A stretch of DNA of 64,000 nt, taken from an uncultured Burkholderiales bacterium. GTDB taxonomy: Bacteria > Pseudomonadota > Gammaproteobacteria > Burkholderiales > Burkholderiaceae_C. Each line of letters starts with the position of its first letter. Within the stretch, counting starts at the first letter, position 1. A program made the translations under genes and the position numbers. This document shows, one piece after another, positions 1-64,000 of the stretch. The notes beneath the pieces are model-generated. The model saw only the letters and a list, made by a program, of their open reading frames with translations, was not told the origin of the DNA and ran no database searches. Where the stretch lies: positions 1-64,000 of the forward strand of contig CALMIL010000206.1 in NCBI GenBank assembly GCA_937864005.1, written 5' to 3'.

Positions 1-9
1 GGAGGCCTC

Positions 10-198
10 ATGAACATCATGACGTTCTTCGTCGTCCTTGCCGCGACCTGCGTGCTCGGCTCGCTCGTGCTGGGGATCGCCGCGATGGTCAACCACGGCA
101 ATGTCGGCCACCACAGCAGCGATCAGTGGATGGCCGCCCGCGTCGGCTTTCAGGGTCTTGCGCTCGCCCTGATCCTGATCGCACTCCTTGTCGCCTGA
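10..198 (+). CDS. HIG1-type twin-transmembrane small protein
   Basis: The 62-residue product has two hydrophobic helices (about 5-27 and 46-62) joined by a short polar loop. The end of the loop reads QWMAARVGFQ, which fits the R-V-x-x-Q signature of the HIG1 (hypoxia-induced) domain. Members of that family associate with respiratory supercomplexes or cytochrome oxidase in the inner membrane; a respiratory role here is inference. A GGAGG at 1-5 lies four bases before the chosen ATG; a second in-frame ATG at 19 is possible. The gene converges on a DUF2189 membrane-protein gene. Whatever lies upstream is outside the window. Confidence 0.75.
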   Translation: MNIMTFFVVLAATCVLGSLVLGIAAMVNHGNVGHHSSDQWMAARVGFQGLALALILIALLVA

Positions 199-225
199 TC
201 GGGCGCAGCCGCGCGCGATTCTCGA

Positions 226-1029
226 TCAACCCGCCTGCGGCGCGACCGCCGCGCGATAGGCATGCCACGTCGCATGGCCGAGCACCGGCCCGACGACGAG
301 CAGGCCGAGAAAGCCGGGCAGCATCGCGACGACCACGAGCAGCGTGATGAGCACGCCCCACAGCAGCATCACGCCGGGCTGCGCGAGGCACAGGCGGATG
401 CTCGTCAGGCCCGACGAGATCGCATCCGTCTGGCGATCGAGGATCATCGGGATCGAGACCACGCTCACGGCGTAGATCAGCGCGGCGAAGATGCTGCCGA
501 CGCCGGTGTAGGCGATGATGAACTCGACGTTCTGCGGATCGACGAGTTTGAGCAGCGAGCCCTGGAAGTCGGGCATGCCCTCGAAGCTGAGCGCGAAGAC
601 GACGAGCGACGCGCGCGCCCAGACCATCTCGAGCACGAGCAGCACGGCGCCGAAGATCGCCATCGTGCCGATCCGCGTGTCCCAGGCGGTGAGCGATTCG
701 CCGAAATCGGGCTTCTCGCCGCGCTCGAGCCGGCGGCTCACGTCGTACAGGCCGATGCACAGGAACGGCCCGACGAGCAGGAAGCCGGCGCTCAGTGCGA
801 GCGTCCAGGCGGGCGAGTACTCGAACACCTTGAGCAGCAGCCAGCCCATGACGGCGAAGCAGCCGCCGTAGAAGAGGCCGATCCCGGGCGCGCGCCGGAA
901 GTCGCGCCAGCCGGCGGCGAGCCAGCGAAACGGGTCCGACCACGCCAGATCGTTGATCCGGATGTCGAATACGGTCGGCGGCGGGCTCGGTGTCGATGCC
1001 GGCGCTTCGGGGTCGGTGCCTTCGGTCAT
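226..1029 (-). CDS. DUF2189 family integral membrane protein
   Basis: The 267-residue product has a Pro/Ser-rich N-terminus followed by about six hydrophobic segments. The stretches FDIRINDLAWSDPFRWLAAG near residue 21 and GPFLCIGLYDVSRRLERGE near residue 87 are typical of the DUF2189 family, a bacterial inner-membrane family of unknown biochemical function often encoded near cytochrome c oxidase genes. It is last in a minus-strand series, 69 bases after the FAD oxidoreductase stop, and converges with the HIG1 gene. Family assignment is good; function is not known. Confidence 0.8.
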   Translation of the reverse strand: MTEGTDPEAPASTPSPPPTVFDIRINDLAWSDPFRWLAAGWRDFRRAPGIGLFYGGCFAVMGWLLLKVFEYSPAWTLALSAGFLLVGPFLCIGLYDVSRRLERGEKPDFGESLTAWDTRIGTMAIFGAVLLVLEMVWARASLVVFALSFEGMPDFQGSLLKLVDPQNVEFIIAYTGVGSIFAALIYAVSVVSIPMILDRQTDAISSGLTSIRLCLAQPGVMLLWGVLITLLVVVAMLPGFLGLLVVGPVLGHATWHAYRAAVAPQAG

Positions 1030-1098
1030 GCGCGATTCTGTACGACGGCCGCGATCGATGCACGGTGCCGCAGGCTGCAGCCCGGCCCGCGCGGCAGT

Positions 1099-2265
1099 TC
1101 AGATGACGTTGCGTTCGAGCAGCGGCCTGCCTTCGGCGATACGGCCCGGCTCGAGCGGCGTCAGATCGACGCCGTGCCATTGCCCGCGCGCGAGCCACGA
1201 GGCCATGCTGCGTCCGACCGCGGGCGCCTGCTGCATGCCGTGGCCCGAGAAGCCGCAGGCCAGATGCAGGTTGCCCCAGCCCGGCGCCGGCCCGGCGAGG
1301 CCGTTGTGGTCGAAGATATTCATCTCGTAGTAGCCGGCCCAGGCGCTCGCGACGCGCAGCGCCTCGAAGGCCGGGATGCGGGCGGCGAGCGCCGGCCAGA
1401 TGACGCCTTCGAACAATCCGTGGTCGATCTCGTCGAGCGGCAGATCGTCGCGGTCCTCGCCGCGCGGCGGTGCGCCGGCGAGGTAACGCCCGGGACGGCC
1501 CTCGGGCCGGACCCAGACGCCGCTCGTATCGATGAGCAGCGGGCAGTCGCAGAGCACCGCCGGCGAGTCGACGACGAAGACATCGCGCTTGCGCGCATGG
1601 ACCGGCATCGCGACGCCCGCGGTCGCCAGCAGCGGTGCGGACCAGGCGCCAGCGGCAACGAGCACCGCGTCGGCATCGAAGCGCCGGCCGTCGGCCGCGA
1701 GCACGGCGTCGATTTGCCCTTTCGCGCCGGCGAGGCGCTGCGCATCGGCGGCGACGAAGCGCGCACCGCAGGCAATCGCCTTGCGCCGCAGCGCCTGCAG
1801 CACGCCGTAGCCGTCGAACCAGCCTTCGCCCGAAAGGCCGAGCGAGCCGAGCGCGATGCCGTCGGTCGCGAGCCACGGAAAGCGCGCGCGCAGCACCTCG
1901 GGTTCGAGGAGGGCGACATCGACGCCTTCGCCGCGCTGCATCGCATGGACCTCGCGCAGCGCCGCTTCGCCGGCGGTGGAGGCAAGGTAGAGGTAGCCGC
2001 GCTGGGCGAGGCCGATTTCGGGCGCATCGCCGTCGACCGCGAGCTCGGCGCCGATGCGGCAATAGAACGCCATGCTTTCGCGCGACAGCGCGATATTGAT
2101 CGGGGTCGAGAACTGCTGGCGGATCGAGCTTGCCGACAGCGCGCTCGACGCACGCGCATAGCACGGGTCGCGCTCGAGGACGGTCGCCGCGATGCCGTGG
2201 TCGCGGGCGAGGAAGCAGGCGGTCGCGGCGCCCATCACGCCGCCGCCGACGATCACGATGCGCAT
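1099..2265 (-). CDS. FAD-dependent oxidoreductase (DAO / glycine oxidase-sarcosine oxidase type)
   Basis: The protein of 388 residues begins with a Rossmann dinucleotide-binding motif, RIVIVGGGVMGAATA (residues 2-16), as expected for the DAO superfamily of amine and amino-acid oxidases/dehydrogenases. A late glycine-rich segment, CGFSGHGMQQAPAVGR, matches the second FAD-contacting loop of this family. The start at 2265 puts the GxGxxG motif at the very N-terminus; a start further upstream would add a low-complexity extension reading back into lspA. It lies 13 bases after lspA, so it is probably cotranscribed with ribF-ileS-lspA. The substrate cannot be told from sequence. Confidence 0.85.
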   Translation of the reverse strand: MRIVIVGGGVMGAATACFLARDHGIAATVLERDPCYARASSALSASSIRQQFSTPINIALSRESMAFYCRIGAELAVDGDAPEIGLAQRGYLYLASTAGEAALREVHAMQRGEGVDVALLEPEVLRARFPWLATDGIALGSLGLSGEGWFDGYGVLQALRRKAIACGARFVAADAQRLAGAKGQIDAVLAADGRRFDADAVLVAAGAWSAPLLATAGVAMPVHARKRDVFVVDSPAVLCDCPLLIDTSGVWVRPEGRPGRYLAGAPPRGEDRDDLPLDEIDHGLFEGVIWPALAARIPAFEALRVASAWAGYYEMNIFDHNGLAGPAPGWGNLHLACGFSGHGMQQAPAVGRSMASWLARGQWHGVDLTPLEPGRIAEGRPLLERNVI

Positions 2266-2278
2266 CGCCACCCGCGCT

Positions 2279-2770
2279 TCATCGCGCCCGCCGCACGCGC
2301 AGCAGTTCGTCGGCGATGAGGCAGACGGCGCCGATCGTGATCGCGCTGTCGGCGGCATTGAACGACGGGAAGTACCAGCCGGCGTAGTGGACCTGGATGA
2401 AGTCGACGACGTGGCCGTGCAGCAGGCGGTCGATCACGTTGCCGAGCGCGCCGCCGAGGATCAGCGCGAGCGCCCACGCAAAGAGCCGCTGCCCGCCGTG
2501 GCGCGCGAGCAGGAAGACGATCGCGACGGCGGCGACGATGCCGAGCACGACGAAGAACCAGCGCTGCCAGCCCGACGCGCCGGCGAGAAACGAGAACGCG
2601 GCGCCGGTGTTGTGGGCGCGCACGATGTTGAGGAACGGCGTGACGGTGACGCTGTCGCCGAGCGCGAAGCGGGCGACGATCAGCGCCTTCGTCGCCTGGT
2701 CGAGGACGATGACGACGAAGGCGATCGCGAGCCAGGGCAGCAGGCTGCCCGACGATTTGCGCGCCGCCAT
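2279..2770 (-). CDS. lspA: Lipoprotein signal peptidase (signal peptidase II)
   Basis: LspA cleaves the signal peptide of diacylglyceryl-prolipoproteins in the inner membrane. The 163-residue product has four predicted membrane helices. It carries the early motif DQATKALIV, the NVIDR segment and FNAADSAI; the aspartates of the last two are the catalytic pair of this aspartic protease family. Its ATG shares one base with the ileS stop (TGATG), indicating translational coupling. The ribF-ileS-lspA order is the usual proteobacterial one. In many betaproteobacteria the next genes would be coaBC-dut or fkpB-ispH; here a DAO oxidoreductase follows. Confidence 0.95.
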
Positions 2771-5637
2771 CACGCGATCTTCCGTGCTTCGCCCGAGCCG
2801 AACAGGTTGCTCGTGCAGCGGCCGCACAGCGTCGGGTGGTCGGGGTCGTGGCCGACATCGTCGCGCCAGTGCCAGCAGCGCTCGCACTTGGGCGCGGTGG
2901 CGGGCGTCACCTGGACCGCGAGTTCGTCGCCGCGGGCGATCGTCGCCTGCGACGTGATCATCACGAAGCGCAGGTCGTCGCCGAGCGAGGCGAGCAGCAG
3001 GTGGTCGTCGGCCGCCGCGGCGATCTGCAGATTCGCCTGCAGCGACGAGCCGACCTTGCCTTCGGCGCGCAGCGTCTCGATCTCCTTGTTCACGCTGTCG
3101 CGGATCTCGCGGATGCGCGCCCACTTCGCGAGCAGCGCGGCATCGGGCGTGGCGAACTTCCAGTAGAACTGGGTGAAGATCGACGCCGACTGCCCGGGCG
3201 CGAACACCGGCCACGCCTCTTCCGCGGTGAACGAGAGGAAGGGCGCCATCCAGCGCAGCATCGCGTGCGCGATCTGCCACAGCGCGGTCTGCGCCGAGCG
3301 GCGCGCGAGCGATTTCGGCGCCGTCGTATAGAGCCTGTCCTTCAGGATGTCGAGGTAGAACGCGCCGAGGTCTTCGCTGCAGAACACCTGCAATTTGGCG
3401 ACGACCGGGTGGAACTCGTAGACCTCGTAGTGGGCGAGCACCTCGGCCTGGAACTGCGCGGCGCGCGCGATCGCCCAGCGGTCGATCTCGAGCATCTCGT
3501 CGATCGGCACGGCCTCGGTCACGGCGTCGAAGTCGCTCGTATTGGCGAGCAGGAAGCGCAGCGTATTGCGGATGCGGCGATAGGCATCGACGACGCGGGC
3601 GAGGATCTTGTCGTCGCCGGCGATGTCGCCCGAATAGTCGCTTGCCGCGACCCACAGCCGGATGATCTCGGCGCCGAGTTTCTGGCTCACCGCCTGCGGC
3701 TCGATCCCGTTGCCGAGCGACTTGCTCATCTTGCGGCCCTGGCTGTCCACGGTGAAGCCGTGCGTCAGCAGCCCGCGGTACGGCGCGCGGCCTTCCAGCG
3801 CGCAGGCGACGAGCAGCGACGAATGGAACCAGCCGCGGTGCTGGTCGTGGCCTTCGAGGTAAAGGTCGGCCTCGGGGCCGCTCGCGTGGCGGCCGGGGTT
3901 GCCGGCGCTGCCCTCGTGCGTGCCGCGCAGCACGTGCCAGAAGGTCGAGCCGGAATCGAACCAGACTTCGAGGATGTCGCTGCTCTTGGCGTAGTGCGCG
4001 GCGTCTTCGGCACCGAGAACCTCCTCGGTCGTGACGCGGCTCCAGGCCTCGATGCCGCCGGCCTCGACGATATCTGCCGCGCGGTCGAGGATCTCCATCG
4101 TCTGCGGGTGCAATTCGCCCGTCTCCTTGTGCAGGAAGAACGGCAGCGGCACGCCCCAGCTGCGCTGGCGGCTGATGCACCAGTCGGGGCGATTCGCGAT
4201 CATGTCGCGCAGCCGGGCGCGGCCGTTCTCCGGATAAAAGCGCGTCGCGTCGATCGCCGCGAGCGCGGTCTGGCGCAGCGTTTGTTCAGCCTTGTCCTTC
4301 GTGAAGACGCCGCGCGTCGACGGTGTCGCTTCGTCCATGCGGATGAACCACTGCGCCGCGGCGCGGTAGATCACCGGCGACTTGTGGCGCCAGCAGTGCG
4401 GGTAGCTGTGCGTGATCGTCTCGGTCGCGAAGAGGCGGCCGGCATCGCGCAGCGCTTCGATGATGACCGGCGTCGCCTTCCAGATATTCTGGCCGCCGAA
4501 GAGCGGGAAGTCGGCCGCGTACGCGCCCTTGGCCTGCACCGGGTTCAAGATGTCGTCGTGGGTCAGGCCGTGGGCGACGCAGGAGTTGAAGTCGTCGATG
4601 CCGTAGGCGGGCGACGAGTGGACGATGCCGGTGCCGTCCTCGGCCGTCGCATAGTCGGCGAGGTAGACCGGGCTCAGGCGGTCGTAGCCCGGGTCGACGT
4701 GCGCGAGCGGATGACGAAAGGTGAGCCCGCCCAGTCTCTCGCCGCGCGTCGTCGCGAGCACCTTGCCGTCGAGGCCGTAGCGCTTCAGGCACGCCTCGAC
4801 GAGCGTCGCCGCCAGCAGCAGCAGCCCGCGCTCGGTATCGACGAGAGCGTAGTCGAGCGCGGGGTTGAGGTTGAGCGCCTGATTCGCGGGGATCGTCCAA
4901 GCCGTCGTCGTCCAGATCACGGCGAACGCATCCTTCGCGAGCTTGGCAAGCCCGAACGCCGCGGCGAGCCGATCCGGCTCGGCACAAAGGAAGCCGACGT
5001 CGATCGTCTGGCTCTTCTTGTCGGCGTACTCGATCTCGAACTCGGCGAGCGACGATCCGCAGTCGAAGCACCAGTAGACGGGCTTCAAGCCGCGGTAGAC
5101 GAAGCCGCGTTCGATGACGCGCTTGAAGGCGCGGATCTCGCGCGCCTCGTTGCCCGGGTCCATCGTCGCGTACCGGTTCGCCCAGTCGCCGAGCACGCCC
5201 AGGCGCTTGAAGTCGGCCATCTGCAGCGCGATCTGCTCGGTCGCGTAGGCGCGGCTCTTCGCCTGCATATCGTCGCGGCTCAGGTGGCGGCCGAACGCCT
5301 TCTCGATCGCGTTCTCGATCGGCAGGCCGTGGCAGTCCCAGCCCGGCACGTAATGCGCGTCGAAGCCGGCGAGCTGGCGCGCCTTGACGATCATGTCCTT
5401 CAGGATCTTGTTGACGGCGTGGCCCATGTGGATCGCGCCGTTGGCGTACGGCGGGCCGTCGTGCAGCACGAAGAGCGGCGCGCCGTGGCGCGCGGCGCGC
5501 AGGCGCTGGTACAGGCCCTCGTCGTTCCACGTCTTGACCCAGCCCGGCTCGCGCCGGGGCAGGTCGCCGCGCATCGGAAACGGCGTATCGGGCAGATTGA
5601 GCGTCTTGCGGTAGTCGGTGGCGGTTGGCTCGGCCAT
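2770..5637 (-). CDS. ileS: Isoleucyl-tRNA synthetase
   Basis: This class I aminoacyl-tRNA synthetase charges tRNA-Ile. The 955-residue product has the HIGH-type motif HMGH at residues 70-73, the tryptophan-containing WDCHGLPIE motif, a CP1 editing domain in the middle, and KMSKS at about 636-640. Near the C-terminus two Cys pairs (CERC and CGRC) form the zinc-binding module of bacterial IleRS. The start [10 protein letters not shown] at 5637 was chosen because it matches the usual N-terminus; the open frame runs further upstream but without family features. It overlaps lspA by one base and follows ribF after a gap of about 120 bases. Confidence 0.97.
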
Positions 5638-5756
5638 GGCGTGTCCTGGCGGGTGGGTCGCTTGGGGTCGCTCGCGTGAACGAAATGCAGATGCCGGCGG
5701 CGCGCTGCCGAAGGCCCGGACCTGCAGCACCGGCCTGCGGTGCCGGCGGCGGGCCG

Positions 5757-6752
5757 TCAAATTCGGTCGCGCGTCGTCTGCCGGCGCAGGGCCGCGTGGG
5801 TGGCGAAATAGGCGCGCGCATCGTCCGCGTCGCGCCGGATCGCGGTGGTGAGCGCTTCCAGGCCGTCGAAGCGGGCTTCGTCGCGGATCTTGTGCAGCAG
5901 TTCCACGCGCACGAGTTTACCGTAGCCCCCCTCGCGACCGAGGGCGGCAGGCCAGGCCAGGCAATGGACCTCGAGCAGCACGCGGCCGGCCGATTCGATC
6001 GTCGGCCGGATGCCCAGACTCGCGACGCCGGGCAGCGGGTCGTCGGCGAGGCCGCTCACCTCGACGACGAAGATGCCCATCGCCGCCGCGCGTGCGTGAG
6101 GGAAGCGCAAGTTCAGCGTCGGGAAGCCGATATCGCGCCCGAGGCGGCGGCCGCGCGTGACGTGGCCGCTGATGCTGTAGCGCCGGCCGAGCAGCGTCGC
6201 CGCGTCGTCCATGCGGCCGCCGGCGAGGGCGTCGCGCACCGCCGAGCTGCTGACGCGCAGGCCGTGCACCTCGTAGCTGTTCATGCGCGCGACGTCGAAG
6301 CCGGCGCGCTGCCCGGCGGCGTCGAGCAGCGCATAATCGCCGGCGCGGCGCGCGCCGAAGCGGAAGTCGTCGCCGACCAGCACGTAGCGCGCGTGCAGCC
6401 CGGCGACCAGCACATCGTCGATGAAGGCCTGCGGCGACTGGCTCGCGAAGCGCGCCCCGAAGCGCATCACGACCGCCTGGTCGATGCCGCAGCGTTCGAG
6501 CTCGGAAAGCTTGTCGCGCAGCGTCGCGATGCGTGCCGGCGCGAGTTCGGGCTTGCCGGCGAGTGCGGCGAAGTGGTCGCGCGGATGCGGCTCGAAGGTC
6601 AGCACCGAGGTCGGCAGGCCGCGATGGCGCGCCTCCGAGCGCAGCAGCGCGAGCATCGCCTGGTGCCCCCGGTGCACGCCATCGAAATTGCCGATCGTCA
6701 GCGCGCAGGCGCGCGCGATGCCGGGGTGGTGAACGCCGCGAAAGACCTGCAT
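5757..6752 (-). CDS. ribF: Bifunctional riboflavin kinase / FAD synthetase
   Basis: RibF phosphorylates riboflavin to FMN and adenylylates it to FAD. The 331-residue length is normal for the bifunctional enzyme. The nucleotidyltransferase motif [10 protein letters not shown] is at residues 21-30. The C-terminal flavokinase domain contains [11 protein letters not shown] near residue 205 and the later GIRPTIE segment. It is the first gene of the ribF-ileS-lspA series, and a potassium-channel-like gene ends 24 bases upstream on the same strand. Confidence 0.96.
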
Positions 6753-6775
6753 GCGGCCATTATCTGCCGCGCCGG

Positions 6776-7204
6776 CTATTCGTCTTCGCGCCAGAAGCGC
6801 TCCATCGCAAGGTAGGCAAAGGATGCCGACCAGCCGATCATCAGCAGGCCGTTCAAGGTCTCGGTACCGGCCAGCAGGCGCACCGGCCCGACAGGGACGA
6901 TGTCGCCGAAGCCGAGCGTGGTGTAGGTTTCGGCCGAAAAGTACAGGCAGTTGATGAACGAGAAGCCGAGCGTGCCCTGCAACTTGCCGACGCCGAAGTC
7001 CTTTACAAGCACGAACAGCGCGACACCGTAGACGGCGATCTCCAGCGTGTGCGCGACGAAGGTGGCGAAGATCACGACCAGCAGCTTGCTGCGGCTCGCG
7101 ATGCGCAGCGCCGGCAAGCGCCGGCTGAGCACGCGCAACGCCTCGTAGTGAATCACCGTCGTCGTCGAAATCAACAGGATGCAGGCGAGGATGACGGTCA
7201 GCAT
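6776..7204 (-). CDS. Two-helix potassium-channel-type membrane protein
   Basis: The 142-residue protein has an N-terminal membrane helix (about 2-16), a second near 41-68, a pore loop and a final helix. The pore loop contains TTLGFGD at residues 95-101, the selectivity-filter pattern of the Ion_trans_2 potassium-channel pore. No RCK/TrkA nucleotide-binding domain follows, so it is a pore-only member. The start at 7204 (MLTVILACIL) gives a membrane-inserted N-terminus; an upstream in-frame start would add an Arg/Pro-rich extension. Ion selectivity is inferred from the filter alone. Confidence 0.8.
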   Translation of the reverse strand: MLTVILACILLISTTTVIHYEALRVLSRRLPALRIASRSKLLVVIFATFVAHTLEIAVYGVALFVLVKDFGVGKLQGTLGFSFINCLYFSAETYTTLGFGDIVPVGPVRLLAGTETLNGLLMIGWSASFAYLAMERFWREDE

Positions 7205-7298
7205 GGGGGCGGCGAGCGGTGTGGTCCTGGCGGTTTGGACGGGTCGGTGCAAGTCGAAACGATGCGATCCGATCCGCGATGCCGAGTTTCGCCGATCC

Positions 7299-8012
7299 TC
7301 ATGGCAGGGTGGTGGGCGGTCCCAGCACATCCTGTTCGCCCGCCAGCCAGCGCCATTGCCCTGGCGCCAGATCGGCTGGCAGGCGGAGCTCGCCGAAGCG
7401 GCTGCGGTGCAGCGCGACGACCCGATTGCCGGCCGCGGCGAGCATGCGTTTGACTTGGTGGTATCTGCCTTCGAGCAGCGTCAGGCGCAGCGTGCGCTCG
7501 CCGGTCTGCTCGCATGCCGCGGCGCGCACCGGGTTCGGATCGTCGCGCAGCACGACGCCTTGCAGCAGGGCTTCGATCTGGCGCGGCGATACCGGATCGG
7601 CGGCCGCCACTTCGTAGACCTTCGGCACGTGCTTGCGCGGCGAAGTCAGGCGGTGGATCAGCGCGCCGTCGTCGGTCAGCAGCAAGAGGCCGGTCGTATC
7701 GGCATCGAGCCGCCCGATCGGCTGCACGCCGCGCCGGCGCAGCGGCGGCGGCAGCAGGCTCATCACGCTCGGGTGGTGCCTCGGCCTTTGCGAACACTCG
7801 TAGCCGGCCGGCTTGTGCAGCATGACGAGCGCCTTCGCGTGCACCGGCCAGCTTTCGCCGTCGACGTCGAGCACGAGGCTTTCGGCATCGATCTCGGCGG
7901 CCGGGTCATCGACGGCGCGGCCGGCGATGCGAACCGAGCCGCGCAGCACCAGCGCCTCGCACTCGCGCCGCGTGCCGAAGCCTTGCGAGAAGAGAATCTG
8001 CGCGAGGTGCAT
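7299..8012 (-). CDS. rsuA: 16S rRNA pseudouridine synthase RsuA type
   Basis: Members of this family convert U516 of 16S rRNA to pseudouridine. The 237-residue product starts with an S4 RNA-binding domain (residues 1-50) followed by the RsuA/RluB/E/F catalytic domain. GRLDADTTGLLLLT (100-113) carries the catalytic Asp103, and the late EGRYHQVKRMLAA motif is typical of the subgroup. The start at 8012 matches the S4-domain start (MHLAQILFSQGFGTR). RsuA is favoured over RluE/RluF by length and the intact N-terminal S4 domain. Confidence 0.88.
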   Translation of the reverse strand: MHLAQILFSQGFGTRRECEALVLRGSVRIAGRAVDDPAAEIDAESLVLDVDGESWPVHAKALVMLHKPAGYECSQRPRHHPSVMSLLPPPLRRRGVQPIGRLDADTTGLLLLTDDGALIHRLTSPRKHVPKVYEVAAADPVSPRQIEALLQGVVLRDDPNPVRAAACEQTGERTLRLTLLEGRYHQVKRMLAAAGNRVVALHRSRFGELRLPADLAPGQWRWLAGEQDVLGPPTTLP

Positions 8013-8103
8013 GCCGGGCGGCGGCTCTACCCTGCGCGCCGCGGCGCGCCGCACGGCGGGCCTCGGCGGGTGGTGCGCATATCGTTTTCGCCGGCGCGCG
8101 CGA

Positions 8104-9120
8104 TCAGCGTGGCAGGTCGCGCACCGCGGGCAGGGTCGGCAGGCCGGGGCCGCCGACGCCGTGCGCCTGCGTCACCGCGCGCAGCACGGCGCGCGCCGTC
8201 GCTTCGGCGGCGGCGATGCCGAGCAGGGTCAGATCGGGCCTCGCGCGGGCGCTGCCGGTGGCGAGGCAGAACAGCGTGTCGCCGTCGCTCATCGTGTGGA
8301 CCGGGTCGATGCTGCGGGCGAGGCCGTCGTGCGCCATCTGCGCGAGCTTGGTCGCCTCGGCCTTGGTGAGCAGCGCGTCGGTCGCGATGACGCCGATCGT
8401 CGTTGCGCCGCCGATCTGGATCGGCAGGGACGCATCGCCGCGCAGCAGCGACTGCGTCGTGCCGACAGGCCGGCTGCCGTCCTCGCTTCGCGCGCCGGCA
8501 ACGACGGTGCCGGTGGCCGGGTCGATCACGTCACCGATCGCATTCACCGCGATCAGCGCCGCGACCGTCGCGCCGCCAAGCTGCAGCGACGCGCTGCCGA
8601 TGCCGCCCTTCATCGCGCGCCCGATGCCGAACAGCTTGCCGACCGCGGCGCCCGCGCCGGCGCCGACCGAACCTTCGGCGGGCGGCGTCGTGCCCGCCGC
8701 GACGCAGGCCGCGTAGCCGGCCGCCGCATCGGGCCGGATGCGCGGATCGCCGACCCAGAGGTCGAACAGGATCGCGGCCGGCACGATCGGCACGCGGATC
8801 GGTATGCCGGCCCGCTCGCCCGCGCCTGTCTTGCCGACCTCGACGCCGACCTCCCGCTCCTCGAGCCAGCGCATCACGCCGCCCGCGGCGTCGAGGCCGA
8901 ACGCGCTGCCGCCGGCGAGCAGCACCGCATGCACCTTCTCGACCGCATTGACGGGCGAGAGCAGGGCGATTTCGCGCGTGCCGGGGGCCGCGCCGCGCAC
9001 GTCGACACCGGCCACCGCGCCGTCCGGGCACAGCACGACGGTGCAGCCGGTCGGCCGGCGCGGGTCGGTGAAGTGGCCGACGCTGATGCCGGCGACGTCG
9101 GTGAGTGCGCCGCTTGTCAT
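8104..9120 (-). CDS. P1 family peptidase (DmpA/NylC-like self-processing hydrolase)
   Basis: The 338-residue protein belongs to the P1/S58 family of N-terminal-nucleophile hydrolases, which cleave themselves into two chains and act on N-terminal residues or on aminohexanoate oligomers (NylC). The expected self-cleavage region reads ATTIGVIATDALLTK (239-253), with a Thr pair at 240-241 as nucleophile candidates. Other expected residues are Lys171 in MKGGIGSA, Asn193 and the DGD at 279-281. Position 239 is Ala, whereas the family members I recall have Asn before the Thr pair. The gene starts four bases after the acyl-CoA dehydrogenase small-subunit stop and is probably cotranscribed with both dehydrogenase genes. 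The substrate is unknown. Confidence 0.85.
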   Translation of the reverse strand: MTSGALTDVAGISVGHFTDPRRPTGCTVVLCPDGAVAGVDVRGAAPGTREIALLSPVNAVEKVHAVLLAGGSAFGLDAAGGVMRWLEEREVGVEVGKTGAGERAGIPIRVPIVPAAILFDLWVGDPRIRPDAAAGYAACVAAGTTPPAEGSVGAGAGAAVGKLFGIGRAMKGGIGSASLQLGGATVAALIAVNAIGDVIDPATGTVVAGARSEDGSRPVGTTQSLLRGDASLPIQIGGATTIGVIATDALLTKAEATKLAQMAHDGLARSIDPVHTMSDGDTLFCLATGSARARPDLTLLGIAAAEATARAVLRAVTQAHGVGGPGLPTLPAVRDLPR

Positions 9121-9124
9121 CGGC

Positions 9125-10264
9125 CTAGGCGAAGACGCCCGCGCTGTCCTGCATCCGCGCGCTCACCTCGCCGAGATGATGCAGCGTATCGCCGTAGGCC
9201 AGTTCGATCATCGTCAGGCGCTTGAAATAGTGGCTGCCGACATATTCGTCGGTCATGCCGATGCCGCCGTGCATCTGGATGCACTGCTGGCCGACGTAGC
9301 GCATCGAGTTGCCGAGCTGCACCTTGGCCTGCGACAGCGCACGCCGCCGCGCGGCGGGCCCCTCGCCCAGCTTCAGGCTCGCGAAGTAGCTCATCGAGCG
9401 CGCCAGCTCGAGCTGAATCTTGACGTCGGCGATGCGGTGGCGCAGCGCCTGGAAGCTGCCGATCGGCACGCCGAACTGCTTGCGCGTGTTGAGGTACTCG
9501 ACGGTGAGCGCGACGAATCGGTCCATCACGCCGACCGCCTCGGCGGCGACCGCAGCGATGCCGCGGTCGATCGCCGCTTCGAGGGCGCCGAATGCGGCGC
9601 CGGCTGCAAGCAGCTCGATCGCCGGCGCAGCGTCGAGCGCGAGTTCGGCCGCGCAGGCGCCGTCCTGCGTCGGATAGCCGCGCGTCGTCGCCTTCGCACC
9701 GCGTTCGACAAGGAAGAGGGCGATGCCTTGCGGGTCGTCGCCGGCACCGCCGACACGTGCTGGCACGATGAATGCATCGGCGTGCGCGCCGGCCGGCACG
9801 AGGCTCTTCGTGCCGTGCAGCGCCCAGCCGCCCGCCGCATCCTTCTCGGCACGGGTCGCGACCTTCGCGAGGTCGTAGCGCGCGCCGCGCTCCTGGTGCG
9901 CGAGGACGACGATCGCGCTGCCGTCGGCAACGCGTTGTGCAAGCGCTGCCGCTTGCGGCGCCGGGCTCGCGGCCAGCAGCGGCGCGGCGACGAGGGCGAC
10001 GGCCGCATACGGCTCGAGCACCATGGCGCGGCCGAGTTCCTCCATCACGACCATCGCCTCGACGGCGCCGAAGGCCATGCCGCCGCTCGCCTCGGGCAGC
10101 GCCAGGCCGAGCAGACCGAGTTCGGCGAGTTCGCTCCACGCCTCGCGCGAGAAGCCGCCGGCCTTCGCGATCGCGCGGCGGCGCTCGAAGGCGTAGCTTC
10201 TTTCGGTCCAGCGCGCCACCGCGTCGCGCAGCGAGGTCTGGTCGTCGGTGAAATCGAAATCCAT
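9125..10264 (-). CDS. Acyl-CoA dehydrogenase, small-subunit type (PimD-like)
   Basis: This 379-residue flavoprotein has the acyl-CoA dehydrogenase fold: an N-terminal helical domain starting MDFDFTDDQTSLRD, a middle beta domain, and a C-terminal domain with EYLNTRKQFGVPIGSFQALRH near residue 255 and QMHGGIGMTDEY near 335. The pattern and pairing with a larger dehydrogenase gene resemble the pimeloyl-CoA dehydrogenase small subunit, as in heteromeric enzymes acting on dicarboxylyl- or bulky acyl-CoAs. The usual catalytic Glu of the YEGT motif is not found at the end (YVGSHYF), as in other heteromeric subunits. It lies two bases after the large subunit. Confidence 0.85.
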   Translation of the reverse strand: MDFDFTDDQTSLRDAVARWTERSYAFERRRAIAKAGGFSREAWSELAELGLLGLALPEASGGMAFGAVEAMVVMEELGRAMVLEPYAAVALVAAPLLAASPAPQAAALAQRVADGSAIVVLAHQERGARYDLAKVATRAEKDAAGGWALHGTKSLVPAGAHADAFIVPARVGGAGDDPQGIALFLVERGAKATTRGYPTQDGACAAELALDAAPAIELLAAGAAFGALEAAIDRGIAAVAAEAVGVMDRFVALTVEYLNTRKQFGVPIGSFQALRHRIADVKIQLELARSMSYFASLKLGEGPAARRRALSQAKVQLGNSMRYVGQQCIQMHGGIGMTDEYVGSHYFKRLTMIELAYGDTLHHLGEVSARMQDSAGVFA

Positions 10265-10266
10265 GG

Positions 10267-11469
10267 TCAGGCTCCCAGCATGATCTGGGCGATGATGTTG
10301 CGCTGCACTTCGTTGCTGCCGCCGTAGATCGTCGTCTTGCGCAGGTTGAAGTAGGTCGCGGCGAGCGGCGCGCAATGCGCCGCGCCGCCCGGCCACAGGC
10401 CGCCGAGCGCCTGGTCGCCCTGCCAGCCGGCCTCCATCGCCTCGGCGATGAAGGGCAGCGCGAACGGCCCGGCGGCGAGCATCATCAGCTCGGCATAGCG
10501 CTGCTGGATCTCGCTGCCGCGCACCTTCAGGAGCGCCGCGATATCCAGGCTTTGCTTGCCGCTCTTCTCGGCCGACAGCACGCGCAGCACGAGCATCTCG
10601 AGGGCGACGACCTCGACCTCGAGCTGCGCGATCAGGTCGCGAAACCGCATGTCGTCCCACACGCCCTCGGCCTTCGCGATGCGCTTCAGGCGCTCGAGCT
10701 CGCGCTTCGTGCGGTTCACGTCGGCGATATTGGTGCGCTCGTGGGCGAGCAGGTGCTTGGCGTAGGTCCAGCCCTTGTTCTCCTCGCCGATCAGGTTCGC
10801 GGCCGGCACCTCGACGTTGTCGAAGAAGACCTCGTTCACCTCGGCGCCACCTTCGAGCAGGACGATCGGCCGCACCGTCACGCCCTGGCTCTTCATGTCG
10901 ATCAGCAGGAAGCTGATGCCGGTCTGCGGCTTGCCTTCGGTGCTGGTGCGAACGAGGCAGAAGATCCAGTCGCCGTACTGGCCGAGCGTCGTCCACGTCT
11001 TCTGGCCGTTGACGATATAGCGGTTGCCCTGGCGCACCGCGCGCGTCTTCAGCGAGGCGAGGTCGCTGCCCGAGCCCGGCTCGCTGTAGCCCTGGCTCCA
11101 CCAGACATCGCCGCTTGCGATGCCGGGCAGGAAGCGCTGCTGCTGCTCGGCGTTGCCGAAGGCCATGATGACCGGCGCGACCATCACCGGGCCGAAGGGC
11201 AGCAGCCGCGGTGCGCCGGCGAGCGCGCATTCCTCCTCGAACAGATGACGCTGCACGACGTTCCAGCCCGGCCCGCCGAACCGCTCGGGCCAGCCGTAGG
11301 CGAGCCAGCCCTTCTTGCCGAGGATGCGGGCCCAGCCCTGCATATCCTCGCGCGACAGGTTCAGCGCGTTGTGCACCTTATGGCTGACCGCCTTCGGCAG
11401 GTTGGCCGCGACCCAATCGTGCACCTCGGCGCGAAAGGCGAGTTCTTCGGGGGTGAAATTCAGGTCCAT
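10267..11469 (-). CDS. Acyl-CoA dehydrogenase, large-subunit type (PimC-like)
   Basis: The 400-residue protein shows the substrate/FAD-binding signature YSEPGSGSDLASLKTRA near residues 128-144, the GQKTWTT segment and a C-terminal TIYGGSNEVQRNIIAQ motif. In that motif the catalytic Glu position of medium-chain enzymes (YEGT) is Gly, as in the PimC/FadE-type partners of heteromeric dehydrogenases. It probably forms a complex with the next gene product and passes electrons to an electron-transfer flavoprotein. It is first in the three-gene unit with the small subunit and the P1 hydrolase. Substrate assignment to pimeloyl-CoA is by resemblance only. Confidence 0.88.
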   Translation of the reverse strand: MDLNFTPEELAFRAEVHDWVAANLPKAVSHKVHNALNLSREDMQGWARILGKKGWLAYGWPERFGGPGWNVVQRHLFEEECALAGAPRLLPFGPVMVAPVIMAFGNAEQQQRFLPGIASGDVWWSQGYSEPGSGSDLASLKTRAVRQGNRYIVNGQKTWTTLGQYGDWIFCLVRTSTEGKPQTGISFLLIDMKSQGVTVRPIVLLEGGAEVNEVFFDNVEVPAANLIGEENKGWTYAKHLLAHERTNIADVNRTKRELERLKRIAKAEGVWDDMRFRDLIAQLEVEVVALEMLVLRVLSAEKSGKQSLDIAALLKVRGSEIQQRYAELMMLAAGPFALPFIAEAMEAGWQGDQALGGLWPGGAAHCAPLAATYFNLRKTTIYGGSNEVQRNIIAQIMLGA

Positions 11470-11575
11470 GCACAGTCTCCGGCGGCCGCTTGGCGCAGCG
11501 CGCGTTTTAGCACGACCGTTTCATCCCGCCCTGTCCCGGCAGCGACAAGGGCGCCTCGCCCGTCGGCGCGGACGA

Positions 11576-12958
11576 TCAGGAACGCTCGATGCGGCGCTCG
11601 TCCTTTGGCAGCGCGACATCGCAGGCTTCGAGCGCACGCGCCGCGTCGCCGCGCGTCACCGGGCGGATCAGCAGCGCGTCGCAGCCGGCGAGCTTGGCGC
11701 GCACCCGCCCGGCGGCCGAATCGCGATTCGCGAGCAGGAAGACCGGCGGCACCGGCCCGGCGAGCGCGACACGCTGGTGCTTGATCTCCATGCACAGTTC
11801 GAGTCCGTCCATATCCTCGTCGCTGCCCGGCGCGACATCGAGGAAGACGGCCGCCAGTGGCAACTCGGCAACGAGCGCGAGCACGTCGGCGCTGTAGCTT
11901 GCATGGCGGACCTGGAAGCCGAAGGCCTGGAGTTGGGCGGCAAGTCCGGCGTCCGCGCGTTCCGGACCGAGCAGCAGCACGTCGCAGAGCGACTCCGCGC
12001 CCGCGCGTCCGGCCTGGGCCAGCCTGGCGCGCCGCGACCTGCGCCTGGCCTCGGCCTTCGCCGCGGCGCGCTCTTGTGCGCTTGCCCACTGCGGCTTGGC
12101 CGCAGCTGGCGCCTGGACCGGTACCGGGGCCGGTGCCGGGGCCGGGGCCGGCGCCGATTCGGGAACAGCCGCCGGGCTGATCGTATCGAAATCCTCCGGT
12201 GCGAGGGCGGGCGGGTTTCTGGGTCGCCGCGCCGGCGTCCAAGGCGCGGGTTCGGGCAGCGCCGCCGCTTCGGGTGCCGCGCGCGATGCCGGGGCGTCCG
12301 GCGCCTCGGCGTCGGAGACTCCCTGCGCGCCGGATTGCGGGATCGGCGCGGCCGCTGGCTCCTGTGGCAACGCGGAGCCCGGTTCGGCCGCCGCGATCTC
12401 GGCTGCATCGGGCGCCGTGCCGCGTGCGCGGGGACTGGTGATCGGCTCCAGATCGGCGAGGTTGATGAATACCGGCGATCGATCGAAAGCCGCGGGGGCG
12501 GTCGGCACGATGTCGGACTCGTCGAGGGTTGGAAAATCCCGCTCGCTCGCGGCCATCGGCAGCACGATGTCGGGCCGCTCGGCGGCCTCGGGCGGCGCCT
12601 CGCGCTCGGCCGCCATCTCATCGAGCGCGCGCAAAATCTCCTCGGGGTCGATCGGCCGCTCGACATGCGCGCGCGCGCCGGGCGGCGCGTGCTCGCCGAC
12701 GAACAGCGTGTCGCGCATGCGCGTGCCGCGTGTCACGCTCGTCGCCAGCATCTCGTGGCTGGCGTCGGCGACGATGAAGTCGGCTTCCGCCGCACGCTCG
12801 ACCTGCAGATAGGCGGGCTCGCGCGCCGCCGCATGCTTGAGGCAGAACGACAGCGCATTGCGCTCGAAGTCGCTGAAGCCGTGCAGCGCGACGCGGTAGC
12901 TGCCGACCGCCTTGGGCCCGGCCCTGGCCCGTCGGAGCGCTGCAAGCTTGAGCTTCAT
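11576..12958 (-). CDS. Receiver-domain protein with long Ala/Pro-rich linker
   Basis: The 460-residue product has three parts. Residues 1-120 look like a small alpha/beta domain with a degenerate receiver-like pattern (ADFIVADAS, then TLFVGEHAPPG). Residues 120-320 form an Ala/Pro/Glu-rich low-complexity linker that includes an AP dipeptide run. Residues 325-450 form a receiver-type domain with the hydrophobic-Asp strand VFLDVAPGSDEDMDGLELCMEI and a late lysine-less loop ALLIRPVTRGD. No output domain is visible. The Asp in VFLDVA could be the phosphoacceptor, but acidic pocket residues are unclear. Function unknown; probably a two-component accessory protein. Confidence 0.7.
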   Translation of the reverse strand: MKLKLAALRRARAGPKAVGSYRVALHGFSDFERNALSFCLKHAAAREPAYLQVERAAEADFIVADASHEMLATSVTRGTRMRDTLFVGEHAPPGARAHVERPIDPEEILRALDEMAAEREAPPEAAERPDIVLPMAASERDFPTLDESDIVPTAPAAFDRSPVFINLADLEPITSPRARGTAPDAAEIAAAEPGSALPQEPAAAPIPQSGAQGVSDAEAPDAPASRAAPEAAALPEPAPWTPARRPRNPPALAPEDFDTISPAAVPESAPAPAPAPAPVPVQAPAAAKPQWASAQERAAAKAEARRRSRRARLAQAGRAGAESLCDVLLLGPERADAGLAAQLQAFGFQVRHASYSADVLALVAELPLAAVFLDVAPGSDEDMDGLELCMEIKHQRVALAGPVPPVFLLANRDSAAGRVRAKLAGCDALLIRPVTRGDAARALEACDVALPKDERRIERS

Positions 12959-12998
12959 GCCGATTCAGCCCCGAACGGGGTCGCGATCGGGGTCCGGC

Positions 12999-13487
12999 TC
13001 AGTCGCGAAAGTTTTCGAACGAGAGCGGCACATCGGGCAACTCCTTGCGCAGCAGTGTGATCGCAGCCTGCAGATCGTCGCGCTTGGCGCCGCTGACACG
13101 CACGCTGTCGCCCTGGATCGCGGCCTGAACCTTCATCTTGCTCTGCTTGACGAGCGTCTGCATCTTCTTCGCGATATCGCCTTCGATGCCGGTCCGCACG
13201 ACGAGCGTCTGCTTGACCTTGTCGCCGCCGATTTTCTCGATCTTCGCGCCGGTGTCGAGATAGCGTGCGTCGACGCCGCGCTTGGCGAGCTTGGCGAGCA
13301 GGATATCCGTGACCTGCGCGATCTGGAAGTCGCTGTCGGCAAAGAGCGTGATCTCCTTGTCCTTGTGCTCGATGCGTGCCGACGAGCCCTTGAAGTCGAA
13401 GCGGTTGCCGATTTCCTTGCTGCTCTGGTCGAGCGCGTTGCGCAACTCGACGAGGTTGGGTTCGATGACGGCGTCGAAGCTTGGCAT
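12999..13487 (-). CDS. yajQ: YajQ family nucleotide-binding protein
   Basis: The 162-residue protein begins [21 protein letters not shown] and matches the conserved YajQ/DUF520 family throughout, including [17 protein letters not shown] and the C-terminal FENFRD. Some family members bind cyclic di-GMP and nucleic acids. The start at 13487 is the conserved one; an earlier in-frame codon would extend into the murB promoter region. It is divergent from murB and lies 40 bases upstream of the receiver-domain gene on the same strand. Confidence 0.95.
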
Positions 13488-13551
13488 GATGACGAATCCT
13501 TGCGCGGGGGACCGGGCGCGCGGCCGGCGTCGGATCGACGAAAATTCTGCC
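13488..13551. promoter_or_regulatory. Divergent intergenic space between yajQ and murB
   Basis: The 64 bases separate the two start codons and must hold or abut both leaders. I see no clear -35/-10 pair; the AT-richer GACGAAAATTCTGCC just before the murB ATG is the only candidate -10-like stretch. Call rests on gene geometry. Confidence 0.35.
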
Positions 13552-14568
13552 ATGCAAATCGAGACAGGCGTGAGCCTGAAACCCTACAACACTTTTGCGC
13601 TGCCGTCGCTGGCGCGCGTCATGGTGCGCGTCGCAAGCGATGCCGACGTGCGCGCCGTCGTCGATCATCCCGAACTCGGGCGGGCGCCGAAGTTCATCCT
13701 CGGCGGCGGCAGCAATATCGTCCTCACGCGCGACGTGACCGGCGTCGTCCTCAAGGTCGAGGTCGCCGGCCGGCGCCTGCTGGAGACGCGTCACGACGCC
13801 TTCATCGTCGAAGCCGGCGCCGGCGAGAACTGGCACGACTTCGTCGCCTGGACGCTGGCGATGGGCTGGCCGGGGCTCGAGAACCTGGCGCTGATCCCGG
13901 GCACGGTCGGCGCGGCGCCGGTGCAGAATATCGGCGCCTACGGGGTCGAGTTGCAGGAGCGCTTCGAATCGCTCGACGCGGTCGACCTCGTCACCGGCCG
14001 CACGGTGACCTTGACGGCCGAGATGTGCCGCTTCGGCTACCGCGACAGCGTCTTCAAGAACGGACTCGCCGGCAAGAGCCTGATCACGCGCGTGCGATTG
14101 CGGCTGCCACGCCCGTGGCGCGCGGTGCAGGGCTACCTCGAACTCGAACGCCGCCAGGCGCAGACCGGCATCCGCAACCCGGACGCTCGCCGGATCTTCG
14201 ACTGGGTGTGCGAGATCCGCCGCGCCAAGCTGCCGGATCCGGCGCAGGTCGGCAACGCCGGGAGCTTCTTCAAGAACCCCTTCGTCAGCGAGGCGCAGTG
14301 CCGCGACATCATCGGCCGCGACCCGGCTGTCGTGCACTATCCGATGCCCGACGGCAACGTCAAGCTCGCCGCCGGCTGGCTGATCGACGCCTGCGGCTGG
14401 AAGGGCAAGAGCGTCGGTCGCGCCGCCGTCTACGAGAAGCAGGCGCTCGTGCTCGTCAACCGCGGCGGCGCGAGCGGCGCCGAGGTCGTGACGCTGGCGC
14501 GCGCGATCCAGGAGAGCGTCTACGGGCGCTTCGGCATCCGCCTCGAGCCCGAGCCGGTCGTCGTCTGA
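13552..14568 (+). CDS. murB: UDP-N-acetylenolpyruvoylglucosamine reductase
   Basis: MurB reduces UDP-GlcNAc-enolpyruvate to UDP-MurNAc in peptidoglycan synthesis, using FAD and NADPH. The 338-residue length fits the type I (E. coli) enzyme. FAD-binding features are [13 protein letters not shown] near residue 43 and [20 protein letters not shown] near residue 112. The catalytic Ser lies in [10 protein letters not shown], and the [13 protein letters not shown] block is present near the C-terminus. The ATG at 13552 begins [18 protein letters not shown], the usual start region with the conserved NTF motif. Confidence 0.97.
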
Positions 14569-14753
14569 CGCGGCGCGGCGAGGGGCTGCGAGGCGCCCGG
14601 CGATCCTGCTGCAAGTCTGCTTGTGCGCCAGGCCGAGCCGCTGTAATGTTTCGCTCGCAGGCTGAGGCGGGAGGTGCAAGCGAGCTCGAACCACCGGCGC
14701 CTGCCGTGCCCCCGATCGACCGAGCCTTTGCTTCACGCCGGAGCCGACGCGCG

Positions 14754-16031
14754 ATGGACTCTTCGCTTCGTGACAGCAGCTTCGAGACGCTGAGCGCCGG
14801 CCTGCACCGCGACGCCGGGCGCTGGGCGATGGACCTGCACGGGCTCGTCCTCAGGAGCGTCTTCCAGCCGGTGTACAGCCTGTCGCACGGCCGCGCGGTC
14901 GGCCACGAGGCGCTGGTGCGGGCGGCCGACGCGAACGGCGCGCCGGTCGAGCCGCAGCATGCGCTGCGCGGCGACGGCTCGTTCGGCGATCTGCTGCACG
15001 GCGACCGCGCGGCGCGCATGATCCACGCGCTCAATTTCGCCGAGCTCGTCGGCGACGATCCGCACTGGCTGTTCTTCAACATGCAGACGCAGGTCTTCGT
15101 CGCCCTCAGGGAGGTGGCGAGCGACGGCTTCCAGCGCACGCTGCTGTCTCGCTGCGGCCTGCGCGGCAGTCAGGTCGTGCTCGAGGTGCTCGAGCAGCAG
15201 GTCGCGGCCGACGCCGACTTCGATGGCGCGGTGCACGCGGTGCGCGCGAGCGGCGCACTGATCGCGATCGACGACTTCGGCGCCGGCCATTCGAACTTCG
15301 ATCGCGTCTGGCGCCTGACGCCCGAGATCGTCAAGCTCGACCGCGCCCTCGTGCACCGCGCCGCGTTCGAGGCGCAGGGCCAGCGCTATGTCGCCAACGT
15401 CGTCTCGCTGCTCCACCAATGCGGCGCGCTCGTCCTGATGGAGGGCATCGAGACCCAGGACGAGGCCTTCGTCGCCCTCGAGGCGAACGCCGACCTCGTG
15501 CAGGGCGACCTCTTCGGGCCGCCGCGGCCGACGCTGGTCGACAAGACCGACACCCCGCCTGCAATGCAGACGCTGTGGGAGCACTACGAAACGCGGCGCG
15601 CCGGCGAGCAACGCCGCTATCACGACCTGATCCGCCCGTACATCAACGCGATCGGCTTCGCGTCGGGGTTGCTTGCCGACGGCAAGCCGCTGGAAGCGGC
15701 GGTCGCGACCTTCCTCGAGCTGCCGCTGGCCGAGGTCTGCTACCTGCTCGGCGCCGACGCGACGCAGATCGGCGACAACGTCTGGGCGCCCGACGAACTG
15801 CTCGACCAGCAATCGGCCTTCGCGCCGATGCGCGACACGCACGACGCGCACTGGGCGCGCCGGCCGTACTACCGGCGCGCGATGGAATCGGTCGGCCGGG
15901 TGCAGGTCACGCGACCGTACCGCACGCTGCACGGCGCGCACCTGTGCGTCACGGTGTCGGTCGCGGTGCGCGCCGGCGTTGGCCTGCGCGTCGTCTGCGG
16001 CGACCTGAGCTGGTCCGGCGAAGCGGCGTGA
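14754..16031 (+). CDS. EAL-domain cyclic di-GMP phosphodiesterase with C-terminal sensor-like domain
   Basis: The 425-residue product has an EAL domain at about 25-265 followed by a C-terminal domain of about 150 residues, the layout of YkuI-type proteins. All catalytic positions I can check are present: EAL in GHEALVR (50-56), Asn109, Glu144, Asp173-Asp174 in AIDDFGAGHSNF, Lys194, Glu230 in MEGIET and Gln250. It is therefore predicted to hydrolyse c-di-GMP to pGpG. No membrane segment is seen, so it is cytosolic. The ATG at 14754 has GGAG ten bases upstream; an alternative ATG at 14646 would add 36 low-complexity residues. Its stop overlaps the next gene's GTG start by four bases. Confidence 0.88.
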   Translation: MDSSLRDSSFETLSAGLHRDAGRWAMDLHGLVLRSVFQPVYSLSHGRAVGHEALVRAADANGAPVEPQHALRGDGSFGDLLHGDRAARMIHALNFAELVGDDPHWLFFNMQTQVFVALREVASDGFQRTLLSRCGLRGSQVVLEVLEQQVAADADFDGAVHAVRASGALIAIDDFGAGHSNFDRVWRLTPEIVKLDRALVHRAAFEAQGQRYVANVVSLLHQCGALVLMEGIETQDEAFVALEANADLVQGDLFGPPRPTLVDKTDTPPAMQTLWEHYETRRAGEQRRYHDLIRPYINAIGFASGLLADGKPLEAAVATFLELPLAEVCYLLGADATQIGDNVWAPDELLDQQSAFAPMRDTHDAHWARRPYYRRAMESVGRVQVTRPYRTLHGAHLCVTVSVAVRAGVGLRVVCGDLSWSGEAA

Positions 16032-17251
16032 CGGCGCAAGGCGAAGAACGCTCCGGCGGCCTGCCGCTGCAGGGCCTGCGCGTCGTCGAGTTCAGCCACA
16101 TGGTGATGGGGCCGAGCTGTGGTCTGATCCTCGGCGACCTCGGCGCCGAGGTGATCAAGGTCGAGCCGCTCGCGGGCGACAACACGCGGCGCCTGCTCGG
16201 CTCGGGCGCCGGGTTCTTCCCGATGTTCAACCGCAACAAGCGAAGCATCGCCGTCGACCTTGGGCAGCCGCGCGGGCGCGAGGTCGTGCTGCGCCTCGCC
16301 GCCGGCGCCGACGTGTTCTGCGAGAACTTCAAGCCCGGCGCGATGGCCGCTCTCGGGCTCGACCACGCGACGCTCGCGGCGCTCAACCCGCGCCTCGTCT
16401 ACGTCTCGCTCAAGGGCTTCCTGCCCGGGCCGTACGAGCACCGCACCGCGCTCGACGAGGTGGTGCAGATGATGGGCGGCCTGGCCTACATGACCGGCCC
16501 CGAAGGCCGGCCGCTGCGCGCCGGCAGCAGCGTGAACGACATCATGGGCGGCATGTTCGGCGCGATCGGCGCGCTCGCCGCGCTCGCCGCGCGCGAGAAG
16601 ACCGGCCGCGGTCAGGAGGTGCAAAGCGCGCTGTTCGAGAACAACGTCTTCCTCGTCGCCCAGCACATGCTGCAGTACGCGGCCACCGGCGTGCCGGCGG
16701 CACCGATGCCCAGCCGCATCTCGGCCTGGGGCGTCTACGACGTCTTCACCGTGCAGGGCGGCGCGCAGGTCTTCCTCGCCGTCGTCACCGACAGCCAGTG
16801 GGCGCAGTTCTGCGACGCCTTCGGCCTCGGCGCACTCGCGGCCGACGCCCGCCTCGCGACGAACAACCTGCGCGTGCAGGCGCGCGACTGGCTGATGCCG
16901 CTGCTGCGCGAGCGGCTGGGCACGCTCGCCGCGGCCGACATCATGGCGCGCTTCGAGGCACGGGCGCTGCCGTACGCGCCGATCGCGCGGCCGCAGGACC
17001 TGTTCGACGATCCGCACCTCGCCGCGACCGGCGGCCTGGCGCCATTCACGCTGCCCGACGGGCGGTCGGCCCGCGCGCCGCTGCTGCCGTTGACGCTCGA
17101 TGGCGAGCGCCCGCCGCTGCGGCGCGACCCGCCGGCGGTCGGCGCCGACAGCGACGCCGTGCTCGCCGCGATCGGCTACACGGCCGGCGAGATTGCGCAA
17201 CTGCATGCGCAGGGCGTCGTCGGCGGACCGGCGCCGGATGCAAGCCCCTAG
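16028..17251 (+). CDS. CaiB/BaiF family CoA-transferase
   Basis: Class III CoA-transferases move CoA between carboxylic acids. The 407-residue product has the family start GLRVVEFSHMVMGPSCGLILGDLGAEVIKVEP (about 16-47, here joined with gaps of interpretation only at the ends), the NRNKRSIAVDL block, and the catalytic Asp171 in SVNDIMGG. The GTG start at 16028 overlaps the EAL-gene stop (GTGA), so the two are coupled, although no functional link is obvious. It converges with the DUF924 gene 14 bases downstream. The acyl substrate is not predictable. Confidence 0.9.
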   Translation: MTAQGEERSGGLPLQGLRVVEFSHMVMGPSCGLILGDLGAEVIKVEPLAGDNTRRLLGSGAGFFPMFNRNKRSIAVDLGQPRGREVVLRLAAGADVFCENFKPGAMAALGLDHATLAALNPRLVYVSLKGFLPGPYEHRTALDEVVQMMGGLAYMTGPEGRPLRAGSSVNDIMGGMFGAIGALAALAAREKTGRGQEVQSALFENNVFLVAQHMLQYAATGVPAAPMPSRISAWGVYDVFTVQGGAQVFLAVVTDSQWAQFCDAFGLGALAADARLATNNLRVQARDWLMPLLRERLGTLAAADIMARFEARALPYAPIARPQDLFDDPHLAATGGLAPFTLPDGRSARAPLLPLTLDGERPPLRRDPPAVGADSDAVLAAIGYTAGEIAQLHAQGVVGGPAPDASP

Positions 17252-17265
17252 CGACCGCCGGACGG

Positions 17266-17859
17266 TCAGAAGCTCGATCCGGGCTGCTCGAGGAAGGCGA
17301 TCTCTTCGGCGCTCGACGCGCGGCCGAGGATCGCATTGCGATGCGGAAAGCGCCCGAAGCGCTCGATGATCGCGCGATGGCGCCGCGCATAGTCGAGCGT
17401 TCCGGCGAAGCCCTGCGCCTCGCCATCCAGCCGCGTGTAGAGGCGCATCGATTCGTCCTGCATCGCCAGGTCTTCGGCGTGTTCGAAGGGCAGGTAGGCG
17501 AAAGCGCGCTGCTGCGGCGGCAGCGCGAGGTCGCGGCCGTCGGCGACCAGCGCGCGCGCGGCGGCGAGCGCCAATGCATCGCCGGCGAAGGCGCGCGGCG
17601 TGCCGCGAAAGACGTTGCGCGTGAACTGGTCGAGCAGCACGATGCGCGCGAGCGCGCTCGCCGGCTGTGCGTCCCACTCGCGCAGGCCGCCGGCCAGCGC
17701 GGCTTCGATCAGCGGCGCGAAGCCGCGCTCGATCGCGCGGTCGAAGGCGTCGCTCTTGCGGAACCACTCGGCGCGCGGCTTGCCGTCGGTCGCCGAGCCG
17801 GGTGCGCCGAACCAGAAGTCGAGCACCGCGCGCGCGTCGTCGGTCGCAGCGGGCGTCAT
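17266..17859 (-). CDS. DUF924 family protein
   Basis: The 197-residue protein contains the family hallmarks VLDFWFG (13-19), EWFRKSDAFDRAIERGF, IVLLDQFTRNVFRGTPRAF and FGRFPHRNAILGR. The family is widespread, soluble and helical (TPR-like) with no proven biochemical role. Its start overlaps the stop of the upstream GNAT gene by four bases (ATGA), which in turn overlaps yaeQ the same way, so all three are almost certainly one transcript. Confidence 0.9.
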   Translation of the reverse strand: MTPAATDDARAVLDFWFGAPGSATDGKPRAEWFRKSDAFDRAIERGFAPLIEAALAGGLREWDAQPASALARIVLLDQFTRNVFRGTPRAFAGDALALAAARALVADGRDLALPPQQRAFAYLPFEHAEDLAMQDESMRLYTRLDGEAQGFAGTLDYARRHRAIIERFGRFPHRNAILGRASSAEEIAFLEQPGSSF

Positions 17860-18137
17860 GCGAGCAGGTCCAGCGTCTCGGCGTGGCGGCGCATATAGGC
17901 CTGCACATAGCTGCAGACCGGCCGCACCCTCCATCCGTTCGCGCGCGCGTGGGCGAGCGCGGCGGCAACCAGTTCGGCGGCGATGCCGCGGCCTTCGACC
18001 GCAGGCGGCACGCCGGTATGCGTGATCTCCATCACGCCGCCCGCGAGCCGGTAGTCGCAGACGCAGGCGCGGCCGTCGACGACCGTCTGGAAGTGTCCGC
18101 GTTCGGGAAGATGTTCGATGACGGTCGGCTTCTTCAT
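17856..18137 (-). CDS. Small GNAT-like N-acetyltransferase (YjdJ/Acetyltransf_CG type)
   Basis: The 93-residue product matches the short GCN5-related family typified by plant/bacterial YjdJ-like proteins: MEITHTGVPPAVEGRGIAAEL carries the acetyl-CoA binding Q/R-x-x-G-x-A-like turn, followed by LVAAALAHARANGWRVRPVCSYV. The domain is truncated compared with full GNATs, as is normal for this family. Substrate unknown. It is the middle gene of the yaeQ-GNAT-DUF924 unit, with four-base overlaps at both ends. Confidence 0.85.
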   Translation of the reverse strand: MKKPTVIEHLPERGHFQTVVDGRACVCDYRLAGGVMEITHTGVPPAVEGRGIAAELVAAALAHARANGWRVRPVCSYVQAYMRRHAETLDLLA

Positions 18138-18691
18138 GGCGCTGGGTTCAGGTGCAACGGGGTGATCTCGACGGTGCGCGTGGCATCGCTCAGATAGGCG
18201 GTAGCGTCCTGCACCGATACCTGCAACTGCATCGAGCGCTGCGTCAGGGCGGCCAGCGCCTGGCTTTGCGCGGCGTCGATGCGAAATACGGCGACATTGC
18301 GCGCGCGGCCGATGCGGCCGGCGATCTGGTTCCACCAGACCGGGGTGCTGCTGGCGAAGGCATAGACGCTGACGCGATCGGCGCGCGCCGCGGCGCGCAG
18401 GATGCGCCGCTCGTCGGGCTGGCCGACGTCGATCCAGTGCACGATGCGGCCGGTCAGGTCCTTGCGCCAGAGGTCGGGCTCGTCAGCGTCCCACAGGCTC
18501 TTGGCGAGTTCGAGCGCGCTGTGCTCGGCCGTCGCCGGCACGTTCAGCGCATAGGCGAGGACGCGGATCATCATCCGTTCGTCGGTCTCGGACGGATGGC
18601 GCGCAATCGTCAGCGCGTGTTCCGCGTAGATGCCGCGGTCGATATCCGCCAGCTGGATCTGGGCCTTGTGGATCGTCGCTTTGAGCGCCAT
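18134..18691 (-). CDS. yaeQ: YaeQ family protein
   Basis: The 185-residue product begins MALKATIHKAQIQLADIDRG and carries the conserved WDADEPDLWRKDLTG segment (near 66-80) and WIDVGQPDERR, all typical of YaeQ. Structures of this family show a PD-(D/E)XK nuclease-like fold, but no nuclease activity is established. It is first of three overlapping genes. An in-frame upstream extension lacks family similarity, so the ATG at 18691 is used. Confidence 0.92.
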   Translation of the reverse strand: MALKATIHKAQIQLADIDRGIYAEHALTIARHPSETDERMMIRVLAYALNVPATAEHSALELAKSLWDADEPDLWRKDLTGRIVHWIDVGQPDERRILRAAARADRVSVYAFASSTPVWWNQIAGRIGRARNVAVFRIDAAQSQALAALTQRSMQLQVSVQDATAYLSDATRTVEITPLHLNPAP

Positions 18692-18777
18692 GGCGTGATT
18701 TTGGTCGGGGCCGGTTGCAGCAGCGCGGCGCGGCGTCGATCGTTGCTGCCGGCGCGAAAGCAGGTCGGTGGCCGGGC

Positions 18778-19320
18778 TCAATGCTTCTCGGCGACCGCCT
18801 TCAGGTTCGCGAGCCCGCCCTCGAAATCGGGGCCGACGAAGGTATCGGCGAACAAGGCGAACCAATGGTAGAGCGGGTTGGCGCCGGTATCGCCGTCCAT
18901 CGTCCAGGTCACGCGCGTCCCGCTGCCTTCGGGCGCGAAGCGCAATTCACCGCGCGAGGTGGTGTCGAAGCCGGCAAGTTGTAGCTCGAAGGCGACGCGC
19001 CGGCCCGACTCGACCGAGGTGAGCGTCATCTTGCCGTTGCCCTCGGACCCGCTTTGCCACGACCACGCCGCGCCGGCGCCGCTTGCCGGCCCGCTGTAGG
19101 TGATCGCCATCGCCGGGTCGCGCTGGGTCCAGATCGACCACTGCTTCCAGCGGCGCGGGTCGGCGACCCAGGCGTAGACCTGCTCCGGCGGCGCGCTGAC
19201 GATCAGGCTGCGCTGCACAGTGAAGGCCGGCGAGAGCATCATGCCGCCGCCGACGAGGCCGATCGAGAGCAGGATGACGACGACGAGGGTCCACTTGCCC
19301 AGGCGGCGGATCAGGTTCAT
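18778..19320 (-). CDS. SRPBCC (polyketide cyclase-like) membrane-anchored protein
   Basis: The 180-residue protein has an N-terminal membrane anchor (about 9-29) followed by an SRPBCC/START-like domain. The pattern RSLIVSAPPEQVYAWVADPRRWKQW (split around residue 37-61) is the classic beginning of that fold, and the C-terminus ends DFEGGLANLKAVAEKH as in many Polyketide_cyc2 members. The domain probably binds a hydrophobic ligand on the periplasmic side. It stands alone between yaeQ and a divergent exported-protein gene. Confidence 0.8.
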   Translation of the reverse strand: MNLIRRLGKWTLVVVILLSIGLVGGGMMLSPAFTVQRSLIVSAPPEQVYAWVADPRRWKQWSIWTQRDPAMAITYSGPASGAGAAWSWQSGSEGNGKMTLTSVESGRRVAFELQLAGFDTTSRGELRFAPEGSGTRVTWTMDGDTGANPLYHWFALFADTFVGPDFEGGLANLKAVAEKH

Positions 19321-19455
19321 GTTCGTTGCGCGTTGTCGGGGATTCGAGCCTCGCCAGAGAGGGCGCTGCCGCGCCAGGCCAACTTGCGCTGACAGTGGCA
19401 TCATGCACGCCGCGGCGGCGCCGCGCATTTGGACAACCCCCACCCGGATTGCACC

Positions 19456-20001
19456 ATGAATCGACCCCGCAACATCGCCCGCAGGCAACTGCGCCTGCTG
19501 ATCGCCGGTTTCGTCGCCGTCTTCGCGGTGCAGACCGCGATGGCGCAGAGCGGCACGGCCAAGCCGCCCGCCAAATCGGCAGCCAAAGCGGGCGCCAAGC
19601 AGCGCGAGGGCAGCTTCGGCGGGGGCAGCGCCAGCGGACCGATGCTGACGAAGGACGAATTGCGCCAGTGCCTTGCCGAGCAGGACCGCATGAAGCAGGA
19701 GACCGCCGACGTGGTCGCGACGCAGAAGAAGCTGGCCGCCGACCGCGCCGAGATCGACCGCGTCAGTGCCGCGCTCGACGCCGATCGGCCCAATGTCGAC
19801 GTGAGCAACAAGGAGGCGGTCGACGCCTTCAATGCGCGGCTGCAGGCCAAGGGCAAGCTCGTCGCCGACTACCAGGCCACGGCACCGGCGTTCAACGCGC
19901 GCGTCGACAAGCTCGACGCCGACGACAAGGCGTTCACCAAGAACTGCCGGGATCGCCGGTATTTCGAGGACGAGTACGACGAGATCAAGGCCGGCAAGTA
20001 G
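19456..20001 (+). CDS. Small exported coiled-coil protein
   Basis: The 181-residue product has a signal peptide ending near QTAMAQS (about residue 32). A Lys/Ala-rich and Gly/Ser-rich stretch (36-65) follows, then a charged helical region with coiled-coil character (LTKDELRQCLAEQDRMKQET onward). A conserved-looking C-terminus contains NCRDRRYFEDEYDEIKAG. Two cysteines, one in each half of the mature protein, could form a disulphide in the periplasm. I do not recognise a named family. It precedes dcp by 25 bases and is probably cotranscribed with it. Confidence 0.7.
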   Translation: MNRPRNIARRQLRLLIAGFVAVFAVQTAMAQSGTAKPPAKSAAKAGAKQREGSFGGGSASGPMLTKDELRQCLAEQDRMKQETADVVATQKKLAADRAEIDRVSAALDADRPNVDVSNKEAVDAFNARLQAKGKLVADYQATAPAFNARVDKLDADDKAFTKNCRDRRYFEDEYDEIKAGK

Positions 20002-20026
20002 CGCCGTGCGAGTGCGAGGAGATGAC

Positions 20027-22090
20027 ATGACGAACCCGCTGCTGCAGGACTGGAATACCCCCTACGGCCTGCCGCCGTTCGAGGCGGCGCAACCGGCGCA
20101 CTTCGTGCCAGCCTTCGAACGGGCGTTCGCGGAGCAGGCCGCCGAGATCGAGCGCATCGCGACCGACGGCGAGGTGCCGGACTTCGACAATACGATTGCC
20201 GCGTTCGATCGCAGCGGGCGGCTGCTGACGCGCATCGCGTCGATGTTCTTCAACCTTGTGTGCAGCGAGACCTCGCCCGCGCTGCAGGCGATCGAGCGCG
20301 AGATCGCGCCGCGCATGGCCGCGCACGAGAGCGCGATCCACCTGCATGCCGGGCTCTTCGGGCGGATCGCGCTGGTGCACGCGCAGCGCGACGTGCTCGC
20401 GCCGCGGCCCGAACAGAAGCGCCTCGTCGAGCGCATCCATCTCGATTTCGTGCGCGAAGGCGCGCTCCTGTCGGCGGCCGACAAGCAGCGCTACGCACAG
20501 CTGATGGAAGGGCTCGCGACGCTGACGACGCGCTTCGGGCAGAACGTGCTCGCCGACGAATCGGCATTCCGGCTCGAACTGAACGGCGAAGCCGACCTCG
20601 CGGGATTGCCCGATTTCGTGCGCGCCGCGGCGCGTGAAGCGGCCGCCGCGCGCGGCGTGCGCGCCGATGGCGTCATCACGCTCTCGCGCTCGCTGATCGT
20701 CCCCTTCCTCACCTTCAGCGAGCGGCGCGACCTGCGCGAACAGGCGTGGCGGGCGTGGATCTCGCGCGGCGAGCACGACGGCGAGCACGACAACCGCCCG
20801 GTGGTGCGCGAGATTCTCGCGTTGCGCCAAGAGCAGGCCCGGCTGCTTGGCTACGCCTGCTATGCCGACTACGCGCTCGCCGATTCGATGGCGCAGACGC
20901 AGGACGCGGTCGAAAAGCTGTTGACGCAGGTCTGGGCCCCGGCCAAGGCACGCGCCGCGAAGGAGCGCGAGGCGCTCGACGGCGCGCGGCTCGCGCTCGG
21001 CGCGGCCGGCGCGCATGCGCTCGAGGCCTGGGACTGGCGATTCCTTGCCGAGAAGGTGCGCCAGGCGCGCTACGAACTCGACGAGGCCGAACTCAAGCCC
21101 TACTTCCCGCTCGAGCGCATGGTCGAGGCGGTTTTCGATTGCGCCGGCCGGCTGTTCGGCCTGCGATTCGTGCTCCAGCCCGGGGTTCGGGCCTACCATC
21201 CCGACGTCAAGGTCTACGAAGTGCGGTCTGCCGACGATGCACTCGTCGGCGTCTTCCTGCACGACAACTACGCGCGGCCGACCAAGCGCAGCGGTGCGTG
21301 GATGAGCTCGTACCGCGATCAGTCCCGCAACGGCGCGCCGGGCGGCGTGCTGCCGATCGTCGTCAACAACAACAATTTCGCGAAGGGCGCGCCGGGCGAG
21401 CCGACGCTGCTGAGCTTCGACGACGCGCGCACGCTGTTCCACGAGTTCGGCCACGGCCTGCACGGTCTATTGTCGAACGTCGACTTCGAGCGCCTGTCGG
21501 GGACCAGCGTGCTGCGCGATTTCGTCGAACTGCCCTCGCAGATCTTCGAGCACTGGCTCGAGCAGCCCGACGTCTTGCGCCGCCACGCCCGCCACTGGCG
21601 CAGCGGCGAGCCGATCCCGCAGGAACTCGTTGCGCGATTGCTGCGTGCGCGGCGCTTCAACCAGGGCTACGAGACGGTGCGCTATGCGGCGTCTGCGCTC
21701 GTCGACGTGGCGGTGCATGCGCGCACCGACGGCACGCCGCAGGATGTCTGCGCTTTCGAGCGCGACGTGCTCACGCGCCACGGCGCGCCGCCGGAGATCG
21801 GGCTCAACCACCGCCTCGTTCACTTCCAGCATCTGTTCTCGGGCTCGGCCTACGCGGCAGGCTACTACGTCTATCTATGGGCCGAGGTGCTCGAGGCGGA
21901 TGGCTTCGACGCCTTCGTCGAGGCCGGCGATCCGTTCGATCCGGCGGTCGCCGAACGCCTGAAGCGGTTCATCTATTCGGTCGGCGATTCGGTCGCGCCG
22001 GGCGATGCATTTCGCGCCTTTCGCGGGCGCGATCCGAAGGTCGACGCGATGCTCGAAAAGCGCGGACTGCTCGCGACGAGCGAGCCCTGA
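20027..22090 (+). CDS. dcp: Peptidyl-dipeptidase Dcp (M3 metallopeptidase)
   Basis: The 687-residue protein is a thimet-oligopeptidase-family zinc peptidase. The zinc-binding motif is in LFHEFGHGLHGLLS, followed by the downstream Glu region SGTSVLRDFVELPSQ, and the C-terminal AGYYVYLWAEVLEADGF is typical. The N-terminus (LPPFEAAQPAHFVPAFERAF, then IATDGEVPDFDNTIAAFDRSG) matches Dcp more closely than oligopeptidase A (PrlC), the main alternative. There is no signal peptide, so it acts in the cytoplasm on peptides, removing C-terminal dipeptides. It converges with the hybrid histidine kinase gene 30 bases away. Confidence 0.88.
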   Translation: MTNPLLQDWNTPYGLPPFEAAQPAHFVPAFERAFAEQAAEIERIATDGEVPDFDNTIAAFDRSGRLLTRIASMFFNLVCSETSPALQAIEREIAPRMAAHESAIHLHAGLFGRIALVHAQRDVLAPRPEQKRLVERIHLDFVREGALLSAADKQRYAQLMEGLATLTTRFGQNVLADESAFRLELNGEADLAGLPDFVRAAAREAAAARGVRADGVITLSRSLIVPFLTFSERRDLREQAWRAWISRGEHDGEHDNRPVVREILALRQEQARLLGYACYADYALADSMAQTQDAVEKLLTQVWAPAKARAAKEREALDGARLALGAAGAHALEAWDWRFLAEKVRQARYELDEAELKPYFPLERMVEAVFDCAGRLFGLRFVLQPGVRAYHPDVKVYEVRSADDALVGVFLHDNYARPTKRSGAWMSSYRDQSRNGAPGGVLPIVVNNNNFAKGAPGEPTLLSFDDARTLFHEFGHGLHGLLSNVDFERLSGTSVLRDFVELPSQIFEHWLEQPDVLRRHARHWRSGEPIPQELVARLLRARRFNQGYETVRYAASALVDVAVHARTDGTPQDVCAFERDVLTRHGAPPEIGLNHRLVHFQHLFSGSAYAAGYYVYLWAEVLEADGFDAFVEAGDPFDPAVAERLKRFIYSVGDSVAPGDAFRAFRGRDPKVDAMLEKRGLLATSEP

Positions 22091-22120
22091 CGGCGCCGGG
22101 CCGATGGCGCTCGTGCGGCG

Positions 22121-25100
22121 TCAGTCGGCCTGCGCCACGGCCGCGAAGGCGGCGTCGAGTCCGGCCAGAAAGCGTTCGAGGTCGATCGGCTTGGTCCAGT
22201 AGTCGGCGAAGCCGGCCGCGAGCGCTCGTTCGACGTCCTGTGCCAGCGCATTGGCCGACAGTGCGATGCAGCGCAGCGACGCGCCACCCGGCGCGGCACG
22301 CAGCCGGCGCAGGACTTCGAAGCCGTCGAAGTCGGGGAGCTGCATGTCGACGAGCACGAGTTCGGGGCGCCGCGCGAGCGCGAGCGCGACACCCCGCGTA
22401 CCGTCGGCCGCGCTCAGCATCTCGATCCCCGGACGGCGGGCGACGAGTTCGCGCACCAGCAGCACGTTGACGGCGTTGTCCTCGATGTAGAGCAGGCGTC
22501 CCCGCGCGGCGCTGCTGGCGCTCGCGTCTGCCGCTTGCACGCCGGCTTCGACCGGCAGGCGCGTCGGCTCGCGGGCGGCCCCGGCCCATGTCGCGCCGGG
22601 CAGCGTGACGCCAAAACGCGTGCCGCGTCCGGGTTCGCTGTCGACCGACACCTTGCCGGCCATGCGTTCGACGAAGGTCTTGACGATGACGAGGCCGATG
22701 CCGCTGCCTTCGACGGCGTCGCTTTCGGCGCCGAGCCGGTTGAACGGCTCGAACAGGTGCGCAAGCTGATCCGGCGTCAGCCCGCGTCCGGTATCGCTGA
22801 CCTCGATCGTCGAATGCTGGCCGGCGTGGCGCGTGCCGATCGCGACGCTGCCCTGCGGCCGGTTGTACTTGATGGCGTTCGTCAACAGGTTGATGAGCAC
22901 CTGGCGCAGGCGCGTGCGGTCGGCGAGCACGATGCCCTCGAGGCCCTCGGTGCGCAGCGTGACCTCGTGCTGCGCCGCCATCGGCTCGACCAGCGGCAGC
23001 GTTTCGGCGACGAGTTCGGCGATCGAGACCGGCCGCGGATCGAGCTTCATCTCGCCGGTATCGAGCGCGGTCAGGTCGAGCATGTCGTTGATGAGGGCGA
23101 GCAGGTGCTCGCCCGCCGAGCGGATCAGCGCCAGGCGCTCCCTGTCCGCTGCCCGGAGCGAGTCCTCGGCTTGCATCAGCTGCGTGAAGCCGAGCACCGC
23201 GTTCAGCGGTGTTCTCAGCTCGTGGCTGACGCGCGACAGGAACTGCGACTTGGCGCGGCTCTCCTGCTGCGCGAGCGCGCTCTCCTGGCGCGCTGCCTCG
23301 GCGAGCTTGCTCTCGGTGATATCCCAGTTGACGCCGACGCGCCGGATCGGCAGGCCGGAATCGTCCTGCACGGCCATCGAACGCGAAGCGATCCAGCGCT
23401 CGCTGCCGTCGGGCCAGCGGACGCGGAATTCGTAGCGGGCGACGCCGGCGTGGGTCCTCGCGTCGGCGCGCGAGTCGAATACCAGGGCGCGGTCGTCGGG
23501 ATGAAGCATCGCGAGGCGTTCCTCGCGCGATGGCGGCCGATCGCGTACCGCGATGCCGCGCAGGCGAAACATCTGCGCGTCCCAGCGCTCGTCGGCCTCG
23601 ACGAGGCTGGTCTCCCAGGTGCCGATGCCGGCGCTGCGCGTGGCGAGCGCGGCGCGCTCGTCGGCGCTGCGCAGCGCTTCTTCGGCATGCTTGCGCCGGC
23701 TCACGTCCAGCGTCACGCCGAACAGCGTCGCCCGCCCGTCGAGGAAGCCGCGGCGCACCCGATCCTCGAGCCAGCGCGTGGCGCCGCCGGGCAGCCGGAC
23801 GCGGTAGCTCAGTTCACCGACGCCGCGCGGTGTGGACTCGAGCGCCGCGCGGGCCGCGAGCAGGCGTTCGCGATCGGCCGGATGAATGATGTCGGAGAGC
23901 CATTCGTCGCGGCTCGGCGGGACCGGCGTCACCGGCCGGCCGACAAGCGCGAACATCGGCGCATTCCACTGTCCCTTGCCCGAGTCCTCGTCGGTACTCC
24001 AGATGCCGACCCCGGCGGCGGCCGCGGCGGCCTCCATGTGCTGCAGCAGTTCGGTGGCGCGTCTTCGTTCCTCGGCCTGGCGGGTGATGTCGAGCGCGAT
24101 GCCGACGAACGCCACCGGCGTGCCGTCGGCCGCGCGCTCCACGACGCGCCGCGTCATCACTGTTCGCCACTCGCCGTCGATCCCCTTGAAGCGCCCCTCG
24201 ATATCGGTCGGCTGCTCGGAGCCGAGCGCCGATACCGCCACGGCAGCCACGCGTGCGGCGTCCTCCGGGTGGATGCGCGCGCGGAAGTCGGCGAGCGCGA
24301 TGCCGTCGCCGTCTCGCGGCAAACCGAAGACCTGGTGTGCGCGTGCGTTATACGTGATCCAGTCGGTTTGCAGATCGTGGCGCCAGATCGCGATATTGCC
24401 GAGTTCGATCGCGAGTTCGAGCTGCGCGCTGGCGCTCCCCAGCGCCTGTGCGAGCTCGTACGCTTGCGTATCGTCGAGCAGGATGCCGATCGCGCGCCCG
24501 GCACCGCCCTCGTCGTCGGCAATCACATGCCATTTGGAATGCACCCAGCGGATGCTGCCGTCGGCATGCACGAGTCGGTAGCGGCGATCGTAGTGGCCAG
24601 CTTGCGGGGTCAGCGAGCCGAAAGGGAAAGCCGCGCGATCCTCGGGATGGATGCGGCTCACCGCCAGATCGAGCGCCGGCACGCCCGCGGCCGGATCGAA
24701 GCCGTAGATGCGGAAGACCTGCGGATCCCAGCGGCCGCCGCCGGTTGGCAGTTCGCGCTCCCAGGCCCCCAGGCGTTCGAACGATCGCCCGAGCGAAAGC
24801 CATTCCCGCAGCTCGATCGTCTTGCGCTCGAGCCGCCGGACATCGCTCACGTCGGTCATCACGAACAGCCAGCGTGCGGCGCCTTCCGTGCCGGGGCCGA
24901 GCCGATGCGCAGCGGCGCGCAGCCAGCGGCGGCCGTCGCGGTGCTCGTTGTCTGGCGACGCCGCGTCGATCGCGATCTCGATCTCGCCGAACGCTTCGCC
25001 GCGCGCGACGTGTTCGCACGCAGCTTCCCAGCGCGGCCGACTCTCCGCCGCGAGCGGCAGCAGCTTTGCCAGGGCCTGTCCGGCAAGCGCGCCCGAGGCG

Positions 25101-25252
25101 CGTGCCAGCAGGCGCTCGAATGGCGGGTTGCACCACACGAATGTGCATTGCGCGTCCGTCACCAGCACGAATTCGCGCGTGCCCGCGGCCCAGGCTTCGA
25201 GGGTGCCGGCGGGTGGTGCGGCAGAGGGGTTGGCGCCGGTCGGCAGGGGCAT
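22121..25252 (-). CDS. Five-PAS hybrid sensor histidine kinase
   Basis: The 1043-residue protein has five consecutive PAS/PAC modules (about 25-140, 150-265, 280-395, 405-520, 530-650), several with the PAS-fold IHPEDR/RWI pattern. Next come a HisKA domain with phosphoacceptor His677 in SRVSHELRTPLNAV, an HATPase domain with N, G1 and G2 boxes (NLLTNAIKYNRP, DTGRGL, GSGIGLVIVK), and a C-terminal receiver with Asp969 in LVLVDMQLPD and Lys in WTKPID. No membrane helix is visible, so sensing is cytosolic. No partner regulator gene adjoins it, so its output is unknown. Confidence 0.93.
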   Translation of the reverse strand: MPLPTGANPSAAPPAGTLEAWAAGTREFVLVTDAQCTFVWCNPPFERLLARASGALAGQALAKLLPLAAESRPRWEAACEHVARGEAFGEIEIAIDAASPDNEHRDGRRWLRAAAHRLGPGTEGAARWLFVMTDVSDVRRLERKTIELREWLSLGRSFERLGAWERELPTGGGRWDPQVFRIYGFDPAAGVPALDLAVSRIHPEDRAAFPFGSLTPQAGHYDRRYRLVHADGSIRWVHSKWHVIADDEGGAGRAIGILLDDTQAYELAQALGSASAQLELAIELGNIAIWRHDLQTDWITYNARAHQVFGLPRDGDGIALADFRARIHPEDAARVAAVAVSALGSEQPTDIEGRFKGIDGEWRTVMTRRVVERAADGTPVAFVGIALDITRQAEERRRATELLQHMEAAAAAAGVGIWSTDEDSGKGQWNAPMFALVGRPVTPVPPSRDEWLSDIIHPADRERLLAARAALESTPRGVGELSYRVRLPGGATRWLEDRVRRGFLDGRATLFGVTLDVSRRKHAEEALRSADERAALATRSAGIGTWETSLVEADERWDAQMFRLRGIAVRDRPPSREERLAMLHPDDRALVFDSRADARTHAGVARYEFRVRWPDGSERWIASRSMAVQDDSGLPIRRVGVNWDITESKLAEAARQESALAQQESRAKSQFLSRVSHELRTPLNAVLGFTQLMQAEDSLRAADRERLALIRSAGEHLLALINDMLDLTALDTGEMKLDPRPVSIAELVAETLPLVEPMAAQHEVTLRTEGLEGIVLADRTRLRQVLINLLTNAIKYNRPQGSVAIGTRHAGQHSTIEVSDTGRGLTPDQLAHLFEPFNRLGAESDAVEGSGIGLVIVKTFVERMAGKVSVDSEPGRGTRFGVTLPGATWAGAAREPTRLPVEAGVQAADASASSAARGRLLYIEDNAVNVLLVRELVARRPGIEMLSAADGTRGVALALARRPELVLVDMQLPDFDGFEVLRRLRAAPGGASLRCIALSANALAQDVERALAAGFADYWTKPIDLERFLAGLDAAFAAVAQAD

Positions 25253-25327
25253 GAGGGTCGGTCGGTCGCGTCGCGGTCGGCTTCAGTGTATTCGCCGCCG
25301 TGGAATGGCCGGGCCGTACGACGCGCA

Positions 25328-25354
25328 AGAAAAAACCGCGGCGAGCCGCGGTTT
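25328..25354 (-). terminator. Intrinsic terminator after cspA
   Basis: Bases 25333-25354 form a perfect 10-bp stem (AAACCGCGGC paired with GCCGCGGTTT) with a two-base loop. Read on the minus strand it is followed by a T-rich run (TTTTTTCTTG). It lies 23 bases after the cspA stop and separates cspA from the hybrid kinase gene. Confidence 0.9.
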
Positions 25355-25376
25355 CTTGGTCACCGAAGGCCGAGGC

Positions 25377-25586
25377 TCAGAGCGGCTTGATATTCGCAGC
25401 TTGCAGGCCCTTCTGGCCCTGCTTCACTTCGAACTGCACGCGCTGGTTCTCGGTCAGCGTACGAAAGCCGGTGCCTTCGATGTCACGGAAATGGGCGAAA
25501 AGGTCGGCGCCGCCAGCGTCTTGCGCAATGAAGCCGTAGCCCTTGCTCTCGTTGAACCACTTCACGGTGCCGGTTTGGGTAGTCAT
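25377..25586 (-). CDS. cspA: Cold-shock / CspA family RNA chaperone
   Basis: The 69-residue product is a single cold-shock domain with both RNA-binding motifs, KGYGFI (15-20) and DLFAHF (28-33), and the usual start TGTVKWFN. It binds single-stranded RNA/DNA and melts RNA secondary structure. A GGAA-type Shine-Dalgarno lies about ten bases before the ATG. A 270-base upstream gap leaves room for the long structured leader common in cold-induced csp genes. Which CSP paralogue it is cannot be told, and whether it is cold-inducible is not visible. Confidence 0.95.
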
Positions 25587-25857
25587 CTAGCTTTTCCAAT
25601 CTAAACAGTAGAACTATGCGCAGCGAATGCGTGCGCATGCAAAACGATGCTCGGGCGGCGAACCTGGTGGGACTCGAGCGCAACCCGGCGCGAGAACCGC
25701 GGCGGGACAGCCAGAAATGCCTCGAAGTGCGCGTGACTTGCGTCGTTTCGCGCGGCGATTGTAGCCTGACGATCACGAACGCGATGGCGCGCGATCCGAG
25801 ACGCCTCGCCGCCTGCGCTATCGTCTGCGGCTTGCGAAGCCTCGCGAGACTTCCCGC

Positions 25858-26103
25858 ATGCGGCTCATCGACTTCGAACTCAGGGGCGACTACATCACGC
25901 TCGACGCGCTGCTCAAGGCGACCGGGCTCGCTGGAAGCGGCGGCCAGGCCAAGACGATGATCGCCGCCGCGAGGGTCGAGGTCGATGGGCGCAGCGAAAT
26001 GCGCAAGACCTGCAAGATCAGGGCCGGCCAGACTGTGGCCGTGCAGGGTGCGCGGGTGCGCGTCACGGCCCCGGCAACGGCGTCCGAGGCGCGCTCGAAG
26101 TGA
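25858..26103 (+). CDS. S4-domain RNA-binding protein (YbcJ type)
   Basis: The 81-residue protein is a single S4-like domain: YITLDALLKATGLAGSGGQAK then IAAARVEVDGRSEMRKTCKI, which matches the YbcJ/YaaA small RNA-binding family. Such proteins bind structured RNA, but their role is unknown. It is divergent from cspA; no strong Shine-Dalgarno is visible before the ATG. Confidence 0.85.
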   Translation: MRLIDFELRGDYITLDALLKATGLAGSGGQAKTMIAAARVEVDGRSEMRKTCKIRAGQTVAVQGARVRVTAPATASEARSK

Positions 26104-26159
26104 TGATCCGCGCGGCCGCCTTGGCGCGATCCGGCGTGCGCACGCCGATCCCGGCACTA

Positions 26160-26297
26160 CTACTTCTTCTTCTTGCCGCGCTCGGGGATGACGGTCGTGA
26201 TCGGCGCCGCCAGGCTGCCGGCGGAGGCCGGCTTCGGCACCGCATCCTTCTTCGGCTTCTTGGCTTCCTTGTTGCTGCGTTGCTGACCCTTGGGCAT
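26160..26297 (-). CDS. Lys-rich microprotein, 45 residues
   Basis: A short frame on the minus strand encodes MPKGQQRSNKEAKKPKKDA, followed by a small hydrophobic-neutral middle and the end PERGKKKK, closed by tandem TAG codons. GGAG at 26305-26308 lies seven bases before the ATG at 26297; an adjacent in-frame ATG at 26300 is too close to it. Similar tiny MPKGQQRSNKEAKK proteins occur in other proteobacteria as uncharacterised annotations. The charge suggests nucleic-acid or ribosome binding, which is inference. Confidence 0.7.
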   Translation of the reverse strand: MPKGQQRSNKEAKKPKKDAVPKPASAGSLAAPITTVIPERGKKKK

Positions 26298-26450
26298 CAT
26301 CTGGCTCCATGAATTCGTGCAGTCCGAAGTATCGCGCAGCCGCGATGCGCGCGGCAGCGCATTCGAGCCGTCGACGGGTCTGCAAACGGCATCCTGAACC
26401 AGGGCCGGCCGTCGGTGCGGCCGGCCGCTGCGATAGCCTCGGTGCCCGGC

Positions 26451-27344
26451 TCAGTTCGCCTGCGCGATACCCGCGATCGCCCACTCGCGGCTGCCGTCGA
26501 GCGGCCGAGTGAGGTGCCAGATCTCGTCGAACGGTGCGGCAGGCGCGCCCAGTTCTTCGCGGATCAGGCCATGAAAGCGCACGCTTACGACCTGCTGCGC
26601 CTCTTCCTGCTCGAAGTCGATCACCTCGGCGGCGAGTTGCACGACATCGGTCTGCTGCGGCGCGTCCTTGCGGTCCTGCAGGTCGAGCTTGAAGACGGCG
26701 AACATCTCGGGCGTTGCGAACTTGCGCAGATCGTCGAGGTCCGCCTTGTCGTTCGCCGCCTGCATGCGGATGAAGATCAGCTTGGCGATGCGCTCGAAGG
26801 CTTCGGCGTCGAACCCGGCCGGCAACGCGCCCGTGGCTGCCACCGGGGCCACCGGGGTCGCCGGGGCTGAACCAGTGGCCATGGGCGCCGGCGTTGGCGG
26901 CAAGGTGGCGTCACGCCGGAGGTCGGCGCCGGCGTAGCGCATGCCCTGCGGGGCGCCTCCTGCCTGCTGCGGTGCGAAGCGGCGGGCGAGAAAGCGCACC
27001 AGCCAGAGCGCGGCGACCGCCAGCAGCACGATCGTCAGGATATTGGCCATCTCTTCGCCCAGTCCGAGATGGCTCATCAGCGCGGCCAGGCCGAAGCCGG
27101 CAGCCAGTCCGGCGATCGGGCCCATCCAGGAGCGGCCCGGCGCTGCGGCCGGGGCAGCGCCCGGCGTGCCCGGAGCGGCGGCAGGCGCTTGCTGCGACGG
27201 GGGGGTGGCGGGCGCCTGGCGGGCGGGCGCCTTGCGCTGCAGGCCCGACATGCCGCCCCCGCCGAGGCGCTTGGCTTCCGCCTCGACGGCGGCAAAACCG
27301 AGGCCGGACAGGGCCACGGCGAGACTCAAGACAAGCTTCAACAT
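26451..27344 (-). CDS. Tim44-like domain membrane protein
   Basis: The 297-residue product has a signal peptide (1-24, ending EAEAKRLGGGG), a Pro/Ala/Gln-rich stretch, and two membrane segments (about 73-90 and 98-115). A soluble Tim44-like domain occupies residues 175-297: FDAEAFERIAKLIFIRMQAA, then LRKFATPEMFAVFKLDL and the end REWAIAGIAQAN. Bacterial members resemble the mitochondrial import factor domain; their role is unknown. GGAG lies about ten bases before the ATG at 27344. Confidence 0.88.
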   Translation of the reverse strand: MLKLVLSLAVALSGLGFAAVEAEAKRLGGGGMSGLQRKAPARQAPATPPSQQAPAAAPGTPGAAPAAAPGRSWMGPIAGLAAGFGLAALMSHLGLGEEMANILTIVLLAVAALWLVRFLARRFAPQQAGGAPQGMRYAGADLRRDATLPPTPAPMATGSAPATPVAPVAATGALPAGFDAEAFERIAKLIFIRMQAANDKADLDDLRKFATPEMFAVFKLDLQDRKDAPQQTDVVQLAAEVIDFEQEEAQQVVSVRFHGLIREELGAPAAPFDEIWHLTRPLDGSREWAIAGIAQAN

Positions 27345-27606
27345 CCGTTTTATCTCCAGACTGGGTGAGGGGACCACTGCTTCGGCCGGCAAGGCCTTTG
27401 CAGTGCGGGTGGCGGCCGATGCTACATGGAACCCGCCGCCGGGGATGCAAGAGCCACGCGGCGACCGATGCACGTGCGACGAGCCCATGCGTTGCTTTGT
27501 CGCCGAATACGATTGACAAGTTCCGCGTCGAGGGCGGAAACTTCGCGCCCTCGCGTCCGAACGCCGTTCGGGCCCCGTTGCAACCCAAGCCGACAGGAGG
27601 TGCGCC

Positions 27607-27648
27607 ATGAATCGATCCCACACCCCCTTCCCGTCGGCCGCCGCCTGA
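27607..27648 (+). CDS. Possible 13-codon leader peptide upstream of rsgA
   Basis: A perfect AGGAGG at 27595-27600 sits six bases before ATG at 27607. The frame encodes MNRSHTPFPSAAA and stops with TGA at 27646-27648. The rsgA gene itself, 218 bases downstream, has only a weak Shine-Dalgarno, so ribosomes would load strongly on the leader. The peptide has two prolines and ends in an Ala run. It may be a regulatory upstream ORF whose translation affects folding of the following inverted repeats. I know of no described leader with this sequence. Confidence 0.45.
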   Translation: MNRSHTPFPSAAA

Positions 27649-27671
27649 AGCGCATCCGCTGCCGCTGAAGC

Positions 27672-27727
27672 GCCTGGTTGCAACCGCTGCGCCCTCGTCG
27701 TAGGGCGCACCGCTCGATCCGCCAGGC
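27672..27727 (+). promoter_or_regulatory. Nested inverted repeats in the rsgA leader
   Basis: An inner 8-bp perfect hairpin (27688-27695 with 27702-27709, loop CGTCGT) sits inside an outer 6-bp stem (GCCTGG at 27672-27677 with CCAGGC at 27722-27727). A self-complementary GGTTGCAACC at 27676-27685 could compete with the outer stem. There is no U-tract, so this is not a plain terminator. It begins 24 bases after the leader ORF stop. Confidence 0.4.
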
Positions 27728-27866
27728 TCGAGCCATTTCCTTCGCCGCGCCGCGCGGCCGACATCCGACAGCCAAACGGCCCGGCGCGCTTGCGCATCCG
27801 GGCTCCCTGCCCGTTGCCGTTCGCGATCCGAACGGCGCGGGCGTCGAACCTGGATTCGAACCGAAG

Positions 27867-28976
27867 ATGAACGAAATCGATGCCGAGCGCCTGCGCTCGA
27901 TTGGAATGACGCCGGCCTGCCTGCAGCACGTGCAGCGGGCCCTGATGGAAGAGAACGCCGAAGATTGCGACGCCGATCGCGACACCGATGCCGCGCTGAT
28001 GCGCCTTGCCGAGGTGCATCGCGAGACGGTGCAGCTGCACGACGGCGACCGCGAGCATGCGGCGCGCGTGATGCCGCGCCTGGCGCGCGCGCTCGCCGAG
28101 CGCGGCACCGCGCTCGCGGTCGGCGACTGGGTGCTCGCCGAACGCGATGCGCACGGCGCCTGGTGGGTGCAGCGGCGAATGCCGCCGCTGACGCACCTCG
28201 CGCGCCGCGACGCCGACGGCAGGCGCCATCCGGTCGCGAGCAACGTCGATACCGCGCTGCTCGTGATGGGGCTGGACGACGACTTCAACCTGCGCCGGCT
28301 CGAGCGCTACCTCGTCCTCGTGGAGGCCGGCGGCGTGCTGCCGGTGGTCGTGCTCAGCAAGGCCGATGCGGCGCCGCCCGAGCGCATCGCGCAGGCGCTC
28401 GAGCAACTGCGCGGGCGCGTCGCCGTGTCGATCGAGCCACTCGTCGTCGATGCCCGCTCGCAGGATGCCGCGCGGCAACTCGCGCCCTGGCTCGGCGCGG
28501 GGCAGACGCTGGTGCTGCTCGGCTCGTCCGGCGCCGGCAAATCGACGCTCACCAATACGCTGGCCGGCGCGCCGATCCAGGATACCGGCGCCGTGCGCGA
28601 GCACGACAGCCGCGGCAAGCACACGACGACGTCGCGCTCGCTGCACCGCCTGCCGGGCGGTGCGTGCGTGATCGACACCCCGGGTCTGCGCGCGCTGCGG
28701 CCCGATGTCGACGAAGCGACGCTGGCCGCGAGCTTTGCCGATATCGAATCGCTCGCGCTGCGCTGCCGCTTCCGCGACTGCCGCCATGCGGCCGAACCGG
28801 GCTGCGCGGTGCGCGACGGCGTGGCGCCGGATCGGCTGCGCAACTATCACAAGCTGCTGCGCGAGGCGCGCCGCGATACGATGTCGGTCCTCGAGCGCCA
28901 GCGCATGGTTGCGCAGTGGAAGATCCGCGGCCGCGCCGGGCATGCGCGGGCCAAGGCCAAGCGCGCCGTCGCCTAG
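27867..28976 (+). CDS. rsgA: Ribosome small-subunit-dependent GTPase RsgA
   Basis: RsgA is a circularly permuted GTPase that assists late 30S maturation. In the 369-residue product the G motifs are in the permuted order: SKAD (G4, 164-167), GSSGAGKST (G1, 219-227), then DTPG (G3, 270-273). An N-terminal OB-fold segment (about 45-110) precedes them and a C-terminal zinc knuckle (CRFRDCRH, later PGCAV) follows. The ATG at 27867 was chosen because upstream in-frame codons run through the leader. Its stop and that of the convergent SDR gene share the bases CTAG. Confidence 0.95.
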   Translation: MNEIDAERLRSIGMTPACLQHVQRALMEENAEDCDADRDTDAALMRLAEVHRETVQLHDGDREHAARVMPRLARALAERGTALAVGDWVLAERDAHGAWWVQRRMPPLTHLARRDADGRRHPVASNVDTALLVMGLDDDFNLRRLERYLVLVEAGGVLPVVVLSKADAAPPERIAQALEQLRGRVAVSIEPLVVDARSQDAARQLAPWLGAGQTLVLLGSSGAGKSTLTNTLAGAPIQDTGAVREHDSRGKHTTTSRSLHRLPGGACVIDTPGLRALRPDVDEATLAASFADIESLALRCRFRDCRHAAEPGCAVRDGVAPDRLRNYHKLLREARRDTMSVLERQRMVAQWKIRGRAGHARAKAKRAVA

Positions 28977-29743
28977 CCGCGAACGTCGGCCACCGGCTGG
29001 GTTCCGAAATCCGGCCGCTGCAGGTAGGCGATCACCTTCGCCGCCGCGGCGGCCGGCGAGTCGAGATGGCCGCCGGATTTGAGCGCCTGGAAGCGCGCGA
29101 CATCAGGGAACTGCGCCGGGTCGCCGCCGCGCAAGCGAACCTGCATGTCGGTATCGATCACGCCCGGCGCGAGCGAGACGATGCGCGCCGGATGCGGTGC
29201 GTGCGACTGGTCGAGCGCGACCGAGCGCGAGAAGTGATCGAGCCCCGCCTTCACCGCGCAATAGCCTGCCTGGCTCGCCATCGCCGATCGGCCGAGGCCC
29301 GACGAGATATTGAGCACCTTGCACCGCCCGTCGCGGCGTGCGCGCCAAGTCGCGGTGGCGCGCAGGAAGGCGGAGGTCAGCAGCAGCGGCGCCTCGAGCC
29401 CGACGCGCAGCGCGCGGGCCAGTTCCTGCGCGTCGACGGCTTCGAGCGGTACGCTGCTGGTGAGCGCGGCGGCGTTGTTGACGAGCGTCGCGCTGTCGAA
29501 AGCCTCGCCCGGTTGCGCGGCGAGCCAGTCCTCGACGCGGCGTGCGGCGGCCGCGGCATCGGCCAGGTCGAGAGCCCATTGTTCGAGCGACGCGCCCGCC
29601 GCGGCGGCCTTTGCCGCAAGGCCGGCATTCGTCGTTCGCGACAGGCAGACGAGCGTGGCGCCGGGCTGCAGCAGTTGCTCGGCGATCGCCGCGCCCATGC
29701 CGCGCGAGGCGCCGGTGAGGAGGGTGAGGTTTCTGGATGCCAT
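28973..29743 (-). CDS. Short-chain dehydrogenase/reductase (sepiapterin/benzil reductase-like)
   Basis: The 256-residue protein has the SDR cofactor motif TGASRGMG (10-17), an NNAA motif near 88, catalytic Ser in ISSGLG and Tyr-x-x-x-Lys in YCAVK near 162. Its pattern resembles YueD/sepiapterin-reductase-type SDRs using NADPH. Substrate unknown. It follows rluA by three bases on the minus strand and is probably cotranscribed with rluA and the phosphatase gene. Confidence 0.88.
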   Translation of the reverse strand: MASRNLTLLTGASRGMGAAIAEQLLQPGATLVCLSRTTNAGLAAKAAAAGASLEQWALDLADAAAAARRVEDWLAAQPGEAFDSATLVNNAAALTSSVPLEAVDAQELARALRVGLEAPLLLTSAFLRATATWRARRDGRCKVLNISSGLGRSAMASQAGYCAVKAGLDHFSRSVALDQSHAPHPARIVSLAPGVIDTDMQVRLRGGDPAQFPDVARFQALKSGGHLDSPAAAAAKVIAYLQRPDFGTQPVADVRG

Positions 29744-29746
29744 GCC

Positions 29747-30451
29747 TCAGTGTAGGGCGGCTGGCGCGCCGCCCGCGGCGACGGCGGCGCGCTTCGGCAG
29801 GAACGGCGCCGCGCTCGTGAAGGCGAGGCGGGCGCCGCTCGCCGGATGCGCGAACTCGAGCCGGCTCGCATGCAGCGCCAGACGCCGCGCCATCGCCTGC
29901 ACCGCGGGCGTTGCATAGAGCGTGTCGCCGACGATCGCGTGGCCGATCGCCATCAGGTGGACGCGCAACTGGTGCGTGCGCCCGGTCATCGGCTGCAGCT
30001 CGAGTTGCGTCGTGCCGGCGTCGGCATCGTGCGCGAGGATCCGGTAGCGCGTCAGCGCTGGCTTGCCGCGTTCGAAATCGACGATCTGCCTCGGTCGTGC
30101 GGGCCAGTCGGCGGCGAGCGGCAGGTCGATCTCGCCCCAGCCGTCGCCTGCCGGCGCGGCCGGATGCCCGGCGACGATCGCGACGTAGCGCTTCTCGACT
30201 TCGCGCCGGGCAAAGGCGATGCCGAGTGCGCGCTGGGCGGCGGCGCCGCGCGCCATCAGCATCAGCCCCGAGGTCGCCATGTCGAGCCGGTGCACGACGA
30301 GCGCGTCGGCAAACCGGCGCTGAACGCGCCGCGCCAGGCAGTCCTGCAGCGCGCTGGTGCGCCCGGGCACGGCGGGCAGGCCGCTCGGCTTGCACAGCAC
30401 GAGCAGCGTGTCGTCGGCGTGGACGAGGTCGATCTCGTCTGGTTCGCTCAA
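29747..30451 (-). CDS. rluA: RluA-type pseudouridine synthase
   Basis: The 234-residue enzyme has the catalytic block HRLDMATSGLMLMA (Asp57), the early CKPSGLPAVPGR, PLAADWPARPRQ and the RTHQLRVHLMAIGHAI motif. Length and order match RluA, the dual-specificity enzyme for 23S rRNA U746 and tRNA U32. The only start that keeps the normal N-terminus is TTG at 30451, preceded by a weak GAAG. It sits ten bases after the phosphatase stop. Confidence 0.9.
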   Translation of the reverse strand: MSEPDEIDLVHADDTLLVLCKPSGLPAVPGRTSALQDCLARRVQRRFADALVVHRLDMATSGLMLMARGAAAQRALGIAFARREVEKRYVAIVAGHPAAPAGDGWGEIDLPLAADWPARPRQIVDFERGKPALTRYRILAHDADAGTTQLELQPMTGRTHQLRVHLMAIGHAIVGDTLYATPAVQAMARRLALHASRLEFAHPASGARLAFTSAAPFLPKRAAVAAGGAPAALH

Positions 30452-30461
30452 GCGCCGTGCT

Positions 30462-30938
30462 TCAGAACGTGTTGACGAGCCCGGCCTGCGCCGCCGACTG
30501 CGGGTTCGATCCCGCGTCGAGCACCTGCTGCAGCGCGAGTTCGCGCGGCACGCCCAGACGCTTGAGCAGACAGGCGGCGGCGGTGCCGGTGCGGCCGATG
30601 CCTGCGGCGCAGTGCAGCAGCGCCACGTCGCCCGCGGTCAACGCATCGGCAAGCTGCTCGATGCCGGCACGAAAGTCGCGCAGGTTGTCGGCGAGGCCGA
30701 AGTCGCGCATCGGCAGCGGCAGCCAGCGCATCGGCAGCGTCCCGGCGCGCAAGGCGGCCTCGTAGGCCGGCGACAGCGATGCGATCTCGTGGCGCGGCGT
30801 GAGGCAGACGACGAGCGAGACGCGGCAGCGTTCGGCTTCGCCGAGAAAGGCGTCCCAGCCCTCGAGCCGGCCCGGCATCGAATGCAGCCAGACGGCGCCG
30901 GGGATCGCGGCGGGCAAGGGAAGCGGACGAAACGACAT
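30462..30938 (-). CDS. Dual-specificity / tyrosine phosphatase-like protein
   Basis: The 158-residue protein carries the cysteine-phosphatase loop HCAAGIGRTG (109-118) with nucleophile Cys110 and Arg116, and a plausible general-acid Asp79 in PMRDFG. This fits the cyclin-dependent-kinase-inhibitor/dual-specificity phosphatase class, so it probably removes phosphate from phosphotyrosine or another phospho-ester. The start at 30938 is tentative; an in-frame ATG at 30962 would add eight residues, and neither has a clear Shine-Dalgarno. It heads the phosphatase-rluA-SDR run. Confidence 0.82.
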   Translation of the reverse strand: MSFRPLPLPAAIPGAVWLHSMPGRLEGWDAFLGEAERCRVSLVVCLTPRHEIASLSPAYEAALRAGTLPMRWLPLPMRDFGLADNLRDFRAGIEQLADALTAGDVALLHCAAGIGRTGTAAACLLKRLGVPRELALQQVLDAGSNPQSAAQAGLVNTF

Positions 30939-31229
30939 GGCAGCGCGCGGTGCGGCCTGCATGCTACCGCCGCCGCGCGATGGCACAGCGCAAGGGGGAA
31001 TGCGGGGAGCGAGGCGCCGGCGCCGGCGACGATACCGCCGCGAGATGCGCGAGCGGCGCGCAGGCGCCAGGAAGGGGATCGGGCTTGCGGTGACGGGTTC
31101 CGGTTTCCGCCCAGTGCTGCGGTCGGTTTCGAGCCTCGATCGCGCCATTGTGCGGCGCCGCTGGATTGCCGATCGCCGAAACAGCGCCCCGATCGGATGC
31201 CATTCCGGCGCGCAGCACCGGCCCGCGCG

Positions 31230-34200
31230 TCAGCCGAGTGCCGTGCGCAGGTGGGCGATCTGCTGCATGAGCTCGGACGATGCCTCGGCGCCGATCTCGC
31301 GCGCGATGCGCTGCGCCTCGTCGAGCGCGCCGCGCGCGGCGTCGCGGGCGCCGCTGCCCAGTTCGACATGTCCGCGCACGCACAGCAGCTTGGCCAGATC
31401 GAGCGGATCGGCGATCTCGCGCAGCAGCGCCTCGCCGGCGTCGAGCGCAGCACGCGCTTCGGCTTGCAGGCCGCGCCGCTGCAGCAGCTCGGCCAGATTG
31501 GCGAGCGTTTCGCCCTCGTAGCGGCGGTTGCCGATCTGCCTGTGGATCGCGAGCGCCTGCTCGTAGTGCTGCTGCGCATCGTCGAGCCGGCCCTGATGGG
31601 CGTAGAGGCCGCCCAGGCCGCCGAGCATGATGCCCATCTCGCGGCGCTCGCCGAGCTCGCGCGCGATCGACAGCGCCGTCTCGTAGCCGACTCTTGCGTC
31701 GTCGCGGCGGCCGTCGTCCGTCGCGAGCTTGGCCAGGTTGCCGAGCGTGACGACCTCGCCCAGCCGATCGCCGATCTCGCGATGGATCACGAGGGCGGCC
31801 TCGTAGGTCGCGCGGGCCGGGCCGAGTTGGCCGCGATCGTTGTAGAGCGTGCCGAGATTGCCGAGCGCAATGCTCTCGGCAAGCCGGTCGCCGACCTCGC
31901 GCAGCACGACGAGCGCCGCCTCGTAGTGCGCAAGCGCCGCGTCGAGCTCGCCCTGGTCGTGATGCAGCACCGCCAGATTGCACAGCGCGCCGCCCTCGGC
32001 CCGACGGTCGCCGATCTCGCGGTGAATCGCAAGCGCCGCCTCGGTGTGGGCGCCGGCGCCCGGCAGCAGGCCCTGGGCCAGGTCGAGGTTGCCGAGGTTG
32101 CTCTCGAAGCCCCCCTCCCATCGCCGGTTGCCGATCTCGCGCGCGATCCCGAGCGCGGCCGTCACCTTCGCCCGCGCTTCGTCGAACTGCCCGGCATGAC
32201 TCTGCAGCATGCCCGACTGGGCGAGCGTGATCGCTTCGAGCAGCCGGTTGCCGCCGCTGCGCGCCTGCGCCAGCGCGGTCTGCAAGGCGTCGCGCGCGTC
32301 GGCGGGGCGCCCGATGCGGCGCAGCGCGAGCGCGTGGACCAGCCCCGCCGCGGCGGCGTTCGGCGCATCCAGCGCGTCGAGCGCACTCACCTGCGCGCCG
32401 AGATCGACGCCGGTCGAGAAAGGCCCGCGCCGGTCCAGCACCTCCCACGCCGCGCGCAAGGTCGGCACCGCCACTGCGGCGTCCGCGCGGGCGACCGCGC
32501 GGCGGCAGGCGCCGATCAGGTTGTCGATCTCGAGCGCAAGCGCCGGCAGCCGCCGGGCGCCGCCATGGCGTGCGAGCGCATCGAGCGCTTCCTGGCGGCC
32601 CAGGCGTGCGTAGTAGCGGCCGTGGAGGCGTTGCGCGGCAAGCGTCGCCGCCGCCGATGCGCCGAGCTTGGCGGCGGCATATTCGTGGATGCTCAGGTAC
32701 ATGCCGAAGTACGGCTCGCCGAGATCGAAGCGCTGCGGCAGCGACGGGTTCCAGGTGCGCAGCAGGCTCTTGTCGACGAGCGACTGGACGGCATCGATCG
32801 CGGGCGGCGCGTCGGCCCAGGCCGAGAGGTCGAGCACCGCTTCGGCGGCTTCGAGCGTGAAGCCGCCCTCGAACACCGAACACTGGGCGAGTGCCGCCTG
32901 CTCCCAGGCGGCGAGCAGGTTCCACGACCAGTCGATCGCGATCTTCATGGTCGACTGGCGCGCCGCGGCGCCGCGCGCGCCGGCCAGCAGCGTGAAGCGG
33001 TCCTTCAGCCGCTCGACGAGCTGGGCCGGCGACAGCACGCGCAGGCGCGCCGCCGCGAGCTCGATCGCGAGCGGCAGGCCGTCGAGCAGGCGCACGACCT
33101 CGGCGGCATCGGCGCGGTTCGTCGCGTCGAGCGCGAAGCCCGGACGCTGCGCCGCCGCCCGCTCGGCAAACAGCGTCAGCGCATCGTCTGCCAGCGGCAG
33201 CGGTTCGACCTCCAGGATCGCCTCGCCGTGCAGGTGCAGGCGCTCCCGGCTCGTGACCGCGAAATGCGCCTCGCTCGCGCGATCGAGCCAGGCGCCGACG
33301 CTCGCCGGGGCGAGGGCGACGATCTGCTCGAAGTTGTCGAGGATGACGAGGCAGCGGCCGCGGCCGGCGATCGCATTGCCGAGCTGCGCGATCGGATCGT
33401 CCTTGCCGAGCGGCACGCCGAGCGCGAGCGCGACGGCGTAGGCCAGGGCGTCGGTCGTGCGCACCTCGGCGAGGTCGCAGAAGTAGACGCCGCCCGGCCA
33501 GTCGCCGAGCCACGCCAGGCCAAAGCGGCGGATGACGCGCGTCTTGCCGGTGCCGCCCGGGCCGAGCAGCGTGAGCAGCCGGCGCCCGGATTCGAACTCG
33601 CGCGCAATGGCACGCAACTCGGCGGCACGGCCGACGAAGGCGTCGCGCTCGGGCGCCAGGTTGTGACGCACCAGACGCACCGGCGACCACAGCGCGCCGG
33701 CGCGCACGACGCGATAGCCCTTGTCGGCATCCGGCGGCGGCTCGAAGCGCGCGTGCGGGCGGCGGCCGACCTCGAACAGCTCGATCGGCTGCTCGACGCC
33801 CTTGAGCCGGTAGTGCCCGTGGCTCACGACCTCGCAGTCCGGCGGCAGGGCGTCGCCCAGGACGTCGCCCAGGGCGTCGCGCGCCGCGGCGCTCGCCAGC
33901 GTCTGCCCGCCACGGGCGAGCGCCATGATGCGCGCGGCGACCGGCTTGGCGAGGCCTTCGACTTCGAGCGGCTTGGCCCCGCGCGCGACGTCGGCGGCAT
34001 CGTTCCCGCGCAGCGTCACCTCGCCGGTGTGCAGGCCGGCGCGGGCTTCGAGGCCGAGGACGCCGATCGCACGGTGGTAGGCGAGGGCAAAGCCGACGGC
34101 GTCGCGCGCCGTGTCGAACAGCAGGAAGAAGCCGTCGGTGCGGTCGATCTCGCGGCCGCGGTGCTGCGCGAGCAGGTCGCGCGCGAGGCGGTCGTGTTGC

Positions 34201-34325
34201 GACCAGATCTGCGCCGCGCGTGCGTCGCCCACGCGCTCCACGAGCAGCGTGCTGTCGACGACATCGGTGAAGAGCAGCGTGTGCAAGGCAGATCGCCGGT
34301 AGGCATCGAGGCGCGGCGCGCGCAA
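31230..34325 (-). CDS. Class III cyclase-STAND NTPase-TPR regulator
   Basis: The protein of about 1031 residues joins three modules. Residues 12-190 are a class III nucleotide-cyclase domain with metal-binding Asp21 (LLFTDVVDST) and Asp64 (RTDGFFLLF). Residues 225-640 are a STAND/NB-ARC-type ATPase with Walker A GPGGTGKT (255-262) and Walker B CLVILD ending at Asp330. Residues 690-1020 are at least seven TPR repeats of about 40 residues (GNLAxL...YExALxIxREIGDR). The usual Asn of the V-N-x-A-A-R cyclase motif appears as Pro (KPVAARI), so cyclase activity is doubtful. The start is uncertain: TTG at 34325 fits the domain edge and TTG at 34403 is also open. It is divergent from the lipid-kinase operon. 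Confidence 0.85.
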   Translation of the reverse strand: MRAPRLDAYRRSALHTLLFTDVVDSTLLVERVGDARAAQIWSQHDRLARDLLAQHRGREIDRTDGFFLLFDTARDAVGFALAYHRAIGVLGLEARAGLHTGEVTLRGNDAADVARGAKPLEVEGLAKPVAARIMALARGGQTLASAAARDALGDVLGDALPPDCEVVSHGHYRLKGVEQPIELFEVGRRPHARFEPPPDADKGYRVVRAGALWSPVRLVRHNLAPERDAFVGRAAELRAIAREFESGRRLLTLLGPGGTGKTRVIRRFGLAWLGDWPGGVYFCDLAEVRTTDALAYAVALALGVPLGKDDPIAQLGNAIAGRGRCLVILDNFEQIVALAPASVGAWLDRASEAHFAVTSRERLHLHGEAILEVEPLPLADDALTLFAERAAAQRPGFALDATNRADAAEVVRLLDGLPLAIELAAARLRVLSPAQLVERLKDRFTLLAGARGAAARQSTMKIAIDWSWNLLAAWEQAALAQCSVFEGGFTLEAAEAVLDLSAWADAPPAIDAVQSLVDKSLLRTWNPSLPQRFDLGEPYFGMYLSIHEYAAAKLGASAAATLAAQRLHGRYYARLGRQEALDALARHGGARRLPALALEIDNLIGACRRAVARADAAVAVPTLRAAWEVLDRRGPFSTGVDLGAQVSALDALDAPNAAAAGLVHALALRRIGRPADARDALQTALAQARSGGNRLLEAITLAQSGMLQSHAGQFDEARAKVTAALGIAREIGNRRWEGGFESNLGNLDLAQGLLPGAGAHTEAALAIHREIGDRRAEGGALCNLAVLHHDQGELDAALAHYEAALVVLREVGDRLAESIALGNLGTLYNDRGQLGPARATYEAALVIHREIGDRLGEVVTLGNLAKLATDDGRRDDARVGYETALSIARELGERREMGIMLGGLGGLYAHQGRLDDAQQHYEQALAIHRQIGNRRYEGETLANLAELLQRRGLQAEARAALDAGEALLREIADPLDLAKLLCVRGHVELGSGARDAARGALDEAQRIAREIGAEASSELMQQIAHLRTALG

Positions 34326-34376
34326 CGGTTCGCAGCGTATCAGTTCGGCGCGCGGCGAATGCAGATAATCCGCCGC

Positions 34377-34487
34377 ATGAGCCGCGAAAGGGGGGCCCCG
34401 CAAAGCGGGGATCGAAGCGAGCGAATACGGAAGGGCGCCGACGAATCGACGTTGGTGCTCGAACGGCCTTCAGGAGGCGCCGCATGA
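34377..34487 (+). other. Possible 36-codon upstream ORF overlapping the lipid kinase start
   Basis: An ATG at 34377 opens a frame of 36 codons whose TGA (34485-34487) overlaps the ATG of the kinase gene (ATGA at 34484). No Shine-Dalgarno precedes it. The segment contains an inverted repeat CCCCGC-AAA-GCGGGG (about 34396-34410), and the wording of the DNA resembles a recurring intergenic stretch in this group. It may be a non-coding leader or repeat, not a gene. Confidence 0.25.
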
Positions 34488-35440
34488 CGGATCCGCCATC
34501 GCCATCTCCGACACTGCACATCGTCATCAACGCCGGTTCCGGACACCAGAATGCGGATGCGACGCAGGCGGTGATCGCCGGCGTGCTCGACGAGGCCGGG
34601 CGCGCCTACCGCTTTCATCGGGCCGACGATCCGGCGCGGCTGCCGGACGTCGCGCAGGCCGCGGTCGCCGCGGCGCAGGCCGACGGCGGCGTCGTCGTCG
34701 CCGCCGGCGGCGACGGCACGATCAATACCGTCGCCCAGCAGGTGCTCGCCAGCGGCCGCCCGTTCGGCGTGCTGCCGCAGGGCACCTTCAACTATTTCAG
34801 CCGCGCGCACGGCATTCCGTCCGACACGGCGCAGGCGACGCGCGTGCTCGTCACCGGCACGCCGCGGCCGGTGCAGGTCGGCCTCGTCAACGACCGCGTC
34901 TTCCTCGTCAACGCGAGCCTGGGCCTGTACCCGAAACTGCTCGAGGACCGCGAGGCCTACAAGCGTCAGTTCGGGCGCAGCCGGCTCGTCGCCTTCGCGG
35001 CCGGGCTGGTGACGCTTTTCGGCGTGCACCGCAAGCTGCGTCTGCAGATCGAATACGCCGAGCTTTCGCAGCGCCTGCGCACGCCGACCCTCTTCGTCGG
35101 CAACAACCGGCTGCAGATGGAGCAGATCGGCGCCGCCGGCGCGTTCGAGCAAGGCCAGCTCGCGGCCATCGCGCTGCGGCCGGTCGGTTTCTTCGGCATG
35201 CTCGGCTTGCTCTTGCGCGGCGCGATGAGCCGCCTCGCGGATGCCGAGAATGTCGAGAATTTCGGCTTCGACAGCCTGGCCGTGCGGCCGTCGCGCCTGC
35301 GCCGCAGGAAGGCGATGAAGGTCGCGACCGATGGCGAGGTGGCGTGGCTCGAGCCGCCGCTCGAGTTCCGTGTCTCGCCGGTGCCGCTGCAACTGCTGAC
35401 GCCGAACCCGGCGGCGGACGGCGCAAGCGGCACACCATGA
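34484..35440 (+). CDS. Diacylglycerol kinase family lipid kinase
   Basis: The 318-residue protein has the DAGK catalytic signature VVAAGGDGTINTVAQQ with GGDGT at 75-79, the substrate-region GVLPQGTFNYFSRAHGIP and a C-terminal DGEVAWLEPPLEF segment typical of YegS/DgkB-like kinases. It probably phosphorylates diacylglycerol or a related lipid at the inner face of the membrane. AGGAG lies eight bases before the ATG. The next gene's ATG overlaps its stop by four bases. Confidence 0.92.
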   Translation: MTDPPSPSPTLHIVINAGSGHQNADATQAVIAGVLDEAGRAYRFHRADDPARLPDVAQAAVAAAQADGGVVVAAGGDGTINTVAQQVLASGRPFGVLPQGTFNYFSRAHGIPSDTAQATRVLVTGTPRPVQVGLVNDRVFLVNASLGLYPKLLEDREAYKRQFGRSRLVAFAAGLVTLFGVHRKLRLQIEYAELSQRLRTPTLFVGNNRLQMEQIGAAGAFEQGQLAAIALRPVGFFGMLGLLLRGAMSRLADAENVENFGFDSLAVRPSRLRRRKAMKVATDGEVAWLEPPLEFRVSPVPLQLLTPNPAADGASGTP

Positions 35441-36255
35441 CGCTGCTGGTGCAGATCTCCGATCCGCATTTCGGCACCGAGCAGGCACCGGTCGTCGAGG
35501 CGCTCGTGCGTTTCGTGCATGCGCAATCGCCCGCGGTCGCGATGCTGTCGGGCGACATCACGCAGCGCGCGCGGCGCTCGCAGTTCGACGCCGCGCGCGC
35601 CTTCATCGACCGGCTCGAGGTGCCGACGACGCTCGTCATCCCGGGCAACCACGATATCCCGCTCTACAACCTCGCGGCGCGCGTCGCCCGGCCGTATGCC
35701 GGATTCCAGCGCGCCTTCGGCGACGATCTGGAGCCCGCCTTCGAGACCGACGACATGCTGATCCTGACGCTGAATACGACGCGGCCCTACCTGCACGAAG
35801 CGGGTGCCGTCTCGCGCGGCCAGATCGAGCGCGTCGCGCGCCGCCTCGAGCGTGCGGCGGCGTCGCAACTGCGCATCGTCGTCACCCACCAGCCGGTGAG
35901 CGTGACGCGTAGCGAGGATCGCGCCGACCTGCTGCACGGCCACGCGCGCGCGGTGCGGCGCTGGGCCGCTGCGGGAGCGGACCTGATCCTCGGCGGCCAT
36001 ATCCACCTGCCGTTCGTGCAGGCCCTGCAGGGCGCGCGGCCGGGCTCGCGGCACACGGTCTGGGCGGTGCAGGCGGGCACCGCGGTCTCGTCGCGCGTGC
36101 GCAGCGATGCCGGCAATTCGGTCAATCTGATCCGCTGCGACGGGCCGGCGATTCCGCGCCGCTGCAGCGTCGAGCGCTGGGACTACGATGTGGCGGCCGA
36201 TCGATTCGGGCTCGTCGCGCGCAACGCCTTGGTCTTCGATGACACCCCCCACTGA
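35437..36255 (+). CDS. Calcineurin-like metallophosphoesterase
   Basis: The 272-residue protein shows the metallophosphoesterase motifs in order: QISDPHFG near 6-13, LSGDIT near 37, PGNHD (68-72), VTHQP and GGHIH. They bind a dinuclear metal centre for phosphate ester hydrolysis. The family includes 3',5'-cAMP and phospholipid phosphodiesterases; the lipid-kinase and PAP2 neighbours favour a phospholipid or isoprenoid phosphate substrate, which is inference. It overlaps the kinase gene by four bases and the PAP2 gene by 17. Confidence 0.9.
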   Translation: MTLLVQISDPHFGTEQAPVVEALVRFVHAQSPAVAMLSGDITQRARRSQFDAARAFIDRLEVPTTLVIPGNHDIPLYNLAARVARPYAGFQRAFGDDLEPAFETDDMLILTLNTTRPYLHEAGAVSRGQIERVARRLERAAASQLRIVVTHQPVSVTRSEDRADLLHGHARAVRRWAAAGADLILGGHIHLPFVQALQGARPGSRHTVWAVQAGTAVSSRVRSDAGNSVNLIRCDGPAIPRRCSVERWDYDVAADRFGLVARNALVFDDTPH

Positions 36256-37057
36256 CGCGCCGTTCGTCGCGCTCACCCAGGCGCTGGGCGCACACGCGCT
36301 GGCGGGCTTCTTCGTCCTGCTCGCGGTCGTGCTCGTCGCGGTGGCGATGGTCGGCGTCTCGCTCGGGCGGCTGTCGCGCCTGCAACGGCGCGCCCGGGCG
36401 CACCCGTATGCGACGCTCTTCGTGCGCCTGCTGTTCGGTTTCGCGCTGATCGTCGCCGCGGCGTATGCGTTTGCCGAGATTGCCGAAGAAATCGCACCCG
36501 GCGAGAAGCTTGCGCATCTGGACCAGGTCTTCTCGGACGCCGTGATCGCGCATACGCCGGACAGCGTGCGCCAGGTCTTTGCATGGATCTCGCGCCTCGG
36601 CGATCCGATCACGCTCGCCGTGCTCGGCGTCGTTGCCGTGCTCGCATTGCTGCTGCGCGGCGAGCGGCTGCTCGCGGTCGCCGTCGCCATCGCGATGGGC
36701 GGCAACGCGCTCTTGAACCTGGCGCTCAAGCACGCCTTCGAGCGCGCCCGGCCGCTGCACCACGCGGGGCCGACGCCGTTCGACGGCTACAGTTTTCCGA
36801 GCGGGCACTCGTCGGGCGCGCTCGTCGCCTACGGCATGCTCGCCTATGTGCTGATCCGCACCCTGCCGCGCGGCTGGCACCTGCCGGCGGCGATGCTGTG
36901 CGCGGCGGCGGCGTTTTCGGTCGGCGCGAGCCGGATTTTCGTCCAGGCCCATTTCGCGACCGACGTCGTCGCCGGCTTTTCCTCCGGCGGCGCCTGGCTC
37001 ACGATCTGCATCCTGACCGTCGAGTGGATGCATCGCGAGCGCCATGCGAGGCCATAG
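36239..37057 (+). CDS. PAP2 family membrane phosphatase
   Basis: The 272-residue membrane protein has about six hydrophobic segments and all three PAP2 motifs: KHAFERARP (K-x6-R-P), FPSGHSSG, and ASRIFVQAHFATD (S-R-x5-H-x3-D). It should dephosphorylate phosphatidate, undecaprenyl pyrophosphate or a related lipid at the periplasmic face. The start lies inside the metallophosphoesterase gene (17-base overlap), so translation is coupled. With the kinase it could form a diacylglycerol/phosphatidate cycling pair. Confidence 0.92.
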   Translation: MTPPTDAPFVALTQALGAHALAGFFVLLAVVLVAVAMVGVSLGRLSRLQRRARAHPYATLFVRLLFGFALIVAAAYAFAEIAEEIAPGEKLAHLDQVFSDAVIAHTPDSVRQVFAWISRLGDPITLAVLGVVAVLALLLRGERLLAVAVAIAMGGNALLNLALKHAFERARPLHHAGPTPFDGYSFPSGHSSGALVAYGMLAYVLIRTLPRGWHLPAAMLCAAAAFSVGASRIFVQAHFATDVVAGFSSGGAWLTICILTVEWMHRERHARP

Positions 37058-37083
37058 GCTTCGCGAATTGCCCAGGAGACACG

Positions 37084-38043
37084 ATGCCGACCCTGCCCAC
37101 GTTCGAAGACGTCGCCGCCGCGGCGAAGCGCCTTGCCGGCCAGGCGCATCGCACGCCGGTGCTGCGTTCGCGCACCGCCGATGCGATGCTCGGCGCCGAG
37201 GTCTTCTTCAAGTGCGAGAACCTGCAGCGCGCCGGCGCGTTCAAGTTCCGCGGCGCGTTCAATGCGCTCGCGCGCTTCGACGCCGCGCAGCGCCGCGCCG
37301 GCGTGATCGCGTTTTCTTCCGGCAACCATGCGCAGGCGATCGCGCTCGCCGGACGCGTGCTCGGCATTCCGGCGACGCTCCTGATGCCGGACGACGCGCC
37401 GCGCGCCAAGGTCGCGGCGACGCAGGGCTACGGCGCCGAGGTGATCCGCTTCGACCGCTATCGCGAAGACCGCGAGGCGATCGCCCGCCGTCTCGCGCAT
37501 GAACGCGGCCTGACGCTGATCCCCCCGTACGACCATCCCGACGTGATCGCCGGCCAGGGCACGGCGACGCTCGAGCTGATCGAGGAGGTCGGCGCGCTCG
37601 ACGATCTGTTCGTCTGCCTCGGCGGCGGCGGGCTGCTCTCCGGTGCGGCGCTCGCGGCGCGCGCGCTCGCGCCGGCGTGCCGGCTGCACGGCGTCGAGCC
37701 CGAAGCCGGCAACGATGCGCAGCAATCGATCGCGTGCGGCGAGATCGTCCACATCGAGACCCCGCAGACGATTGCCGACGGCGCGCAGACGCAGCACCTC
37801 GGCAAGTTGACCTTCGAGATCATCCGGCGCGACGTGGCCGACATCGTCACCGCGACCGATGCCCAGCTCGTGCAGGCGATGCGCTTCTTCGCCGAGCGCA
37901 TGAAGCTCGTCGTCGAGCCGACCGGCTGCCTCGGCTTTGCCGGCGCCTGCCATGCGGGGCTGCCGCTCGCCGGGCGCCGCGTGGGCGTGCTGATCAGCGG
38001 CGGCAACGTCGATCTGCAGCGCTTCGCCGAACTCACGGTGTAG
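37084..38043 (+). CDS. PLP-dependent threonine/serine dehydratase-like enzyme
   Basis: The 319-residue enzyme belongs to fold-type II PLP enzymes. Lys54 in GAFKFRGAFNAL is the Schiff-base residue, SSGNHAQAIA binds the substrate carboxylate, and GGGGLLSGAAL binds the PLP phosphate. There is no C-terminal ACT regulatory domain, so it is a catabolic-type dehydratase. The length and pattern resemble threo-3-hydroxyaspartate ammonia-lyase/serine racemase as well as TdcB. A good Shine-Dalgarno (AGGAGA) precedes the ATG, and it follows PAP2 by 26 bases. Confidence 0.88.
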   Translation: MPTLPTFEDVAAAAKRLAGQAHRTPVLRSRTADAMLGAEVFFKCENLQRAGAFKFRGAFNALARFDAAQRRAGVIAFSSGNHAQAIALAGRVLGIPATLLMPDDAPRAKVAATQGYGAEVIRFDRYREDREAIARRLAHERGLTLIPPYDHPDVIAGQGTATLELIEEVGALDDLFVCLGGGGLLSGAALAARALAPACRLHGVEPEAGNDAQQSIACGEIVHIETPQTIADGAQTQHLGKLTFEIIRRDVADIVTATDAQLVQAMRFFAERMKLVVEPTGCLGFAGACHAGLPLAGRRVGVLISGGNVDLQRFAELTV

Positions 38044-38212
38044 CCCGCGAGCGCCGCATATTCGAGAGCTGCGTCTAGAGCGCGGCCGGGTTTTGGGTGT
38101 CGCTCCCTAGGGTTTGTGCGGACACTGCATCCATCGCCGGAGCACGCATCGCAAGACCGAAGGCGCGATCCGAACGAACAATCCGATCCACTCAACCAGG
38201 AAAGCAAGGACC

Positions 38213-38863
38213 ATGACCGTTCAGACCCTCAGCAGCGTCACGCTCGAAACGATCGAAAACTATCGCAACGCGGCGATGTTCGCCGTCGATGCCTATCGCG
38301 CCGGCAGCCTGCGCCTGATCGACGCCGTCAACAGCGGGATCGACACCGTCTACAGCCGCACCGGCAAGGTCGCGCCGCAGTTGACGAAGACAGCCGCGCA
38401 GCTGCGCGGCGATCTGTCCGACGTCATCGTCAAGGGCGTCGACGAGGTGGTGTCGCGCAGCGACAAGATGATCGAGGCGTCGTCCGACGCGGCGGTGACC
38501 GGTGTTACCAAGGTTGCCAAATTCGCTTCCGGCATCGACAACGCGATCGTCGTGAACGGCCTCGAGGCCGCGGTCCGCCTGAGCATGCCGGGCGCGCAGG
38601 TCGCGCGCACCGTTTCGGCCAAGGTCGCCGAAGGCGCCGATGCGCTGGCCCGCGCCGCGGGTGGCAAGAAGGGTGCGGTTCGCAAGGCCGCCGCCGGTGC
38701 CAAGAAGGCGGCTGCAACGACCCAGCGCAAGCTGGTCCGCAAGGCGAAGTCGGCGCAGACCGCGGTGAGCCGCAAGTCCGCCGCGCCGCGCAAGGCGGTG
38801 GCCGCGACGAAGGCCAAGGCGGCGCGCGCGAAGCGCCAGATCTCGGCCGCCGTCGGCGCCTGA
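38213..38863 (+). CDS. Phasin-like protein with histone-H1-like tail
   Basis: The 216-residue product has two parts. Residues 1-150 form an amphipathic helical region with phasin-like composition (TLETIENYRNAAMFAVDAYR and onward). Residues 155-216 are rich in Lys, Ala, Arg and Ser (AVRKAAAGAKKAAATTQRKL, AAPRKAVAATKAK), like histone H1 or the PAKKA-type tail of PhaM. Such a protein could bind polyhydroxyalkanoate granules and DNA together; no pha gene lies in the window, so this is inference. AAGGA precedes the ATG, and a strong terminator follows. Confidence 0.7.
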   Translation: MTVQTLSSVTLETIENYRNAAMFAVDAYRAGSLRLIDAVNSGIDTVYSRTGKVAPQLTKTAAQLRGDLSDVIVKGVDEVVSRSDKMIEASSDAAVTGVTKVAKFASGIDNAIVVNGLEAAVRLSMPGAQVARTVSAKVAEGADALARAAGGKKGAVRKAAAGAKKAAATTQRKLVRKAKSAQTAVSRKSAAPRKAVAATKAKAARAKRQISAAVGA

Positions 38864-38878
38864 TCGGCACTTCCGGTC

Positions 38879-38904
38879 CACCGCGCCGGCATGCCGGCGC
38901 GGTG
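38879..38904. repeat. Perfect 12-bp inverted repeat after the phasin-like gene
   Basis: The arms CACCGCGCCGGC and GCCGGCGCGGTG flank a two-base loop (AT). It starts 15 bases after the stop and has no T-run directly after it. It may be a first RNA-stabilising hairpin ahead of the terminator. Confidence 0.7.
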
Positions 38905-38914
38905 ATTCGTACAC

Positions 38915-38949
38915 AGGGGTTCGGTTCGCGCCGAACCCCTTGTCGTTTT
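38915..38949 (+). terminator. Intrinsic terminator after the phasin-like gene
   Basis: A 10-bp perfect stem (38915-38924 paired with 38931-38940, AGGGGTTCGG/CCGAACCCCT) with a six-base loop is followed by TGTCGTTTT. It ends the phasin-like transcript before the S9 peptidase gene. Confidence 0.85.
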
Positions 38950-39042
38950 CGGGTGCAGGGTCGGCTTGCACGCGCGCGACCGCGAAGCGGGCCTCTGGTG
39001 CAAACTTGCGCATCCGCGTGCCCGCGCGCATTGGACGATGCG

Positions 39043-41016
39043 ATGAAGATCCCGACGACGGCCCCCTACGGCAGCTGGACATCCCCGCTGTCCGCGCAGC
39101 GCATCGCCGCCGGCTCCAGGCCGCTGGCGGCGCCGCAGATCGATGGCGGGAGCGTCTGCTGGCTCGAGGGTTTGCCAGCGCAGGGCGGGCGCGTCGCGAT
39201 CGTGCGCGGCAGGGTGGACCGGAAGGACGGGGAGGGCGGGGAAGGCGCGATCGTCACGCCGCCGCCGTTCAACGTGCGCAGCCGGGTGCATGAATACGGC
39301 GGCGGCGCGATGCTCGCCGACGCCGGCACGCTGTATTTCTCGAATTTCGCCGACAACCTCGTCTATGCGCAGCCGCCGCAGGGCGCGCCGCGCGCGCTGA
39401 CTGCCGAGCCGCTGCAGCGCCACGCCGACTTCGCGCTCGACCGCCCGCGCCGGCGCCTGATCGCGGTGCGCGAGGATCACTCGCAGCCCGGCCGCGAGCC
39501 GCGCGCGAGCCTCGTTGCATTGCCGCTCGCCGGCGGCGCCGGTGTCGAGCTCGCCGCGGGCGCCGACTTCTACGCCGCACCGCGCCTGTCGCCCGCCGCC
39601 GACCAGCTCGCCTGGCTCGCCTGGAACCACCCGCGCATGCCGTGGGAGGGCAGCGAGCTCTGGCTCGCCGACGTCGGCCGCGACGGCTTGCTCGCGCGCG
39701 CACGGCGCATCGCCGGCGGCCCCGGCGAGGCGCTCGTGCAGCCGCTGTGGTCGCCGCGCGGCGATCTCTTCGTCGTCTCGGATCGCAGCGGCTGGTGGAA
39801 CCTGTACCGCGTGCAAGGCGACGTACTCGAGCCGGTGCTGCCGATGGCGGCCGAGTTCGGCCGGCCGCTGTGGGTGTTCGGCCAGGCGATGGTCGGCTTC
39901 ACCGGCGAGGACGAGATCGTCGCCACCTACACCATCCAGGGCACGAGCCGGCTCGTGCGCATCGATCTCGCGCGCGGCAGCGCGCAGCCGCTCGAGACAC
40001 CCTTTACCGACATCGACGAGCTCGCCGCCGGGCCGGGCTACGTTGTCGCCCTCGCCGCCTCGCCGACCGAGGCGCAGCAGCTCGTGCGCATAGCCGCCGC
40101 GACCGGCGCGCACGAGGTGCTCGCGCGCAGCGTCGACGAGTTGCCCGATGCGAGCCTGATCTCGGTGGCCGAGGCGATCAGCTACCCGAGCGCGGGCGGG
40201 CGCACCGCGCACGCGTTCTTCTACGCGCCGCGCAACGATGCCTTCGAGGCGCCGGCCGGTACGCTGCCGCCGCTCGTCGTGATGAGCCACGGCGGCCCGA
40301 CGTCGATGAGTGCCAACACGCTGCGCCTTTCGATCCAGTTCTGGACCAGCCGCGGCTTTGCCGTGCTCGACGTCAACTACGGCGGCAGCACCGGCTATGG
40401 CAGCGCCTACCGCGACCTGCTGCGCGGGCAGTGGGGCATCGTCGATGTCGAGGACTGCGTCGCCGGTGCGCGCCACCTGGCAGCGACCGGCCGCGTCGAC
40501 GGCGCGCGCATGGCGATCCGCGGCGGCAGCGCGGGCGGCTATACGACGCTCTCGGCGCTCGCCTTCCACGATGTCTTCAAGGCCGGCGCGAGCTACTTCG
40601 GCGTGAGCGATCTGGCTGCACTCGACGCCGACACGCACAAATTCGAGTCGCACTACACGAGCTATCTGATCGCGCCGCCCGGGCCCGAGCGCGAGCGGCT
40701 CTATGCGCAGCGTTCGCCGTCGCGCCACGCCGATGGCATAGCCTGCCCGATGATCTTCTTCCAGGGGCTGGACGACAAGGTCGTGCTGCCTGCGCAGTCC
40801 GAGGTGATGGTCGAGGCGCTCGCGGCGCGCGGCGTGCCGGTTGCCTACCTGACCTTCGAAGGCGAGGGCCACGGCTTTCGGCGCCAGGAGACGATCGTGC
40901 GCACGCTCGAGGCCGAGGCGAGCTTCTACGCGCAGGTCTTCGGCTTCACGCTCGCCGATGCGGTCGAGCCGGTGGCCTTCGTCGGCGGCAGGGCGCCGCG
41001 CGCCGCGCGCGGCTGA
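39043..41016 (+). CDS. S9 family (prolyl oligopeptidase-type) peptidase
   Basis: The 657-residue protein has a beta-propeller-like N-terminal half (about 40-400) and a C-terminal alpha/beta hydrolase. The nucleophile Ser496 is in RGGSAGGYTT, with an Asp in GLDDKVV and the catalytic His in GEGHGF. It matches dipeptidyl-aminopeptidase/acylaminoacyl-peptidase family S9. There is no signal peptide, so it is probably cytosolic. The start MKIPTTAPYGSW is the natural family start; the open frame continues upstream through the phasin-like gene in another frame. The hemerythrin gene follows 26 bases later. Confidence 0.92.
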   Translation: MKIPTTAPYGSWTSPLSAQRIAAGSRPLAAPQIDGGSVCWLEGLPAQGGRVAIVRGRVDRKDGEGGEGAIVTPPPFNVRSRVHEYGGGAMLADAGTLYFSNFADNLVYAQPPQGAPRALTAEPLQRHADFALDRPRRRLIAVREDHSQPGREPRASLVALPLAGGAGVELAAGADFYAAPRLSPAADQLAWLAWNHPRMPWEGSELWLADVGRDGLLARARRIAGGPGEALVQPLWSPRGDLFVVSDRSGWWNLYRVQGDVLEPVLPMAAEFGRPLWVFGQAMVGFTGEDEIVATYTIQGTSRLVRIDLARGSAQPLETPFTDIDELAAGPGYVVALAASPTEAQQLVRIAAATGAHEVLARSVDELPDASLISVAEAISYPSAGGRTAHAFFYAPRNDAFEAPAGTLPPLVVMSHGGPTSMSANTLRLSIQFWTSRGFAVLDVNYGGSTGYGSAYRDLLRGQWGIVDVEDCVAGARHLAATGRVDGARMAIRGGSAGGYTTLSALAFHDVFKAGASYFGVSDLAALDADTHKFESHYTSYLIAPPGPERERLYAQRSPSRHADGIACPMIFFQGLDDKVVLPAQSEVMVEALAARGVPVAYLTFEGEGHGFRRQETIVRTLEAEASFYAQVFGFTLADAVEPVAFVGGRAPRAARG

Positions 41017-41042
41017 GGCGGCCTGGCGATCGTGCGCTGGCG

Positions 41043-41705
41043 ATGAGACTGCTCGATACGCTGCGCGACGAACACGTGCTGATCGACCGCGTGCTCGGAT
41101 CGTTTTGCGCCTACGTCGACGCACTCGTCGCCGGCACCGCGCAGCCGGGCGACGGCAGAAGGTTTGCCGCTTTCTTCACCGCGTTCGCCGGCGACTTCCA
41201 TCACGATCGCGAGGAGCGTGTGCTCTTTCATGCGCTGGTCACGCAGGCCGATCTGCCCGCCGGCCGCGGACCCATCTACGCCCTCGCACGCGAGCATGCC
41301 GAGATGGAAGCGTGGATGCGCGAGCTGGCGCCGCTGCTCGAGCAGATGCCGCAGACCGCGGACGAGCGCGCCCGGCTGCTGGCGCTGGCAAGGCGCTACT
41401 CGGGCGCGCTCTGGCGGCATATCGACGCCGAGAATTCCGTCCTCTTCTCCGAGGGCGAGGAGCGGCTGCACCGGTGCGGAATTCTCGAACTCGAGGATCG
41501 TCCGATGAGCCCGGCGCAGGCTGCCGCGCGCGACGGCGCCGCGGCCCTGCCGGTGCGCTACCCGCCCGTCGAAGACCCGGACCTCGTTCGCGGCGATGGC
41601 TGCTTCATGTGCCGGGCGCACGGCGAGACCTGCAACGGACTCGAGGCCGAGTGGTGGACCGATCTCGAGTGGGACGAATTCCGCCTCAGGGACTCGAGCG
41701 ACTGA
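41043..41705 (+). CDS. Hemerythrin-domain protein with Cys-rich tail
   Basis: The 220-residue protein carries a hemerythrin HHE fold in residues 1-145: His11 in RDEHVLIDR, HHDREE, HAEMEAW and HIDAEN supply the expected di-iron ligands. The C-terminal tail contains CFMCRAHGETC (about 194-204), a three-Cys cluster not part of the ordinary domain, that might bind metal or act as a redox switch. It could sense or store O2, NO or iron. It shares a strand and short spacing with the S9 peptidase gene. Confidence 0.85.
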   Translation: MRLLDTLRDEHVLIDRVLGSFCAYVDALVAGTAQPGDGRRFAAFFTAFAGDFHHDREERVLFHALVTQADLPAGRGPIYALAREHAEMEAWMRELAPLLEQMPQTADERARLLALARRYSGALWRHIDAENSVLFSEGEERLHRCGILELEDRPMSPAQAAARDGAAALPVRYPPVEDPDLVRGDGCFMCRAHGETCNGLEAEWWTDLEWDEFRLRDSSD

Positions 41706-41866
41706 GCGCATCGTCACGGGGCACCGGCCCCGCGCGCCGGTTTCCAGGCTGCGCTCGAGCGGGCCGACTCTGCGCCGCGCAGAATTGCGGGATCGGCGTA
41801 TAAACCTTCGACGCAGCCCGTCATCGATCACCACAGCGCGCCGTTTCCGGCCGTGCAGGAGCCTTC

Positions 41867-42952
41867 ATGAATACGAACACCTCGCGCACCACCGACGGTC
41901 GCGGTCGCCTCTACGGCAGCGTTGTCGACACGATCGGCGATACGCCGTGCATTCGCATCAACCGCATCGCACCGAAGCATGTCCGCCTCTACGTGAAGGC
42001 CGAGTTCTTCAATCCGGCTGCCTCGGTCAAGGACCGCCTTGCGATCAGCATCATCGAAGAGGCCGAGCGCCGCGGCGAACTCGCGCCGGGGCAGACGGTT
42101 GTCGAGGCGACGAGCGGCAATACCGGGATCGGGCTGGCGATGGTCTGTGCCGCCAAGGGCTACCCGCTGGTCGTGACGATGGCCGACTCCTTCTCCGTCG
42201 AGCGCCGCCGCCTGATGCGCTTCCTCGGGGCCAAGGTGATCCTCACGCCGCGCGCGGCCAAGGGGATGGGGATGTATCTGAAGGCGAAGGAGCTTGCCGA
42301 AGCGAACGGCTGGTTTCTGGCGCGGCAGTTCGAGACTGCCGACAACGCGACGGTTCACGAGAATACGACCGCGCGCGAACTGCTGGCCGACTTCCGCGGC
42401 GAACGCCTCGACTACTGGGTGACGGGCTACGGCACGGGCGGCACGATGACCGGCGTCGCACGGGTGCTGCGCAAGGAACGCCCCGACACCCGGATCGTTC
42501 TCGCCGAACCGTCGATCGCCCAGCTGGTCGGCAGCGGCACCGCGCAGGAGCGCGGCCCGGACCGGTCACCCGCCGTCGGCCATCCCGCGTTCACGCCGCA
42601 CCCGGTGCAGGGATGGACGCCCGACTTCATTCCGCATGTGCTGCAGGAGTCGATCGACAAGCACTACTACGACGAACTGGTCGCGATTGCCGGCCCCGAC
42701 GCGATCGCCTGGTCGCGCCGGCTGGCTGCCGAAGAGGGCATCTTCGCGGGCATCTCCAGCGGCGCGACGCTCGCGGCGGCGATCCAGGTGGCCGAGCGCG
42801 CCGCCGCGGGTTCGGTCATCTGCTGCATGCTCCCGGATACCGGCGAGCGCTATTTGTCGACGCCGCTCTTCGAAGGTATCGCGACCGACATGACGCCGGA
42901 CGAGGAAGCGCTGTCGCGTTCCACGCCCGGCTATCAGATGCCGGCGGACTGA
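41867..42952 (+). CDS. PLP-dependent cysteine synthase family protein
   Basis: The 361-residue enzyme is an O-acetylserine sulfhydrylase-type fold-II PLP enzyme. Lys55 in AASVKDRLA binds PLP, and EATSGNTGIGLAM and GYGTGGTMTGVAR are the substrate and phosphate loops. It is about 40 residues longer than CysK, with an extra segment around GHPAFTPHPVQGWTPDF, so it may prefer a different acceptor or donor. The name cysK would be a guess. AGGAG lies seven bases before the ATG. Confidence 0.88.
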   Translation: MNTNTSRTTDGRGRLYGSVVDTIGDTPCIRINRIAPKHVRLYVKAEFFNPAASVKDRLAISIIEEAERRGELAPGQTVVEATSGNTGIGLAMVCAAKGYPLVVTMADSFSVERRRLMRFLGAKVILTPRAAKGMGMYLKAKELAEANGWFLARQFETADNATVHENTTARELLADFRGERLDYWVTGYGTGGTMTGVARVLRKERPDTRIVLAEPSIAQLVGSGTAQERGPDRSPAVGHPAFTPHPVQGWTPDFIPHVLQESIDKHYYDELVAIAGPDAIAWSRRLAAEEGIFAGISSGATLAAAIQVAERAAAGSVICCMLPDTGERYLSTPLFEGIATDMTPDEEALSRSTPGYQMPAD

Positions 42953-42979
42953 GGCCGATGATCTTCGCCGGCTGATTGC

Positions 42980-43477
42980 TCAGCGCGCCGTGCCGGCGTG
43001 CCGCCTCCGCAGCACGCTCGCCATGTAGACGACGACGGCGAGGTTCGCGCCCAGCATCGCGAGCTTGAGCGCGCTCGCGCCCTTTGCCAATTCGACGAGC
43101 TCGAACGGCACATAGACGAGCCCGCTCGCGACCGAGAACCACGCGGCCCAGCGCCTGCGGTTCCATAGCCCCCAGGCCTCGGTGGCGCGTACCGCGACGT
43201 AGGCGAAAGCGGCCGCGGCGAGCAGCTGGAGCTGGCGGTCGGAGATATTGTTCGCCAGTTCGGCGAAGATGCGCGGCGTGCCATTGGCCAGGTTCAGGTG
43301 CAGGTGGCCGACGAGGTCATCGACGAACTGTGCCGCGCCGAGGTGCAGTGCATCGAGCACGCCGAACCCCGCGATCAGCACCACCGCACCCTTGGCCGCT
43401 TCCATCAGCGCGACGAGGCGCACGCCGCCCGCGGCGCTGCGCGCCTTGTCGTCGATGGCGGCGCGGTCGGTCGCCAC
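42980..43477 (-). CDS. DUF2127 family membrane protein
   Basis: The 165-residue product has four hydrophobic segments and the DUF2127 signature AVRATEAWGLWNRRRWAAWF followed by SGLVYVPFELVELAKG. Function unknown. The GTG start at 43477 lies one base after the glnS stop, so the two genes are cotranscribed and probably coupled. Confidence 0.88.
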   Translation of the reverse strand: MATDRAAIDDKARSAAGGVRLVALMEAAKGAVVLIAGFGVLDALHLGAAQFVDDLVGHLHLNLANGTPRIFAELANNISDRQLQLLAAAAFAYVAVRATEAWGLWNRRRWAAWFSVASGLVYVPFELVELAKGASALKLAMLGANLAVVVYMASVLRRRHAGTAR

Positions 43478-43478
43478 G

Positions 43479-45254
<1,776 letters not shown>

Positions 45255-45295
45255 GAAGCGTCGGATTCTATCGACGCCGCCCCGCGCGCCCCGGC

Positions 45296-45580
45296 TCAGC
45301 CGTCGCGCCGCAGGCGCTCGATCTCGGCTGCGAGCATGCGCTTGCGGATGCCCTCGCCGCGCAGGTTGGCGAAGGTGACGATGCCGTGGATTGCAAGTCC
45401 GATTCCCCAGCCTGCGAGCGGCCAGACCGCCCAGTGCCCCCCGCCGCGGATGGCATTGACGGCGAACAGGCCGAGGTTGACGAGCACGAAGACGAGCGCG
45501 TGCGTATAAAAGCCCATCTTCATGCTGACGCGGCGGCGCGCGCGGGCCTCGATATCGTCGCCGTGAGAGTCGTCATTCAT
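45296..45580 (-). CDS. 2TM-domain membrane protein
   Basis: The 94-residue protein has two membrane helices (about 23-43 and 51-70). The pattern RVSMKMGFYTHALVFVLVNL before the first helix is typical of the 2TM domain. 2TM proteins are often encoded beside, or fused to, LytS/LytTR signalling proteins; here it follows such a pair by 54 bases on the same strand. GGAG lies about eight bases before the ATG. It may be a sensor or membrane anchor for that system, which is inference. Confidence 0.85.
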   Translation of the reverse strand: MNDDSHGDDIEARARRRVSMKMGFYTHALVFVLVNLGLFAVNAIRGGGHWAVWPLAGWGIGLAIHGIVTFANLRGEGIRKRMLAAEIERLRRDG

Positions 45581-45634
45581 TCGGGGTCTCCTTTCGAGCC
45601 GTTCGGCGAAACGTGAGCCGGTTGGCCCGCTTGC

Positions 45635-46438
45635 CTACATCGCCTTGAACAGGTGCGCATAGAGCCGGCTCGCGACGAGCTTGTCGGACGAGCCGCGCAG
45701 GGTGAGCGTGAGCTTGCCCGACTCCTCGCGCACGGCCGTCGCGATCGCGTCGGCGCGCACCACCGTGCTGCGATGCACCTGCCAGAAGCGCTGCGGGTCG
45801 AGCTGCGGAAGCAGCTCGCGCAGCGAGGTGCGGATCAGATGTTCGCGCCCGGCGCAGACGACGCGCACATATTTGTCGGCGGCCTCGAAGTAGATCACCT
45901 CGTCGATCGGCACCAGATGGATCGCGGCGCCGACGCTGGCCTGGATCACGCTCAGGCGCGGCGCGGCCGGCGCCGGGCCTGCAGTGCCGGTCGCGGCGAG
46001 CACGTCGCGTAGCCGGGCGAGGGTCTCGTCGAGCGCCGGCGGCGTCTTGGCGCGCACCGCGAGTTCGGCTTGCAGGCGGCGGCAGGTTCGCTCGAGCCGG
46101 TCGGCCTGGACCGGCTTGACGACATAGTCGAACGCGGCGTGCTCGAACGCCTGCAGCGCATACTGGTCGTACGCGGTGACGAAGACGACGAGCGGGAAGG
46201 GCTGGCCCTCCGGCCAGTCCTCGGCGAGTGCCTGGGCCGCCTCGAGCCCGGTCAGGCCCGGCATCCTGATGTCGAGGAAAAGCATCTGCGGCCGCAGCGC
46301 GAGCGCCTGTTCGACGGCCGCCGCACCGTGCGCGACGCTCGCGACGATCTGCAGTTCGGGCCACAGCCGCGCCAGTTCGGCCTGCAACCCGGCGCGCAGC
46401 AGCTCTTCGTCTTCGGCGATCAGCGCGGTGGCGTTCAT
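45635..46438 (-). CDS. LytTR-family response regulator
   Basis: The 267-residue protein has an N-terminal receiver domain with phosphoacceptor Asp56 (MLFLDIRMPG) and Lys in YVVKPV, and a C-terminal LytTR DNA-binding domain (IYFEAADKYVRV, then FWQVHRSTVVR). It should regulate genes on binding imperfect direct repeats. Its start overlaps the kinase stop by four bases (ATGA). With the LytS-type kinase it forms a two-component pair resembling AlgZ/AlgR. Confidence 0.93.
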   Translation of the reverse strand: MNATALIAEDEELLRAGLQAELARLWPELQIVASVAHGAAAVEQALALRPQMLFLDIRMPGLTGLEAAQALAEDWPEGQPFPLVVFVTAYDQYALQAFEHAAFDYVVKPVQADRLERTCRRLQAELAVRAKTPPALDETLARLRDVLAATGTAGPAPAAPRLSVIQASVGAAIHLVPIDEVIYFEAADKYVRVVCAGREHLIRTSLRELLPQLDPQRFWQVHRSTVVRADAIATAVREESGKLTLTLRGSSDKLVASRLYAHLFKAM

Positions 46439-47532
46439 GCGTCGGCCTCGAGCGGCATGCGCAGCGTCGCGACGGTCCCGCCGCCGGCATCCTGCGCTGC
46501 TTCGAGTGTGAGCGATGCCGCCGCGCCGTGCAGCGCGGCGAGCCGGGCGCGCACCTGCTCGAGGCCGAAGCGGCTGCCTGGTGGTGCGGCATCGGCCGCT
46601 TCGGCGCCGCTGTCGCGCACGCGCAGCACGAGCTGCGACCCTTCGCGCGCGGCGCCGATGGCGATGCGCCCGCCCGCCACGCTCGGCTCGATCGCGTGCT
46701 TGATGCTGTTCTCGATCAGCGGCTGCAGCAGCAGCGGCGGCACGGCGGCGTTGGCGAGCTCGCGTGGAAGATCGAACTCGAAGCGCAGCCGTTCGCCCAG
46801 GCGCACCTTCATCAGCGCCAGGTAGTCGGCAAGGCGGGCAAACTCGTCGGCCAGCGAATGGGTGCCGGTGCGCGACGCGGCGAGCGTCGCGCGCAGGAAG
46901 GCGATCAGCTGGTCGAGCATCGCCTGCGCGCGCGGCGGGTCGGTGGCGATCAGCACGCGCAGATTGGCCAGCGTATTGAAGAGCATATGCGGCTCGAGCT
47001 GCGACTGCAGCAGCCGCAACTGGTTCTCGGCGGCCTCGCGCTGCGCCGCAAGCGCGCGCGCTTCCGATTCGGCGATGCGGGCGCGCGTGCGGAAGAAGTA
47101 GGTCGCGCCGAAACCCGGCACGAGCGAGAGCCCGAGAATCGCGAGCGCGCGGCGCGGGCTGCCCTCCAGCAGCCCGGCCGAGTTGGTGCCGAGCACGAAG
47201 TTGGCAAACGCATTGCCGAGCGAATAGCCGAGCGCCGTGCCGACGACGAGTATTGCCGCCATCGGCCCCCAGCCCGGCCACCAGTTGCGCTCGGCAGGCG
47301 GGACGCTACGCTGCAGCCAACGCGTGGCCAGCATGCGCCCGATGTCGCAGAAGAGCCAGCAGGCGGTCGCGATCGAGATCGAATAGACGAAGGTGATCCA
47401 GAAGCGTTGCCCGAAAACGGCCGCGAACATGACCGAAACCGTGACGATCACGATCGCGACGCGCAACGCACGCCGCAGATGGCGCAGCGTTCCGACTGGC
47501 GCCGCGAGCGGGGGGGCGATGGCGTCCGGCAT
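46435..47532 (-). CDS. LytS/AlgZ-type sensor histidine kinase
   Basis: The 365-residue membrane kinase has four hydrophobic segments in residues 24-145. A His_kinase domain follows with phosphoacceptor His182 in LEPHMLFNTLANLRVL and an HATPase region with QPLIENSIKHAIEP and FGLEQVRARL. It belongs to the LytS-type family that pairs with LytTR regulators, as the next gene confirms. The ATG at 47532 is used; a TTG nine bases upstream is also in frame. No extracytoplasmic sensing domain is visible. Confidence 0.92.
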   Translation of the reverse strand: MPDAIAPPLAAPVGTLRHLRRALRVAIVIVTVSVMFAAVFGQRFWITFVYSISIATACWLFCDIGRMLATRWLQRSVPPAERNWWPGWGPMAAILVVGTALGYSLGNAFANFVLGTNSAGLLEGSPRRALAILGLSLVPGFGATYFFRTRARIAESEARALAAQREAAENQLRLLQSQLEPHMLFNTLANLRVLIATDPPRAQAMLDQLIAFLRATLAASRTGTHSLADEFARLADYLALMKVRLGERLRFEFDLPRELANAAVPPLLLQPLIENSIKHAIEPSVAGGRIAIGAAREGSQLVLRVRDSGAEAADAAPPGSRFGLEQVRARLAALHGAAASLTLEAAQDAGGGTVATLRMPLEADA

Positions 47533-47558
47533 GGCAGGCAATTCTCGCGCCGCTGACG

Positions 47559-48056
47559 TCAGGCGCGCAGGGCGAGCCGCCGCAGCGCGATCGCCCGCGA
47601 CGCGAAGAGGCCGCTGAAGGCGCCATAGACGAAGGCGATGCCGATCTCGAACGGCGCATTTGCCGCCAGCGCCGGTGTCATCGCGAGGCCGACCCCGACG
47701 CCGTACTTGATGCAGAAGAGGCCGAGGATCAGCCCCATCGGCAGCCAGCTTCCGGGCACGTCGAAGCGTGCCGATTCACGCGCGTAGCGTGCGCCGCGCG
47801 GCGCGACGGCGTCGATGCCGAACGCGATCGCGAGGCCGACGCCCGCGGCCCACGCGGCGAGCGCCATCGGCTGCGCGCCGAACGCGGTCACGACGCCGGA
47901 AAGCGAGAGCGCGAGCATGATGGCCGGCACGATCACGATGCGGCGCGCGCTGATGCGCCGCGGCATCGACTGCGACACGCCCAGGATCACGAGCAGCGCG
48001 AGCAGGCCCCAGACCCAGAGCGGCGTACCTTGAAGAATATGGATCAGCATCGACAT
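47559..48056 (-). CDS. DUF6622-type membrane protein
   Basis: The 165-residue product has five hydrophobic segments and begins MSMLIHILQGTPLWVWGLLA, with VSQSMPRRIS between helices 1 and 2; this matches an uncharacterised membrane family often named DUF6622. It is encoded just upstream of the LytS-type kinase on the same strand with a 26-base gap, so it may be part of that unit. Start at 48056; an alternative ATG two codons later is equally possible. Function unknown. Confidence 0.72.
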   Translation of the reverse strand: MSMLIHILQGTPLWVWGLLALLVILGVSQSMPRRISARRIVIVPAIMLALSLSGVVTAFGAQPMALAAWAAGVGLAIAFGIDAVAPRGARYARESARFDVPGSWLPMGLILGLFCIKYGVGVGLAMTPALAANAPFEIGIAFVYGAFSGLFASRAIALRRLALRA

Positions 48057-48228
48057 CGAATCACTCCCGGTTGGCGGCCTCGATCGGCCCGGAAGCGACT
48101 GTGCCGGGTTGCGCGGCGCGCTTCCAGCGCGGCGCGACAAAGCGGCGCATGCCTTCGCGAAGCGTGGCGCGTCGGGCGCGAAATGCAGGCCGCGATCGCC
48201 ATCTGCAGCCGCCATCGCGGCCGCGCCG

Positions 48229-49395
48229 CTACTGCGTCACGTGCGTGAGGTGCGCCTGGTAGCGCTCCAGCTTGGCGGCGTAGATGTCGCGGTCGTGGCG
48301 GCTCGCGCTGGTCTGCATCGCAAGCTCGAGCTGCTCGCGCGCGAGCGGCACCTCGCCCAGCTTGGCGTAGGCGACGGCCAGCCAGTAGTGTGTCTGCGCG
48401 TTGTACGGCGCGCGATCGACTTCGCGCAGGAAGAGGTCGCGCGCGGCCTTTGCGTCGCCGTTGCGCAGCGCGGCGAGGCCGCGGTCCAGATAGCCGAACG
48501 GCGCCTGCGGCTGCAGCTGCGCGAGCCGCGTCCGCAGGCTTGCCGCCTCGCCGTCCCGGCCCTGGTCGGCAAGAACCTGGGCGAGGTTGAAGACGATCTG
48601 CGGATTCTCGGGCTGCTTCGCGTAGGCGGCGCGCAGCGCATGTTCGGCCAGGCCCGGATCGCCGTGGCGCCGATAGACGACGCCCAGCGTATTGAGCGCG
48701 CGCACGAAGCCCGGATCCTGGACGATCGCCTCGCGCGCGAACCAATAGGCATCGTCGACGCGGCCCTGCGCGAGCGTCTCGGCGGCGCGGTTGTTCATGT
48801 ACATCGCGAGCACCGTCGCCTCGGACAGCACGTGCTGCTTCTGGCCGCGCAGATCGGCCGGCGGCAGGAAGTCGATCGTCACCGCCTCGGTGAACGGCCC
48901 GGCCCAGTGCGCACCGCCGATACGCTGGCCGAGCGTGATATTGATGTGGTCGATGACGAAATCGATCCCGCCGCCGCGGCCCCACAGCTCGTCGGTAACG
49001 ACGCTCTGAAAGCGTACCGGAATGCCGAGTTCCTTCGCGAACGCCGCCGTCATGATGACGAGCGACAGGCAGTTGCCAGACCGCGCGGCGAACGCCTGCG
49101 CCGCGTTGCGCGTCAGCACCGAGTCGTAGTCGAGTTTCAGCTCGCTCTTCTTGTAGAGCGCATCGACCAGCAGCTCGGTGCGGCCGCGAGCGAGGAGCCG
49201 CCCCTCGATGCCGCCCGCGAGGTAGGCCTTCATCTCGGGGCTGAGGGCGAAGACATCGGCGGCGCGGATCGCCGCCGAAGGCGGCGCGAAGCGGGCGTCG
49301 GCGAAGACCGACGCATCCGGCTGCGTCGCCACCGGCGAGGTCGTGCAGGCGCCGAGCAGCCCGCAGCAGGTCAGGATCGCGGCAAGGATCTTCAT
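48229..49395 (-). CDS. Lipoprotein with transglutaminase-like and TPR domains
   Basis: The 388-residue protein begins with a lipoprotein signal and lipobox LLGAC (Cys17). Residues 60-180 resemble a transglutaminase-like Cys protease fold, with candidate Cys in RSGNCLSLVIMTAAFAKELG and a later His/Asp region (DFVIDHINITLG). Residues 205-380 hold about five TPR repeats (ALNTLGVVYRRHGDPGLAEH and following). This combination is found in several predicted outer-membrane lipoproteins of proteobacteria. The substrate is unknown; a role at the cell envelope is inferred from the lipobox. Confidence 0.85.
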   Translation of the reverse strand: MKILAAILTCCGLLGACTTSPVATQPDASVFADARFAPPSAAIRAADVFALSPEMKAYLAGGIEGRLLARGRTELLVDALYKKSELKLDYDSVLTRNAAQAFAARSGNCLSLVIMTAAFAKELGIPVRFQSVVTDELWGRGGGIDFVIDHINITLGQRIGGAHWAGPFTEAVTIDFLPPADLRGQKQHVLSEATVLAMYMNNRAAETLAQGRVDDAYWFAREAIVQDPGFVRALNTLGVVYRRHGDPGLAEHALRAAYAKQPENPQIVFNLAQVLADQGRDGEAASLRTRLAQLQPQAPFGYLDRGLAALRNGDAKAARDLFLREVDRAPYNAQTHYWLAVAYAKLGEVPLAREQLELAMQTSASRHDRDIYAAKLERYQAHLTHVTQ

Positions 49396-49772
49396 CGCGT
49401 CCTCCGGCGGATGCGTCGCCACAAGCGGCGTGCGCCGCCTGTGAACATGGTAGTCGCAATCCGGCGCGGTGTCAGATTGCGCGTGGCCGGGAGCCCACGA
49501 CGGCCCATGTCGCTGCAAGGGGAGCACGCCCTTCGCCGTACGGCGCGGCGCGCAGGGTGTCCAAAGCGGTTTGTCGCACGACGGCGGCCAGCGCTGCGGT
49601 TCGCGCGTCTGGCCGGCCAACTCTGCGCAACATGGTCTGTCCGCGCCCGGTCGAGCGCCGGGTGCATGGCGATCATCGCAAACACCGCGCTCCGATTAGT
49701 GCGCCCTCTTGCCGAAGGCGCCCCTGCCGGACCTAAAGAACCGGCATTTGCTGCAAGTGCTGACTGCGAATC
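49396..49772. other. 377-base gap without a gene
   Basis: Between two minus-strand genes I find no supportable ORF. A 6-bp inverted repeat TGCCGG/CCGGCA with a 10-base loop lies at 49725-49746, after the stop of the unknown 417-residue gene; it lacks a T-run, so termination there is uncertain. The rest likely includes the lipoprotein promoter. Confidence 0.5.
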
Positions 49773-51026
49773 TCAGCCGATCGCGGCGAAGTGCAGCGCG
49801 AACTGCATCTCGATCAACGGCACCGGATAGCTCATCCGGCAGCGCCAGCCGCGAAACGGCGCGGCGTCGATGCCGGCCCGCGCCAACGCCGCCGCGACGG
49901 CGAGGCGCTGGTCGGGCACGCCGTCGAGGTCGAGCGCACGCGCGCCGGGCGGGAGTTGCTCGATGTGCGCCGTCAGATTGACGCGGCGCAGGTGTGGCTG
50001 GCCGGGCTCGATCCGGACCGGCGGCGTGCCGCTCGGCCCCGGCAGATAAAAGCCCACGTCGGGCCGCGCGTCGGGCCACACGCCGTGCGCGATATGAATG
50101 TCGCGCACGAGCGTGCGGCACGGCGTGTGCAGCATGTAGGTGCGCAGGCTGAGCCACGGCGCGTCCTGCGCGATCGGTTCTGCGCGCAGGACGCGAAACG
50201 CGGTCGTCACGCGCGCCGGGATCGGCGAGTCGTGTCCGGGGCGCAGGACGAAGATCGTCGTCGCGCCCTCGGCTTGTACCTGCAGGTCGGGTGGGGGCTG
50301 GCTGCAGCCGGCCGCGATCAGGTAGTCGTCGGGTTGCGCGCTCGGCTCGGCGCGGCCAAGCGGCAGCACCTGCGGCGCGTCGTCGCGGCCGGGCTGGGCG
50401 GTGTGCACGCTCAGCAGCGGCAGCGCGACGCTGGCCGCCGCGCGCTGCAGGCCGACGCGACGCTGCACCTCGATCACGTCGACCATCCCCGGCGCCGCCG
50501 AGGGCACGACGAAGAGCGACGTGGTGAGCGTCTCGCAGAAGTGGCCGAAGAGGAACGACTGCGCCTTGAACGACGCCTGGCGCGCGATCTGCTCGCGCCG
50601 TTCGCGGATCGTGCTCGACGCCTCGCCCATCTGCGCGTCCAGCGTCTGTCGCCCGCCGGGCAGGGCGTCGATGAGCGACTCGAAGCGCTTGACCGCCGCC
50701 TCCATGTCGCGCAGCAGGCTGGTGTCGGCGAGTCCGGCGGCCTGCTGGATAAGAATCTTCAGGCCGGTCGGCGACGGCACGGTGTGCAGGAATTCGTGGT
50801 CGTCGTGCGTGCGCACCGCCTGCACGATCCGGCTGGCGAGGCTCTTGTCGAGGCCGGGGCCCTGCGTCAGCCGCATCGGCCGCGGCGGGTCGCCGGCGAG
50901 CGCATGCACGAGCGGCGTCAGGCAGGCGCGCAGCATGGAGGCGACGCTCGCGATCCGAGGCGACGAAACGTGCCCGGCCGCGCCGGCCGCCGGCTCGGGA
51001 TCGTGGCGGGAGTCCAAGTCGTGCAT
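49773..51026 (-). CDS. Uncharacterised protein, 417 residues
   Basis: No named domain is recognised. The N-terminal 50 residues are low in complexity. A helical region follows (RLTQGPGLDKSLASRIVQAV, then HDDHEFLHTVPSPTGLKILI), then a charged, coiled-coil-like stretch (STIRERREQIARQASFKAQS) and a mixed C-terminal half ending GWRCRMSYPVPLIEMQFAL. There is no signal peptide or membrane helix. Base composition resembles its neighbours. It lies 34 bases downstream of the HAF-repeat gene on the same strand. Confidence 0.6.
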   Translation of the reverse strand: MHDLDSRHDPEPAAGAAGHVSSPRIASVASMLRACLTPLVHALAGDPPRPMRLTQGPGLDKSLASRIVQAVRTHDDHEFLHTVPSPTGLKILIQQAAGLADTSLLRDMEAAVKRFESLIDALPGGRQTLDAQMGEASSTIRERREQIARQASFKAQSFLFGHFCETLTTSLFVVPSAAPGMVDVIEVQRRVGLQRAAASVALPLLSVHTAQPGRDDAPQVLPLGRAEPSAQPDDYLIAAGCSQPPPDLQVQAEGATTIFVLRPGHDSPIPARVTTAFRVLRAEPIAQDAPWLSLRTYMLHTPCRTLVRDIHIAHGVWPDARPDVGFYLPGPSGTPPVRIEPGQPHLRRVNLTAHIEQLPPGARALDLDGVPDQRLAVAAALARAGIDAAPFRGWRCRMSYPVPLIEMQFALHFAAIG

Positions 51027-51060
51027 GGCGGCGTACGCTCGCGATGGGGCGCGCGCGATG

Positions 51061-52179
51061 TTACGGCTGGCGGCGGATGATCAGGCTGCGCGTCGCGAAG
51101 GGCTGGAAGCGCTGCTGCTGCGTCACCGCGATCACCTGGCCATCCGGCGTGACGGCCGCCGAGGCGTATGTCGTCCAGCCGGGCGCCGTCTGCACGCCAT
51201 TGGCGGCGAGCCAGTCGCTCGTCTTCATCATACCGGTCGCCGGTGTCCAGATGAATGCGTCCGAGGTCGGCTTGCCGGCGTCGGGATTGTTCTGCCCGAC
51301 GACGACGCTGCCGTCGTCGCTCACGCCGATCGGCATCGACGAGGCCATCGCGCCCGGCCGCTTGGGCATCGTGCCGAGGTAGCTCTTGACCCACGACGTG
51401 CCATTCCACTTCCACATCGTCGCCGTCAGTTGGTTGCCGTTGGCCGGGTCCGGCGTCTGGCCGACGACGATCCGGCCGTCCGCGCTGACGGCGGTCGCTT
51501 CGGTGAACCAGTCGCTGTCGTCGAGCGTCGTGCGCACGCCGTCGACCCAGACCGTGGCGCGCCAGTTGCGATACTCGGGATGCTCGTCCCAGCCGACGAG
51601 CACGCTGCCGTCCCGGTTGGCGGCGTTGATGCGGCTGCTGTAGCCGCTGCTGCCGAGGTCGACCATGCCGCGGGCAGCGGTCCAGCGCATCGCGTGCGCG
51701 AGCCAGGTGTCGTTGCCGACCCAGTACAGGCCGGCCGCGACCTTGCCGTCACCCGACAGCGCCCAGGCCGAGCTGTTCTCGCCATCGACGAAGCCCATGT
51801 CGGCCGGGCCGCGAACCGAGATCATCTTCCAGCCACCGGATTCGCTCCAGCGGCCGGCGGTCGAGTAGGTGCCGTCGTCCGACAGGATGGTCGCGGTGAT
51901 GATCCTGCCGTCGTCCGAGATGCCCGGAGTCCCCGACCGATGGCCGAGCGTGTCCATCGTGCTGCGCCCGAGCGGCACGACGCCGGTGGCGAGGCTCCAG
52001 CGGAAGGTCTCCCAGTTGCCGGGCAGCTGGCCGGCGGCGACTCGCCCGTTGGCGGACAGGCCCATGACGATGGCGTTGTCGATGCGCCGTACCTCGAGGG
52101 TTTCGGCCTGCGCGGTCAGCGCGGGGAAGACCGCCAGCGCGGCGATGGCGCCGACGCGGCGCAGATTCAGGGTCGACAC
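51061..52179 (-). CDS. Exported HAF-repeat (beta-propeller-like) protein
   Basis: The 372-residue product has a signal peptide (residues 1-25, ending TAQAETL). At least six HAF-type repeats follow, seen as GISDDGRIITATI, ALSGDGKVAAGLYW, AVSADGRIVVGQTP, GVSDDGSVVVGQNN with intervening AMRWT/AFIWT motifs. These repeats form propeller-like extracellular domains of unknown ligand. The GTG start at 52179 has GAGGAG nine bases upstream; the frame runs further but only as noise. Likely periplasmic or secreted; function unknown. Confidence 0.8.
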   Translation of the reverse strand: MSTLNLRRVGAIAALAVFPALTAQAETLEVRRIDNAIVMGLSANGRVAAGQLPGNWETFRWSLATGVVPLGRSTMDTLGHRSGTPGISDDGRIITATILSDDGTYSTAGRWSESGGWKMISVRGPADMGFVDGENSSAWALSGDGKVAAGLYWVGNDTWLAHAMRWTAARGMVDLGSSGYSSRINAANRDGSVLVGWDEHPEYRNWRATVWVDGVRTTLDDSDWFTEATAVSADGRIVVGQTPDPANGNQLTATMWKWNGTSWVKSYLGTMPKRPGAMASSMPIGVSDDGSVVVGQNNPDAGKPTSDAFIWTPATGMMKTSDWLAANGVQTAPGWTTYASAAVTPDGQVIAVTQQQRFQPFATRSLIIRRQP

Positions 52180-52794
52180 TTCGTGGCTCCTCGAGGTTTG
52201 ATGTCGTGGCGGCGCGGCAACCGCGCGGGCCCGGCAGTTGCGCTGCTGCAGATTGCGGCCGGCTCCGGGAACGGATGCCAGCGGGTCGGAGTGCTGCCAG
52301 AACGGGATGAAAGGTTGCGTTGCAGGCATCCTTCGCCGTATTGCCGCTGGAATATCGGCGTCTCGCATTGCGTTCAGACAGTGAGTCATCATATATGCTT
52401 CCAGAGTTCTCTCAGAGAGCAATTACCCTTGCTTCGGAGATTTTTCGCTCCGCCGCTCGCGGGCGCGCTCCCGACGCGCGGCCGCCGTTGGCCGATGCGG
52501 CAAACGCGATGGCCACGGATTCGCGCATCGGATGCGCAACGCATGATCGTCTACGCTTGCAGCGATGCAGCGCGAAGCCGTACTGTCGAAACCCGCATGC
52601 GCGGCGTAAGCGTGAGGTTCGCTCTATGGCTTGGGTCGCAGAACCCGGCCATGCCTTGCCCAAGGTGCCCGAGACATCCATGAGAGCCGCCTGCTACCAG
52701 AGGCCTGACCGTGTCGCGCACGGACTTTGCGGCCAGGAGATCGTCGCGCGCGGTGCCGTCGCGGGCCGAGTCGGCTCGAGCGGCTAGGCGACAC
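52180..52794. other. 615-base divergent intergenic region with an AT-richer core
   Basis: The region separates the HAF-repeat gene (minus) from a GNAT gene (plus). Around 52380-52450 the base composition drops clearly below the surroundings (CATCATATATGC, then AATTACCCTTGC and GATTTTTCGC), which suggests promoter DNA or an old insertion. Short overlapping open frames on both strands have no family-like composition. No gene supported. Confidence 0.5.
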
Positions 52795-53271
52795 ATGACC
52801 CCCGCACTGCACGTTCAACTCGCCTCCGCGAGCGATGCCGTCGCCATCGCGGAGTTGTCGCGGCGACTGATCGAGCAGGGACTGCCGTGGTCCTGGCGGC
52901 CAGAGCGAGTCGCGCGCGCCATCGCCGCTTCGAATACGAATGTCGCGGTCGTTCGCGGGAAGGACCGGCTGGTTGGCTTCGGCGTCATGGAATACTGGGA
53001 CGAAGACGCCCACCTCGTCTTGTTCGCGGTTCATCCCGCACGTCAGCGCCAGGGGATCGGCAGCGCGATCCTGGCCTGGCTCGAGGCGAGTGCCATGGCC
53101 GCCGGATCGAAGCGAATTCGCGTCGAGGCGCGCCGCGACAACGTCGCCGCTCGAAGCTTCTACAACGACCACGGCTACCATGAAGTCCGCCTCGAGCGGG
53201 GCATGTACGGCGGCTCGCGGGATGGCGTCAAGCTCGAGAAATGGCTGCGCCCTCAAGGCGGCGACCGCTGA
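52795..53271 (+). CDS. GNAT family N-acetyltransferase (RimI-like)
   Basis: The 158-residue protein has the full GCN5-related fold: the acetyl-CoA motif A is LFAVHPARQRQGIGSAILAWL (about 77-97, pyrophosphate loop RQRQGIG), and motif B is VEARRDNVAARSFYNDHGYHEV. The RimI-like order suggests protein N-terminal or small-molecule acetylation; the substrate is unknown. No good Shine-Dalgarno is visible before ATG 52795. It is single and converges with yjgR. Confidence 0.88.
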   Translation: MTPALHVQLASASDAVAIAELSRRLIEQGLPWSWRPERVARAIAASNTNVAVVRGKDRLVGFGVMEYWDEDAHLVLFAVHPARQRQGIGSAILAWLEASAMAAGSKRIRVEARRDNVAARSFYNDHGYHEVRLERGMYGGSRDGVKLEKWLRPQGGDR

Positions 53272-53345
53272 AATGCGCTTCGGACCGAAATCGCGGCGGC
53301 CACCGTGTAGCAGTCGGGCCGTGCGGCGTGTCCGCCGATATGCGC

Positions 53346-54908
53346 TCAGCGCTTGCGCGACCCGCCGAGCAGCGAGCCGAGCACGCCGCGCACGATCTCG
53401 CGTCCGACCGACGAGCCCATGCTGCGCATCGCCGAGCGCGCCGCCGACTCGGCCAGACCCTCGTGCTTGCCGCCGCGCGGGCCGGTGGTGCCGAACAGCA
53501 CGCCCTTGAGTTCGTCGAGCATCCCGCCGGCACCGCCCGCCGTGTTCCCCGTTGCGCCTCCCGGCGCAGCGGTGGGCCCGCCGCCCGCGGCCGTGCCGCG
53601 CGCCGCGTCGGCGGGCGCGCGGCCGGCCCCGGCCGCAGCGCGGCTCTGCAGCATCTCGAATGCCGATTCGCGGTCTACCGCCTTCTCGTAGACGCCGGCG
53701 ACGAGCGAGTTGGCGATCAGCGCCCGACGCTGCTCGGCGCTGATCGGGCCGATCTGGCTGCCGGGCAGGAGCACGAAGGCGCGCTCGGTCGGGCAGGGGC
53801 GCCCCTTCGCGTCGAGAAAGCTCACCAGCGCCTCGCCGACCGCAAGCTCGGTGATTGCCGCGGCGATATCGAGCCCGGGGTTCGGCCGCATCGTCTCGGC
53901 GGCCGACTTGACCGCCTTCTGGTCGCGTGGCGTGAAGGCGCGCAGCGCATGCTGGACGCGGTTGCCGAGTTGGCCGAGCACGACATCGGGAATATCCAGC
54001 GGGTTCTGCGTCACGAAATAGACGCCCACCCCCTTGCTGCGAACGAGCCGCACGACGAGCTCGATGCGCTCGACGAGCGCCGCCGGCGCGTCCTTGAACA
54101 GCAAATGCGCCTCGTCGAAGAAGAAGACGAGCTTGGGCGCATCGAGGTCGCCGACTTCGGGCAGGTGTTCGAACAGGTCCGACAGCATCCAAAGCAGGAA
54201 CGTCGCGTACAGGCGCGGCGCGGCAAGCAGCTTGTCGGCGGCCAGGATGTTGATGACGCCCTTGCCATCGCTGGTCTGCATGAAGTCGGCGATATCGAGC
54301 ATCGGCTCGCCGAAGAACCTGTTGCCGCCCTGTTCCTCGATCTGCAGCAGGCCGCGCTGGATCGCGCCGATGCTCGCCGCGCTGACGTTGCCGTAGCCGG
54401 TCGTGAACTGTGCCGCGTTGTCGCCGACATACTGCAGCATCGCGCGCAGGTCCTTCAGGTCGAGCAGCAAGAGGCCGTTGTCGTCGGCGACCTTGAAGGC
54501 GAGCTGCAGCACGCCCTGCTGCGTCTCGTTGAGCGCGAGCATGCGCGCGAGCAGCAGCGGGCCTAGGTCGCTCACCGTCGCGCGCACCGGGTGGCCCTGT
54601 TCGCCGAAGACGTCCCACAGCGTCGTCGGGCAGGCGACGCTTTGCGGCGGCTCGATGCCACGCTCCTTCAGCACCGCGGCGAGCTTGGGCGCGATCGTTC
54701 CCGCCTGGCTGATGCCGGTCAGGTCGCCCTTCACGTCGGCCATGAAGACCGGGATGCCGCGCAGCGAAAAACCTTCGGCCAGGGTCTGCAGCGTGATCGT
54801 CTTGCCGGTGCCGGTGGCGCCGGTGATCAGCCCGTGCCGGTTGGCCAGCGGCGGCAGCAGCAGGCATTCGATGGTTTCGCGCTGGGCGACGAGGATGGGT
54901 TCGGGCAT
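53346..54908 (-). CDS. yjgR: HerA-like helicase-domain ATPase (YjgR/DUF853)
   Basis: The 520-residue ATPase has Walker A GATGTGKT (30-37) and Walker [13 protein letters not shown], plus the sensor-like [13 protein letters not shown]. These fit the DUF853/YjgR family of HerA/FtsK-like NTPases. A Gly/Ala-rich linker (about 428-465) precedes the conserved C-terminal [21 protein letters not shown]. Cellular role unknown; DNA or protein translocation is inferred. It is divergent from yebC. Confidence 0.9.
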
Positions 54909-54999
54909 CGCGAAAGCCTCGGGTCGGAAACGTAAAATTGCAGTCTATCGAGAAATCGCGTGCCGGCGCCGGCCGCGCACACAGGAGCAGCAGCAGATC
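54909..54999. promoter_or_regulatory. Divergent promoter region between yjgR and yebC
   Basis: The 91-base space separates two divergent starts, so promoters for both, including that of the long yebC-maf unit, must lie here or nearby. An AT-richer stretch (GTAAAATTGCAGTCTA, about 54931-54946) is the best candidate core for the rightward promoter; ACAGGAG before yebC is its Shine-Dalgarno. Confidence 0.45.
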
Positions 55000-55725
55000 A
55001 TGGCGGGACATTCCAAGTGGGCCAATATCCAGCACCGCAAGGGCCGCCAGGACGAGAAGCGGGGCCGGATCTGGACCCGCATCATCCGCGAGATTGTCGT
55101 CGCGGCGCGCCAGGGCGGCGGCGACCTCGGCATGAATCCGCGCCTGCGCCTCGCGGTCGACAAGGCGAAGGCGGCCAATATGCCGGCCGATACGATCAAG
55201 AAGAATATCGACAAGGCGACCGGCAACCTCGAGGGCGTGAACTACGAGGAGATCCGCTACGAGGGCTACGGCATCGGCGGCGCGGCGGTGATCATCGACT
55301 GCATGACCGACAACCGGGTGCGCACCGTCGCCGAGGTGCGCCATGCGTTCAGCAAATACGGCGGCAACCTCGGCACCGAGGGGTCGGTCGCGTTCCAGTT
55401 CAAGCACTGCGGCCAGTTCGTCTTCGCGCCCGGAACGAGCGAGGACAAGGTGATGGAAGCCGCGCTCGAAGCCGGCGCCGAGGATGTCGTGACCGACGCC
55501 GACGGCGCGGTCGAGGTGCTCTGCGCGGCGGACGACTTCGAGGCGGTGAAGGCGGCGCTCGAAGCCGCCGGCCTCGTGCCCGACCTTGCCGAAGTGACGA
55601 TGCGGCCGGAAAACCCGATCGAGCTCTCGGGTGACGATGCGGTGCGCATGCAAAAGCTGATCGACGTCCTCGAGGATCTGGACGACGCGCAAGAGGTGTT
55701 TCACAGCGCCGAGCTCGAAGAATGA
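55000..55725 (+). CDS. yebC: YebC/PmpR family protein
   Basis: The 241-residue protein starts [18 protein letters not shown], the invariant YebC N-terminus, and shows [33 protein letters not shown] and [15 protein letters not shown]. Family members bind DNA or act on translation of polyproline-containing mRNAs. It heads the yebC-purD-hemF-nadD-rsfS-rlmH-maf unit, and its stop overlaps the purD start (ATGA). Confidence 0.96.
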
Positions 55726-56999
55726 AGGTTCTCGTCATCGGTGGCGGCGGGCGCGAACATGCGCTCGCCTGGCGGCTCGCGGCGTCGCCCCGCGTGCAGC
55801 GCGTCTTCGTCGCGCCCGGCAACGGCGGCACGGCGCGCGACGCGCGGCTGCACAATGTGCCGATCACCGAGCTGGATGCGCTCGCCGATTTCGCGCAGGC
55901 CGAGAAGATCGCGCTCACCGTCGTCGGCCCCGAGGCGCCGCTCGCCGCCGGCATCGTCGATGCGTTCCGTGCCCGCGGCCTGCGCATCTTCGGCCCGACG
56001 CGCGCCGCCGCGCAACTCGAGAGCTCGAAGGCCTTCGCGAAGGAGTTCATGCGGCGTCACGCGATTCCGACCGCGCGCCACGCGACCTTCACCGACGCGG
56101 CGCAGGCGCACGCGCACATCGATCAGCACGGCGCGCCGATCGTCGTCAAGGCCGACGGCCTGGCGGCGGGCAAGGGCGTCGTCGTTGCCCAGACCGCGGC
56201 CGAGGCGCATGCGGCGATCGATTCGATGCTGGCGGCAGACGCCGGTGCGCAACAGACTGGCGATCGCGCGCGCGTCGTGATCGAGGAATGCCTGATCGGC
56301 GAAGAAGCGAGCTTCATCGTGCTGTGCGACGGCCAGCACGTGCTGGCGCTCGCGTCGAGCCAGGATCACAAGCGGCTGCAGGACGGCGACGCCGGGCCGA
56401 ATACCGGCGGCATGGGCGCGTACTCGCCGGCGCCGGTCGTCACGCCCAACGTGCATGCGAAGGTGATGCACGAGATCATCCTGCCGGCGATTGCCGGCAT
56501 GGCGCGCGACGGCATGCCGTTCACCGGCTTCCTCTACGCCGGGCTGATGATCGATGCGAAAGGCGACGTGCGCACGCTCGAATTCAACGCCCGGCTCGGC
56601 GACCCGGAGGCGCAGCCGATCCTGATGCGCCTGAAGAGCGATCTGTTCGACGTGCTGATGCACGCGACCGACGGCACGCTCGATCGCGTCGAGCTGCAGT
56701 GGGACCGCCGCGTCGCGCTCGGCGTCGTGATGGCGGCCGCCGGCTATCCGCAATCGCCGCGCACCGGCGACGCGATCACCGGACTGCCGGCGGATGGCGA
56801 CGATCTGATGGTCTTTCACGCCGGCACCGCGCAGCGCGAAAGCCAGACGCTGACCGCGGGCGGCCGCGTGCTGTGCGTCACCGCGCTCGGTGACTCCGTC
56901 AAGCAGGCCCAGCATCGCGCCTACGAGGCGCTTGCCGGCATTCGGTTCGACGGCGCGCAATACCGTGGCGATATCGGCCACCGGGCGATCAGGCATTGA
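55722..56999 (+). CDS. purD: Phosphoribosylamine-glycine ligase
   Basis: PurD joins phosphoribosylamine and glycine using ATP, the second step of purine synthesis. The 425-residue length is normal. It has [17 protein letters not shown] at the N-terminus, the ATP-grasp segments [16 protein letters not shown] and [10 protein letters not shown], and the family signature RLGDPEAQP. It overlaps yebC (4 bases) and hemF (TTGA). Confidence 0.97.
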
Positions 57000-57922
57000 A
57001 CACGACCGCGGTTCGCGACTATCTGCTGGGCTTGCAGACGCGCATCATCGACGCCCTGCAGGCGGCGGACGGCAAGCCGTTCCTGCGCGACGCGTGGACG
57101 CGCGATCCGGGCGACAGGCTTGCCGGCGACGGCATCACGCGGCTGATCGAGGAGGGCGACCTCTTCGAGCGCGGCGGCTGCAATTTCAGCCATGTGCGGG
57201 GTGACGCGATGCCGGCTTCGGCGACCCAGCACCGTCCCGACCTTGCCGGCGCGGGCTTCGAGGCGCTCGGCGTCTCGCTCGTGCTGCATCCGCGCAATCC
57301 ACATGTGCCGACGGTCCACTTGAACGTGCGCATGTTCGCCGCGCTGCCCGCCGGCCGCGACGCGGTGAGCTGGTTCGGCGGCGGCATGGATCTGACGCCT
57401 TACTACGGCGTCGAGGACGACGCGGTTCACTTCCACCGCGTGAACCGCGCCGCGCTCGCGCCGCTCGGCGCCGATCTGTACCCGCGCTTCAAGCGCTGGT
57501 GCGACGACTATTTCTATCTGAAGCACCGCGCCGAGCCGCGCGGCATCGGCGGCGTGTTCTTCGACGATTTCGCCGAAGGCGGGTTCGACAATGGCTTTGC
57601 GCTGATGCGCGCGGTGGGCGACGCCTTCCTTCCCGCCTACCTGCCGATCGTCGAACGCCGCCGCGCGACGCCATACGGCGAGCGCGAGCGCGACTTCCAG
57701 GCCTATCGGCGCGGCCGCTACGTCGAATTCAACCTGGTCTGGGATCGCGGCACGCATTTCGGCTTGCAGTCCGGCGGGCGCACCGAGGCGATTCTGATGT
57801 CGATGCCGCCGCTCGCGCGCTGGCGCTACGACTGGCAGCCCGAGCCGGGGTCGGCCGAGGCGCGGCTGGTCAGCGACTTCCTGCGTCCGCGCGACTGGGC
57901 CGGCGCGCCCGAGACGCGGTGA
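56996..57922 (+). CDS. hemF: Oxygen-dependent coproporphyrinogen III oxidase
   Basis: HemF converts coproporphyrinogen III to protoporphyrinogen IX using O2. The 308-residue protein has the family segments [51 protein letters not shown] and [20 protein letters not shown]. The start is TTG at 56996, overlapping the purD stop (TTGA). The aerobic enzyme fits an oxygen-respiring organism. Confidence 0.96.
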
Positions 57923-58563
57923 ACGAAGCGCAGGCCGCGGCGCAACCGCGGGCGCCGCGCATCGGCCTGCTCGGCGGCAGCTTCGATCCGGTCCACAACG
58001 CGCACGTCGCGCTCGCGCGCAGCGCGATCGAAACGCTGGCGCTCGACGAACTGCTGTGGGTCCCGACCGGCGTCGCCTGGCAGAAGACGCGCGCGGCGAC
58101 GCCCGCGGCGCACCGCATCGCGATGCTGCGGCTTGCGATCGGCGCCGCGCCGTGCCAGCGCATCGAGCGCTGCGAGGTCGAGCGTGGCGGGCCGAGCTAC
58201 ACGATCGATACCGTCACGGAACTGCAGCGCCGGCAACCGCATGCACAGTGGTGGCTGCTGCTCGGCCAGGACCAGCTCGCCAACCTGCCGAGCTGGCACC
58301 GCTGGCACGATCTGGTCGCGCGGGTGAAACTCGCCGTCGCGAATCGCGCCGGTGCCGCGCTCCATCTCGCGCCCGAACTCGCGCCCGAACTTGCGGCGGC
58401 CGGAGTGAGCGTGGCCGAACTGCCGCTTGCGCCGATGGACGTCTCGTCGACCGCGATCCGCGACCGCGTCGCCGCCGGCCTGGGCATCGCCGAACTGGTG
58501 CCTGCGCCGGTGGCGCGCTATATTGAACTCCACGGCCTGTACCGTGACCCCATCAGGAGCTGA
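57919..58563 (+). CDS. nadD: Nicotinate-nucleotide adenylyltransferase
   Basis: NadD makes deamido-NAD from nicotinate mononucleotide and ATP. The 214-residue protein has the nucleotidyltransferase motif [14 protein letters not shown] (17-30), [11 protein letters not shown], and the C-terminal VSSTAIRD (SxTxIR). The GTG start at 57919 overlaps the hemF stop (GTGA). The rsfS ATG follows the stop directly. Confidence 0.95.
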
Positions 58564-59205
58564 ATGGACATTCGAAAACTGCAGCGCGCCATCGTCGATG
58601 GACTGGAAGAAGTGAAGGGCCAGAATATCGTCGTCTTCAACACCGAACATCTGTCGCCGCTCTTCGAACGCGTCATCATCGCGTCGGGGACGAGCAACCG
58701 GCAGACCAGGGCCCTCGCGGCCAGCGTGCGCGATGCGGTGAAGTCCAAGGGGCTCGGTCCGTCGCGCACCGAGGGCGAGGCCAACGGCGAGTGGATCATC
58801 GTCGACTGCGGCGCGGCCGTCGTGCACCTGATGCAGCCGTCGATCCGCGACTACTACCGCCTCGAGGAAATCTGGGGCGACAAGCCGGTGCGGCTCAAGA
58901 TCGACGGCACACCGAGGCGCCTCGTGAAGGCGGATGCGGCGCACGGCAAGCCCGCCGCCGCGGCGCCGAGGCCCGGCGCTCGCGCCGCCGCCGGGGCCGC
59001 CGCGCCGGCCAAGCGCAAAGCGGCGCCGCGCAAGGCGGTGTCGCGGACGGTCGGCGTCAAGCGCAGCGCGGCGGGGAGCGCCGCGGCCAATACCGCTGCG
59101 CCGCGCAAGTCGGCGGCGGCAAAGACGCCGTTGAAGCCTGCCGTGAAGCCTGCCGTGAAGGCGGCCGGCAAGACGCCCGCCCGGTCCGCGCGCCGCAAGG
59201 CATGA
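58564..59205 (+). CDS. rsfS: Ribosomal silencing factor RsfS with histone-H1-like extension
   Basis: RsfS binds L14 and blocks subunit joining in starvation. Residues 1-115 are the ordinary domain: [46 protein letters not shown] and [12 protein letters not shown]. Residues 118-213 are an unusual tail rich in Ala, Lys, Arg and Pro ([12 protein letters not shown] and [19 protein letters not shown]), about as long as the domain. The tail resembles histone H1 and the end of the phasin-like protein near 38.8 kb. AGGAG sits inside the nadD end; rlmH overlaps the stop. Confidence 0.93.
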
Positions 59206-59669
59206 AATTGTGGCTGGTCGCGATCGGCCAGCGTCAGCCGGCGTGGGCCGATGCTGCCTACCTGGAGTTCGCGAAGCGCTTTCCGCCCGAGTTGAGGCTC
59301 GAGCTCAAGGCGTGCAAGGCCGAGCCGCGCAACGGGCGCAGCGCAGCGCAGTTGATGACGGCCGAGGCCGAGCGCATCGAGGCCGCGCTGCCCAGGGGCG
59401 TGCGGCGCGTCGTGCTCGACGAAGGCGGCGAGGGCATGAGCACGCAAAAGCTCGCCGCGCGGTTGCGCGCCTGGATGGCCGACGGCCGCGATGTCGCGCT
59501 CGTCATCGGCGGGCCGGACGGGCTTGCGCCGGGCCTCAAGGCGAGCGCCGACGAGACGCTGCGCCTGTCGGAGCTGACGCTGCCGCACGCCCTCGCGCGC
59601 GTGCTGCTCGCCGAGGCGCTGTACCGCGCCTGGTCGGTGACGGCGAACCATCCGTATCACCGCGAATGA
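59202..59669 (+). CDS. rlmH: 23S rRNA (pseudouridine1915-N3)-methyltransferase
   Basis: RlmH methylates pseudouridine 1915 in 23S rRNA. The 155-residue SPOUT enzyme begins [17 protein letters not shown] and has the knot segments [28 protein letters not shown] and [17 protein letters not shown], ending NHPYHRE as usual. Its start and stop overlap rsfS and maf by four bases each. Confidence 0.97.
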
Positions 59670-60292
59670 ACGCCGCGATCGATCGCACGCGCCACGACTT
59701 CGTCTACCTCGCGTCGCAGAGCGCGCGCCGGCGCGCGCTGCTCGATCAGCTCGGGGTGCGCCACGAGCCGCTGCTGCCGGCGCCCGATGAGGATGCCGAG
59801 TCGCTCGAGGCGACCCGCCCCGGCGAACTGCCGGCCGCCTATGTCGAACGCGTGACGCGCGCCAAGCTGGCGGCGGCTCGCGAGCGTCTGCTTGGCCGCG
59901 GCCTGCGCGCGGCGCCGATCCTGTGCGCGGATACGACGGTCGCGCTCGGCCGGCGCATCCTCGGCAAACCGCGCGATGCGGCCGACGCGCTGGCGACGCT
60001 CGCGCTGCTTTGCGGGCGCAGCCATCGCGTGCTGACCGCGGTCGCGATCGCCGACGGGCGCCGCACGCGGCTCGCGGTGAACGTATCGAGCGTGCATTTC
60101 GTCGCCGTGCCGCGCGCCGAACTGCGGCGCTACGTCGACAGCGGCGAGCCCTTCGGCAAGGCCGGCGCGTATGCGATCCAGAGCGGCGCGGCGCGCTGGA
60201 TCGACCGCATCGCGGGCAGCCACTCCGGTATCATGGGTTTGCCGCTTTTCGAGACCGCGCGGCTGCTGCGACAAGCCGGCGTGCGGTCCTGA
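59666..60292 (+). CDS. maf: Maf family nucleotide pyrophosphatase
   Basis: Maf proteins hydrolyse dTTP, UTP or m7GTP to monophosphates. The 208-residue product has the family motif [13 protein letters not shown] (14-26), the active-site segment [18 protein letters not shown], and the motif [31 protein letters not shown]. The KAGAYAIQ sequence points to the YhdE-type dTTP/UTP subgroup. It is last in the overlapping run, and the palindromic element follows 112 bases later. Confidence 0.93.
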
Positions 60293-60404
60293 ATGTGCGG
60301 CAGGCGGGGCCGGGCCCCGCCCACCCGGGCCAGGCAGGTTGCGGCCGGCCCCGGTCTTGCACGTGACCAGGCTGCGCGACGACGACGAACGAACCAGGCG
60401 ATCG

Positions 60405-60571
60405 CTAGTGCAGTGTTTCATGCTGTGAGGCAGTTAAGAAAACCGATGGATTTGCCCTCGTGGCAAGGCGCAAACCGCAGCCATACCCGGTGGTATGGCG
60501 AGGATTTGCAACGCCGCCACGGGGGCAAAGACGCGGTTTTATGTGCCGAACAGCGTGAAACACTGCGCTAG
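60405..60571. repeat. 167-bp imperfect palindrome before rng
   Basis: The two halves of 60405-60571 are imperfect inverted copies. The outer 22 bases match 20 of 22 (60405-60426 with 60550-60571), both mismatches being T/C and so compatible with G-U pairing. A 14-base block matches 13 of 14 (60451-60464 with 60516-60529), and the centre is a perfect 8-bp hairpin, GCCATACC/GGTATGGC (60480-60487 with 60492-60499) around CGGT. Both ends are bounded by CTAG. It could be a miniature inverted-repeat element or a long RNA hairpin that controls rng. It encodes no protein. Confidence 0.85.
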
Positions 60572-60578
60572 GCTCCCC

Positions 60579-62075
60579 ATGCAAGACATCCTCATCAACT
60601 GGACGCCGCAGGAGACGCGCGTTGCCGTCGTCGAGAACGGCGCGGTGCAGGAATTGCACGTCGAGCGCACCGCCGCGCGCGGCCGGGTGAGCAATATCTA
60701 CACCGGACGCGTCGTGCGCGTGCTGCCGGGCATGCAGTCGGCATTCATCGATGTCGGACTCGAGCGCGCCGCCTTCCTGCACGTCGCCGATCTTCAGCTC
60801 TACGGCGCGCCGCGCGCGGCGGGCGGGGCCGGATCGCGCGGCGACAGCGGTGCGGCGGGCGGTGCTTCGCCGCTGCCGATCGAGAAGCTCGTCTTCGAGG
60901 GCCAGACGCTGATGGTGCAGGTGCTGAAGGACCCGATCGGCAGCAAGGGCGCGCGGCTGACGACGCAGATCAGCATCGCCGGGCGGCTGCTCGTCTTCCT
61001 GCCGCAGGACGATCACATCGGCGTCAGCCAGCGGATCGGCTCCTACGAGCTGCGCGAGGAACTGCGCGCGCGCGTGCAGGCGCTGGCCGGCGACGGCGGG
61101 GGCGGCTTCATCCTGCGCACGAATGCCGAGGACGCGACGGATGCGGAACTCGCCGACGATATCCGCTACCTGCGCAAGACCTGGGCTGCGGTGCGCGAGC
61201 GCGGCTTCAAGTCGCCGGCCGGGACGCTGCTGCACCAGGACCTCGGCCTCGCCGACCGCGTGCTGCGCGATCTGGTGAACGACGCGACCCAATCGGTGCG
61301 CATCGATTCGCGCGAGCAGTTCGAGCGGCTGCGCGCGTTCGGCACCGAATTCACGCCGACCTCGGTCATGAAGCTCGCGCATTACAGCGGCGAGCGGCCG
61401 ATCTTCGATCTGCACAATATCGACGAGGAGATCGCCTTCGCGCTCGCGCGGCGCGTCGAGCTGAAGTCGGGCGGCTATCTGATCATCGACCAGACCGAGG
61501 CGCTGACGACGGTCGATGTGAATACCGGCGGCTTCGTCGGCGCGCGCAACTTCGACGATACGATCTTCAAGACCAACCTCGAGGCGGCGCTCGCGATCGC
61601 GCGTCAGCTGCGGCTGCGCAACCTGGGCGGCATCATCATCATCGACTTCATCGACATGGTGCGCGAGGACCATCGATCCGCGGTGCTCGCCGAACTGCGC
61701 AAGCAGGTCGCCCGCGACCGCACGAAGACGACGGTGAGCGGCTTCACGCAGCTCGGCCTGGTCGAGATGACGAGAAAGCGCACGCGCGAGTCGCTTGCCC
61801 ACTTGCTGTGCGAACCGTGCCCGACCTGCGAGGGCAAGGGCCAGGTGAAGACGGCACGCACCGTGTGCTACGAGATCCTGCGCGAGATCCTGCGCGAGGC
61901 GCGCCAGTTCAACCCGCGCGAGTTTCGCGTCGTCGCCTCGGCGACGGTCGTCGAGATGCTGCTCGACGAGGAGGGTCAGCATCTCGCCGGCCTGTCGGAG
62001 TTCATCGGCAAGCCGATCTCGCTGCAGGCGGATCCGGTCGGCTCGCCGGAGCAGTACGACATCGTGCTGCTGTAG
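60579..62075 (+). CDS. rng: Ribonuclease G
   Basis: RNase G is a 5'-end-dependent endoribonuclease that matures 16S rRNA. The 498-residue product has an N-terminal S1 domain (35-135, with a Gly/Ala/Ser-rich insert after LQLYGAPR), the catalytic DNase I-like region with TVDVNTGGFVG and IIIIDFIDM carrying the metal-binding Asp residues, and the zinc-link CEPCPTCEGKG. It lacks the long C-terminal scaffold of RNase E. The start lies seven bases after the palindromic element, and the only Shine-Dalgarno-like bases (TAGG) straddle the end of that element. Confidence 0.95.
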   Translation: MQDILINWTPQETRVAVVENGAVQELHVERTAARGRVSNIYTGRVVRVLPGMQSAFIDVGLERAAFLHVADLQLYGAPRAAGGAGSRGDSGAAGGASPLPIEKLVFEGQTLMVQVLKDPIGSKGARLTTQISIAGRLLVFLPQDDHIGVSQRIGSYELREELRARVQALAGDGGGGFILRTNAEDATDAELADDIRYLRKTWAAVRERGFKSPAGTLLHQDLGLADRVLRDLVNDATQSVRIDSREQFERLRAFGTEFTPTSVMKLAHYSGERPIFDLHNIDEEIAFALARRVELKSGGYLIIDQTEALTTVDVNTGGFVGARNFDDTIFKTNLEAALAIARQLRLRNLGGIIIIDFIDMVREDHRSAVLAELRKQVARDRTKTTVSGFTQLGLVEMTRKRTRESLAHLLCEPCPTCEGKGQVKTARTVCYEILREILREARQFNPREFRVVASATVVEMLLDEEGQHLAGLSEFIGKPISLQADPVGSPEQYDIVLL

Positions 62076-62124
62076 CGCGGCGATCGAAGCGGTGTCCGCA
62101 AGCTCGGCTGCTACATTTCGCGCC

Positions 62125-63345
62125 ATGATCGAGAGCAACGAACTCGCCGGCCGCCACATCGTGCTCGGCCTGTCGGGCGGCATCGCCTGCTACAAGGCGG
62201 CGGAGCTGACGCGCCGGCTCGTGAAGGCGGGGGCGACGGTGCAGGTCGTGATGACCGACGCGGCGATGCAGTTCATCACGCCGGTGACGATGCAGGCGCT
62301 GTCGGATCGCGCTGTCGTCACGAGCCAGTGGGACGCGCGCGAGCCGAACAACATGGCGCACATCAACCTGTCGCGCGGCGCCGATGCGATCGTCGTCGCG
62401 CCGGCGAGCGCGGACTTCATCGCCAAGCTCGCGCACGGCGCGGCCGACGATCTGCTCGCCCTGCTGTGCATCGCGCGGCCAATCGAGCGCTGCCCGCTGC
62501 TGGTCGCGCCGGCGATGAACCGCGAGATGTGGGCGCACCCGGCGACGCAGCGCAATGCGGCGCAGGTGCGTGCCGACGGCGCGCTGCTGCTCGGCCCGGA
62601 CAGCGGCGACCAGGCCTGCGGCGAAGTCGGCGACGGGCGGATGCTCGAGCCCGAGGCGCTGCTCGACGAGCTGGTCGCGTTCTTTCAGCCCAAGTGCCTC
62701 GTCGGCCGGCGCGTGCTGATCACCGCCGGTCCGACCTTCGAGCCGGTCGATCCGGTGCGCGGCATCACGAATCTGTCGAGCGGCAAGATGGGTTTCGCGA
62801 TCGCGCGCGCAGCGGCCGAGGCGGGCGCCGCCGTGACCCTCGTCGCCGGCCCGGTGCATCTGCCGACGCCGCGCGGCGTGCGGCGCATCGACGTGACGAC
62901 GGCGCAGCAGATGCACGCCGCCGTGCTGCCGCTCGCAGCGCGGCACGGTGTCTTCATCGCGACCGCGGCGGTCGCCGACTGGCGGCCGGCGGCGGCGTCC
63001 GAGCGCAAGGTGAAGAAGCGCGCGGGCGAGCCGGCGCCGGCGATCCAGATGGTCGAGAACCCGGACATCCTGGCCGAGGTCGCGCGGCTGCCCGACGGCC
63101 CGTACTGCGTCGGCTTCGCCGCCGAGAGCCACGACCTGATCGCGAATGCGCGCGCCAAGCGCGTGCGCAAGGGCGTGCCGCTGATTGTCGCCAACCTCGG
63201 CCCGGCGACCTTCGGGCGCGACGACAACGCGCTCACGCTCGTCGATGCGCAAGGCGAGCACGAGCTGCCGCGCGCCGACAAGCTGACGCTGGCACGCGCC
63301 TTGATCGCCGAGATCGCCGAGCGTCTGCCGGCGTTTGCCGCATGA
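62125..63345 (+). CDS. coaBC: Phosphopantothenoylcysteine decarboxylase / synthase
   Basis: The bifunctional enzyme makes 4'-phosphopantetheine for CoA. The 406-residue length is normal. CoaC (1-190): [36 protein letters not shown] and the [10 protein letters not shown] loop with its essential Cys. CoaB (190-406): [31 protein letters not shown] and [10 protein letters not shown]. It overlaps dut by four bases (ATGA). In many relatives it lies directly after lspA; here lspA is about 60 kb away. Confidence 0.96.
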
Positions 63346-63791
63346 CGGTCATCGACGTCAAGGTGCTCGATGCGCGCATGGCCGCCGAGCTGCCGGCGTA
63401 TGCGACGCCGGGCAGCGCCGGGCTCGACCTGCGCGCCTGCCTGGACGCGCCGCTCGTGCTCGAGCCGGGGCAGACGCAGCTGATCCCGACCGGGCTTGCG
63501 ATCCACATCGGCGACGCCGGTCTTGCGGCGATGATCCTGCCGCGCTCGGGGCTGGGCCACAAGCACGGCATCGTGCTCGGCAATCTCGTCGGGCTGATCG
63601 ACTCGGACTACCAGGGGCCGCTGATGGTGAGCTGCTGGAATCGCGGCACGAGCACCTTCACGATCCAGCCGATGGAGCGCATCGCGCAACTCGTCGTCGT
63701 GCCGGTGGTGCAGGCGTCGTTCCGGCGCGTGCAGGCGTTCGAAGCGTCGGACCGCGGCAGCGGCGGCTTCGGCTCGACCGGCGCCGCCTGA
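63342..63791 (+). CDS. dut: Deoxyuridine 5'-triphosphate nucleotidohydrolase
   Basis: dUTPase hydrolyses dUTP to dUMP and pyrophosphate. The 149-residue protein contains the conserved motifs in order: [30 protein letters not shown] (with the uracil-binding region) and the C-terminal [10 protein letters not shown] that closes over the active site. Its stop abuts the stop of the convergent fkpB gene (TGATCA). Confidence 0.97.
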
Positions 63792-64000
63792 TCAGCGGCG
63801 CGGCGCGCCGTTCGCGGGCCTGGCCTGCACCGCGAACGGCATCTCGCCGACGCTGCCGCGTTCGATTTCGGACTCGGTCGCCGGGCGCACGTCGCGCACC
63901 GTCAGATCCAGGCGCAAGGCGATGCCGGCAAGCGGATGGTTGCCGTCGAGCACGATATGGTCCGGATAGACCTCGGTCACGGTGTAGATCGTATCGGCGG
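63792..64000 (-). CDS. fkpB: FKBP-type peptidyl-prolyl isomerase (SlpA/FkpB), partial
   Basis: The window ends inside this gene; only the C-terminal 68 or so residues are present (the frame is open to base 64000). VLDGNHPLAGIALRLDLTVRDVRPAT is the typical SlyD/SlpA C-terminal half (cut here into two parts by a Gly-rich turn), and it ends AVQARPANGAPRR. In related genomes fkpB is followed by ispH. The N-terminus cannot be judged. Confidence 0.8.
   Translation of the reverse strand, partial: ADTIYTVTEVYPDHIVLDGNHPLAGIALRLDLTVRDVRPATESEIERGSVGEMPFAVQARPANGAPRR

Follow-up and report, generated by a model that had tools for sequence, protein, structure and literature searches.

A CTAG-bordered miniature element in front of rng in an uncultured Burkholderiales bacterium, its likely IS630-family mover and a conserved core hairpin

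RUP of Streptococcus pneumoniae, a 107-bp element for which IS630-Spn1 has been proposed as mover, provides a precedent for a MITE moved by an IS630 element (PMC2229807), and MITEPsy1 of Pseudomonas syringae duplicates its target, CTAG or YTAA, on insertion (PMC3189936). Here we compare these and other described systems with a palindrome at 60405-60571 of a 64,000-nucleotide stretch of DNA from an uncultured Burkholderiales bacterium (the window), which we assign to a MITE family called T1. Like T1, RUP is non-autonomous, has terminal repeats matching those of an IS630-family element, uses a TA-containing target and occurs in many intergenic copies (PMC2229807). In contrast, the terminal repeats of RUP are 9 bp long and no structure motif has been reported for it, whereas T1 forms one near-complete hairpin of 161 bp and contains a conserved core that is common beyond its own family. 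The Correia/NEMIS elements of Neisseria are likewise MITEs of approximately 100-200 bp with TA termini, RNA folding and a frequent location near gene starts, but according to their literature description both terminal and internal sequences differ, the T1 repeats match those of an IS630 element (L091, see below), and T1 contains no recognisable promoter-like site. MITEPsy1 shares the insertion at CTAG, but it is only 100 bp long, has other termini and a proposed IS5-type origin (ISPsy2), which places it closer to the core-bearing elements with IS5-type ends described below than to the window copy. The IS630 elements of the ISBmu8 group (L091, L228, L252-L254) agree with T1 in terminal repeats and CTAG context, but they are autonomous, approximately 1.17 kb long and, in the IS630 loci examined, contain no core hairpin; transposase relatives found on plasmids carry the annotation ISBmu8-like. 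Finally, ERIC/RU-1 and REP/BIME are also dispersed imperfect palindromes between genes, but have other hosts and termini, and several core-rich genomes are without a Y1 transposase match.

Geometry of the palindrome and its empty sites

The palindrome carries CTAG at both borders (60405-60408 and 60568-60571). Between its outer arms (60405-60426 and 60550-60571), 20 of 22 positions match, as do 13 of 14 between the middle blocks (60451-60464 and 60516-60529), and the centre is a perfect 8-bp stem of GCCATACC (60480-60487) with GGTATGGC (60492-60499). Seven bases, GCTCCCC, lie between the end of the palindrome and the ATG at 60579. The coordinates and counts of a first-pass annotation were thereby reproduced. 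The predicted fold has an energy of -116.3 kcal/mol, compared to -66.4 ± 4.4 kcal/mol for dinucleotide shuffles (z = -11.25, 0/200), and a search for promoter-like sites or intrinsic terminators within the element found none. The short length (161 bp), the terminal inverted repeats and the lack of a transposase gene are those of a MITE. That no known family matches, as stated in the first-pass annotation, agrees with the Rfam search of the whole window, in which no family reached its threshold under gathering or relaxed settings (the 23 bits scored by a plant miRNA model, whose cut-off is 200, are an artefact of the long hairpin), and with a literature search by sequence words and topic, in which neither core nor family was described; a description may be contained in the Polaromonas JS666 genome paper, which is cited in a review as describing MITEs. 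The outer features are as follows:

60405..60571, no strand: whole palindrome, type T1 MITE, CTAG at each border (sequence, fold, genome copies, no counterpart at the G003/G004 site)
60408..60568, no strand: element proper if TA is the duplicated target, 161 bp, G...C (end alignment; boundaries by analogy with the IS630 element L091)
60406..60407, no strand: presumed left TA target duplication, a 4-bp CTAG duplication being equally compatible (empty site; copy-border alignment)
60569..60570, no strand: presumed right TA target duplication (empty site; copy-border alignment)
60408..60437, forward strand: left terminal inverted repeat, resembling IS630-family ends, GTGYAGTGTT...CTTAA (ends of MITE and L091 compared side by side)
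60539..60568, reverse strand: right terminal inverted repeat, resembling the same IS630-family ends (ends of MITE and L091 compared side by side)

Two genomes of the same genus, G003 and G004, are empty at the rng site, which is an insertion polymorphism. In G003, whose RNase G shares 97% identity across the 140 N-terminal residues, the upstream region is the same sequence without the element and reads ...ACCAGGCGACCGCCAGGCTCACCATG with the junction GGCGACCGCCAGGCTCACCATG, and in G004 it reads GGCGATCGCCAGGCTCCCATG, whereas the window has GGCGATCG-CTAG-element-CTAG-GCTCCCCATG. Most simply, the element would have been gained in the lineage of the window. Because both empty sites have a single CCAG, which is not identical to the CTAG found twice in the window, the exact pre-insertion target is uncertain (CTAG, or CCAG mutated to CTAG). 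With CTAG borders and one CCAG at the empty site, duplications of TA and of CTAG are indistinguishable, and that TA was the one duplicated is our inference. A second copy (L004) is also missing at the matching site of G003; approximately 31 bp of unrelated sequence are located there, so this site is not clean.

Dispersed copies and the likely mover

An inserted miniature element with CTAG borders was one of the readings offered by the first-pass annotation, for which several dispersed copies in this genome and its relatives would speak. Such copies were found and, together with the two empty rng sites and the ends shared with an IS630-family element, they bear this reading out. The own genome (G000) has 29 matches to the palindrome, some of which are the same copies on the opposite strand; these comprise four further copies at 94-95% identity (one with an interrupted left arm), two copies at 82-86% identity and many partial copies, spread over other contigs. 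Four genomes of the same genus and several of the same family carry the element or its core, with approximately 64 element termini per strand in G028, and copy numbers from the G003 and G000 assemblies are lower bounds, as contigs G003:C32, C106, C443, C244, G000:C163 and C252 begin or end inside the element. Full-length T1 copies mostly measure 160-161 bp between TA dinucleotides, and CTAG is strongly preferred at both borders, with no conservation of the flanks further out. Plasmid records gave two matches, both core-only.

At L005/L026 (G000:C211:2741-3120) a T1 copy is split by approximately 200 bp of other sequence with ACAGCAT on both sides, suggestive of a nested insertion. L273 (G028:C10:50101-50176) is a 72-bp T1 derivative with both ends present and the core missing. 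At L136, a T1-type end, TGCAGTGTTTCGCGCTG..., adjoins the right-border CTAG of a core-bearing MITE of the CTAGTACGCC type, and it seems that the border CTAG of one element served another as its target.

IS630 elements insert at TA. A complete IS630-family element of approximately 1,170 bp (L091), located between C and G, was found in G004. Its ends, TAGTGTAGTGTTCTATTCTTGAGTGAACTTAA and, on the opposite strand, TAGTGCAGTGTTCCATTCTGTTTGGAACTTAA, are alike to the palindrome ends over approximately 30 bp each, and its transposase matches DDE_3 (PF13358) and NCBIfam transpos_IS630 (280.6 bits, cut-off 100). L228 is a second such element, Cupriavidus sp. KK10 has a relative, and a contig end in the own genome (L045) is 90% identical to the end of the IS630 element. 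An intact autonomous IS630 copy with both ends was not found in the own genome, where one may hide in assembly gaps at repeats, and no DDE_3 transposase was found in several core-rich genomes (e.g. Extensimonas vulgaris). A further locus of the own genome, L093 (G000:C10), has an IS630-like transposase gene with an open frame of 416 aa and approximately 82% identity to L091 over 1,120 bp; the match fails to reach the IS ends on either side, and a T1 fragment is located at C10:71-147. Judging from the shared ends, an IS630 transposase that duplicates TA inside CTAG likely moves the element.

As firmly as sequence allows, the palindrome is thus to be regarded as a MITE insertion. In the explanation that we consider very probable overall, a separate insertion sequence would supply an IS630-family transposase, which would recognise the terminal repeats GTGCAGTGTT... 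of the MITE and cut and paste it into CTAG sites with duplication of TA. The 161-bp MITE would have been inserted in this way at CTAG, or at CCAG mutated to CTAG, in the maf-rng interval seven bases before the rng start. Paired changes preserve the element as one long hairpin, and the core of approximately 55 bp, conserved in sequence too and used by related MITEs with other ends, some of them IS5-driven by appearance, probably has its own job for the element.

Paired changes and the core hairpin

The inner features of the element are the following:

60451..60464, forward strand: middle stem, left strand, variable in sequence among copies with pairing mostly retained (covariation helix 2; lowest segment conservation)
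60516..60529, forward strand: middle stem, right strand (covariation; segment conservation)
60463..60517, no strand: conserved core hairpin module GCAAGGCGCAAACCGCAGCNAT..ATNGCGAGGATTTGCAACGCNGC, common to MITEs with other arms (BLAST, pattern scans, segment conservation)
60480..60499, forward strand: apical stem-loop of the core, 8 bp with a 4-nt loop, compensatory changes across arm types (core comparisons)

The compensated differences noted in the first-pass annotation are real. Among 21 distinct T1 copies the fold of the window is kept in 95.2% of cells and 24 of the 66 stem pairs are altered on both sides, while pairing falls to 28-46% when the partner is slid by 1-3 columns. As the copies occupy unrelated sites, this covariation says nothing about rng, and the constraint belongs to the element. 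It is plausible that both ends must suit one transposase, and equally plausible that the element needs its hairpin or is corrected from its other arm. Conservation was measured per segment in T1 copies that had been found with the whole element and a loose core filter only. It is highest in the core arms (mean 96%, 68% of columns invariant), followed by the terminal repeats (89%, 37%) and the middle stem (69%, 0%). The middle stem is thus least conserved yet mostly paired, and recognition of the terminal repeats alone is insufficient as an explanation.

BLAST with the whole element as query revealed palindromes in other genera that share the core or little more (query approximately 58-114) at approximately 80-91% identity. 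A core-pattern scan of named genomes gave, among the matches listed, mostly Burkholderiales, with core-bearing Extensimonas, Simplicispira, Acidovorax, Comamonas, Variovorax, Polaromonas, Roseateles, Hydrogenophaga, Castellaniella and others; the scan demanded an exact core and is therefore biased to conserved cores, whereas the BLAST result is independent of the pattern. An exact core occurs 11 times in the own genome, 30 times in G001, 40 times in G028 and 90 times in G030, and the reversed control pattern had no match in 61 genomes. The arms of 101 core elements among the matches listed fall into 13 sequence clusters, the largest of which (n = 54) grades between several terminal sequences with inner stem motifs in common. 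These elements are palindromic as well, the predicted fold pairing a median of 77% of the left arm, and the first base of the apical stem, which the search pattern did not fix, forms a Watson-Crick pair in 51 of 51 distinct 16-nt apices (shuffled mean 40%), as G-C, C-G or A-T.

The ends of one core-bearing cluster (TAGGGCGATGCTGAATAAGTC...) resemble those of a different insertion sequence. L279 of Extensimonas vulgaris (G061) is a CTAG-flanked element of approximately 1.16 kb with the ends TAGGGCTACGCTGAACAAGCC and TAGGGCAATGCTGAAAAAGTC, the comparison covering the terminal ~20 bases of this one element, and its transposase belongs to the IS5 family (NCBIfam transpos_IS5_4, 326.7 bits against 140; DDE_Tnp_1). 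Because this arm type matches the IS5-family L279 and the T1 ends match the IS630-family L091, core-bearing MITEs occur, by the likeness of their termini, with IS630-type and IS5-type ends, both at CTAG.

Alternative explanations for the core and for the position in front of rng

We tentatively propose that the ~55-bp core is a transposase-independent hairpin module, selected in sequence and pairing, which would stand in the centre of different Burkholderiales MITE lineages whether IS630 or IS5 moves them, a proposal that we rate as somewhat short of probable. Mere shared ancestry, with an old MITE whose ends were replaced between transposases around a functionless core, is possible, if rather doubtful; it is in line with the intergrading termini and retained inner stem motifs of the largest arm cluster (54/101), and the exact-core requirement of the scan favours conserved cores in any case. 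However, within T1 the core arms exceed both the terminal repeats and the middle stem in conservation, and under neutral descent the core would have decayed like the rest. A REP-like core with a Y1 (RAYT) transposase as its mover, the MITE arms being secondary, would account for a conserved palindrome with conserved asymmetric internal mismatches and high copy number, but the copies terminate in CTAG terminal repeats and no Y1_Tnp (PF01797) match was found in G000, G002, G004 or in G030 with its 90 exact cores; we therefore rejected this origin as very improbable.

The location of the insertion is defined by two further features:

60579..62075, forward strand: rng (ribonuclease G), gene downstream of the insertion (ORF; NCBIfam)
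60570..60572, forward strand: AGG, probable rng Shine-Dalgarno, formed by the right CTAG copy and the flanking G (empty site also reads AGGCTCACCATG)

The gene is identified by NCBIfam as ribonuclease G (644 bits), and the upstream gene maf is NCBIfam-confirmed. The first-pass annotation had also considered a selected RNA fold that controls rng in the manner of RNase E, i.e. a cis-regulatory hairpin in the 5' UTR that gates translation or is cleaved by RNase G/E, giving RNase G control over its own mRNA. The distance of 7 nt to the rng start, the strong RNA fold and the family-wide compensatory changes would fit, and in G030 a palindrome whose arms are unrelated and whose core has diverged lies approximately 100 nt before rng. 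An autoregulatory 5' UTR of the RNase E type would call for conservation upstream of rng, but the element is missing there in the closest relatives, G003 and G004, and has its other copies elsewhere. T1 was found at 0 of 10 rng loci of relatives, with a core match in G030 only; one core near rng is unremarkable in a genome with 90 exact cores, and the covariation is seen in copies at unrelated loci. This idea is not supported and is, in our view, extremely improbable. It is possible, although we remain doubtful, that the MITE incidentally alters rng expression through a hairpin in the mRNA directly next to the Shine-Dalgarno sequence, through RNase III cleavage or through the in-frame ATG at 60495, from which the reading frame stays open into rng. 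For Correia elements, it is documented that RNase III processes mRNAs bearing the MITE (PMC10969869), and the predicted exposure of the Shine-Dalgarno is lower when the element is present (unpaired 0.22 vs 0.38-0.78 without). On the other hand, the predicted start codon is more exposed (0.43 vs 0.20-0.35), and the right CTAG copy restores the AGG six bases before the ATG, so that the insertion kept the probable Shine-Dalgarno. As the predicted exposure of the Shine-Dalgarno falls while that of the AUG rises, no direction of effect on rng can be given.

The palindrome in G030, another genus, is located at approximately 1300-1470 of L072 with arms GAGAGGCTGAGAG...CTCTCAGCCTC, and its position is probably due to chance. 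The ATG at 60495 in the right arm of the MITE is a start that gene callers may pick, and the frame 60495-60578 would add 28 residues (MARICNAATGAKTRFYVPNSVKHCARLP) to RNase G.

For the window, a MITE insertion replaces the attractive but unsupported idea of RNase G autoregulation, and the case cautions that compensatory base changes alone do not demonstrate a gene-specific RNA. If the core is indeed a selected module, it would act alike in each MITE, e.g. as folded DNA or RNA bound by a common host factor, and the element would be a hitch-hiker that changes vehicles by exchanging its termini at CTAG sites. The usual view defines MITEs by their ends; a family whose best-conserved part is its centre, and whose ends are of two transposase types, suggests that selection can act on the inside of a MITE.
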